Assembly (NCBI GenBank): GCA_029210745.1
Contig: JARGFI010000015.1
Location: 17,379 to 56,347 of the forward strand
Direction: 5' to 3'
Origin: Desulfuromonadales bacterium
GTDB taxonomy: Bacteria > Desulfobacterota > Desulfuromonadia > Desulfuromonadales > JAHYIW01
DNA: 38,969 bases
The notes under the pieces were generated by a model. The model saw only the letters and a list, made by a program, of their open reading frames with translations, ran no database searches and had not been told where the DNA came from. Shown here in pieces: positions 1-38,969 of this stretch (position 1 is the first letter of the stretch; each line of letters begins with the position of its first letter). The translations under genes were made by a program, and so were the position numbers.

Positions 1-103
1 ACCGGGGCGGTGTCAGCGGATCATCCGCACCCTTTGCCTCCCAGGCAGGCCCTTTGTCAATCACCGGACAAAGAGCACAAACCCGGCGCTGGTGGTTGTT
101 CAG

Positions 104-2518
104 CTATAAATCCTCATAGTCCAGCCGGAAAAAATCCTGGGCCTGCGGATGCTTCTCGTCGAGGGCGTACCGGGTGGGAGCAGTATTGGGAGCAAAGGCC
201 TCGATATAAGCATCGGAGTCCTCGGGGGCAAGCAGGCCGGTCTGGGGATCAACCGGATGGAATTCGATCGTATCGGGGACGCGAAAGTTGAGTGGAGCAA
301 GGTCCAGATCCACAACGGCTTCCCGCATGAACTCAACCCAGGCGGGGGCGGCGGCCTTGGAACCGGTTTCGTACTTGCCGAGGGGGCGTTCGATATCGTA
401 GCCAACCCAGGAAACGGCAACCAGTTGCGGCACGAAACCGGCAAACCAGGCGTCTTTCAGGTCGTTGGTGGTGCCGGTTTTTGCCGCGACCGCGCGTTTC
501 AGCGCTTTGGCGCGCCAGCCGGTGCCATGCTGCACGACGCTTTCCATCATATTGGTAATCAGATAGGCGGTTTCCGGTGAGATCACCCGCTTTCGTCCCT
601 GGCGAATCAACTGTTGCCCGGAACCGGGACCATCGGGAAAATCGGCCGGGTCGATCGATTCGATAATCTTGCCGTCGCGATTGACAACCCTGGTCACATA
701 GACCGGGGTGACGCTGACCCCGCCGTTGGCGATGACCGCATAGGCCGTGGTCAGTTCCAGCGGGGTCAGTGCCGAGGAACCGAGCGCCAGGGTCAGGTCG
801 CGCGTCAGCGGTGATTCGATACCGAATTTGGCGATATATTTAGCGGCGTAGTTGATGCCGATATCTTCCAGTAATTTGATCGTCACAATGTTGCGCGATT
901 TGGAGAGTGCCAGCCGCAACGAGGTCGGTCCGTACCATTTATCTGAATAGTTACTCGGTTTCCAGACCGTCTCCACGCCGGCAACATTCTTGTCCTTGAA
1001 GACCACGGGCGTGTCAAGAATGATTGAAGCGGGGGTGTAGCCTTTGTCGAGAGCGGCGGCATAGAGGAGTGGTTTGATCGCCGAGCCGGGGAGACGCCGG
1101 GCCTGGAGTGCCCGATTGAACTGGCTGCGTTTAAAATCGTAACCACCGACCATGGTTTTGACGCTGCCATTTTCCGGATTGATGGCGACGATTACCCCTT
1201 CAGCCAACGGTTCCTGTTCAAGTTCCAGCTGGAGAACACCGGCGGCGTCAGCACCACTGATCCGCACCTGAATCACCGCGCCAATCGGCAGCCGGGTACG
1301 CCTCCCGTCGGCATTGCCTTGTGCGGGAATGTTATTGGCAACGATTTCCAGAGGCGCCGCCCAGTGCTCGTCGCCGATCGTCACAACCCCGGCGTAAGGA
1401 CCGCAACGGACTCTGAACCCCGCCGGGTCCGCAGCGCTGACTACCGCGTCAAGGACGTCACCAACCAGCAGCGGTTGCCCCTGCCTGCCAACCTCCTGTT
1501 GCGCAAGAAACGATTCAATCTCGGCGCTGGGCAAAACCTTTTCAGGCCCCCGGTAACCCTGGCGACGATCATGGTCGCGCAGATTCTGCTGCACCGCCTG
1601 CTGCGCGGCATGCTGCAGCGCAAGGTTCATGGTGGTATAAACCTCCAGCCCCTCGGTGTAGAGCGCCTCTTCACCATAGCGCTCTTCGAGATAACGCCGC
1701 ACCTGTTCGGTAAAATAGGCGGCATCCTCAATATTGCGATTGATCCGTGGCTGAATTTCAAGTTCCTGGGCAAAGGCCGATTCCGCTTCGGCCGCAGAAA
1801 TGTAACCGTCTTCAACCATGCGATTGAGCACGTAGCGCTGACGTTTTTTGGCGCGGTCAAGATGACTGTACGGTGAATAGCGGCTCGGAGCCTGGGGCAG
1901 CCCGGCAAGGATCGCACATTCGGCAACTGTCAACTGGTTGACGTCTTTGGCGAAATAATTCTCCGCCGCCGCCTGTACGCCGTAGGCGCGGTGCCCCAGA
2001 TAGATCTGGTTGAGGTAGAGGTAGAGGATTTCATTTTTGGTCAGATGCTGTTCCATCCGCCAGGCGAGGATCGCTTCCTTGAACTTGCGCTTGAACTTGC
2101 GTTCCGACGAAAGGAGCATCGTTTTGGCGACCTGCTGGGTAATGGTACTCCCCCCCTGAACGATTCCCCCGGCCTTGATATTTTTGATCGCCGCGCGCAG
2201 AATCGAGGTGAAATCAATCCCCTGATGCTCAAAGAAGTGGGAATCCTCAGCCGCAACGAAGGCGTCGATCAACTGGCGGGGCATCTGCTCAACAGGAAAG
2301 AGGATACGCCGTTCTTTCGAATATTCAGCGATCAGTTGACCGTCTTCACTGAAGACGCGCGTGACGATCGGTGGACGGTAATCGCTGAGGGTTTCGACGC
2401 GCGGCAGATCATCGGCAAGATAAAAATAGATTCCAACCGGGATCAGAAGTGCGATCAACAGCCCGACAGCGCCGATAATCAGGAGTTTTTTAAGAATGGC
2501 TTTAATTTTAGATATCAT
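104..2518 (-). CDS. mrcA: Penicillin-binding protein 1A (bifunctional transglycosylase/transpeptidase)
   Basis: Class A penicillin-binding protein that polymerises lipid II into glycan strands and cross-links stem peptides at the inner membrane. The 804 residues start with a short cytoplasmic segment and one membrane anchor (about 11-33). A GT51 domain follows, with the catalytic Glu91 in the EDSHFFEHQG motif and the QGGSTITQQ motif near 121-129. An OB-like insert lies around 320-430. The transpeptidase domain has S479-A-I-K482, S541-R-N543 and K680-T-G682, so both active sites look intact. Length is normal for PBP1A. No clear Shine-Dalgarno precedes the ATG, but the N-terminus is well formed. 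It is divergent from pyruvate kinase and appears monocistronic. Confidence 0.96.
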   Translation of the reverse strand: MISKIKAILKKLLIIGAVGLLIALLIPVGIYFYLADDLPRVETLSDYRPPIVTRVFSEDGQLIAEYSKERRILFPVEQMPRQLIDAFVAAEDSHFFEHQGIDFTSILRAAIKNIKAGGIVQGGSTITQQVAKTMLLSSERKFKRKFKEAILAWRMEQHLTKNEILYLYLNQIYLGHRAYGVQAAAENYFAKDVNQLTVAECAILAGLPQAPSRYSPYSHLDRAKKRQRYVLNRMVEDGYISAAEAESAFAQELEIQPRINRNIEDAAYFTEQVRRYLEERYGEEALYTEGLEVYTTMNLALQHAAQQAVQQNLRDHDRRQGYRGPEKVLPSAEIESFLAQQEVGRQGQPLLVGDVLDAVVSAADPAGFRVRCGPYAGVVTIGDEHWAAPLEIVANNIPAQGNADGRRTRLPIGAVIQVRISGADAAGVLQLELEQEPLAEGVIVAINPENGSVKTMVGGYDFKRSQFNRALQARRLPGSAIKPLLYAAALDKGYTPASIILDTPVVFKDKNVAGVETVWKPSNYSDKWYGPTSLRLALSKSRNIVTIKLLEDIGINYAAKYIAKFGIESPLTRDLTLALGSSALTPLELTTAYAVIANGGVSVTPVYVTRVVNRDGKIIESIDPADFPDGPGSGQQLIRQGRKRVISPETAYLITNMMESVVQHGTGWRAKALKRAVAAKTGTTNDLKDAWFAGFVPQLVAVSWVGYDIERPLGKYETGSKAAAPAWVEFMREAVVDLDLAPLNFRVPDTIEFHPVDPQTGLLAPEDSDAYIEAFAPNTAPTRYALDEKHPQAQDFFRLDYEDL

Positions 2519-2592
2519 GGGGGTTTAGATCCGTATCAATTGCAAGCTACAAGTTCTAACATAAAGCACCCGCCAGCGGCAACGGTTTTCGT

Positions 2593-2620
2593 TTGCCCGT
2601 TTGCCGGGTTGTGTTAGACT
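2593..2620 (+). promoter_or_regulatory. Possible sigma-70 promoter for pyruvate kinase
   Basis: TTGCCC and TAGACT are separated by 16 bp and lie about 50 bp upstream of the pyk ATG. Each hexamer matches the consensus at 4 of 6 positions. This is a weak call, based only on position and partial matches. Confidence 0.28.
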
Positions 2621-2672
2621 TGCACCACTAAAAAATTGCCCCGCTGGTGCCGTGAAAGGAGCCTCTCCCCTC

Positions 2673-4121
2673 ATGTTCAGACGAACGAAAATAGTTGCGA
2701 CCGTTGGCCCGGCCTGCGCTTCGGTTGCCGGCTTAAAAGCTTTGGTGGAGGCCGGTGCTGATGTTTTTCGGCTTAACTTCTCACATGGCGAGCAGGCGGA
2801 AAAGGCGGAAATAATCGACCATATCCGAACGTTGTCGAAAGCACGGCGGCAGGCGGTGGCGATCCTCGGCGATTTGCAGGGACCAAAGATTCGCACCGGG
2901 ATCATGGCTGACGGGGAGATGCTCCTCACGGCAGGGACCGAGGTCACCATGACCACTCGCCCGGTGTCCGGTGCGGGGACGTTGATTCCAACCACGTACC
3001 ACAACCTGCCGGGGGACGTTACGGCGGGGGATCGCATCCTGCTCGATGACGGCCTGCTCGAACTGAAAGTGCTGGGGATCGCCGGCAGTGAGGTGCAGTG
3101 CCGGGTGATCGTCGGCGGACTGTTGAAGGATCGCAAGGGCATAAACCTCCCCGGCGTCGCGGTTTCCACCCCGGCGCTGACCGAAAAAGACCTCGCTGAT
3201 CTGCGCTTCTGTATCGACCACGGCGTCGATTATGTCGCCCTCTCTTTCGTCCGCAACGCTGCTGATGTTGAGCAGTTGCAGCGACTGATTTTTCAGGAAA
3301 AATCGTCACTTAAAGTCATCGCAAAAATCGAGAAACCTGAAGCGGTGACCAATTTTGATGCGATTCTGGAGGTTGCTGACGGGATCATGGTGGCGCGGGG
3401 TGATCTCGGTGTAGAAGTCAATCCGGAACTGGTGCCGCTGATTCAGAAAAAGATTATCCGCAAGTGCAACGCCGTCGGCAAACCGGTGATTACCGCCACC
3501 CAGATGCTCGAAAGCATGGTCAACAATCCGCGGCCGACGCGCGCCGAAACCTCCGATGTCGCCAATGCAATCCTCGACGGCACCGACGCGGTAATGCTTT
3601 CCGCCGAAACGGCGGCCGGCAAATACCCGGTTGAAGCGGTGGAGCTGATGGTTCGCGTGGCACTCGATGTTGAAACCGACCCGGCCCTGCGCGAGCAGGT
3701 ATTTCAGCCTCTGTCCGGGGAGCACAGCTATCGCAGCCTCCCTGAAGCGATCAGTCAGGCGGCCTGCCGGGTCGCGGAAAATGTCGGTGCGGCGGCGATT
3801 CTGGCTTTTACCCAGACCGGCAGCACCGCCGCGCTGGTCGCCAAATACCGTCCGGCCCTGCCGATTTATGCGTTGACGCCGACCCAGACGGTGCGGCGCC
3901 GGTTGGCGCTCTATGCCGGTGTCCGTTCGATTCGGGTCGATATTGAAGGAGACACCGAAGCCCAGATTCGCTCGGTTGAAGAGGTGGTGCTTAGAGCCGG
4001 GGTTTTGCAACGCGGCGACGTGGTCGCCATCACCATGGGCAGCCCGGTTTCGGCACCGGGAACCACCAACCTGCTGAAGATTCATCGTTTGGGAACCGGG
4101 GTTTTTTACGAAGTGCATTAA
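2673..4121 (+). CDS. pyk: Pyruvate kinase
   Basis: Last step of glycolysis: phosphoenolpyruvate plus ADP gives pyruvate plus ATP. The protein has the TIM-barrel opening RRTKIVATVGPA, the motif FRLNFSHG, and the signature region KVIAKIEKPEA followed by GIMVARGDLGVE, plus the ITATQMLESM helix and a C-terminal regulatory domain. The 482-residue length is typical. I chose the ATG at 2673 because the pyruvate kinase fold begins within a few residues of it and an AAGGAG lies 12 bases upstream. An in-frame upstream extension from 2601 adds residues not found in the family. A small hairpin with no T-tract (4120-4148) follows the stop. Confidence 0.97.
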   Translation: MFRRTKIVATVGPACASVAGLKALVEAGADVFRLNFSHGEQAEKAEIIDHIRTLSKARRQAVAILGDLQGPKIRTGIMADGEMLLTAGTEVTMTTRPVSGAGTLIPTTYHNLPGDVTAGDRILLDDGLLELKVLGIAGSEVQCRVIVGGLLKDRKGINLPGVAVSTPALTEKDLADLRFCIDHGVDYVALSFVRNAADVEQLQRLIFQEKSSLKVIAKIEKPEAVTNFDAILEVADGIMVARGDLGVEVNPELVPLIQKKIIRKCNAVGKPVITATQMLESMVNNPRPTRAETSDVANAILDGTDAVMLSAETAAGKYPVEAVELMVRVALDVETDPALREQVFQPLSGEHSYRSLPEAISQAACRVAENVGAAAILAFTQTGSTAALVAKYRPALPIYALTPTQTVRRRLALYAGVRSIRVDIEGDTEAQIRSVEEVVLRAGVLQRGDVVAITMGSPVSAPGTTNLLKIHRLGTGVFYEVH

Positions 4122-4172
4122 CCGCGAACGATGCGCATTAACGCGGTTCAAACTGACCATCAATGAGGAACC

Positions 4173-4853
4173 ATGAGTGACAAGAAAGCGGTCGTCCTTT
4201 ACAGCGGCGGACTCGATTCGACGACCTGTCTGGCCATCGCGCGCGAGGCAGGGTTCACCCCCTATGCAATGAGCTTCGCCTACGGTCAGCGCCACGCCAT
4301 CGAGCTGGACAAGGCGTGTGCATACGCCCCGCGACAAAAGGTGGCAGAGCATCAGGTCGTCACCATCGATCTGCGTAAAATCGGCGGGAGCGCTTTGACT
4401 GCCGCTATTGCCGTGCCCAAGGACGGTAATTTTGATGCTGGCATTCCGGTCACTTATGTACCGGCCCGCAACACCATTTTTCTCTCCTTTGCCCTCGGCT
4501 GGGCAGAGGCCCTCGGTGCTTTCGATATCTTTATCGGCGTCAATGCCCTCGACTATTCCGGTTACCCCGATTGTCGTCCCGAGTATATCGATGCCTTTGA
4601 AAAATTGGCCAATCTGGCCACCGCCGCCGGAGTCGACGGGCGGGGTGTTTACCGTATTCACGCTCCTTTGCTCCATTTGAGTAAAGCCGACATCGTGCGT
4701 CGCGGTCTCGCCCTGGGGGTCGATTATGGACTGACCCATTCCTGTTACGATCCAACCCCTGCCGGCCTGGCCTGTGGCCGGTGTGATTCCTGTCGTCTGC
4801 GGCTGAAAGGTTTTGCCGAGGCGGGAACCGTTGACCCGCTCCCCTACGCCTGA
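4173..4853 (+). CDS. queC: 7-cyano-7-deazaguanine (preQ0) synthase QueC
   Basis: ATP-dependent conversion of 7-carboxy-7-deazaguanine and ammonia to preQ0, in queuosine tRNA modification. The PP-loop [10 protein letters not shown] is at residues 11-20. The C-terminal zinc site has four cysteines in the stretch from CYDPTP to CGRCDSC. The motif [17 protein letters not shown] is characteristic of the family, and the 226-residue length is normal. GAGG precedes the ATG. The folE2 gene begins a few bases downstream, so the two are almost certainly co-transcribed; FolE2 makes the dihydroneopterin triphosphate from which the preQ0 pathway starts. No preQ1 riboswitch was recognised upstream. Confidence 0.96.
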
Positions 4854-4865
4854 GAGATGCCCACA

Positions 4866-5660
4866 ATGAAAACCATGCCTGACCTGCAAAAATCCCCGGA
4901 TACCCGGCGTATCGCCATTGACAAGGTGGGGGTCAAGAATATCCGTTACCCGATCGTGGTGCTCGACAAGCACAAGGAACAACAACATACCGTCGCCCGC
5001 GTCAACATGTACGTCGATCTCCCCCATCAGTTCAAGGGGACGCACATGAGCCGTTTTATCGAGATCCTCAATCTCTATCACGGCGAAATCAGCGTCGAAA
5101 GTATCGACACCATCCTGCGCGAGATGAAATCCCGACTCGAAGCCTCGCGGGCTCATCTGGAACTGGAATTCCCCTATTTTATCGAAAAACGCGCGCCGGT
5201 CTCCGGGGCAAGCGGCTTGATGGATTATCAGTGCCGGATGATCGGAACCCTGGATGAAAACCCGGACTTTATCCTCGGCGTGGCGGTGCCGGTGACCTCG
5301 CTCTGCCCCTGTTCGCGCGACATCAGCGAACGCGGGGCCCACAATCAGCGTAGCGTCATCGACGTGCGCATTCGTTATCGCGGCCATATCTGGATCGAGG
5401 ATCTGATCGAAATGGTCGAACGCTGCGCCAGTGCACCGGTCTATTCCCTGCTCAAACGCGAAGATGAAAAGGCGGTGACCGAGCAGGCGTACGACAACCC
5501 GATGTTCGTCGAGGACCTGGTGCGGGCGGTGACCGAGACGCTGATGAATAATTCCGACATTCTCTGGTTCCGGGTCGAATGTGAAAACTTTGAATCGATT
5601 CACAACCATTCAGCCTATGCGCAGATCGAGATCGACCGCGCTCTGAATGGCTGTGGATAA
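4866..5660 (+). CDS. folE2: GTP cyclohydrolase FolE2 (type IB)
   Basis: Converts GTP to 7,8-dihydroneopterin triphosphate, the entry step shared by folate and queuosine synthesis. It belongs to the metal-flexible COG1469 family, unrelated in sequence to classical FolE. Diagnostic stretches are GTHMSRF, the metal-site region SLCPCSRDIS followed by GAHNQRS, and near the C-terminus NPMFVEDLVR and ENFESIHNHSAY. QueF was considered, but this motif set is specific to FolE2. Three in-frame ATGs (4857, 4866, 4875) are possible starts. I favour 4866, which has GAGAG nine bases upstream; the conserved part begins at the third. It sits directly after queC. Confidence 0.93.
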   Translation: MKTMPDLQKSPDTRRIAIDKVGVKNIRYPIVVLDKHKEQQHTVARVNMYVDLPHQFKGTHMSRFIEILNLYHGEISVESIDTILREMKSRLEASRAHLELEFPYFIEKRAPVSGASGLMDYQCRMIGTLDENPDFILGVAVPVTSLCPCSRDISERGAHNQRSVIDVRIRYRGHIWIEDLIEMVERCASAPVYSLLKREDEKAVTEQAYDNPMFVEDLVRAVTETLMNNSDILWFRVECENFESIHNHSAYAQIEIDRALNGCG

Positions 5661-5711
5661 CCCTGTTGAAATAGTGGACAAGTCACTTTTTTATCAAAAG
5701 AATTTCTCCCG

Positions 5712-6356
5712 ATGACTGATACTGTTCTGGGCATTTTTGCCAAGCCCCCCGAAGCGGGAAAAGTAAAAACGCGTCTTTGTCCGCCCCTGACGGGGGCCGA
5801 GGCGGCGGCTTTTTATCAGACCGCGCTGCATGAAACGATCAACGTTTTCAGCACGTTAGGTATTGACCTGGTCTTGTTTCACGCCGGAACGGGTGATTAT
5901 TTTCGACAGCACTTTCCCCACTTGCAGTTGCGCCCCCAGGCGGAAGGCGATCTCGGCACCCGCCTGGAACAGGCGTTGCGGGGGCTCCTTGCCGACGGCT
6001 ACCAGCGTGCGGCACTGATCGGCAGTGACAGCCCTGATCTGCCACCGAAACTGGTCGACGCGGCGTTCTCTGCACTACGCGAACACTCTTGCGTTACCAT
6101 CCCCGCAGGTGACGGCGGCTACGTCCTGATCGGTGAGTCGCAACATCACCCCGGACTCTTTGCCGATATCCCCTGGAGCACGGCGGAGGTATTTGCGGCG
6201 ACGCAGCGACGGGCCGCAGCGTTCAACCTGAGCTGCGCCACGGTTGGCGAGTGGGAGGATTGCGATGACTGGGGAAGCGTTCTGGCCCTGCTCGAACGCT
6301 CCCCCAAGTCGGCAACCGCGCAGTATGTACGGGACAATTTGGCGCGTTATTTGTGA
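5712..6356 (+). CDS. TIGR04282/DUF2064-family glycosyltransferase-like protein
   Basis: A 214-residue single-domain protein of the DUF2064 family, which has a nucleotide-sugar-transferase (CofC-like) fold. NCBI calls the group 'rSAM/selenodomain-associated transferase 1'. Visible motifs are the N-terminal GIFAKPPEAGKVKTRLCP, with the Lys/Arg loop expected to contact nucleotide phosphates, and the acidic motif GSDSPDLPP near 110-118, followed by PAGDGGYVLIG. The substrate is unknown. The gene lies 51 bases after folE2. That gap holds a T-run after a weak hairpin, so separate transcription is possible. Confidence 0.8.
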   Translation: MTDTVLGIFAKPPEAGKVKTRLCPPLTGAEAAAFYQTALHETINVFSTLGIDLVLFHAGTGDYFRQHFPHLQLRPQAEGDLGTRLEQALRGLLADGYQRAALIGSDSPDLPPKLVDAAFSALREHSCVTIPAGDGGYVLIGESQHHPGLFADIPWSTAEVFAATQRRAAAFNLSCATVGEWEDCDDWGSVLALLERSPKSATAQYVRDNLARYL

Positions 6357-6388
6357 TTGTGGGGGAGTTTCCTCTGCTTCGTGGAAGA

Positions 6389-6566
6389 GTTGCTATTATT
6401 CCAGGCACCACTCCTTACCACTTCGGCAGCCTCTCATCATCATGCACAACTCATGGATGCGCGCTGTCTGTGCCCGCCTGAAAAGTAACGACCACTCCTC
6501 TGGAATTGTCTTCAACAACTTCCCCTGCCCCGCCTCGACCAAGAAACAGCAAGCAGCCATCAAATT
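6389..6566 (+). pseudogene. Frameshifted C-terminal remnant of an MmeI/COG1002-like DNA methyltransferase
   Basis: Two overlapping reading frames together spell the conserved C-terminal region of large Type IIL/MmeI-like DNA methyltransferases. The first frame (from 6389) reads IIPGTTPYHFGSLSSS. The second (from 6442) reads MHNSWMRAVCARLKSN, then SSGIVFNNFPCPAS. The family pattern is 'YHFG-x-L-x-SSMH-x-x-WMR' followed by 'YNNFPWP'. The join at about 6442 is a one-base deletion: the A of the last TCA is shared with the ATG. Similarity fades after about 6566, and no other methyltransferase domain is present. The family identity is recognised from memory of the motif, not by search. Confidence 0.62.
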
Positions 6567-6600
6567 CTCGATCAGATACCATCGAATCTTCAATCCCGAG

Positions 6601-7415
6601 TTACCCCTTGATGCGGCACTGCCAGGGATCGCCCGGCAGTCGGGCAATTAATGTCTCCATGATGAAATCGAAGGCTTGATCAAAGTTCCAGTGAATATCA
6701 GCTATCAACAGCGGTTCGATATCGGCATTGAATTTCTCGTCTAACCGTTTTTCCAAAAGGTTTTGCTCAAACAAAGCTCTGCTGATCAAAAACTCGCCAT
6801 ACTCCATGTATTGCAGAAAACTGTCGATGACACGCTCAACGTCTGGTGCTGGAAGCCCTTTGGTCAAAGCAAACCAAAGATCAAAAAGATCGCGCCCTTT
6901 TTTACGCTGATAAAGTGCACGGGTCTTGGTGCCGAGCAATTCATCAACTTCGTAAGTCAAAATGTCAGCTGACCCCGAAAACCAGCGGGAGTTTAACTTC
7001 AGTGGAATTTTCTGGTAGCCATAGGCAGAAAAATGCTCCCGCGTATTGATCTCAATCTTCAAGGTGAGTGGCAGCCCATCCTCTGAGATAAACTGGTAGC
7101 GGAAGGTCACTCGGCCCAGGGTTTGCTTCCACTTCGGCGTACCCAACCATGGATTGATGACTTCACGAATACCCTCTATCAACTCACCAATCGGCCCGGC
7201 CTTGACCTGGACAAGATCGATATCTTCTGAGTAACGAACTGCAGGCATGTGCAGCTTGAACAACGCCGTTCCACCACGAAAAGCGAGATTACTCGCCAGC
7301 AGCGGGTGATTAAAAATACCAGCGCTCGACAGATGATCAGATCCTGTTCAATCATGCCTGGTGTCGGCCAGGGCGCACGTTGTCGCCATTCGGTTATGTA
7401 CGCTTTGGCAATCAA
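6601..7415 (-). pseudogene. abiEii: AbiEii-family nucleotidyltransferase toxin, frameshifted
   Basis: Toxin half of the AbiE type IV toxin-antitoxin/abortive-infection system, a nucleotidyltransferase-fold protein. The N-terminus starts at 7415 (MIAKAYITEWRQRAPW, then EQDLIICRALV). The family motif NLAFRGGTALFKL and everything after it, including RYSEDIDLV (nucleotidyltransferase Asp pair) and KGRDLFDLWFAL, lie in another frame. The break falls in a run of five T on the coding strand (about 7312-7316); a sixth T would restore a continuous protein of about 270 residues. The start overlaps the abiEi stop by four bases (ATGA), the usual translational coupling. The cause may be real inactivation, slippage or a homopolymer sequencing error. 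Confidence 0.82.
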
Positions 7416-8191
7416 AAGTCAGGTTCCACTTCAGTATTGATAAAAACCTTCCACCGGTTGTCGGTTCGTGCCCCTTTGATATCTGCCGATGGCAACAGCG
7501 GAGTTCTCACCGGTTGGCGAGCTTTGACATATTGAGCCAGTGCCTCACTCACAGATCCGGCCTCAATCAGGTTCAGCAAATAGCCCAGCCGCTGAGACCA
7601 GGAGATCGGTGAGCTTACGGCGATTTTTGCCAGTTTTATTGGATCCAGTTTTTCGGCAAGATCCACCAGTACGGTTGCCACATTATCCAGCCCGACACAT
7701 TTGTTGTAATAGCCCACAAGGTCAAAAGCCGTTGCTTCTGGAGTTGAGAATTTCAGGATACCAGTCGGTGTATTGCGGGTCTGAGTCTCGATATCCTGCG
7801 CATTTTTTCTAACCACAAAATCGATTTTCACCTTTCCGCAGAGGATCGAACGGCGCGGTTTGGTTACCACCACCTGAAAGATCTGCGGGCGGTGATGCGC
7901 TGCACCATGATACTCTGCGGCACTGAGTAAACCGGCATAATATTGTTCCCCCAGGCAAGACATCAGATCGGGAATCAATTGCTCGGCGGGAAGACAACCT
8001 AATGAACGATACTCCGGTGGGACAATGACATAAAAGCCCCGTAACGGCATGGCAATCTCGCCCTTTTTTAACAACCGGGCAAGTGCTGCCTTAAGTGCGC
8101 TCGGGGACGATTCGACCCTTTGTTGCAAATCAGCGAAGCTGAAGCTGGATCGACCGATGGATGAAAGTTGTGCAATATCGTCTGCAAGCAT
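7412..8191 (-). CDS. abiEi: AbiEi-family type IV antitoxin / transcriptional autoregulator
   Basis: Antitoxin of the AbiE system. Members pair an N-terminal winged-helix domain, which represses their own promoter, with a C-terminal antitoxin domain. Here residues about 1-55 form the winged helix (FSFADLQQRV, ALARLLKKGEIAMPLRGFYVIVP). The C-terminal part contains the family stretches YYAGLLSAAEYHGAAHHRPQ and FSTPEATAFDLVGYY. The 259-residue length fits and the frame is intact. AGAGG lies five bases before the ATG. It overlaps the broken AbiEii gene by four bases. Retention of an antitoxin beside a disabled toxin is a common decay state. Confidence 0.9.
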   Translation of the reverse strand: MLADDIAQLSSIGRSSFSFADLQQRVESSPSALKAALARLLKKGEIAMPLRGFYVIVPPEYRSLGCLPAEQLIPDLMSCLGEQYYAGLLSAAEYHGAAHHRPQIFQVVVTKPRRSILCGKVKIDFVVRKNAQDIETQTRNTPTGILKFSTPEATAFDLVGYYNKCVGLDNVATVLVDLAEKLDPIKLAKIAVSSPISWSQRLGYLLNLIEAGSVSEALAQYVKARQPVRTPLLPSADIKGARTDNRWKVFINTEVEPDF

Positions 8192-8218
8192 GGTGGCCTC
8201 TGTATGGATTACTTGCAG

Positions 8219-8247
8219 AAAATAACAGTTTTCGTCTGTTTATGCAA
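8219..8247 (-). promoter_or_regulatory. Sigma-70 promoter of the abiE operon
   Basis: On the minus strand TTGCAT (8247-8242) is followed after exactly 17 bp by TATTTT (8224-8219), about 28 bases before the abiEi ATG. AbiEi proteins are known to autorepress from inverted repeats near their promoter. No convincing long inverted repeat was seen here. Confidence 0.5.
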
Positions 8248-8345
8248 ATGGTTCATACACCCCGGAGGGTAAACCATGTTTATTCTTCGGTTCATTACTG
8301 CATTTCCAATAATTTATTTCTCCATCGTCACAACTTTTTCCTCAG

Positions 8346-8450
8346 TCAGCAGCTTGCCGAACTTGCCACAGTTGAATCCAGGTCGATGGAGAGACACTTG
8401 TCAGCCTTATTGCGCAGCTCTTCATCGAAATTGGCGATGATCTTTCTCAC
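8346..8450 (-). other. Unexplained short coding-like stretch in the abiE-tolQ gap
   Basis: The gap 8192-8582 holds the abiE promoter, the tolQ promoter and this stretch. Read on the minus strand from a GTG at 8450, it gives 34 codons whose composition looks protein-like: IIANFDEELRNKADKCLSID, then LDSTVASSASC and a stop. A TGA lies in frame a few codons upstream. I do not recognise the family. It may be another remnant of the decayed defence patch or chance. Confidence 0.2.
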
Positions 8451-8513
8451 CCCACCTCACAAAACAGCGGCTCCATGACCTGTCGTCGAAATCGATAGAT
8501 TTTTGTTAGAGCG

Positions 8514-8542
8514 TTGACTTGCCGCCGTTGATCACCGATAAT
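8514..8542 (+). promoter_or_regulatory. Sigma-70 promoter of the tolQRAB operon
   Basis: TTGACT, 17 bp spacer, GATAAT: both hexamers match the consensus at 5 of 6 positions. The predicted start is about 35 bases before the tolQ TTG codon, leaving room for the strong AAGGAG at about 8569. Confidence 0.62.
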
Positions 8543-8582
8543 CAGCAGCATTCATTCTGACCATCTTGAAGGAGACAATACC

Positions 8583-9254
8583 TTGGATCTGATCTGGAAC
8601 GCTGGGCCGGTCGTTAAACTGGTGCTGCTGGTACTCGCTTATTTTTCGATCGTATCGTGGACGATCATTTTTTATAAACTGCTGGTGATTCACCGCGCCA
8701 CGCGCGAGTCGAGCGCGTTTCTGGAATTTTTCTGGAGCAAGAAGCGTTTCGACCTGATCGGCAAGGGGCTGGGCGATTTCCCCAACTCCCCGCTGGCGAT
8801 TCTCTTTCGCGAAAGCTATCAGGACCTGGTGAAGTTGCAGCGCCACGAAGGGGAACCCGAGCTCGCCGGGTTGAGCGCTGACCTTGGCGGCGTCGATCGG
8901 GTGGCGCGGACACTGCGCCGGGCGACCACCCTGGAAACGCATCGGCTCGAAAAATTCCTGACTTTTCTTGCCACCACCGGATCGACCGCGCCATTTATCG
9001 GCCTGTTCGGCACCGTTTGGGGGATCATGGATTCCTTTCGCGGCATCGGCCAGTCAGGGAGTGCGTCACTGGCCGTGGTCGCCCCCGGCATCTCCGAAGC
9101 ACTGGTCGCGACCGCGATCGGTCTGGTGGCGGCAATTCCGGCGGTCGTGGCCTACAATCACTTCGTCAACAAGGTCAATATCCTCACCGGCGAAATGGAC
9201 AACTTCAGCCAGGAATTCCTCAACATCGTCGAACGCACCATGCGGAAGGACTAG
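8583..9254 (+). CDS. tolQ: TolQ/ExbB-family proton-channel subunit
   Basis: Inner-membrane stator of the Tol (or TonB) energy-transducing motor. The 223 residues have one N-terminal membrane helix (about 9-33), a cytoplasmic segment, and two helices near 132-155 and 168-190. The second segment carries the hallmark FLATTGSTAPFIGLFGTVWGIM; the third carries ISEALVATAIGLVAAIPAVVAYN. The start codon is TTG, eight bases after AAGGAG. The gene is followed by tolR after three bases, then a TolA-like gene and tolB. That tolB linkage favours TolQ over ExbB. Confidence 0.92.
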   Translation: MDLIWNAGPVVKLVLLVLAYFSIVSWTIIFYKLLVIHRATRESSAFLEFFWSKKRFDLIGKGLGDFPNSPLAILFRESYQDLVKLQRHEGEPELAGLSADLGGVDRVARTLRRATTLETHRLEKFLTFLATTGSTAPFIGLFGTVWGIMDSFRGIGQSGSASLAVVAPGISEALVATAIGLVAAIPAVVAYNHFVNKVNILTGEMDNFSQEFLNIVERTMRKD

Positions 9255-9257
9255 GCG

Positions 9258-9680
9258 ATGGATATCGGTCAACGTTCCACGAGTCGCCGTCAACCCCTGG
9301 CGCAGATCAATGTCACGCCCTTTGTCGATGTCATGCTGGTGCTGCTGATCATCTTCATGATCACCGCACCGATGCTCGATCAGGGGATCGAGGTAAATTT
9401 GCCCGAGGTCGCAAATGCGCCGAACCTGTCCAACCCGGCTGAGCCGCTGACCGTCAAAGTCGATCGCAGCGGCAAGATCTGGCTCGGCAAAGAGCACATC
9501 GCCAGCGTCACCAAGTTGACGGCGGTGCTGCGCCAGGCGATCGCAGGGGACCAAGGGCGGGAAGTGTTTCTCGAAGCGGATCGCGCGGTAGCGTACGGTG
9601 AGGTCGTCAAGGTGATGGCGGCGACCCGCGCGGCGGGAATCGAAAAATTGGGCATGGTGGCGCAGCCCCCAGAGAAGTAG
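9258..9680 (+). CDS. tolR: TolR/ExbD-family protein
   Basis: Partner of TolQ in the proton channel: a single-span inner-membrane protein with a periplasmic domain. The 140-residue chain has the motif INVTPFVDVMLVLLIIFMIT at about 18-37, which contains the essential membrane Asp (VTPFVDVMLVLL). The periplasmic region follows, from LPEVANAPN to the C-terminal EKLGMVAQP. It begins three bases after the tolQ stop, so translation is likely coupled. Confidence 0.93.
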   Translation: MDIGQRSTSRRQPLAQINVTPFVDVMLVLLIIFMITAPMLDQGIEVNLPEVANAPNLSNPAEPLTVKVDRSGKIWLGKEHIASVTKLTAVLRQAIAGDQGREVFLEADRAVAYGEVVKVMAATRAAGIEKLGMVAQPPEK

Positions 9681-9697
9681 CCCCGGTTGTTAGCCGC

Positions 9698-10537
9698 ATG
9701 CTTGTAAAGACGCAAAATAACTTTCGCCGCAGCAGCATCAGTCACTCCCGAAATTCCGGTTTCGGGAGGATGCTGCTGGTGTCTCTTGGCCTGCACCTGC
9801 TGGTTTTTCTGCTCTTCGGAAATAACAGTTTTTTTCCTCAGGTTGCACCACGGCAGAATATTTACCATGTCGATCTGCTGACCTTGCCGGCCCCACAACC
9901 TCCGGGGCCGGTGGTGCCCAAAGCTGAGCCACCCCAGGCAGCACCGGCGGTGGTCGAACCGCCCCCCAAAAAGGTGCCACCGAAACCGGTGGTTGAACCG
10001 CTACCTCCCTCTCCACCGCCTGCAAAGCCGGTAGCCAAGAAGGTACCGGTCAAGTCTGCACCACCGGCGGTTACACTGCCAACAACTCCGCCGCGCCCCA
10101 GTGAAATCGATCTGAGTGCGGTCGCAAAGCGGATCGAGTCGTTGCAGCAACAACAGGCCCAGGACGATATCGCCGTGATCAGGGATAAGCTGGCGCAGCT
10201 CAAGGCCGGACTCAACGCGCCGGTTGCAACTCCAGAGGCAGGAGGACAGGATGGCGGCGCCGAACTGGTTGCCAAAGTCAGGGCCTATCTGACCGAGAAC
10301 TGGACCTTCTCCCCCTATCAACTCAAGGGGAATGAATCTGACGCCAATTTTCTGGTCAAATATAACGCCGCCGGTGAGCTGATCAATTTCAATCTGGTGG
10401 CCAGTTCCGGTAGCGCGATCTTTGATCAGTCGGCCAAGAGTGCCATCCTTAAATCAAAAAAACTGCCTTTCCCGCTGGAAGGGCCTCAGGAGTTTGATGT
10501 GTTTTTCGAAGTTGAAACCATCAAGAAACGACGCTAG
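9698..10537 (+). CDS. tolA: TolA/TonB-like energy transducer, Pro/Lys-rich
   Basis: Periplasm-spanning arm coupling the TolQR motor to the outer membrane. The 279 residues contain an N-terminal membrane helix (about 25-41, MLLVSLGLHLLVFLLFG). A long linker of Pro/Ala/Lys/Val repeats (about 62-145) and a Gln-rich helix follow. A TonB_C-like C-terminal domain (about 190-275) has YLTENWTFSP and LVKYNAAGELINFNL, ending FDVFFEVETIKKRR. The SHS motif before the helix (HSRNSGFGRMLLVSLGLH) is TonB/TolA-like. TolA and TonB cannot be separated by motif; position between tolR and tolB argues for the Tol role. Its stop overlaps the tolB GTG by one base. Confidence 0.82.
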   Translation: MLVKTQNNFRRSSISHSRNSGFGRMLLVSLGLHLLVFLLFGNNSFFPQVAPRQNIYHVDLLTLPAPQPPGPVVPKAEPPQAAPAVVEPPPKKVPPKPVVEPLPPSPPPAKPVAKKVPVKSAPPAVTLPTTPPRPSEIDLSAVAKRIESLQQQQAQDDIAVIRDKLAQLKAGLNAPVATPEAGGQDGGAELVAKVRAYLTENWTFSPYQLKGNESDANFLVKYNAAGELINFNLVASSGSAIFDQSAKSAILKSKKLPFPLEGPQEFDVFFEVETIKKRR

Positions 10538-11841
10538 TGATATTTTTTCGTATGGCCTTACTATTGATGCTGTTAATCAGCTGTGCCGGAGCGGCACTGG
10601 CCGATGCCTCGCGCATCACCCTGCGTGAGCCGGGACAGCAGACTATCCCTCTGGCCCTGACCCGTTTTCTGCCACTCGACGGCGTGGAGCGCCCCGATCT
10701 GGCGGCGGAAGTCGCTATTACCCTGCGGTCCGATTTTGATCTGAGCGGCATCTTCGCCCTGATCGACAGCGGGACGTTTCTGTCCGACGCCGGACGGATC
10801 GGGCTGACCAGCACCGCTGTCGATTTCAGCCAGTGGCGGCTATTGAGTGCCGAAAGTGTCATCAAGGGGGCCTATCGGCTTGATGGCGAGGAACTGACCC
10901 TCGAAGCACGCCTCTATGACGTAACCGGGCGTCGCTTGCTGGCCGGGCGTCGCTATCGCGGACGACCGCAGGACGCGCGGCGGATGGCTCACGCCTTCGC
11001 CGATCTGGTCCTGCAAAGCCTCTCCGGGCGCGCCGGAGCGTTCAATACCCGCCTCGCTTATATCTCCGACCAGACCGGGCACAAGGAACTCTACCTGATG
11101 GAGACCGACGGGCGTGATCCGATCCAGATCACCAACCATCGCTCGCTGGTACTCAACCCCGACTTTTCACCGTTGGGGCGGGAGGTGATCTTCACCTCGT
11201 ATCGGGATGACAACCCCGACCTTTACCGCAAGGAAATCTACACCGGCTTTGAGGCGAAGATTTCTCATCGTCTGGGGCTCAATATTGCCGGGCGCTTTCG
11301 CGCCGACGGGGGTGAACTGGCGGTTTCACTGTCACATGACGGCAATTCAGAACTCTACCTGCTCAGCCCGTCCGGGGTGCTGCGCAAACGCCTGACTGAC
11401 AACTGGGCGATCGATGTCGACCCGAGCTGGAGCCCGGGCGGCGATCGGCTGGCATTTGTTTCCGACCGGCGCGGCAATCCACATGTCTTTATCCTCGATA
11501 TCCCGACCGGGAAGGTCGAGCGGCTGACCTTCGATGGCAAATACAATGTCACCCCGGCCTGGAGCCCGGTCAGTGACCGCATTGCATTCAGTCGGCTGGA
11601 AAACGGTAAATTTGATATTTACACGGTACGCAGCGATGGTGGCGATGAACGGCGTATAACCGACGGACCAGGGAACAAGGAACACCCGCGCTGGAGCCCC
11701 GACGGGCGCTTTCTGGTCTATTCATCAGACGCTTCGGGAGAAAAGGCAATTCATGTGATGCGCGCCGATGGTTCGGGGGACCGGCGCCTGACTTCGCCGG
11801 GAGCGAACTACAGCCATCCCGCCTGGTCGCCGCGCTGGTAA
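10537..11841 (+). CDS. tolB: Tol-Pal system protein TolB
   Basis: Periplasmic beta-propeller that shuttles between TolA and Pal during outer-membrane constriction. The 434 residues start with a signal peptide (ALLLMLLISCAGAALADA). An alpha/beta domain follows, then a C-terminal propeller of repeated blades ending in 'SPDG'-type motifs (WSPGGDRLAFVSDRRGN, WSPVSDRIAFSRLENGK, WSPDGRFLVYSSDASGE). The GTG at 10537 overlaps the preceding stop; an ATG at 10552 is also possible and gives a cleaner signal peptide. pal and cpoB, which usually follow, are absent; a repeat and a toxin-antitoxin pair come next. Confidence 0.93.
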   Translation: MIFFRMALLLMLLISCAGAALADASRITLREPGQQTIPLALTRFLPLDGVERPDLAAEVAITLRSDFDLSGIFALIDSGTFLSDAGRIGLTSTAVDFSQWRLLSAESVIKGAYRLDGEELTLEARLYDVTGRRLLAGRRYRGRPQDARRMAHAFADLVLQSLSGRAGAFNTRLAYISDQTGHKELYLMETDGRDPIQITNHRSLVLNPDFSPLGREVIFTSYRDDNPDLYRKEIYTGFEAKISHRLGLNIAGRFRADGGELAVSLSHDGNSELYLLSPSGVLRKRLTDNWAIDVDPSWSPGGDRLAFVSDRRGNPHVFILDIPTGKVERLTFDGKYNVTPAWSPVSDRIAFSRLENGKFDIYTVRSDGGDERRITDGPGNKEHPRWSPDGRFLVYSSDASGEKAIHVMRADGSGDRRLTSPGANYSHPAWSPRW

Positions 11842-11843
11842 GT

Positions 11844-11933
11844 CGGCAAAAGAATGGCGGCTGGCGGGACGAAACCCGCCGGTTTATGATTCAATCTTCA
11901 ATGAAAGCTGAAAAGCAACTTCGCGGGTCGCGG
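11844..11933 (-). repeat. Dispersed intergenic repeat, copy 1
   Basis: Read on the minus strand, this roughly 90-bp element closely matches 38072-38150. Both begin with 24 identical bases (11933 down to 11910 here) and share TTGAAGAT, an ACCGGCGGGT-TCGT-CCCGCCAGC hairpin and CCAT-CTTTTGCC. The hairpin arms here are 11863-11868 and 11875-11880 with a six-base loop. It lies just after the tolB stop, so the hairpin may also act as a transcription or RNA-end signal. The rest of the 11842-12015 gap shows nothing else. Confidence 0.75.
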
Positions 11934-12015
11934 CCCGGCGTCTGGCCAGCCGTAGCGCTTTGACGTCACCGATCCTTTTTGTTTTTAAATATTCTCCGCC
12001 GTGCAGAAATGGATG

Positions 12016-12282
12016 CTACAGGAGTTTTTTATATACATCTTTCCGGTGACCAACTTTTACGACAAGGATGACAAGCCGTTCACCATGAATTTCGTAAATT
12101 ATCCGATAATCACCAGATCGTACTTTATGAAAAGAATGGCCTCCCTTCATTTTGGTTGTCGCAGGCTCAGGCAAATTCTCGGCTATTTCGTCAATCTTTT
12201 TCTTGACCCGTTGCAGGTCTTTCTTGGGCAGCTGTTTGAGGCTCTTCAGGACAGCGGGCCTGAACTCAACAGAATATTTCAT
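12016..12282 (-). CDS. RelE/ParE-superfamily toxin
   Basis: An 88-residue type II toxin with the RelE fold, expected to be an mRNA interferase. The N-terminus YSVEFRPAVLKSLKQLPKKD, the motif KMKGGHSFHKVRSGDYRIIYEI and the C-terminal LVILVVKVGHRKDVYKK are typical of RelE toxins, with basic residues around RSGDYR and the C-terminal HR positions. It starts three bases after the stop of the upstream antitoxin, which places antitoxin first and implies coupled translation. The target site and exact subfamily cannot be told from sequence alone. Confidence 0.9.
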   Translation of the reverse strand: MKYSVEFRPAVLKSLKQLPKKDLQRVKKKIDEIAENLPEPATTKMKGGHSFHKVRSGDYRIIYEIHGERLVILVVKVGHRKDVYKKLL

Positions 12283-12285
12283 GGA

Positions 12286-12540
12286 TCAGATAAGCCCTAA
12301 ATCTTGCCAAACTTTTTCCGCAGGGATGTTTTCTCCTGGTTCAGCAAGGGCTTCTTTTGCATCTTCGATATCAATATGGTCTTCAATAAGCTCAAGTAAC
12401 TCCAGTTCTTCCATGGAAATCAGGGCCGCAATCTCCTCCCCTCGACGGGTCAGCACAACGGGCTCTTTTCCGTACGCTACCTTGTTGACGATCTCGGCAA
12501 GCTTTTTTCTGGCTTCGGCTGTAGTCACTGTATTGTGCAT
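12286..12540 (-). CDS. Phd/YefM-family antitoxin
   Basis: An 84-residue antitoxin. The N-terminal DNA-binding Phd/YefM domain (TVTTAEARKKLAEIVNKVAYGKEPVVLTRRGEEIAALIS, residues about 4-42) precedes an acidic C-terminal tail expected to wrap the RelE toxin. GGAGG lies seven bases before the ATG. A promoter with a TGTACA-like operator lies directly upstream, consistent with the autoregulation known in this family. Confidence 0.92.
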   Translation of the reverse strand: MHNTVTTAEARKKLAEIVNKVAYGKEPVVLTRRGEEIAALISMEELELLELIEDHIDIEDAKEALAEPGENIPAEKVWQDLGLI

Positions 12541-12556
12541 GGCAATACCTCCACTG

Positions 12557-12601
12557 TGTACTTTATGTACAAATGGTACATAGTCGCTGGTCTGCTGTCA
12601 A
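12557..12601 (-). promoter_or_regulatory. Promoter and operator of the YefM-RelE module
   Basis: The minus strand has a perfect TTGACA (12601-12596), a 17-bp spacer and TACCAT (12578-12573). Over and just downstream of the -10 lie three related hexamers on the plus strand at an exact 9-bp pitch: TGTACT (12557), TGTACA (12566) and GGTACA (12575). TGTACA is the core of the E. coli YefM-YoeB operator, so the site is a good autorepression operator. Confidence 0.68.
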
Positions 12602-12667
12602 GGAATTACCTGAGCAACGCTGAGTTTCCTTGCGGCAAGAGAGTTTGAACGTTATGCGCAAAGCTCT

Positions 12668-13063
12668 CTAATCCCCCTCAATGTGCTGTAATTTGCGCAC
12701 AATCGGCTCATCGGCGGGAAGCATCTCAAACGCATCGATCGCTGCCGGGGTGACCCAGCGATGATCGGCTACTTCGCGGTTTTCGATTGCCAGCGACAAC
12801 GGCTGGCAGGTATAAGCGAGAATCAACGCTGTTCCCCAGTCGTAGCGGTGATAGCAGACCGCAAAAATGTCCCCCACGGTTATTTCAATACCGAGTTCTT
12901 CGCGAATTTCTCGCTTGAGGCCATCCTGCGGCGGCTCGTCATCCTCAAGTTTGCCACCGGGGAATTCCCACTTTCCCGCCAGACGGCAAGCGGGGCGCCG
13001 CTGGGTGATCAGGACGGTGTCGCGGTGATGCAGAACAGCGGCAGTAACAATCAGCGGTGGCAT
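12668..13063 (-). CDS. mutT: Nudix hydrolase, MutT-like (8-oxo-dGTP pyrophosphatase type)
   Basis: Small Nudix protein of 131 residues, probably removing oxidised nucleoside triphosphates from the pool. The Nudix box is complete: G-KLEDD-E-PPQDGLK-RE-I-R-EE-LGI, preceded by the MutT-like LITQRRPACRLAGKWEFPGGK. The C-terminal HRWVTPAAIDAFEMLPADEPI also matches MutT-type proteins. I chose the ATG at 13063 because AAGGA sits five bases upstream and the domain starts at once. A longer in-frame extension to 13165 has no support. Substrate assignment is by family only. Confidence 0.85.
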   Translation of the reverse strand: MPPLIVTAAVLHHRDTVLITQRRPACRLAGKWEFPGGKLEDDEPPQDGLKREIREELGIEITVGDIFAVCYHRYDWGTALILAYTCQPLSLAIENREVADHRWVTPAAIDAFEMLPADEPIVRKLQHIEGD

Positions 13064-13226
13064 GGTGTTCCTTGTTAAGGAGGGCGCCGGGTGCGGAACG
13101 TGGTTGGCGCTCAGCGGGTTCGCTGGCGGTCGCGCGACGCACTGGTTTTTTACTGACAGCGTCAAGGCAATATGCTAATAAATCGATGCATCTGCGTCAA
13201 CATTTTCTGCCAAGCGAAAGAGACTG

Positions 13227-13937
13227 ATGTACAAACTTACTGACAAAGGGCGCGGCATTCGCGATATGTTCGACACCATTGCCCCGCGCTACGATTTTCT
13301 CAACCGGCTGCTGTCCTTCGGGATTGACCGTTCGTGGCGATCTTTTGCCGTCGGGCGGCTGCGTATTCCTGAACACGGGCGGGTGCTCGACATTGCGACC
13401 GGGACAGGCGACGTCGCGATCGAAATTGCCAAGCGAACCCCGGCCAGCGTGGTGATTGTCGGCTCCGATTTTACCCAGGGGATGCTGGTTCGCGGGCAAC
13501 AAAAAGTTGCTGCATCCCCCTTTGCCCATCGCATCGTTTTTGCCAACGCGCCGTGCGAAGCCCTGCCCCACCCGGACGGGGTGTTTGATGGCGTGACGAT
13601 TGCTTTCGGAATTCGCAATGTGGTCGAGCGGCAGACCGGGCTCAACGAAATGCGTCGGGTTCTCAAGCCGGGAGGGAGGGTGGTGATCCTGGAATTCTCG
13701 ACCCCGACCAGTCGCTTCTTTCGTGCCCTCTACTACTTCTATTTCCGTCGGCTGCTGCCGTTGATTGGCGGGCTCTTCTCAAATCGCGGGGCTTACACCT
13801 ACCTGCCCGATTCGGTCCTCGAATTTCCCGCCCGCAGCGAGTTCAAGGCGATGCTGACGACAGCCGGTTTCGTTGATGTCCGCCATTTTGATCTGACTTT
13901 CGGAATTGCAACGGTCTACATCGGCGTTTGCCCCTGA
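13227..13937 (+). CDS. ubiE: Demethylmenaquinone / ubiquinone C-methyltransferase
   Basis: SAM-dependent C-methylation that finishes menaquinone (and, where present, ubiquinone). The 236 residues contain the N-terminal IRDMFDTIAPRYDFLNRLLSFGIDRSWR signature, motif I VLDIATGTGDVAIEIA (about 54-69), GVTIAFGIRNV and the ending FDLTFGIATVYIG. For an anaerobe of this type menaquinone is the likely product, so MenG is the probable role. AAAGAGAC precedes the ATG. The gene stands alone on this strand, with a YvlD-like gene about 87 bases later. Confidence 0.95.
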   Translation: MYKLTDKGRGIRDMFDTIAPRYDFLNRLLSFGIDRSWRSFAVGRLRIPEHGRVLDIATGTGDVAIEIAKRTPASVVIVGSDFTQGMLVRGQQKVAASPFAHRIVFANAPCEALPHPDGVFDGVTIAFGIRNVVERQTGLNEMRRVLKPGGRVVILEFSTPTSRFFRALYYFYFRRLLPLIGGLFSNRGAYTYLPDSVLEFPARSEFKAMLTTAGFVDVRHFDLTFGIATVYIGVCP

Positions 13938-14023
13938 TGGCCTTGCTGATCAGTTCTGCGCTGCCACCCCTTTACTTTGCGGGTGATACTGATTAAAGGC
14001 AGATGAACAAAGGGAGGACGGTT

Positions 14024-14419
14024 ATGCGCGGATTATTGATTCGCTGGATTATTCAAACATTGGCGATTATGGCCGCCGCCTGGCTGCTTGGCGGGATTGA
14101 AATCCGTGGCCCGGTTGCGGCGATCTTTGCCGCCGCAGTTCTCGGCGTACTCAACGCCCTGCTGCGACCGCTCCTGCTGCTCTTTACCTTGCCGCTGAAT
14201 ATCCTCACTTTGGGGCTGTTCACCTTTGTCATCAATGCCGTGCTGTTGCTGATGACTTCAGGGGTCAGCCGCGGCTTCGTGGTGCACGGCTTCTGGTCGG
14301 CGGTGGCCGGTTCGCTGGTGATCAGTCTGGTCAGCTGGCTACTCAATGCGATGATTAACGATCAGGGCACTATGGAAGTGATCGAAATGCGGCGGCGCGG
14401 CAACCGCTGGGAGCCCTGA
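14024..14419 (+). CDS. YvlD/phage-holin-4 family (DUF360) membrane protein
   Basis: A 131-residue integral membrane protein with four predicted helices (about 4-25, 29-52, 55-80, 91-112) and the family core GVLNALLRPLLLLFTLPLNILTLGLFTFVINAVLLL. The 'holin' label reflects Pfam PF04020; no lysis genes are nearby and its role in bacteria is not established. I chose the ATG at 14024 because GGGAGG is six bases upstream; an in-frame ATG at 14003 would put that site inside the gene. Confidence 0.85.
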   Translation: MRGLLIRWIIQTLAIMAAAWLLGGIEIRGPVAAIFAAAVLGVLNALLRPLLLLFTLPLNILTLGLFTFVINAVLLLMTSGVSRGFVVHGFWSAVAGSLVISLVSWLLNAMINDQGTMEVIEMRRRGNRWEP

Positions 14420-14430
14420 CTGCCAACCAG

Positions 14431-15036
14431 TTATTCCTTCTCCTGTCCGGTCATTTCCTGCGTATGTTTTTGCCACAAGCGCGTCCACAGCGTCCGGGGC
14501 TGCGGATCGTAAATGGCCATTTCGTCTTCCGCGATTACCAGCCAGTCCCCGCGGACAATTTCCTTGTTCAATTGTCCCGGTGCCCAGCCAACATAGCCGA
14601 GATAGACACGCAGCTTGGCATCAATCTGTTCATCGTCAAAACGATCCAGCACCGATTTGAGATCACTTAAGCCGGTGCGTCCGACAACCTGGCTGGAGTT
14701 GTCCCGCCGTTCACCGTTGCGGAGCAGGGTGAGTACCTGTTGCTTGTCGACCGGGCCGCCGAAATAAAAGATCGTCGGGCGTCCCCGAACCTCTTCAACT
14801 TCAGGCAGGACCTCCGCCAGTTTCAGGCCGGTGGGGCGGTTAAGGATGATCCCCATACTCCCGTGTTCGTGTCCGGTGATCAGGATGACCGTTTCCTTGA
14901 AACGCGAATCGCTCATCTTGTTACTCGCCAGCAACAGTCGTCCGGTCGCCGCTTCGAGGGCATGGCTGTCGGTGGCCCCTGCACAGGTCAACGTCAGAAG
15001 CAACAACAGTAGCGGCCAACAGTTTACTCGTGTCAT
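14431..15036 (-). CDS. YqgE/AlgH family protein with N-terminal signal peptide
   Basis: DUF179 protein. The body is clear: GRLLLASNKMSDSRFKETVILITGHEHGSMGIILNRPTG, then FYFGGPVDKQQVLTL, and YLGYVGWAPGQLNKEI. Unlike the usual cytoplasmic YqgE, this one starts with a secretion signal (NCWPLLLLLLTLTCAGATDSHA). It follows mltA by ten bases on the same strand, which agrees with an envelope location. I chose the ATG at 15036, with GAGGACGAG just upstream. The in-frame ATG at 15072 overlaps mltA and spoils the signal peptide. Function unknown. Confidence 0.86.
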   Translation of the reverse strand: MTRVNCWPLLLLLLTLTCAGATDSHALEAATGRLLLASNKMSDSRFKETVILITGHEHGSMGIILNRPTGLKLAEVLPEVEEVRGRPTIFYFGGPVDKQQVLTLLRNGERRDNSSQVVGRTGLSDLKSVLDRFDDEQIDAKLRVYLGYVGWAPGQLNKEIVRGDWLVIAEDEMAIYDPQPRTLWTRLWQKHTQEMTGQEKE

Positions 15037-15046
15037 CGTCTCGTCC

Positions 15047-16288
15047 TCACTTTTCCTCTCCCTCCTCTTCATCCGCCATTGCCGGGGTTGCGGCCAGCGC
15101 GTTCGGCAGCAGCACCCAAAGTCGCCCCGGTTGTTTCATCCGTCCCGCGTAGAAACCGGCTTCATCGCCAATCCCCCAGAAGAAATCGGCGCGCACCGCG
15201 CCCTTGATCGCGCCGCCGGTATCCTGGGCGACCATCAGCCGTTGCAAGGGAGCATCGCGATCCGGCCAGGTGGCGGTGAGATAGACCGGGGCGCCGAGCG
15301 GGATAGTATGTGCATCGACCGCCAGACTGCGGCGCGCGGTCAGGGGAACACCGAGAGCGCCGGGCGGGCTGGTAAAATCAGCGTCAAGTTCGCGGAAAAA
15401 AACATAACTCGGATTCTCGGCGAGCAGCGTCTGTGCCGCCAGCGGATTTTTGCTGGCCCAGGAGCGGATATTCTGCATGGACATCTGGTCGCGGGTCATG
15501 ATGTTGCGCTCGATCAGCAGTTTGCCGATAGAACGATAAGGGTGGCCGTTCTGGTCGTCGTAGTTGACCAGAATCCGGGTACCATCATCAAGATTGATTC
15601 TGCCGGAACCTTGAATGTGCAAAAAGAAGCGTTCAACCGGATCGTTGACCCAGACCAGTTCCTGTCCGGCGAGCGGCGCGGTGGGCGTATCAATTTCGCT
15701 CCGCTGCCAGTAGGGGACGACGCGCCGCCCTTCGATCCGGCCGCGCAGGCGCATCCGGTCGAGTTCGGGGTACACCTCGTCAAGGTCGATGACCAGCAAA
15801 TCCTCGGGCGTGCGATAGAGAGGATAGGCATAGGTTGGTGAACGGTGGCGACTGCCCTCCAGGTCAGGAACATAGTAGCCGGTGATCAGCCCGCTGGTAC
15901 TGCGGTCAGGATTGACCACGCGGTGGGGGATGAATTCCTGTTCAAAAAATAACCGGGCGGCGGCGCGATCCCCCTCGGCTATCTCCCGCGCCCGGGCACA
16001 GACGTCTTGCCAGACGGCGCGAAAACGCAACGGGCGACAACTGACGAGGAAGGTTTGTAACGCATCGTCATGCGCATCACTTGCCCAGCCATCGAGCACG
16101 TCCCAGCCAACCGGCTGCAAGGCGGGAGGAGCGACCGTTTCCGGAGTGTCCGGTTCAGGGCGCGTAATCTCCGGCAACGATGGCGTCGAGGGAGGGGGCC
16201 AGGGCGCAGTACAGGCGACGAGCAGGATCAGCAGGGCGAGGAACAGGGCACGGGAGAAAAAATGCAAAAACACTAAAAAAATCCTCAA
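15047..16288 (-). CDS. mltA: Membrane-bound lytic murein transglycosylase A (lipoprotein)
   Basis: Cleaves glycan strands of peptidoglycan to 1,6-anhydro products, anchored in the outer membrane. A lipoprotein signal ends with the lipobox LVAC (Cys26 from the TTG start). The MltA domain follows (GLITGYYVPDLEGSRHRSPTYAYPLYRTP, FFLHIQGSGRINLDDG). The C-terminal 3D domain has LMVAQDTGGAIKGAVRADFFWG; the aspartates in QDTGGAI and RADFFWG include the catalytic acid known in the family. The TTG at 16288 has a weak ribosome site; a GTG at 16273 preceded by GAGG is a good alternative and keeps the lipobox. Confidence 0.94.
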   Translation of the reverse strand: MRIFLVFLHFFSRALFLALLILLVACTAPWPPPSTPSLPEITRPEPDTPETVAPPALQPVGWDVLDGWASDAHDDALQTFLVSCRPLRFRAVWQDVCARAREIAEGDRAAARLFFEQEFIPHRVVNPDRSTSGLITGYYVPDLEGSRHRSPTYAYPLYRTPEDLLVIDLDEVYPELDRMRLRGRIEGRRVVPYWQRSEIDTPTAPLAGQELVWVNDPVERFFLHIQGSGRINLDDGTRILVNYDDQNGHPYRSIGKLLIERNIMTRDQMSMQNIRSWASKNPLAAQTLLAENPSYVFFRELDADFTSPPGALGVPLTARRSLAVDAHTIPLGAPVYLTATWPDRDAPLQRLMVAQDTGGAIKGAVRADFFWGIGDEAGFYAGRMKQPGRLWVLLPNALAATPAMADEEEGEEK

Positions 16289-16335
16289 GGTTAAGGGTGA
16301 TGGCTGCCATTTGATTCTTTATCAAGGGCGGGAAA

Positions 16336-18534
16336 TTATAGCATATCGATCGGGTCAACGTCGACCGCCAGCCGCACCCCGGAAGGGAGCGCGCGCCCCA
16401 ACGGTTCGCAGCGGTCGAGCAGTTGGCGCAAGCGCGGACGACTGGCGCTTTTGAGCAGGATCTGGTAACGCCAGCGACCGCGCAAGCGCCCCAGCGGGCA
16501 AGGTGCCGGGCCGAGGACATCAACCGCTTCAGCGGCGGCGAGCAAGCGTTGCGCCAGCAGCGTGGCGGCGGTCTCAACCCGTTTGACATCCGGCGAAGAC
16601 AGAACCAGGTTGATCAGATGACCGAACGGCGGATAACCGAGTTCCTCGCGTCCCGCGCTTTCCAGCGCAAAAAAACTCCGGTAGTCGTGCCCGGCGGAAC
16701 AGGTCAGCGCATAATGTTCGGTCGCGTAGCTTTGAATATACACCCGGCCGGGAGTGCCGCCGCGCCCGGCGCGCCCGGCGGCCTGGGTGAAGAGCGCAAA
16801 GGCGCGCTCGGCGGCACGAAAATCAGGCAGATTGAGGGTGGCATCAGACCCGAGGATACCGACCAGAGTCACAGCGGGAAAATCGAGTCCCTTGGCAATC
16901 ATCTGCGTGCCGATCAGAACGTCGATGTCACCTTGCTCCATCGCACGGACAATCGCCGCCTGCGCGCCCTTGCGGGTGGTGGTGTCGCGATCCATTCGCG
17001 CAATGCGCGCTGCCGGGAAACGCTCCTGAAGCTCTTCCGCCAGCCGTTCGGTGCCCGCGCTGTCCGGGATCAACTCCGTCCCCTGACAGTCGGGACAAAT
17101 GTCGATCGGAGGTTGATGATAATCGCAGTAATGGCAGCGCAGCTGGCGGGCCTGACGATGATAGGTTAAGGTGATTGCGCAATTGGGGCAACGCCAGGTG
17201 CGGCCGCAATCGGTGCAGAGCAGATACGGGGCGAAACCGCGGCGGTTAAGGAGCAGTAGCGCCTGTTCGCGGCGCGCCAGCGTTTCTTCCAGGGCGGTGA
17301 CCAGCGGTTCACTGAGGCTGTGTTCGGGACGGTGGACGGTCAGATCGATCAACTCCACCTGCGGCAGGGGGCGCTCAGCAATCCGCGTGGGGAGTTCAAG
17401 AAGTTCAACCGGTCCGGCGGTGGCGCGTTGATAGGAGGTGCTGCTCGGCGTGGCGCTGCCGAGGACAACAACGCATTGCTGCATTTGCCCGCGCAGCAGG
17501 GCCAGATCCCGTGCGTGGTAGCGGAAGCCGTCACTCTGCTTGTAGCTGCTCTCATGCTCCTCATCGACAATGATGATGCCGGGGTTGACCAGTGGCGCGA
17601 AGACCGCCGAACGTGCGCCGATGACCACCGCAACGTCGCCACGAGCGATAGCCCGCCAGGCATCAAACCGTTCGCCGTCGCCGAGACCGGAATGGAGGAC
17701 GGCGAGTTTGACGTCCAGGCCGTGCAGCCGGGCACGAAAGCGATCGACCAACTGCGGCGTCAAGCCGATTTCCGGGACAAGGATTAAAGCGCTCTTCTTT
17801 CGCTGCAGGGTGGTGAGTACCGCGTTGAGATAGACTTCGGTCTTGCCGCTTCCGGTCACGCCATGCAACAGCAGCGGGGTGAAGGTATCGGTCTTAAGCC
17901 CCGCTTCGATGCGACCGATGGCGGTGCACTGATCGTTGTTCAGTGTGACCGGTCGATCAGCCGGGGGGGGGTGACCGGTAAAGGGATCACGATTCCGTTC
18001 GGTGACCGATACGCGCAGCAATCCGCGTTCGGTCAACCGTTGCAGTGTGGCGTGGGGCGCTCCAAAGTGTTCGCGCAGCAGCGTGAGCGGGGTCGGTTGG
18101 TCGTGCTGACGGATAAATTCGAGTATCGCGCGTTGTTTTTCGCCACCGGGCAACGTTTTCCCTGCAACAAAGTGGTACGATTTCTCGGTGACCGGCGCAA
18201 CGGTTTTGCCGCGCCCGCCGAGGCCGACCGGCAGCGCCGTATGCAGAACCTCGCCGGGGGGATGACGGTAGTAGTCGGCGGCGCGCAGCAAGAATGCCCC
18301 CATGATCGGGGGAAAGAGCGGCTGTTCATCAAGTGGCTCGATCAGCTCCTTGAGTCCCTCAGCAGAGCCTTCACGCTGCGTCATGACGAAACCGACGGCG
18401 CTACGCCGCCCGAGCGGCACCCGAAAGCGCACCCCGATCAACGGGCGGGCGCTGTATTGCTCGGGGACCCGGTAGTCAAGCAGCTTCGGCAGCGGCGCGA
18501 CCACGGCGACAGCGGCGATCATTGTTTTAGCCAT
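16336..18534 (-). CDS. priA: Primosomal protein N' (replication restart helicase PriA)
   Basis: 3'-5' DNA helicase that reloads the replisome at stalled forks. The protein has an N-terminal DNA-binding domain, Walker A GVTGSGKTEVYL, the DEEH box IIVDEEHESSYKQSDG, and FVMTQ/LLLNRRGFAPYLLC. The zinc-binding insert of paired cysteines is CTDCGRTWRCPNC, CHYCDYH and CPDCQG. Helicase motifs V-VI are at IGTQMIAKGLDFPAVTLVGIL and QAAGRAGRGGTPG. Starting at the ATG at 18534 gives 732 residues, a normal length. An in-frame extension to 18681 would overlap the upstream flavodiiron gene and has no family support. Confidence 0.96.
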   Translation of the reverse strand: MAKTMIAAVAVVAPLPKLLDYRVPEQYSARPLIGVRFRVPLGRRSAVGFVMTQREGSAEGLKELIEPLDEQPLFPPIMGAFLLRAADYYRHPPGEVLHTALPVGLGGRGKTVAPVTEKSYHFVAGKTLPGGEKQRAILEFIRQHDQPTPLTLLREHFGAPHATLQRLTERGLLRVSVTERNRDPFTGHPPPADRPVTLNNDQCTAIGRIEAGLKTDTFTPLLLHGVTGSGKTEVYLNAVLTTLQRKKSALILVPEIGLTPQLVDRFRARLHGLDVKLAVLHSGLGDGERFDAWRAIARGDVAVVIGARSAVFAPLVNPGIIIVDEEHESSYKQSDGFRYHARDLALLRGQMQQCVVVLGSATPSSTSYQRATAGPVELLELPTRIAERPLPQVELIDLTVHRPEHSLSEPLVTALEETLARREQALLLLNRRGFAPYLLCTDCGRTWRCPNCAITLTYHRQARQLRCHYCDYHQPPIDICPDCQGTELIPDSAGTERLAEELQERFPAARIARMDRDTTTRKGAQAAIVRAMEQGDIDVLIGTQMIAKGLDFPAVTLVGILGSDATLNLPDFRAAERAFALFTQAAGRAGRGGTPGRVYIQSYATEHYALTCSAGHDYRSFFALESAGREELGYPPFGHLINLVLSSPDVKRVETAATLLAQRLLAAAEAVDVLGPAPCPLGRLRGRWRYQILLKSASRPRLRQLLDRCEPLGRALPSGVRLAVDVDPIDML

Positions 18535-18544
18535 GCACGGTGAG

Positions 18545-19738
18545 TCAGTCTTTAAGGACGGCAGCGGCGATACGGCTGGCGAATTGACGACACTCTTCGA
18601 GGTTGGCGGTCGTCGGGGTAAAGCGGAACGACAGCCCGTCGGTCGCCAGCGTATACTTGAGTCCGCGCAAACGTTCTTCAATCATTTTGGTCGCTTCGCC
18701 GCTCCAGCCATAGGAGCCGAACACGGCGCCGCGTTTTACCTTCGGGTTCACCGATGAAATCAGCGTCAGAGCATGCCAGACTTGCGACGGTGCGTCGCGC
18801 TGAATCGTCGGGGTGCCGATAACCAGGACATCCGCTTCTTCAAGGGCATTGCGGTAATCGTCGTCGCGCATCGTACTGAGCGCAAACTCGTTGACTTCGA
18901 TCCCGCGTGCTTCGAGCTCGGTGCGGACGACCGCCGCCATCTTGCGGGTATTCCCGTGAGAGGAAAGGATCGCCAGCAGAGCCTTCGGACGGTTGGCAAT
19001 GGGTGGCGCGGCGGACCAGCGGCGGTAAGAATTAAGAGCATCCTGATACATCGAACGCCGGATCGGGCCGTGAGATGGACAAATCATACGGATCGGCAGG
19101 TCGCTGATCTTCGCCAGTGCTTCGCGCACCTTGTCTTTGAACGGGCGCATGATACAGTCGAAATAAAAATAGAAATCCGCCGAAAAATCAGCAATTTCAT
19201 CATCAAACAGTTTGCTTGAACAATAGTGCGCGCCGAACGCATCACACGAAAAGAGGAGTTCGTCCTCGACCAGATAGGTGAAGATTGTGTCGGGCCAGTG
19301 CAGTGAGGGCGCCAGATAAAAACGCAGGGTTTTGCCGCCGAGGTCGAGTTCCCCACCCTCTTCAATAACACAACTGGTGAAATCGCGATTGAGCAACTGG
19401 CGCAAAAAATTATCTGCCGGTCGTGAGCAATAAATGACCAGTTCCGGGTTTTTATCGAGCAGGGCGTTGAGTGCCCCGGAGTGATCCGGTTCGGTGTGGT
19501 TGATGATCACCGCATCGACTTTTTCCAGAGCGAGATGCTCGCCGACCTTGCTGAAAAATTCAGCGCTGAACGGTTCCTTGACGGTGTCGATCAGTACGGT
19601 TTTGTTTTTGCCGCAGACCAGATAGGCATTGTAGGTGGTGCCGTTGTGGGTCGGAAAAAGGTCATCAAAAATTTCCAGGTCGCGATCTTTAACACCGACC
19701 CAGTGAACATCAGCTACAATCTTTTGCGAGGAATCCAT
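18545..19738 (-). CDS. fprA: Flavodiiron protein (A-type flavoprotein, FprA/ROO-like)
   Basis: Cytoplasmic O2 and/or NO reductase that protects anaerobes. An N-terminal metallo-beta-lactamase-like domain carries the diiron ligands H81-x-E83-x-D85-H86 (HTEPDH), H147 (SLHWPD), D166 (SCDAFG) and H223 (PSHGP), all present. A flavodoxin domain follows (about 250-397, LLAILSSHGNTRKMA, VIGTPTIQRDAPS, GSYGWSGEATKMI). At 397 residues it has no rubredoxin or NADH-oxidase fusion. AAGGAG precedes the ATG. priA follows after ten bases, probably co-transcribed. O2 versus NO preference cannot be read from sequence. Confidence 0.95.
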   Translation of the reverse strand: MDSSQKIVADVHWVGVKDRDLEIFDDLFPTHNGTTYNAYLVCGKNKTVLIDTVKEPFSAEFFSKVGEHLALEKVDAVIINHTEPDHSGALNALLDKNPELVIYCSRPADNFLRQLLNRDFTSCVIEEGGELDLGGKTLRFYLAPSLHWPDTIFTYLVEDELLFSCDAFGAHYCSSKLFDDEIADFSADFYFYFDCIMRPFKDKVREALAKISDLPIRMICPSHGPIRRSMYQDALNSYRRWSAAPPIANRPKALLAILSSHGNTRKMAAVVRTELEARGIEVNEFALSTMRDDDYRNALEEADVLVIGTPTIQRDAPSQVWHALTLISSVNPKVKRGAVFGSYGWSGEATKMIEERLRGLKYTLATDGLSFRFTPTTANLEECRQFASRIAAAVLKD

Positions 19739-19789
19739 TAACTATCTCCTTGTTCAAGGGGGGGAAGAACGGCATAATCAAGTCAATGA

Positions 19790-19819
19790 AGTATAACGCC
19801 GATCACTCACTGCGCGCAA
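19790..19819 (-). promoter_or_regulatory. Possible promoter of the flavodiiron-priA operon
   Basis: On the minus strand TTGCGC (19819-19814) and TATACT (19795-19790) are 18 bp apart, about 50 bases before the fprA ATG. The -10 is good (5 of 6); the -35 is poor. The rest of the 19739-19891 gap shows nothing further. Confidence 0.33.
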
Positions 19820-19891
19820 GTGCAGAGCGCCTTCTGCTGTTTTTGCCCTTGACCGGGGCGGGGTACGTGACCAGCGCCATCGGAGCAACGC

Positions 19892-20785
19892 ATGCACCAT
19901 GACGAAATGAATTCCGAAAACCTTCCTGACCTTCCGGAGCGGCGGATATTTCTCGGCCGCTCGGTCGGTTTTTTAACACTTCTCGGTAGTGGTGTCGGCG
20001 TCCGTGGCTTGTGGTACGAACCGCGCCACGCAGTCGTCGAGGAACAGTTGATCGTCAGCCCCAAGCTCCCTGCCGGTGTGGAGGTGCGCCTGGGACAGTT
20101 GTCCGATCTGCATATCCAGACGGTTAACCGCTATCACCGGGAGGTCGCGGCACAGGTCAATGCGCTGGGTGTCGATGCTGTTTTGCTGACCGGTGACTAC
20201 CTGGAAGAGAAGCGTAATCTTGCCGGGGTCGTGCGTTTTTTGCAACTGTTGCACGCGCCGCAGGGCGTCTATGGCGTCCAGGGGAACTGGGAATACTGGT
20301 CACGCCTGGAGGGGGAAAATTTGCGCCAGCGCTTTGCTGCGGCGGGGGTAACGTTGCTGATCAATGAACGCATCGATCTGGCGGTGACGGGAATCCCCCT
20401 GTCGTTGGCGGGGCTCGACTACCCGTCTTTGGCAGACTCCTTGAAACGGCTGCAGGCGCAGATTGATCCGCAGCGACTCAACCTGCTGTTGTCACACGTT
20501 CCGGCTTTCGACCATCATCTGCTTGATAAGCGCTGGGACTTGATCCTCTGTGGGCATACCCACGGTGGTCAGGTGCGCTTGCCCGCTCTGCCGCCGCTCC
20601 ATCTGCCGATGTACAGCGGTGATTTCGTGGCCGGAAATTACCGGGTCGGGGCGCACGCCACCCCCCTTTACGTGAACCGGGGGATCGGCACCAGCGGTCT
20701 CCCGGTGCGCTTTTTCTGCCCGCCGGAAATCACTCTGATCAGGCTGGTCGGGGCGGATGCGGAACGATCAAAGTTCGCCGTTTAG
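19892..20785 (+). CDS. Calcineurin-like metallophosphoesterase (YaeI/YkuE type), with an unusual GNW motif
   Basis: A 297-residue phosphoesterase of the YaeI/YkuE group. The N-terminus has a twin-arginine-like sequence (ERRIFLGRSVGFLTLLGSGVG), suggesting Tat export or a membrane anchor. Metal-site motifs are D72-x-H74 (SDLHIQ), G101-D102 (LTGDYLE), SHVPAF, and the C-terminal CGHTHGGQV. The third motif, normally GNH(D/E), is G131-N-W-E-Y-W: the catalytic histidine is replaced by Trp133. CGGAG lies six bases before the ATG. The gene is convergent with DAHP synthase and the stop codons overlap (20782-20785). Substrate unknown; lipid-A or phospholipid pyrophosphatase roles are known for relatives. 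Confidence 0.84.
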   Translation: MHHDEMNSENLPDLPERRIFLGRSVGFLTLLGSGVGVRGLWYEPRHAVVEEQLIVSPKLPAGVEVRLGQLSDLHIQTVNRYHREVAAQVNALGVDAVLLTGDYLEEKRNLAGVVRFLQLLHAPQGVYGVQGNWEYWSRLEGENLRQRFAAAGVTLLINERIDLAVTGIPLSLAGLDYPSLADSLKRLQAQIDPQRLNLLLSHVPAFDHHLLDKRWDLILCGHTHGGQVRLPALPPLHLPMYSGDFVAGNYRVGAHATPLYVNRGIGTSGLPVRFFCPPEITLIRLVGADAERSKFAV

Positions 20786-21786
20786 AGGACCGCGGACAGG
20801 GAACGCAACTGCTCCATCAATTCAGTAAAGCCTTCGATCGTCAAGCTCTGGGCGCCATCGCACAAGGCCGTGGCCGGATCAGGATGGACTTCAATCATCA
20901 GCCCATGAGCCCCGGCGACCAGCGCTGCCTTTGACATCACCGGCACCAGTGAACGAACGCCGGTGGCGTGGCTCGGATCGACGATAATCGGCAGGTGGGA
21001 GAGTTCACGAACGAGCGTGGCGACAGACAGATCAAGGGTGTTGCGGGTGGCGCGTTCGAAGGTGCGGATACCGCGTTCGCAGAGCACGACCTGGTCATTT
21101 CCTTCGGCGACGATATACTCGGCCGCCGCCAGAAATTCCTCGATCGTCGCGCTCATGCCCCGCTTCAGCAAGACCGGATGGCGCAGCTTGCCAACTTCTT
21201 TAAGCAGATCAAAATTCTGCATATTGCGCGCGCCGATCTGGAGCATGTCGGCGTTCGCGCAAACGGCGTCAAGTTGTTCGATACGCATCACCTCGGTGAT
21301 CACCGGCATGCCGACACTGTCACCGGCCTGGCGCAGCAGCTTCAACCCCTCGATCCCGAGCCCCTGAAAGGAGTGGGGACCGGTCCGTGGCTTGAAAGCT
21401 CCGCCGCGCAGGAGGTGCGCACCGGCGGCTTTGACCCCGACCGCAGCGGCGCGCATCTGCTCTTCATTTTCAATCGAGCAGGGCCCCGCCATGATCACCG
21501 GCGGACAGTTGTCGCCAATGTCAACCGCGCCGACCTTGACAATCGTCGCCTGGGGGTGAAAATCGCGGGAGACCAGTTTGTACGGTTTGCTGACATGAAT
21601 GACCTCGCGCACCCCCGGCAGGTCGCGGATCGTCGAATCGTCCACGTACCCCTGGTTGCCGAGAACCCCGATAGCGGTACGCAGACTGCCCGGAATCGGT
21701 TCGGGGCGCAGCCCCATGGCGCGGACAGATTTTTCAACGCGGTCGATTTGGGCGGCGGTGGCGCTATGATGCATAACAATCAGCAT
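20782..21786 (-). CDS. aroF: 3-deoxy-7-phosphoheptulonate (DAHP) synthase
   Basis: First committed step of aromatic amino-acid synthesis (PEP plus erythrose-4-phosphate). The 334 residues have an N-terminal ferredoxin-like regulatory domain (about 1-75, MLIVMHHSATAAQIDRVEKSV) as in the Thermotoga-type enzyme. The (beta/alpha)8 barrel carries VIMAGPCSIENEEQM, LLRGGAFKPRTGPHSFQGLG, IGARNMQNFDLL, VLLKRGMSATIEEF, LCERGIRTFE and IVDPSHATGVRSLV. This is the TIGR01361 class. The ATG is preceded by AGGAG at good spacing. The gene stands alone. Confidence 0.95.
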   Translation of the reverse strand: MLIVMHHSATAAQIDRVEKSVRAMGLRPEPIPGSLRTAIGVLGNQGYVDDSTIRDLPGVREVIHVSKPYKLVSRDFHPQATIVKVGAVDIGDNCPPVIMAGPCSIENEEQMRAAAVGVKAAGAHLLRGGAFKPRTGPHSFQGLGIEGLKLLRQAGDSVGMPVITEVMRIEQLDAVCANADMLQIGARNMQNFDLLKEVGKLRHPVLLKRGMSATIEEFLAAAEYIVAEGNDQVVLCERGIRTFERATRNTLDLSVATLVRELSHLPIIVDPSHATGVRSLVPVMSKAALVAGAHGLMIEVHPDPATALCDGAQSLTIEGFTELMEQLRSLSAVL

Positions 21787-21830
21787 GGAAAATACTCCTG
21801 TGAATGGGCCGTTTGTTCCGATGGCGACCC

Positions 21831-21859
21831 AGTTTAGCGGGCAGCTGGTGATAATTCAA
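21831..21859 (-). promoter_or_regulatory. Probable sigma-70 promoter of DAHP synthase
   Basis: Minus-strand TTGAAT (21859-21854), 17 bp, TAAACT (21836-21831), about 45 bases before the ATG. Both hexamers match at 4 of 6 positions. Confidence 0.4.
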
Positions 21860-21936
21860 CCGGAATCGGCGCCCTCCCCCTCAATTCAGGTGCAGTCAGG
21901 TTTCAGGGCGGGACACGGTCCATGGAGGTCAAAGCA

Positions 21937-22254
21937 ATGAATTTTCGTAGAGTGGTCATAATCGGTCTGCTGTTGCTGTCGGGAGGGTGGTCCACCGCGC
22001 CGGGTGGAGAGGATACTGTGGCGCGTGAGCTGATTCTTTCGCAAGGGTGCCTGGGGTGCCATGCCATCAATCAGCCCGGCGGAACGCTCGGTGTCGAACT
22101 GAAATATGTCGGCCAGCGCTTGACAGCCGACGAAATTCGGCAAAAGTTGTTATACCCGGCGGCCAAACTGCCGAGATCAGCGATGCCTGATTCGCGGCAT
22201 CTCTCGGTAGCGGAAATTAATGCCCTGGTTAATTATTTGACGACGTTGAAATAA
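21937..22254 (+). CDS. Small monohaem c-type cytochrome
   Basis: A periplasmic electron carrier of about 105 residues. A signal peptide (FRRVVIIGLLLLSGGW) is followed by one haem-binding motif CLGCH and a likely distal Met in SAMPDSRHL. The C-terminal helix is LSVAEINALVNYLTTLK. This is the class I cytochrome c pattern. The ATG at 21937 is chosen because GGAGG lies eight bases upstream; the in-frame ATG at 21922 contains that site. It is divergent from DAHP synthase and stands alone. Its redox partner is not evident from context. Confidence 0.87.
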   Translation: MNFRRVVIIGLLLLSGGWSTAPGGEDTVARELILSQGCLGCHAINQPGGTLGVELKYVGQRLTADEIRQKLLYPAAKLPRSAMPDSRHLSVAEINALVNYLTTLK

Positions 22255-22501
22255 GCTGCCCGTGGATGAAAGACGGTGGCGTCTTCAGTTGCTCCCCACG
22301 GAGTTAATCGTCTGATTTTTTAGTTAAACTGTTTGGTAGTTTTGTGCGCGATATGGTTCATAATCACTGAAATAATATTTCACTGCCATCTTCGCCCTTT
22401 TTTTATAATAAAAATAGCTCAGTTATACCGTTTTAAGGGTTCATGCGAGACTTTAACGTGCATCTATTCTGATCAAGATAATTTTTAGTTTAGATAAAAG
22501 A
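22255..22501 (+). other. AT-rich intergenic region upstream of sucC
   Basis: The 311-bp gap between the cytochrome and sucC is clearly more AT-rich than its surroundings. A perfect TATAAT occurs at 22404-22409 but has no good -35 at proper spacing. No open frame or hairpin terminator of note was seen. The sucC promoter is at the downstream end and is listed separately. Confidence 0.4.
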
Positions 22502-22530
22502 TTGCACCACACCCTTCAGCGGCGTATAAA
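22502..22530 (+). promoter_or_regulatory. Sigma-70 promoter of the sucCD operon
   Basis: TTGCAC, 17-bp spacer, TATAAA, ending 35 bases before the sucC ATG. A strong AAGGAAGGTGA ribosome site follows. Confidence 0.58.
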
Positions 22531-22565
22531 GAAGGGGATTGATCACTCAACAAGGAAGGTGAACC

Positions 22566-23780
22566 ATGTATCTGCATGAATTTCAGGCTAAAGGACTGCT
22601 CAGAAACTATGGCGTTCCGGTTCCGGACGGCGGTGTCGCCTCGACCGCCAGTGATGCCCTGCGCGTCGCGAAAGAGTTGAAAGGTGATGCCTGGGTCATC
22701 AAGGCGCAGGTTCATGCCGGTGGCCGTGGCAAGGCGGGCGGGGTCAAGGTCGTCAAAGCGTTCGATCAGGTCTATGACGAAGCGACGCGGATGCTCGGCA
22801 TGAAAATCGTCACCAAACAGACCGGACCTGAAGGCAAGGTGGTGCGCCGCATCCTGATCGAAAAAGCGACACAGATCAACCAGGAAATTTACCTCAGTTT
22901 CCTGGTTGACCGGGACTCCGAACAGCACATGGTGATTGCCAGTTCCGAGGGGGGCGTGGAGATCGAAGAGGTGGCCAGGGACAACCCGGCTGCGGTCATC
23001 AAGGCACAGGTCAATCCGGTGACGGGAATGGGCCTTTTTCTCGGGCGCAAGATTGCCAAGGCGATCGGTCTTGATTCGAGTCTGCTCACCCGGTTCGCGG
23101 ACGTTGCCAACAAACTCTACCAGTGCTTCGTCGATCATGACGGGATGATGCTGGAAATCAATCCACTGGTTGTCACCAGCGATGGCGAGATTATCTGCCT
23201 CGATGCAAAAATGTCCGTGGACGATAACGCCCTGTTCCGGCATCCGAAAATCGAAGAGATGAAAGATTACGGCGAGCTTGAACCGCAGGAGGTCAGAGCG
23301 TCGATTTTTGATCTTTCCTATGTCAGCATGGACGGCAATATCGGGTGCATGGTCAACGGTGCCGGGCTGGCCATGGCGACCATGGACATTATCAAGTTCA
23401 ACGGTGGCGAACCGGCAAACTTCCTCGATGTGGGGGGGGGCGCGGATGTCAACAAGGTGCGGGAAGCGTTCAAGATCATTCTCACCGATCCCAAAGTCAA
23501 AGTGATTTTTGTCAATATTTTCGGCGGGATAGTCCGCTGTGATCTGATTGCTCAGGGGGTACTGAAAGCTTCCGAGGAGGTGCCGAGCGACCGCCATATT
23601 GTTGTCCGTCTGGACGGGACAAATGTGCAGGAAGGGCGCAGGATCCTTGAGGAGGGCGCCGCCAAGTCGGGTTTGAATATCGTGACCGGAGATACCATGG
23701 CCGATGCCGCCGAAAAAGCGGTGCAGCTGGCTGCCGCCGACCAGCCCGCCAAAAAGAGATCCGCAGCAAAGTCTGCGTAA
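22566..23780 (+). CDS. sucC: Succinyl-CoA synthetase (ADP-forming) beta subunit
   Basis: TCA-cycle enzyme interconverting succinyl-CoA and succinate with substrate-level phosphorylation. The 404 residues carry the ATP-grasp start [22 protein letters not shown], the nucleotide loop [22 protein letters not shown] and the CoA-ligase domain with [13 protein letters not shown] and [12 protein letters not shown] short Ala/Lys-rich C-terminal extension ([13 protein letters not shown]) makes it slightly longer than usual. sucD follows 13 bases later. The gene opens a four-gene cluster ending at the terminator near 26.2 kb. Confidence 0.97.
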
Positions 23781-23793
23781 CGGGGAGTAAAAA

Positions 23794-24672
23794 ATGAGCA
23801 TACTTGTCAATAACAGGACGAAAGTCCTCGTGCAGGGGCTGAGCGGATCTCAGGGCAAATTTCATGCGCAGAAAATGAAAGAATATGGTACCAATATCGT
23901 CGCCGGGGTGGTTCCCGGCAAGGGGGGGACCGAGGTTGATGGCACGCCGGTGTTCGACACCGTCGAGGAAGCGATTCGCAAAACCGGCGCAAACGCGTCT
24001 ATCGTCTATGTGCCGCCGGCCTACGCGGCTGATGCGGTGATGGAATCGATCGATGCCAATCTCGATCTGTGCGTCTGCATTACCGAAGGGATCCCCGTCA
24101 GGGACATGATCAATGTCAAGCGGCTGATGAAGACGAGTGCTTCAAGGACCATGCTTATCGGGCCGAACTGTCCGGGCGTGATCACCCCCGGCGAATGCAA
24201 GATGGGGATCATGCCGGGCGAAATACACACCCCCGGCACGGTCGGGATCATCTCCAAATCGGGAACCCTGACCTATGAGGCGGTCAAGCAGGTCAGCGCC
24301 TTCGGCTACGGGCAGTCGACCTGTATCGGCATCGGGGGGGATCCCATCGTTGGCTTGAAATATATTGACCTGCTGGAGATGTTCCAGTTCGATGCCCAGA
24401 CCGAATGTGTTGTCCTGATCGGCGAGATCGGCGGGCAGGCCGAAGTGAAGGCCGGGGAGTGGATCAAACAGCACTTCAGCAAGCCGGTGGTGAGCTTCAT
24501 CGCCGGGCAGACCGCTCCGCGAAACAAACGCATGGGGCACGCGGGGGCGATTGTTTCGGGGGGGGATGATACTGCAGCGGCAAAAATGAAAGCGTTGGAG
24601 GAATGTGGCGTGCATGTGGTACAGTCTCCGGCGGATATCGGCAAGAGAGTCAAGGAAGTGTTGGGGAAATAA
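23794..24672 (+). CDS. sucD: Succinyl-CoA synthetase (ADP-forming) alpha subunit
   Basis: CoA-binding and phosphohistidine subunit pairing with SucC. The 292 residues have the Rossmann start [54 protein letters not shown] and the active-site histidine segment [13 protein letters not shown]. It ends with [19 protein letters not shown] precedes the ATG. Length and motifs are standard. Confidence 0.97.
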
Positions 24673-24692
24673 TCTTACGATGAGCAGTGACC

Positions 24693-25526
24693 ATGGTTGA
24701 CATTGGCAAAATAAATACGCTCAGGGTGCGGCAGGTTGACCTGCGCGGGGCCTGGCTGGGGGAGGGCGACAACCTCGTCCTGCTGCCGCGCCGGGAAGCG
24801 CCGCCGGAGGTTCAGGAGGGTGACCGGCTGACGGTCTTTATCTATCACAGCTCCGACGCAACGTTGGCCGCGACCACCCGAATTCCAAAAGCGCAGGTCG
24901 GTGAATTTGCTCGGCTCAAGGTCAATCAAACCTCCAAACATGGGGCGTTTCTCGATTGGGGGATGGAGAAAGATCTGTTGGTGCCTTACAGCGAACAGCC
25001 GGAACGGATGCGCGAGGGGCGCAGTTATCTGGTCAAGGTCTGTCTTGACGACCGCCAGCGACCGATCGGAACCGCTCTGATAGACCTCTGTTTTGCCGTC
25101 GATAGCGTTGACGTGAAGGCAGGTCAACCGGTGCAACTGATGGTCTGGCGTTTTACTGAACTGGGCGCGGCGGTGATTATCAATCATCGCTACGAGGGGC
25201 TGCTTTACCGGGATGAGATGGGTGACAATGTGCGCCCCGGCGATCGCCTGTCCGGTTATGTCCGCAAGGTGCGTGCCGATGGCAAGATCGATGTCACGCT
25301 GCGGCCGACGGGGGTTGCGGGAATCCGCGAAGGGAAGGATTCGTTGCTGACGCTGTTGCAAGAGCGTGAGTTTCTGCCGGTCCATGACCGAAGTACCCCC
25401 GAAACGATCCAGCGGGAAACCGGAATGAGCAAGAAACTTTTCAAAAAAGCGCTCGGCGGTCTTTACAAGGCCGGGCTGGTTGAACTGGTCGAGGACGGCG
25501 TGCGTCTCAAAAAAGGGAAAGGATAA
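24693..25526 (+). CDS. cvfB: CvfB-family S1 RNA-binding protein
   Basis: About 277 residues with tandem S1-like OB domains and a C-terminal winged helix, as in CvfB of Gram-positive bacteria. The stretches VNQTSKHGAFLDWGMEKDLLVPYSEQ, YEGLLYRDEMGDNVRPGD and GYVRKVRADGKIDVTLRP are S1-domain signatures. The C-terminal segment from MSKKLFKKALGGLYKAGLVEL looks like the winged helix. It lies 20 bases after sucD and seven before the selenoprotein gene. An in-frame GTG at 24687 is an equal start choice; neither has a strong ribosome site. Targets in this group of bacteria are not known. Confidence 0.85.
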   Translation: MVDIGKINTLRVRQVDLRGAWLGEGDNLVLLPRREAPPEVQEGDRLTVFIYHSSDATLAATTRIPKAQVGEFARLKVNQTSKHGAFLDWGMEKDLLVPYSEQPERMREGRSYLVKVCLDDRQRPIGTALIDLCFAVDSVDVKAGQPVQLMVWRFTELGAAVIINHRYEGLLYRDEMGDNVRPGDRLSGYVRKVRADGKIDVTLRPTGVAGIREGKDSLLTLLQEREFLPVHDRSTPETIQRETGMSKKLFKKALGGLYKAGLVELVEDGVRLKKGKG

Positions 25527-25532
25527 AGAACA

Positions 25533-26060
25533 ATGCGTATGAACGGGATGAAAGATGCGGAGGTTGGTTTCACCACCCGGATACTTTTCGCACTGCTGAA
25601 ATGGCGCACCGGCAAGGTGCCCGCGCCGCTGCGTGTTTATGCGCATAAACCGGGGATCATGCGCGGGTTTCTGACGCTGGCCCGCCGGGTGCGCGGTGGC
25701 GGGGTGTTGCCGGAACGACTCAAGCGCCTGGCGATGTACTGGACGGCACACCGCGTCGAGTGCACCTTTTGAATCGATCTGACTGACCGACTCGCCCGTG
25801 AGGCGGGTATCACCCCCGAAGAGATTACGGCGTTGGCCGATTTCAGAACCAGCGCGGCGTTCACCGCGCTGGAAAAGGACATCCTTGAATTTACCGAGCA
25901 ACTGACCGACACCCCGGTGCGGGTGCCGGAAGAACTCTATCAACGCCTGGCGGCAGAACTTTCAAAGGAACAACTGGTTGAACTGGCGGCAGCGATTGCA
26001 CTGGAGAACTTCAGTGCTCGTTTTAACCATGCGTTTGCGATTGAATTGGACGAAAAATAA
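25533..26060 (+). CDS. AhpD-like carboxymuconolactone-decarboxylase family protein, probable selenoprotein (CxxU)
   Basis: A single 175-residue protein if the in-frame UGA at 25770-25772 is read as selenocysteine. Both halves share one frame and together match CMD/AhpD-like proteins. The first half has PLRVYAHKPGIMRGFLTLARRV and WTAHRVECTF; the second has IDLTDRLAREAGITPEEITA, LADFRTSAAFTALEKDILEF, and IALENFSARFNHAF. The UGA sits at residue 80 in C77-T-F-U80, where AhpD-type redox proteins have CxxC. Such proteins reduce peroxides or thiols. A bacterial SECIS-like hairpin follows the UGA. AAAGGA is nine bases before the ATG. The alternative reading is a nonsense-mutated pseudogene. Confidence 0.85.
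25790..25808 (+). promoter_or_regulatory. Candidate bacterial SECIS hairpin
   Basis: Directly downstream of the UGA, ACTCGCC (25790-25796) pairs with GGCGGGT (25802-25808): seven pairs including one U-G. The loop is CGUGA. The loop starts 25 bases after the UGA and has G at its second position, agreeing with the known bacterial rules (loop about 16-37 bases from the UGA, a G among the first loop bases). This is the site SelB would bind. Confidence 0.65.
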
Positions 26061-26186
26061 ACCGATTTGCCCGGCAGGACACGAAGAGGCGCAAACGACC
26101 GTTGCATCAACCTCGCCGTGATCTTCGCGCTCTCCAGCGCGCAAAGTGAGCGAAGGGTGAACTCATTTTTCTGTGCAGAGAACTTG

Positions 26187-26224
26187 AACCATAACAGCCT
26201 GGACTGTTATGGTTTTCTTTTTTT
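26187..26224 (+). terminator. Strong rho-independent terminator of the sucCD-selenoprotein cluster
   Basis: AACCATAACAG (26187-26197), loop CCTGGA, CTGTTATGGTT (26204-26214): a perfect 11-bp stem followed by TTCTTTTTTTT-type sequence on the plus strand. The right arm contains the stop codon of the convergent YgiQ gene. The minus strand lacks a T-tract at the matching place, so the terminator works mainly for the plus strand. The 26061-26186 gap before it shows only a short CGCGCT/AGCGCG stem. Confidence 0.85.
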
Positions 26225-28093
26225 GTACGGGGCGCGGCTTTTTTTTGATCCCGATTTGAGCCCTTTGGAAGCGGGTGGAGCTGCCGTCGATTGCAGCGCC
26301 CCGGCAAAGGCCCGCCTGGAACTGAACAACTCATCCGCGACATCTTCTCTGCCACATTCGCGTAACGCTTCCATCACATCCTGGCGCTGTTCCGGCAGAT
26401 GCCAGAGTAATAACGCCTTTTGCAAACGCCGCTCCCTGGCCTCGCGCGGAACATGGACCGGTGCATCACTGTAGGGGTCACGTCCGGTGTGGTAGATGCA
26501 GGTGGCAAGGCTCCCCGGCGTGGGGGTAAACTCTTGCACCTGTTCGACGCGCAGCTGGTGACGTTTGAGGAACAAGGCGGTGTCGATCATATCGTTGAGG
26601 GTGCAACCGGGATGCGCACTGATCAGATAGGGGACGATTCCGTAGCGCTGCCCCAGTTCCTGAACGCGGGTGCGATAACGTTCCAGAAAACGACTGAAGT
26701 GTTCCGGTGCCGGTTTGCGCATGATTTTTGTTACCGTAGCCACCGCCGCCTCGGGGGCCACCTTGAGCAATCCGCCGACATGACGTCGCAACAATGCATC
26801 AAAATAGCGCGGCTGTTTTTCCAGCAGATCGAAGCGGATTCCGGAGGCAACGAAGAGGTGCTTGACCTGCGGCAAGGCACTCAGGTCGGCAAGCAACTTG
26901 ACCGCGCGGCGGTCGCCGGTGCGTAAATGCTGACAGGGGGCGGGGAAAAGACAGCTTTCGCGGCGGCAGCTCGCCCTGGCTGTGGTGTCGCCACAGCCGA
27001 GACCATACATGTTGGCGGTCGGGCCGCCGACATCGGTGAGGGTGCCGCGAAAGTCCGGATGTTCGCTCAGGCGTTCGACCTCACGTCGAATTGAATCGTG
27101 CGAGCGGGACTGGACGAACTTTCCCTGATGATGGGTAATCGCGCAGAAAGCACACCCCCCGAAACAGCCGCGATGGCTGGTAATGGAAAATTTAATCTGC
27201 TCGTAGGCGGGAATTTTAGCGGTGTAAGAAGGGTGCGGCAGGCGCTGGAACGGCAGCGCGTAGATACGGTCAAGTTGCGCCTCGTCAAGTGGCAGGGCGG
27301 GGCGGTTGATCAGTACCGAGCGCTTGTCATGCGCCTGTACCAGGGGTCTGCCGCTGAACGGATTCGCCTCGGCGGCAGCAAGGATGAACGCTTTGTTATA
27401 AGCCGCCGGGTGCGCCGCAACGTCTTCGTAACCAGGCAGCTGGAGCGCCGCAGGGGGCGCTTCCGTCACGACGCCTGCGGTTCCCGGCAGGTCACGGATC
27501 GCCGTGATCGGTTCACCGGCGTGAAGTCGTTGCGTCAACGCGACCAGCGCCGTTTCCGCCATCCCGAAGAGGAGCAGATCGGCTTTTGCGTCGATCAGGA
27601 TGGAACGTCGAACCGCATTGCTCCAATAATCGTAATGTGCCAGCCGTCGCAGACTGGCCTCGATCCCCCCGATCACCGTCGGTAATCCCTTGAACGCACC
27701 TTTAATGGCAGCGGTGTAGGCGATCACCGCCCGGTTGGGACGCGCCCCCGCCTGCCCCCCTGGCGTGTAGGCATCATCGCGGCGGATTTTTTTGGCGGCG
27801 GTGTAATGGTTGACCAGAGAATCCATCGCACCGGCGGAGATTGCAGCATACAGCCGCGGGCGCCCCATGATCTGCAAGGCGGCGGGGTCACGCCAGTCGG
27901 GCTGGGCCAAAATACCGACGCGAAACCCTTCGGCTTCAAGCAACCGTGCCAGCAGAGGCGTGCCAAAGGCGGGATGATCGACGTAGGCATCACCGCTGAC
28001 GAACAGCACATCGAGCTCATCCCAGCCCCGCCGCTGCATATCTTCGCGACAGACCGGAATAAATTTTTCAGTCGGAGTTTTAGTTGGTGTCAT
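26207..28093 (-). CDS. YgiQ-family radical SAM protein
   Basis: A 628-residue radical SAM enzyme of unknown substrate. The N-terminal domain (DVLFVSGDAYVDHPAFGTPLLARLLEAEGF, about 28-57) resembles a cobalamin-binding-like fold. The cluster motif C-x3-C-x2-C is in SHRGCFGGCAFCAITHHQG. The family segments VGGPTANMYGLGC and FTPTPGSLATCIYHTGRDPYS are present. The tail is basic (KGLKSGSKKSRAPYKKRKP). The stop codon lies inside the plus-strand terminator hairpin. It follows the response-regulator gene on the same strand by 18 bases. Confidence 0.94.
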   Translation of the reverse strand: MTPTKTPTEKFIPVCREDMQRRGWDELDVLFVSGDAYVDHPAFGTPLLARLLEAEGFRVGILAQPDWRDPAALQIMGRPRLYAAISAGAMDSLVNHYTAAKKIRRDDAYTPGGQAGARPNRAVIAYTAAIKGAFKGLPTVIGGIEASLRRLAHYDYWSNAVRRSILIDAKADLLLFGMAETALVALTQRLHAGEPITAIRDLPGTAGVVTEAPPAALQLPGYEDVAAHPAAYNKAFILAAAEANPFSGRPLVQAHDKRSVLINRPALPLDEAQLDRIYALPFQRLPHPSYTAKIPAYEQIKFSITSHRGCFGGCAFCAITHHQGKFVQSRSHDSIRREVERLSEHPDFRGTLTDVGGPTANMYGLGCGDTTARASCRRESCLFPAPCQHLRTGDRRAVKLLADLSALPQVKHLFVASGIRFDLLEKQPRYFDALLRRHVGGLLKVAPEAAVATVTKIMRKPAPEHFSRFLERYRTRVQELGQRYGIVPYLISAHPGCTLNDMIDTALFLKRHQLRVEQVQEFTPTPGSLATCIYHTGRDPYSDAPVHVPREARERRLQKALLLWHLPEQRQDVMEALRECGREDVADELFSSRRAFAGALQSTAAPPASKGLKSGSKKSRAPYKKRKP

Positions 28094-28111
28094 CGAGGTG
28101 AGGGGGCAACA

Positions 28112-28516
28112 TTAATCGTCGTTGGCCGGAGCAGACACGCAACCGGCGAGAAAATCGTTCAACCGCTGTTTTTCAAACGGCTTGCGCAACACCGTGAATC
28201 CGTGGCGCTCAATGGCGATACTGCGCTCATCATTGATCAACGCACTGGCAACCGCCTTGTTCCGGTTCGGCACCCGACAACCGTTCTGCCGCTGCTGAAG
28301 CAGCAGATCCAGGCCGGTCATGTGATGCATCTGATAATCGACAATAACCGCATCGGCACAGGGTTTTTCCTGCGCTGAGCACGCGGCGCTTTCTCCATTA
28401 TGGTAGGGACAATGAACTGGATCAATACAGACATCGACCTGATGTCCGTGCCGCGTCAACATCATGCGCAACAGTACGGCGACGGCCTCATTATCCTCAA
28501 CGACAAGAATACGCAA
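28112..28516 (-). CDS. Single-domain response regulator with Cys/His-rich insertion
   Basis: A 134-residue receiver domain with no output domain. The acidic pocket is E7-D8 (VVEDN), the phosphoacceptor is D60 in VIVDYQMHHMTGLDLL, and the conserved lysine is K112 in RKPF. Between strand 2 and the D60 strand lies an extra segment with C30, C36, C46 and C53 plus H35 and H39, which could bind a metal or form a redox switch. The start is TTG, six bases after AGGGGG. The next gene on this strand is YgiQ; the EIIA regulator diverges on the other strand. No histidine kinase is nearby. Confidence 0.82.
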   Translation of the reverse strand: MRILVVEDNEAVAVLLRMMLTRHGHQVDVCIDPVHCPYHNGESAACSAQEKPCADAVIVDYQMHHMTGLDLLLQQRQNGCRVPNRNKAVASALINDERSIAIERHGFTVLRKPFEKQRLNDFLAGCVSAPANDD

Positions 28517-28651
28517 ACGATACCCCCTTCAACGTTCGATAGACGTCTGTGGCTGTGTCCCGAAAAAATAGCACATTTCGTCATGATTAAGCAAAAAAAG
28601 ACTGCGAACCGAAATGCCGTTGATCCATTCGACGTGTCTGCGTAGAAGGTG

Positions 28652-28694
28652 TTGACAATTGTAGCAATATCAAGATAGTGTCCAAATATGTCCA
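28652..28694 (+). promoter_or_regulatory. Promoter and possible operator of the EIIA regulator / Ehr operon
   Basis: TTGACA (28652-28657), 16 bp, GATAGT (28674-28679). Two TGTCCA hexamers exactly 10 bp apart (28679 and 28689) overlap the -10 and the likely start, and a GACA half-site follows at about 28703. This suggests a regulator binding one helix face. The sites are 35-75 bases before the HTH-EIIA gene. The rest of the 211-bp divergent region shows nothing else. Confidence 0.4.
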
Positions 28695-28727
28695 CATGAA
28701 TAGACAAATATCACATAAAGGGTACAA

Positions 28728-29417
28728 ATGAACCTATCGGTAAAAGAGGCCTCCCGGCTCCTGTCGGTCTCGGAAAAAACGATTTACCGCTGGATCAAGC
28801 AGAATATTCTGCCGATCTACAAGGTCAACGAGAGCTACCGTTTCAATCGTGCCGAGCTGCTCGAATGGGCGACTTCGCGGCGCCGACCGGTGGCCGTGGA
28901 AGCCTTCAGTGAGCCGGAGTCGAGTGCCCTGTCGCTCCCGACGCTGTCGGCGGCGCTCGAAGCAGGTGGAATTTTTTATCGCATCGAGGGGCGCAGCATA
29001 GATGCCGTGCTGGCCGACGCGGTCGCTCATTTAAGATTGTCAGACGGAGTTGACCGGCAGTATCTGCAACAGATGCTGATTACCCGCGAGCAGCTCACCT
29101 CAACCGCAATCGGCGAGCGCATCGCCCTTCCGCACCCGCGCAGCCCCGGCTTGCTGAACGTTGTCGGCTCGACAGTGACGATCTGCTTCCTTGAACATCC
29201 GGTCGATTTTCATGCTCTCGATGGTCAGGCCGTCGAGGTCCTGCTGCTGATCATCACCTCCAGTCTGCGCGTCCATCTGCATCTTCTTTCCCGCATCGGG
29301 TTTGTATTGCACGATAAAGAATTCCGCCGGGCGTTGCTGGCGCAGGAAAGTCGGGAGAATATTTTTGCGGCGCTGGCGCACGCCGAACAAAAGATCTTGC
29401 CTCCTGGGAAATCATGA
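28728..29417 (+). CDS. Excisionase-type HTH fused to a PTS EIIA (EIIA-Ntr-like) domain
   Basis: A 229-residue regulator. The N-terminal MerR/excisionase HTH (about 1-50) is LSVKEASRLLSVSEKTIYRWIKQNILPIYKVNESYRFN. The C-terminal EIIA-2 domain (about 70-222) has the phosphorylatable His136 in IALPHPRSP and TVTICFLEHPVDFHALDGQAVEVLLLI. Such fusions probably sense PTS-Ntr phosphorylation, linking nitrogen or carbon state to DNA binding. AAGGG precedes the ATG. The next gene starts 54 bases later and the complex genes follow, so control of that operon is likely; this is inference. Confidence 0.87.
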   Translation: MNLSVKEASRLLSVSEKTIYRWIKQNILPIYKVNESYRFNRAELLEWATSRRRPVAVEAFSEPESSALSLPTLSAALEAGGIFYRIEGRSIDAVLADAVAHLRLSDGVDRQYLQQMLITREQLTSTAIGERIALPHPRSPGLLNVVGSTVTICFLEHPVDFHALDGQAVEVLLLIITSSLRVHLHLLSRIGFVLHDKEFRRALLAQESRENIFAALAHAEQKILPPGKS

Positions 29418-29471
29418 CCATCAGCTCTTTTTTTCTTGTCGCGTGGCACCACCGCGTCGAGGAGGTGCGTC

Positions 29472-29831
29472 ATGCGGCGTGGCTTTATCTGCTGCATGAC
29501 ACTGCTGCTGGCCTTCTTTCTTGTGGGTGGGATTGCTTGCGGCAGCCTCAAATATACCGGTGCCGGCTACGCCGGGCTGGCCGCCAATCATCTGCTGTCA
29601 AAGTTCATGGCGCCGCAGGTCAGCGGTGGAAAGGTCAGTGGTCTTTTTACGGTTCCCGTTCAGTTGGCACAGCATCCCCCGGAGATCGTCCTGACCCGCA
29701 TTCTGCATCCACTGTTTGTCGGTCTGGCCGGGTGCTGGCGACAGTTGTCCATTTATCTGCTCTATATGTTCGTCACCAGCGCAGTGTTGCTGGCCTGGAG
29801 TCTCTGGGCCGGCGGACACGGGGGAGGGTGA
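29472..29831 (+). CDS. Small membrane protein similar to the C-terminal tail of HyfB
   Basis: A protein of about 119 residues with an N-terminal membrane helix (FICCMTLLLAFFLVGGIA) and a C-terminal helix (IYLLYMFVTSAVLLAWSLW). Its middle resembles the extra-membrane tail of the HyfB encoded next. In the small protein the stretch is KVSGLFTVPVQLAQHPPEIV then LTRILHPLF; in HyfB it is QVAGLFPLRQTFSSHTPDAV then LDRILVPAF. Both start after a Tyr-Thr-(Ala/Gly)-(Ser/Gly)-(Phe/Tyr)-Ala motif and end in ARYLLY/IYLLY plus a helix. I chose the ATG at 29472, with GAGGAGG six bases upstream. HyfB begins one base after its stop, so it probably belongs to the complex. No named family recognised. Confidence 0.72.
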   Translation: MRRGFICCMTLLLAFFLVGGIACGSLKYTGAGYAGLAANHLLSKFMAPQVSGGKVSGLFTVPVQLAQHPPEIVLTRILHPLFVGLAGCWRQLSIYLLYMFVTSAVLLAWSLWAGGHGGG

Positions 29832-29832
29832 G

Positions 29833-31800
29833 ATGACGCTGCTGGGGGGCGGGCTGCTCCTGATAATGCTGGCCGGTGTGCCGGGGCTTTTCTGCCGCTC
29901 GGACGAACACGGCGGGGAACGTTTCGCGGCCCTGCTGACGCTCGTCGGGGCGGTTTGTATCGGTGCGGCAATCGTCAGCGCCACACGTGGCAGCGGGGAG
30001 CTGTCTCACACTTTTGCCTGGTCCGTTCCCGGCGCTTCCCTGGCGTTTTATCTGGACCCGCTGGCCATCTGTTTTCTGCTGCCGCTGCTGATCATCGTCG
30101 CCACCGGTGCGATCTACGGTTTGCGCTATTGGCCGCACCGCGAGCACCCCGCTAACGGTCGCAAGCTGCGCCTTTTTTATGGTCTGATCAGCGGAGCAAT
30201 GATCCTTTTGTTGCTGGCACGCAACGGCGTACTGTTTCTCATGGCCTGGGAAGTGATGGCGATCTCCGGCTATTTCCTGATCACCACCGAGGATCACCAA
30301 GCGGAGGTACGTCGCGCCGGGTTTATCTACCTGATTGCAACCCATACCGGAACTCTCGCCCTCTTCGCGCTTTTTGTCCTCCTTGGACCGTCGACCGGCT
30401 CGCTCGATTTTCCGGCAGCAGGAACCCTGGCCGCCACGGGAAGCAGCCTGATTTTTCTCCTCGGACTGTTCGGTTTCGGTATGAAGGCGGGACTGATGCC
30501 GTTGCACATCTGGCTGCCCGGCGCGCATGCCGCCGCTCCCAGTCACGCCTCGGCCCTCCTCTCCGGAGTGATGATCAAGACCGGCATCTACGGGCTGGTA
30601 CGCCTTACCTCGTTGTTTGCCGAGATCCCTGCCTGGTGGGGGTGGACGGTGCTGCTGCTCGGCGCGGTGTCGGGGATTATGGGGGTGGCGCTGGCGCTGG
30701 CGCAGCATGATATCAAACGGCTGCTCGCTTATCACAGTGTCGAGAACATCGGCATCATTGCCCTTGGTCTCGGCATTGCGCTCCTCGGACGCAGCTACGA
30801 TCAACCTGCGCTGATCGTGCTGGGACTGTCCGGCTGCCTGCTTCATGTGGTCAATCACGGTCTGTTCAAGGCGCTCCTCTTTTTGAGTGCCGGTTCGGTG
30901 ATCCATGCCGTCGGCAGTCGGCAGATCGACCACTACGGCGGCCTGCTCAAACTGCAACCGTGGACCGGGGCAATGTTCCTCGGCGGTGCGGTGGCGATCT
31001 GTGGACTGCCGCCGCTCAACGGTTTTGTCAGCGAGTGGCTGATCTATCTGGGCTCCTTCCAGGCGCTCAAACAACCGGGATCGGCACTCGCCGCGGCGGT
31101 TCTGGCCGCCCCGGTACTGGCCCTGATCGGCGGGCTGGCGCTGGCCTGTTTCGTCAAGGTTTTCGGGATTGCCTTTCTCGGGGAACCACGCACTACTGCG
31201 GCTGCGCAGGCCCACGAAGCCCCCGTGGCGATGCTCGCGCCGATGGTCACGCTGCTGGTCGCCTGCACCTGGATCGGCCTGCTGCCGACCACCCTGCACA
31301 CATTGTTGCAAAAGGCGGTCGGCACTTGGGCGGGAACGGTTGTCGCGGGAGTCGCCACAGGGTCAGTCGCCCCGCTGCGCTGGATCAGCCTCTCTGCCTG
31401 GTTGTTGCTGCTGCTGGTAGTGGTGCTGTTCGCTGTCGTGCGCTGGCGCAGTCGCACTGCCCCGCGCGAGCTTGGCACCTGGGGGTGCGGTTACCGCTTC
31501 CCCGCCGTGCGCATGCAGTACACGGCCAGTTCCTTTGCCGATTTTCTGATTCGGCTGTTTGCTTTTGGGCTCAACAGTGAAGAACACGGGCGGCAGGTGG
31601 CGGGACTCTTTCCCCTTCGGCAGACATTTTCCAGTCACACCCCGGACGCCGTCCTTGACCGGATTCTTGTCCCCGCATTCCGGGCGGGCAGCTGGCTTTG
31701 CCGTCGGTTGCGGGCATGGTTTCATAATGGCTCAATCGCGCGTTATCTGCTCTATGTCATTGTAACGGTGATCGTTCTGTTGACATTGTTTACTCCATAG
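29833..31800 (+). CDS. hyfB: HyfB-like proton-antiporter subunit of an Ehr-type complex
   Basis: Integral membrane subunit of the NuoL/HyfB/MrpA antiporter family: 655 residues with about 16 helices. The key charged residues of the proton path are visible: Glu in FLMAWEVMAISGYFL, Lys in GFGMKAGLMPLHIWLPGAH, and Lys in HVVNHGLFKALLFLSAG. LAQHDIKRLLAYHSVENIG is the usual loop. A long C-terminal segment beyond the core (GTWGCGYRFPAVRMQYTASS onwards) ends in a last helix and has a free-standing relative upstream. The ATG at 29833 has GGAGG upstream. Confidence 0.9.
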   Translation: MTLLGGGLLLIMLAGVPGLFCRSDEHGGERFAALLTLVGAVCIGAAIVSATRGSGELSHTFAWSVPGASLAFYLDPLAICFLLPLLIIVATGAIYGLRYWPHREHPANGRKLRLFYGLISGAMILLLLARNGVLFLMAWEVMAISGYFLITTEDHQAEVRRAGFIYLIATHTGTLALFALFVLLGPSTGSLDFPAAGTLAATGSSLIFLLGLFGFGMKAGLMPLHIWLPGAHAAAPSHASALLSGVMIKTGIYGLVRLTSLFAEIPAWWGWTVLLLGAVSGIMGVALALAQHDIKRLLAYHSVENIGIIALGLGIALLGRSYDQPALIVLGLSGCLLHVVNHGLFKALLFLSAGSVIHAVGSRQIDHYGGLLKLQPWTGAMFLGGAVAICGLPPLNGFVSEWLIYLGSFQALKQPGSALAAAVLAAPVLALIGGLALACFVKVFGIAFLGEPRTTAAAQAHEAPVAMLAPMVTLLVACTWIGLLPTTLHTLLQKAVGTWAGTVVAGVATGSVAPLRWISLSAWLLLLLVVVLFAVVRWRSRTAPRELGTWGCGYRFPAVRMQYTASSFADFLIRLFAFGLNSEEHGRQVAGLFPLRQTFSSHTPDAVLDRILVPAFRAGSWLCRRLRAWFHNGSIARYLLYVIVTVIVLLTLFTP

Positions 31801-31814
31801 AAAGGGTCAATGCC

Positions 31815-32729
31815 ATGTTGGGCAGTTTGGTTCTTCATCTGGTTTTGTTGCTGGTTTTTGCCCCGCTCTGGCTGGGGATTATCATCAAAGCCAAGGCGCT
31901 GTTCGGTGGCCGGGTCGGTGCGCCCCTGTTGCAACCCTACTACGATCTGGCGCGGTTGTGGCGCAAGGGGTTCGTCTTCAGCCGGACGACGACCTGGGTT
32001 TTTCTGGCGGGGCCGGTGGTCGGGCTGCTGGTGCCGTTACTGGCTTCCTTGCTCATCCCTTTTGGCGGGATCGACGCACCGGTCTCCTTCGAGGGGGATC
32101 TGATTCTGTTTGTTTACCTCTTTGCCCTGGCGCGTTTTTTTACCGTTGCCTCAGCGCTCGACACCGGTTCAAGCTTTGAGGGGATGGGGGCCGCCCGCGA
32201 AGTGACCTTCTCCTGTCTGGCGGAACCGACGGTGCTCTTTGCCCTGCTGGTGCTGGCCCGTCTCGCCGACGGACTTTCCCTTAATCAGCTCTTTGGCGAC
32301 CACCTAGGCCAGGCATGGCAAGGGGGGGCGGGGGCGTCGCTGGGACTGATCCTGGTCTGCCTGTTTGTGGTGCTGCTGGTGGAAAACTCGCGCATCCCCT
32401 TTGATGATCCCACCACCCATCTGGAACTGACGATGGTTCATGAGGTGATGGCCCTTGACCACAGCGGACCGCTGCTCGGCATGATCCTTTATGGCGCCGC
32501 CCTGAAGATGATGGTGATGAGCGCGTTGCTGGTGCGTTTGGCCGTGCCGTGGCAGACCGGCTGGTGGCTGACCGACGCCGGGCTGTTTCTGGCCGGGCTG
32601 GTGGGGGTGTCGCTGCTGGTCGGAATAATTGAGTCGACCATGGCACGCTTGCGGATGCCGCGGATTCCGCAGGTGTTGATCGGCACCTCGTTGCTGTCGA
32701 TTTTCGCCCTGGTGCTGGTCCTGCGCTGA
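31815..32729 (+). CDS. hyfC: HyfC/NuoH-like membrane subunit
   Basis: A 304-residue, roughly eight-helix homologue of HycD/HyfC and NuoH, which joins the membrane arm to the redox module. Family hallmarks are LARLWRKGFVFSRTTTW, the loop SSFEGMGAAREVTFSCLAEPT, and the acidic NSRIPFDDPTTHLELTMVHEVM. The charged-residue funnel (E, D, E, E) is retained. AAAGGG is eight bases before the ATG. Hydrogenase-4 and Ehr complexes share this subunit, so it does not separate them. Confidence 0.92.
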   Translation: MLGSLVLHLVLLLVFAPLWLGIIIKAKALFGGRVGAPLLQPYYDLARLWRKGFVFSRTTTWVFLAGPVVGLLVPLLASLLIPFGGIDAPVSFEGDLILFVYLFALARFFTVASALDTGSSFEGMGAAREVTFSCLAEPTVLFALLVLARLADGLSLNQLFGDHLGQAWQGGAGASLGLILVCLFVVLLVENSRIPFDDPTTHLELTMVHEVMALDHSGPLLGMILYGAALKMMVMSALLVRLAVPWQTGWWLTDAGLFLAGLVGVSLLVGIIESTMARLRMPRIPQVLIGTSLLSIFALVLVLR

Positions 32730-32770
32730 GCCCAACATGGAACTGAGCCGGGGCACGGAGTAAACGTATT

Positions 32771-33406
32771 ATGGAACTGACCAATTCAATCCTCCTTGCC
32801 GTTATTTTAATCAACTTCTTTACCCTCGGCAGCGCGCGGCTCGGGGCGTGTGTCAGGATCGTTGCCGTGCAGGGCGCGTTATTGGCGCTGTTGCCGATCA
32901 TGGTTCACGGGGTAACGCTGCACTCAACCCTGCTGGCGGCCGGAGCTTTCTGTTTCAAAGGGGTCATCATCCCCTGGATGCTGCTGCGGGCGATTCAACG
33001 GGTCAGGATTCGGCGCGAGATGGAGCCGATTGTCGGGTTTGTTCCGACGCTGATTCTCGGCACCCTGACCACCGCCGGGACTTTTCTGTTTGCTGATTTT
33101 CTGCCGCTGATCTCCGCCCACCATGAGGGGCTGTATGTCCCGACCGCACTGGCGACGATCTTCAGCGGTTTCCTGTTACTGATCACCCGCCGCAAGGCGA
33201 TCACCCTGGTGCTGGGTTATCTGATCCTGGAGAACGGGATCTTTATTTTCGGGGTACTGCTCAGTGAAGCGCTGCCGCTGATGGTCGAGACCGGGGTGCT
33301 GCTCGACCTGTTGGTCGGCGTCTTTGTCATGGGGATCGTTATGGACCAGATCAGCCGTGAATTTTCTACCCTCAACACGGAACGCCTGTCGGCGCTGAAG
33401 GAATAA
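32771..33406 (+). CDS. hyfE: HyfE/MnhC-NuoK-like membrane subunit
   Basis: A 211-residue protein with about six helices, related to HyfE of hydrogenase-4, whose C-terminal half resembles NuoK/MrpC. Recognisable stretches are the charged loop LRAIQRVRIRREMEPIVGFVP and the NuoK-like TRRKAITLVLGYLILENGIFIFG, with a membrane Glu in LENGIF. A further conserved stretch is MDQISREFSTLNTERLSALKE at the C-terminus. The next gene starts four bases after its stop and uses its 3' end as ribosome site. Confidence 0.88.
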   Translation: MELTNSILLAVILINFFTLGSARLGACVRIVAVQGALLALLPIMVHGVTLHSTLLAAGAFCFKGVIIPWMLLRAIQRVRIRREMEPIVGFVPTLILGTLTTAGTFLFADFLPLISAHHEGLYVPTALATIFSGFLLLITRRKAITLVLGYLILENGIFIFGVLLSEALPLMVETGVLLDLLVGVFVMGIVMDQISREFSTLNTERLSALKE

Positions 33407-33410
33407 TCCA

Positions 33411-34835
33411 ATGCTTGTATTCCTGATCGTCTTCCCGTTGATCATCGCCTTGTGCAGTCTGGTGATTCCCTGGTATCAGGTCCGCTCCTGGCTGCTGCCG
33501 ATCGTCAGTGCCGTGCACCTCTTGCTGTCGGGCATGCTTGTGCTCGGACGGTTTCCTGTAACTGGCGACTGGATCGGCCTTGATGCGCTGTCACAACTGG
33601 TGCTGGTAGTGACCAGTGTGCTCTTTTTCGGGTGCGCCGTTTATGCGGTCGGCTATCTTGACTTGCGCCGCGACCGGGGGAACCAGACGATGGTCCCCTG
33701 TCTGTTGATCTTTCTTGCGGTGATGACGCTGGCGATTGCCGCCCGCCATCTCGGTCTGCTGTGGGTCGCGGTCGAAGCGACCACGATTGCCAGTGCCCCA
33801 CTGATTTACTTCAACCGCAACCGGCTGTCGATCGAAGCCACCTGGAAGTACCTGATGATCTGTTCGGTGGGGATTGCGCTGGCGATGCTCGGCATTCTTT
33901 TCATCGCTTACGCGGCACTTGGCGGTGGCACACCGGTCAGCCTGCAATTCGACACGCTCCTTGCGCAGGCGCCACAACTGAGTAAACCGTGGCTGCATGC
34001 CGGGTTTGTTTTTCTGCTCGTCGGGTTCGGCACCAAAATGGGGCTGGCTCCGTTGCACTCCTGGAAACCTGATGCCTACGGCGAGGCACCCGGCATGATC
34101 GGCGCGCTCCTCGCCGGCGGACTTACCAGTGTGGCGTTTCTCGGTGTCCTGCGCGGCGTGCAACTGATGGCGGCAGCGGGAGACGGGGGAATGGCACGGC
34201 AGGCATTGCTCGGGATGGGGCTTCTGTCTCTGGCGCTGGCCGCAGTCTTCATGGTTCGCCAGCCCGACATCAAACGGTTGCTGGCCTACTCCTCGGTCGA
34301 ACACATGGGCTTGCTGGCGATCGGTGTCGGGATCGGTGGGGTGGCTGCCTTCGCGGCGATGCTCCATCTGGTCAACAATGCCCTGACCAAAGGGTGCCTG
34401 TTTCTCGCCGCCGGGAATGTTCAGCGGGCCTATACCAGCAAAAACCTCGCTGAGGTGCGCGGGGCCATCGGTGCGCTGCCGGTTTCCGGCACCCTCTTTC
34501 TGGCCGCTTTTCTGGCCATTACCGGATCTCCTCCGTTCGGGCCGTTCTTAAGTGAATTTACCATGTTGCGCGGTATTTTCGGGGGGGAACATTACGTCAT
34601 CGGGATGCTGGTTCTGGTGTTGCTGGCGATGGTCTTCATCGGCATGGGGGCGACGGTGCTGACATCGACGCAGGGCGCTCCGAGTGCCACCACCGCCGGT
34701 TTCCGCGATCGCTGGCTGCTCTGTATCTCGCCGCTCGGCTTCATTCTGCTGGTGCTGATCCTCGGGCTCTACATCCCGGAACCGTTGCGCGAAGCATTGC
34801 AACGCGCCGCTGACCTGCTGGAGGTGCACCCGTGA
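33411..34835 (+). CDS. hyfF: HyfF-like second proton-antiporter subunit
   Basis: A second antiporter-family (NuoM/HyfF) subunit of 474 residues and about 14 helices. The membrane Glu in LLWVAVEATTIASAPLI, Lys in GFGTKMGLAPLHSWKPDAYGEAPG, and the segment HLVNNALTKGCLFLAAGNV are present. The loop MVRQPDIKRLLAYSSVEHMG matches HyfF. Together with HyfB the complex therefore has two ion-pumping subunits. GAAGGA lies before the ATG. The stop overlaps the next GTG by four bases (GTGA). Confidence 0.91.
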   Translation: MLVFLIVFPLIIALCSLVIPWYQVRSWLLPIVSAVHLLLSGMLVLGRFPVTGDWIGLDALSQLVLVVTSVLFFGCAVYAVGYLDLRRDRGNQTMVPCLLIFLAVMTLAIAARHLGLLWVAVEATTIASAPLIYFNRNRLSIEATWKYLMICSVGIALAMLGILFIAYAALGGGTPVSLQFDTLLAQAPQLSKPWLHAGFVFLLVGFGTKMGLAPLHSWKPDAYGEAPGMIGALLAGGLTSVAFLGVLRGVQLMAAAGDGGMARQALLGMGLLSLALAAVFMVRQPDIKRLLAYSSVEHMGLLAIGVGIGGVAAFAAMLHLVNNALTKGCLFLAAGNVQRAYTSKNLAEVRGAIGALPVSGTLFLAAFLAITGSPPFGPFLSEFTMLRGIFGGEHYVIGMLVLVLLAMVFIGMGATVLTSTQGAPSATTAGFRDRWLLCISPLGFILLVLILGLYIPEPLREALQRAADLLEVHP

Positions 34836-36352
34836 ATTGCCCCGCATTGATCACCTTCCGCCCCGGCACCTGGATTGCGCTGGCCGACAGCCCCAGCCTC
34901 ACCCTGGCACACTTTCGTGCCAGCCTGCTCGCCGAGATCGGCAACGGTGCGCGCGTCGCCAGTTTTTTCGGTCAGCCGGGGGGTGAGGCTCTCGACCTCT
35001 TCGCCATTCTGGCCAACGACGTACGAGGCGAACTGGGGCTGCTCCGCACCAGTATCGGCAAGAGCTACCCGGCGCTGACCCCGGACTGCCCGCAACTGCA
35101 TCTGTTTGAACGTGAACTGGCCGAACAGTTCGGGGTGCGCCCGGAAGGGCACCCGTGGCTGAAGCCGGTGCGTTTTCACAATCACTGGGTTGATACCGCC
35201 GATCTCTGGGGACGTGCCGCCGGGGAACATCCGCTGGCCGGGGAAATGAATTTTTACCGGGTCGAAGGGGAGGAGGCGCACGAGGTCGCGGTGGGGCCGG
35301 TACATGCCGGGGTCATCGAGCCGGGACATTTCCGCTTTCAGTGTCACGGTGAAGAGGTCATGCATCTGGAAATTTCTCTCGGCTTTCAGCATCGCGGCAT
35401 TGAACAGTTGCTGGTCGGCGGCCCGCATCCGGCGACGATCTATCAACTCGAAACGGTCGCCGGGGATACGACAGTCGGTCACACCACAGCGTATTGTCGG
35501 CTGCTCGAATGCCTCGCCGGAACAACCGTTTCCGCACGTGCCGAGGCGATCCGGGAAATCGCGCTGGAGTTGGAGCGGCTTGCCAACCATGTTGGTGACA
35601 TCGGCGCGCTGGCCGGTGACGTCGGCTTTTTGCCGACCGCCTCGTTCTGCGGTCGCCTGCGGGGGGATTATCTGAACCTCACGGCGGAGCTTTGCGGCAG
35701 CCGTTTCGGACGCGGGCTGGTGCGACCGGGGGGCGTGCCCTGCGCACTCGATAAGACGCTGGTGGCAACGCTGAGACAACGGCTGGAGACGCTCGAACCG
35801 CAGACCAGGGGAGCGCTCGAACTCTGTTTTGACCGGCCTTCGGTCCTCGCCCGGTTTGAAGGGGTCGGTCGGGTTGCCGCCGCCGATGCCGAAGCTCTGG
35901 GGCTGGTTGGCGTCGCGGCGAGAGCCTGCGGCCTGTCGCGTGACGCGCGGGCAAATTTTCCCGGCGGCAGAAGTAAAGGGCATTTTGAACTGCCGCTCCT
36001 TGAGACGGAAGGGGATGTTTTCGCACGGGGGAATGTGCGCCGTCGCGAGGTTTACGCCGCGCATAAATTGCTCAACAGAGCACTTAGGCAGTTGCCGGAA
36101 GATCACGGCAACGTCCCGCTGGGCAACCTCGCGCCAGCGGCGCTGGCCGTTTCGATCTGCGAAGGGTGGCGCGGCGAGATCGTCCACACGGCGATCACCG
36201 ACGGCAAGGGGCGGATCGCTCGCTACAAGATCGTCGACCCCTCGTTCCACAACTGGAGCGGACTGGCCATGTCCCTGCGGGGGGAACAGATTTCCGACTT
36301 TCCGCTGTGCAACAAGAGCTTTAACTTGTCGTACTGCGGCTTTGATCTGTAG
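34832..36352 (+). CDS. hyfG: HyfG/NuoCD-like large subunit lacking the first [NiFe] Cys motif (Ehr type)
   Basis: A 506-residue fusion of a NuoC-like domain (about 60-125, DCPQLHLFERELAEQFGVRPEGHPWLKP) and a NuoD/[NiFe]-large-subunit-like domain (about 150-506, LEISLGFQHRGIEQLL). In hydrogenases the segment after HRG carries RxCGxC; here residues 208-221 read TVAGDTTVGHTTAY, with both cysteines replaced. The C-terminal DPCxxC is also changed, to FPLC493 and C502 eight residues apart. No Ni-Fe site can form, as in the energy-converting hydrogenase-related (Ehr) complexes of Geobacteraceae. The GTG start has GGAGG upstream. Confidence 0.89.
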   Translation: MNCPALITFRPGTWIALADSPSLTLAHFRASLLAEIGNGARVASFFGQPGGEALDLFAILANDVRGELGLLRTSIGKSYPALTPDCPQLHLFERELAEQFGVRPEGHPWLKPVRFHNHWVDTADLWGRAAGEHPLAGEMNFYRVEGEEAHEVAVGPVHAGVIEPGHFRFQCHGEEVMHLEISLGFQHRGIEQLLVGGPHPATIYQLETVAGDTTVGHTTAYCRLLECLAGTTVSARAEAIREIALELERLANHVGDIGALAGDVGFLPTASFCGRLRGDYLNLTAELCGSRFGRGLVRPGGVPCALDKTLVATLRQRLETLEPQTRGALELCFDRPSVLARFEGVGRVAAADAEALGLVGVAARACGLSRDARANFPGGRSKGHFELPLLETEGDVFARGNVRRREVYAAHKLLNRALRQLPEDHGNVPLGNLAPAALAVSICEGWRGEIVHTAITDGKGRIARYKIVDPSFHNWSGLAMSLRGEQISDFPLCNKSFNLSYCGFDL

Positions 36353-36363
36353 GGAGGATCGTC

Positions 36364-37116
36364 ATGCTGTCCATTATTCGTGAACGCTTCCGTCAAGGGC
36401 ATCGCACCGGCAAGTTTCCGAAAGAAGCGCCACAACTTCCCGCGCGTTTTCGGGGTTTGCCCGAGCCGGTTGGTGATCTTTCCTTGTCAGCCTGCTCCCG
36501 TGCGGTGGCAAACTGTCCGTTCGGAGCGTTGCGCAGCAGCGCTAACCGGCTGCATGTCGATCTCGGACGCTGCCTCTTTTGCGCCGATTGTCCGGCGGTG
36601 GCAGCCGGGGCGATAATGTTCAGCAACGACTACCGGCTGGCCGCGCGGTGTCGCGACGATCTGCTGCGCGGGGAAGAAGAATATCGGCTGGCGAAACAGC
36701 TCGACAAGCAGATGCTGAAACTTTTTGGCCGGTCGCTCAAATTGCGGCAGGTGTCCGCCGGGGGGTGCAACGCCTGTGAAGCCGATCTCAACGTCCTTGG
36801 CACCCTGGTCTTCGATCTGGCGCGGTTCGGCATCCAGTTTGTCGCCTCCCCGCGCCACGCTGACGGCATCATGGTCACCGGGCCGGTGACGGAAAACATG
36901 AAGAGTGCCGTGCTCGACACCTATGCCGCGATTCCCGCGCCGAAGCTGGTTATTGCTTCCGGCGCCTGCGCGATCGGCGGCGGGCCGTTTTGCAATTGCC
37001 CTGAAACGCACAACGGCATCGGCGATCTGCTCCCCGTCGACCTCTACATCCCCGGCTGTCCGCCCCATCCCTATACGGCACTGGACGGCCTGCTGCGGCT
37101 GCTCGGGAAACTTTAA
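36364..37116 (+). CDS. hyfI: HyfI/NuoB-like small subunit with degenerate N-terminal ferredoxin domain
   Basis: A 250-residue electron-transfer subunit. The C-terminal NuoB-like domain keeps all cluster ligands: C135 and C138 (GGCNACE), C202 (GACAIGGGPF) and C232 (PGCPPHP). The N-terminal part (about 40-90) resembles a 2[4Fe-4S] ferredoxin: CP at 51-52 and C70-x2-C73-x2-C76. The remaining positions of a two-cluster ferredoxin are missing. One [4Fe-4S] cluster (C51, C70, C73, C76) could still form. GGGAGG is six bases before the ATG. It follows the large subunit by 11 bases. Confidence 0.87.
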   Translation: MLSIIRERFRQGHRTGKFPKEAPQLPARFRGLPEPVGDLSLSACSRAVANCPFGALRSSANRLHVDLGRCLFCADCPAVAAGAIMFSNDYRLAARCRDDLLRGEEEYRLAKQLDKQMLKLFGRSLKLRQVSAGGCNACEADLNVLGTLVFDLARFGIQFVASPRHADGIMVTGPVTENMKSAVLDTYAAIPAPKLVIASGACAIGGGPFCNCPETHNGIGDLLPVDLYIPGCPPHPYTALDGLLRLLGKL

Positions 37117-37138
37117 AACGAACCAAGGAGAACCGGTT

Positions 37139-38029
37139 ATGCCTTTTGATAAAGAGCTGCTTGACCAATTGCGGCGGGTACTGACGGCGGCGGAAATGGT
37201 GCTCCCCCGCCCGGTATCCTCTCTTGACTGGGCACACTGCGCGGCGGCCAACTGGCGGCAGCACGCCCTGTCCGGTTATTTTGAGCCGCTGCCCGCCGAG
37301 GATACGATCCGCCTCGATGAACTCCTCGGCATCGACCGGCAGAAACAGACCGTCGAGGAAAATACCCGTCAGTTTCTGCAAGGGTATCCGGCCAACAACA
37401 TCCTCCTCTGGGGATCACGCGGCACCGGCAAGTCATCGCTGATCCGCGCCCTGCTCAACGCCTATGTCGGCCAGGGGTTGCGCATTATTCAGCTCGACAA
37501 GGACGACCTGCCGTCCCTTCCCGACATCTTCATCCAGATCAGGGCACTCCCCTATCGCTTCATCATCTTTTGCGATGATCTGTCTTTTGAAGTCGGTGAA
37601 AAAAGTTACAAAATTCTCAAGAGTGCGCTTGACGGGTCGGTCTACGCGACCCCGAAAAATGTCCTGATCTACGTCACCTCCAATCGTCGCCACCTGATCC
37701 CCGAGCACGAGACCGACAACCTCGGGGCGAAGATGGTCAACAATGAAATCCATCACGGTGAAGCCGTCGAGGAAAAAATCTCCCTCTCCGACCGTTTCGG
37801 CCTCTGGGTGGCGTTCCATGTCTTTTCCCAGAAACAATATCTGCTGGTAGTGCAGCAGTGCATCGACATTCTCTGCCGCGAACATCAGCTTCAGGTAGCG
37901 TTCACCTGTGATGTCGAGCAAGCGGCGATTGCCTGGTCGTATGAAAAAAGCAAGTGTTGCGGTCGCACCGCCATGCAGTTTGCCCGCCTGTGGGTGGGGA
38001 AGGAGTTGTTGGCCCGCAATACCGGATGA
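37139..38029 (+). CDS. DUF815-family AAA+ ATPase
   Basis: A 296-residue ATP-binding protein of the PF05673 family, common in bacteria and of unknown function. Walker A is G92-SRGTGKS (LLWGSRGTGKSSLIRALL), Walker B is FIIFCDD (D146-D147) and VLIYVTSNRRHLIP follows. The family ending is LSDRFGLWVAFHVFSQKQYL. AAGGAG precedes the ATG, 22 bases after the HyfI-like gene, so it is probably the last gene of the operon. A role in assembling or remodelling the complex is possible but unsupported beyond position. Confidence 0.86.
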   Translation: MPFDKELLDQLRRVLTAAEMVLPRPVSSLDWAHCAAANWRQHALSGYFEPLPAEDTIRLDELLGIDRQKQTVEENTRQFLQGYPANNILLWGSRGTGKSSLIRALLNAYVGQGLRIIQLDKDDLPSLPDIFIQIRALPYRFIIFCDDLSFEVGEKSYKILKSALDGSVYATPKNVLIYVTSNRRHLIPEHETDNLGAKMVNNEIHHGEAVEEKISLSDRFGLWVAFHVFSQKQYLLVVQQCIDILCREHQLQVAFTCDVEQAAIAWSYEKSKCCGRTAMQFARLWVGKELLARNTG

Positions 38030-38071
38030 AAACTCCGGAGTTCGAACTTATCGGAGTGAGGCGGCAGCGGA

Positions 38072-38150
38072 CCGCGACCCGCGAAGTTGCTTTTCGATTC
38101 AGTTGAAGATAGAACCGGCGGGTCTCGTCCCGCCAGCGCCATCCTTTTGC
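38072..38150 (+). repeat. Dispersed intergenic repeat, copy 2
   Basis: Matches 11933-11844 read on the minus strand. The first 24 bases are identical in both copies, and the shared hairpin GGCGGG (38117-38122), loop TCTCGT, CCCGCC (38129-38134) is present. Like copy 1 it lies just beyond the 3' end of an operon. A second perfect hairpin, ATCCTTTTGC (38141-38150) / GCAAAAGGAT (38157-38166), follows directly. Confidence 0.75.
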
Positions 38151-38267
38151 CCGGCAGCAAAAGGATGCAAAAGTGCCTGCGCTCGCAGCGGGGATGGTGG
38201 TTTGCGGGGGGTGGTGGTTTCTGTGGAGGCTACGAGGAGAGGATGTATGCTGCTCATCTGCACCGGG

Positions 38268-38293
38268 ACGGGGCCTTTCTTAAGGGGCCCCGT
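38268..38293 (+). repeat. GC-rich inverted repeat in the 38.0-38.5 kb gap
   Basis: ACGGGGCC (38268-38275) pairs with GGCCCCGT (38286-38293). No clear T-tract follows, so terminator function is doubtful. The 38030-38458 gap otherwise holds the dispersed repeat and the porin terminator; no convincing gene was seen. Confidence 0.35.
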
Positions 38294-38409
38294 TGTCGTT
38301 GGAAATTGTTATAGTCGGTTTTCTGGTGACTTCATCCAGTTCGAGGGCGTCTTCACCGTTGAAAGAATCTCGGAGCAATTCCTGATTCCGGCTCTCTTTG
38401 TATAAAAAA

Positions 38410-38439
38410 ATCGCCCCGAAGGTAAACCTCCGGGGCGAT
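38410..38439 (-). terminator. Rho-independent terminator of the outer-membrane protein gene
   Basis: ATCGCCCCG (38410-38418) pairs with CGGGGCGAT (38431-38439), extended by AGG/CCT after one mismatch, with loop TAAA. On the minus strand the stem is followed by TTTTTTT. It lies 20 bases beyond the stop of the minus-strand gene. Confidence 0.85.
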
Positions 38440-38458
38440 TGATCTGTATCAGGCTGAA

Positions 38459-38969
38459 TTAGAAGCCCATGTGAAGCATCGCAACCACTTTGTACGGATC
38501 GTCCGGGGCACTGCCACCAGCCGGTGCGTCATAGTAGTCGCCGAGCAACGCGTAGGAACCGCGCAGGCTCAGATCAACCTTCTCGGTAACTTTGGTGCCG
38601 ACTCCGGCAGAAACTTCGAGGCCGAGGTTCGTGCCTTCGGTGCCAACATCGTCCAGAGCCATGAAGTAACCGGCCGCATAATTAACATAGAGCTTGTCGA
38701 TGTTCTGCTTGCCGGTGTAAATCAGGGAGAAAAGACCGTTGCCTGCATAAGCAGCATTTTTCAAAGCCAACGCGCCTTGGCCACCATTGTTGTGGAATTT
38801 ATCGGTCATGAAGATCGACAGGCCGGTATCGGGAAATTCATACTGGTCGGACTGGTCTTCGAAGCCGTCGCTGTCACCGTAGACGATCATGCGGACGGCC
38901 CCGAAACCGCCGGAAACCTTGACTGAAGCAGCCAGAGCGTCATGGCCGGCAGCGCCACTGGCAACGAGA
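38459..38969 (-). CDS. Outer-membrane beta-barrel protein, C-terminal part
   Basis: The frame is open to the window edge, so only the last 169 residues are visible. They show alternating amphipathic strands rich in Gly, Tyr and Asp: IDKLYVNYAAGYFMALDD, LGLEVSAGVGTKVTEKVDLS, LRGSYALLGDYYD. The chain ends in KVVAMLHMGF, the terminal aromatic residue recognised by the BAM machinery. It is porin-like, but no specific family can be named from this part. The apparent ATG at 38890 is internal. A good terminator follows. Confidence 0.75.
   Translation of the reverse strand, partial: LVASGAAGHDALAASVKVSGGFGAVRMIVYGDSDGFEDQSDQYEFPDTGLSIFMTDKFHNNGGQGALALKNAAYAGNGLFSLIYTGKQNIDKLYVNYAAGYFMALDDVGTEGTNLGLEVSAGVGTKVTEKVDLSLRGSYALLGDYYDAPAGGSAPDDPYKVVAMLHMGF

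Follow-up and report, generated by a model that had tools for sequence, protein, structure and literature searches.

At positions 25533-26060 (+) of the window, by which we mean the whole stretch of 38,969 nucleotides analysed here from a Desulfuromonadales bacterium, lies a single frame of 175 codons and a TAA stop, whose sole internal stop is a TGA at codon 80 (25770-25772). The first-pass annotation had read the two apparent short genes at this place as one frame for one carboxymuconolactone-decarboxylase (CMD) protein, with the UGA at residue 80 as its only interruption, and both points are borne out: exactly one internal stop interrupts the frame, and the 175-residue read-through product matches the Pfam CMD family PF02627 straight across the UGA, uninterrupted over residues 40-122 (E 2.4e-11), at 43.9 bits against a gathering score of 23, which places it in the CMD superfamily. 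The UGA (+ strand), predicted to encode selenocysteine (Sec, U80), sits in a C77-T-F-U80 motif (sequence context VECTF-U-IDLTDRLAREAG), in which the Cys77 codon (25761-25763, +) specifies the first CxxU residue and predicted partner (resolving) Cys. Standard annotation splits genes of this type into two fragments without meaning. The 95 open codons past the TGA have a probability of ~2% by chance, given the composition, which is weak taken alone, so the case for the read-through frame rests on comparison.

Upstream, a cvfB-like gene with S1 domains and a CvfB winged helix (24687-25526, +) ends 6 nt before the start of this gene, hereafter the Sec-CMD gene, and the two are probably co-transcribed; 3' of the Sec-CMD gene lies an intrinsic terminator-like hairpin with a T-run (26186-26215, +; 12 pairs, tail TCTTTTTTTG). 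Elsewhere, the window holds an AbiEi/AbiEii-type toxin-antitoxin pair (6601-8191, -; Pfam AbiEi_1 and AbiEii), a ParE-type toxin with a Phd/YefM antitoxin (12016-12540, -), and a cluster resembling a membrane-bound hydrogenase or complex I relative, with 49-kDa, 30-kDa, and 20-kDa type subunits (29716-37116, +), ahead of which, at 28728, stands a helix-turn-helix regulator fused to a PTS EIIA domain.

Conservation of the UGA and selection on the downstream half

Full-length relatives (56-99% identity) occur in 7 of 58 genomes from this genus and order, the window's own genome being one of the 7, and in each of them the only internal stop is the same TGA. It stands at the same codon, with no other stop, in G001 (96% identity) and in G028, G016, G033, G019, and G014 (56-63%), and a GTDB genome scan joined two loci, L066 and L068, to the clade with the same TGA and again no other stop. 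Across the distinct clade members found, 8 of 8 carry this TGA, down to 56% identity, within the motif [VI]ECx[FY]U[IV]DLT; the TGC for Cys77 is invariant in the clade. No Cys version was found within the close clade, and neither TGG nor TGC or TGT occurs at this site in close relatives.

About 50 distant relatives (30-42% identity), also from the GTDB genome scan, likewise have UGA at this codon and nearly all read GCPFU here; they span several phyla, with sources including Rokubacteria, Burkholderiales, relatives of Reyranella and Enhydrobacter, Chloroflexi, and others. The partner residue is Cys in 30 of 31 Sec relatives. One distant relative (L051, G092:C189) reads SPYU, the Sec being kept and the partner Cys replaced by Ser. 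Homologues with Cys at the UGA position are E. coli YnjA (CEFC), PA0269 (CAYC), Atu0492 (CAFC), and the loci L058, L063, and L161, and alignment with YnjA and PA0269 puts the UGA at the second Cys of CxxC, as had been proposed from the window alone. YnjA and the other CxxC rows form long branches in the tree, with support of 42/86 for their grouping; with long branches meeting and Cys rows grouping weakly, the tree does not yield the origin of the Sec.

Protein conservation in the clade is stronger downstream of the UGA than upstream. In comparisons with the six other genera, where dS approaches saturation, dN falls from 0.35-0.45 upstream of the UGA to 0.23-0.31 downstream, and against the sister species the values after the UGA are dN 0.014 and dS 0.059. 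The relatives share no conserved start codon downstream of the UGA, and this, together with the constraint there, indicates that the second half is translated within the same protein.

Two readings that treat the UGA as a true stop were weighed against this evidence. A CMD gene recently broken by a nonsense mutation would explain a stop visible inside a recognisable domain; against such a pseudogene, the UGA occupies the same codon in at least 8 diverged genomes, purifying selection acts after it, and there is no other lesion, and we give this reading next to no probability. The earlier observation that neither half is otherwise damaged extends to the close homologues, which share the UGA and carry no further lesions. 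Alternatively, termination would release a 79-residue N-terminal product and re-initiation would supply a C-terminal one. Standard gene callers do see two ORFs, and, as Sec insertion has to compete with termination in the selenoproteins known so far, a certain amount of truncated product is to be expected; two separate proteins are nonetheless very improbable, for no conserved start follows the UGA, the CMD domain spans it, and the motif aligns with CxxC. The pseudogene and two-gene readings, and with them a sequencing error, were rejected on the conservation across independent genomes.

Selenocysteine machinery and a predicted SECIS hairpin

A search for selA, selB, selC, and selD, suggested beforehand as a check, recovered all four from the window's own genome: selA (601 bits), selB (378 bits), and selD (365 bits) are clustered on contig C96, and selC is present as a tRNA-Sec with anticodon TCA. 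The same sel set occurs in six relatives carrying the Sec-CMD gene. Among 12 tested genomes behind GTDB loci with Sec-CMD relatives, selA was found in 11 and was not seen in one, a 2.2 Mb MAG.

Two features of this machinery are recorded in passing. The genome's own selD (L136 5350-6450, G000:C96) is itself a selenoprotein gene, with an in-frame TGA (SSGUAAK) and a predicted hairpin starting 11 nt past the UGA, versus 17 nt in the Sec-CMD gene. Further, there are two tRNA-Sec genes (L134, G000:C97:1-4462; L135, G000:C22), and a yedF-like gene lies immediately upstream of each. Synteny with G001 is seen for the C22 copy (95% identity). The C97 copy, 74% identical to the C22 copy, has an IS21-like transposase pair next to it on a short contig and is either acquired or contamination.

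Downstream of the UGA, a SECIS hairpin is predicted at 25790-25808 (+), with a 7-bp stem (25790-25796 with 25802-25808) and the loop CGUGA (25797-25801). Published bSECIS criteria ask for a stem of 4-16 bp, a loop of 3-9 nt, a G in the first two loop positions, a spacing of 16-37 nt, and an MFE of at most -7.5 kcal/mol (PMC13188914); with 7 bp, CGUGA, 24 nt from UGA to loop, and -9.7 kcal/mol, the hairpin lies within these limits. In seven diverged genomes, codons 87-91 (CTC-GCC-CGT-GAG-GCG), five in a row, show no synonymous difference; identical codons occur among these genomes in 10 of the 66 invariant amino-acid columns with synonymous choice, and runs of at least 5 identical codons appeared in none of 20,000 permutations preserving the codons of each sequence. 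The outer stem pair joins the third bases of codons 86 and 92, both synonymous, and across 8 sequences it is UA in 4, AU in 3, and broken in 1, covariation within the clade being limited to this one pair. The minimal 19-nt hairpin stands out against shuffles (z -2.09), whereas embedded in 48 nt its folding is no better than that of shuffles (z -0.73), so thermodynamics alone are insufficient to reveal it.

A 7-bp hairpin is likewise present 3' of the UGA in the ~50 distant relatives, where both bases of several stem pairs have changed together with pairing preserved (e.g., C-G to G-C, or G-C to C-G or A-U). It starts 17 nt past the UGA in the window's clade versus 11 nt in the distant CPFU relatives, and its place in the reading frame differs between the two; two SECIS geometries in one protein family provide a natural test of the SelB spacing rule. 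A possible small helper hairpin between UGA and SECIS (25775-25789, +; 5 bp, loop UGACN) is weak, with 77.5% of cells paired over 8 sequences and mismatches in several.

These data also bear on the possibility that the UGA is read by a route other than Sec, through a near-cognate Trp or Cys or leaky read-through. Some leaky reading of UGA does occur in bacteria, and either mechanism would preserve the frame; but the genome has the full Sec machinery, the SECIS-like hairpin is under synonymous constraint, and the UGA falls exactly at the redox Cys, where close relatives have no TGG or TGC/TGT, so that a non-Sec route is most unlikely. On comparative sequence grounds, 25533-26060 almost certainly encodes one full-length selenoprotein with Sec at U80. 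The conserved UGA, sel genes, SECIS-like hairpin, and Cys homologues lend strong support to the CxxU selenoprotein that had been called probable in the first-pass annotation.

Predicted fold, active site, and chemistry

An AlphaFold2 model (37 sequences; mean pLDDT 94) has the CMD/AhpD fold. Its best structural match is the AhpD-family structure 6k40 (Z 20.7, rmsd 2.2, 174 aligned), and other matches are the AhpD-family 2oyo (Z 20.3), the debrominase Bmp8 (19.1), and PA0269 (~18). U80 aligns with PA0269 Cys51, equivalent to M. tuberculosis AhpD Cys133, and C77 with Cys48/Cys130, which makes C77/U80 an AhpD-type redox pair (CxxC or CxxU).

The AhpD relay comprises Glu118, Cys130, His132, Cys133, and His137 (PMC3141380). 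At the places of the relay Glu, His132, and His137, the window protein has Arg65, Phe79, and Thr84, and YnjA has Ser, Phe, and Thr; the proton-relay residues Glu118 and His137 thus have no counterpart, and Thr84 is found in 8 of 8 clade members. Judged from these aligned residues, the predicted Sec-CMD protein has kept the redox pair and lost the AhpD relay, and as the relay Glu and His are absent, peroxidase activity cannot be assumed. The original label of an AhpD-like CMD protein is accordingly right for the CMD/AhpD fold and wrong for AhpD proper, the protein being YnjA-like with R65 and T84 in place of the relay Glu and His. A selenol is ionised at neutral pH unaided, and the relay may be dispensable for this reason; YnjA, however, with Cys, is also without it.

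That Sec is incorporated, how U80 and C77 act in catalysis, and what the substrate is are our inferences. SelB with Sec-tRNA-Sec would bind the mRNA hairpin at 25790-25808 and deliver selenocysteine at UGA codon 80. In a CMD/AhpD fold of the YnjA type, this would place a selenol/thiol pair, C77-x-x-U80, at the N-terminal end of the active-site helix. The selenolate could then attack a peroxide, another electrophile, a disulfide, or a persulfide, C77 would resolve the selenenyl intermediate as an Se-S bond, and a cellular thiol reductant would in turn reduce that bond. We consider thiol/selenol redox exchange of this kind the most likely chemistry, with moderate confidence.

Gene neighbourhood and possible function

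The attachment to sucCD-cvfB noted in the first reading is found in the window's own genus and does not hold generally: G001, from that genus, alone retains the gene order around the window, and the sucCD-cvfB adjacency is absent in six other loci, on which ground a general functional link to sucCD-cvfB was rejected. In other genera, where pump and ATPase names are our reading of the sequences, the Sec-CMD gene follows a secreted two-domain rhodanese by ~56 nt and precedes a VTT/TVP38 protein (G033), precedes a VTT protein and follows a rhodanese remnant (G028), has a rhodanese and a P-type ATPase nearby (L066), follows a P-type ATPase (G014), or is flanked by an RND efflux pump and a P-type ATPase (G016). 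The G028 remnant (26 residues; L132 10410-10487), just upstream of the Sec-CMD gene, is what is left of a decayed old neighbourhood, and an intact rhodanese is encoded elsewhere in that genome.

E. coli ynjA lies within ydjX-ydjY-ydjZ-ynjABCD-ynjE, among DedA/TVP38 proteins and a sulfurtransferase, with a similar order in a Klebsiella plasmid record, and in pairwise tests the G033 rhodanese matches YnjE at 28% and the G033 VTT protein matches YdjX at 33%. This rhodanese was not found in the window's own genome, G001, or G014, so the YnjE-like neighbourhood is a hint only. Rhodanese as an obligatory partner was rejected, being missing from these three genomes and present in 11 genomes without Sec-CMD.

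These neighbourhoods raise another function, compatible with a selenoprotein: handling of sulfur or selenium (persulfide, selenide) or of metal-related electrophiles, not peroxide reduction. The secreted rhodanese and VTT/TVP38 protein, or the P-type/RND metal efflux genes, near the gene in other genera point this way, as do the placement of ynjA within ydjXYZ-ynjABCDE (two TVP38 membrane proteins, an ABC transporter, and a rhodanese) and the loss of the AhpD relay, but the neighbourhoods are variable and the rhodanese is not found in the three genomes above; we put this role forward tentatively, as less than an even prospect. A bolder proposal, which we think rather unlikely, is that the clade makes up a family not described before, with an obligatory Sec and a SECIS lying 6 nt further from the UGA than in CPFU relatives, and that this family works with a YnjE-like rhodanese and TVP38 in sulfur, selenium, or metal handling and is not a peroxidase.

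Relation to known proteins and annotation models

AhpD-like selenoproteins were rightly named at the outset as a known class, with CxxU members described since 2005. In that year the Sargasso Sea yielded AhpD-like and CMD-like selenoproteins with CxxU (PMC1088965), and the Sargasso Sea/GOS families comprise "AhpD-like" (COG2128) and "CMD domain-containing protein" (pfam02627) members (PMC1088965, PMC2398784, PMC9312934); among the deposited sequences given in PMC9312934 are MBW1767730.1 and MCB9421940.1. The window protein resembles these in its fold family, in CxxU with Sec at the second Cys, and in a downstream bacterial SECIS, and differs in belonging to a clade from Desulfuromonadales and relatives with the motif [VI]ECx[FY]U[IV]DLT, the metagenome members being compared by description only. 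Geobacter has a distant AhpD CxxU selenoprotein of the GSU3128 family (PMC1794560, PMC13188914); its model NF041047 (distant AhpD homolog, GSU3128 family), a short one of 84 positions, represents the same superfamily with CxxU, and the window protein gave no match to it at E 0.1.

The best curated match is NCBIfam NF053654 (GroundWater_YciW, YciW-related (seleno)protein), over profile positions 3-171 of 179 (E 9.2e-27), where the window protein scores 93.9 bits versus a cut-off of 310 bits; the distant CPFU relatives also fall below it (124-160 bits), and the model names no member tested. We file the finding as a clade of YnjA-type CMD selenoproteins from Desulfuromonadales and relatives that current models leave unnamed, of a selenoprotein kind already known. 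Once the clade is recognised, Desulfuromonadales proteomes gain a selenoprotein that the closest NCBI model misses by a wide margin.

M. tuberculosis AhpD and P. aeruginosa PA0269 share the superfamily fold, and their redox Cys pairs align with C77/U80, whereas their relay residues Glu118/Glu36 and His137/His55 are replaced by Arg65 and Thr84 in the window protein. E. coli YnjA, for which we found no functional study in the literature, has 34% identity over 147 residues (E 1e-20, pairwise) and reads CEFCVDIT against CTFUIDLT, so that both fit the YnjA-like pattern CxF[C/U]xDxT and share Thr where AhpD has His. It differs in having Cys for Sec and in a genomic setting that is unlike the window's but has elements, a VTT protein and a rhodanese, in common with other genera of the clade. 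The window protein and YnjA together offer a natural Sec/Cys pair for examining the contribution of selenium in the absence of the AhpD acid-base relay.
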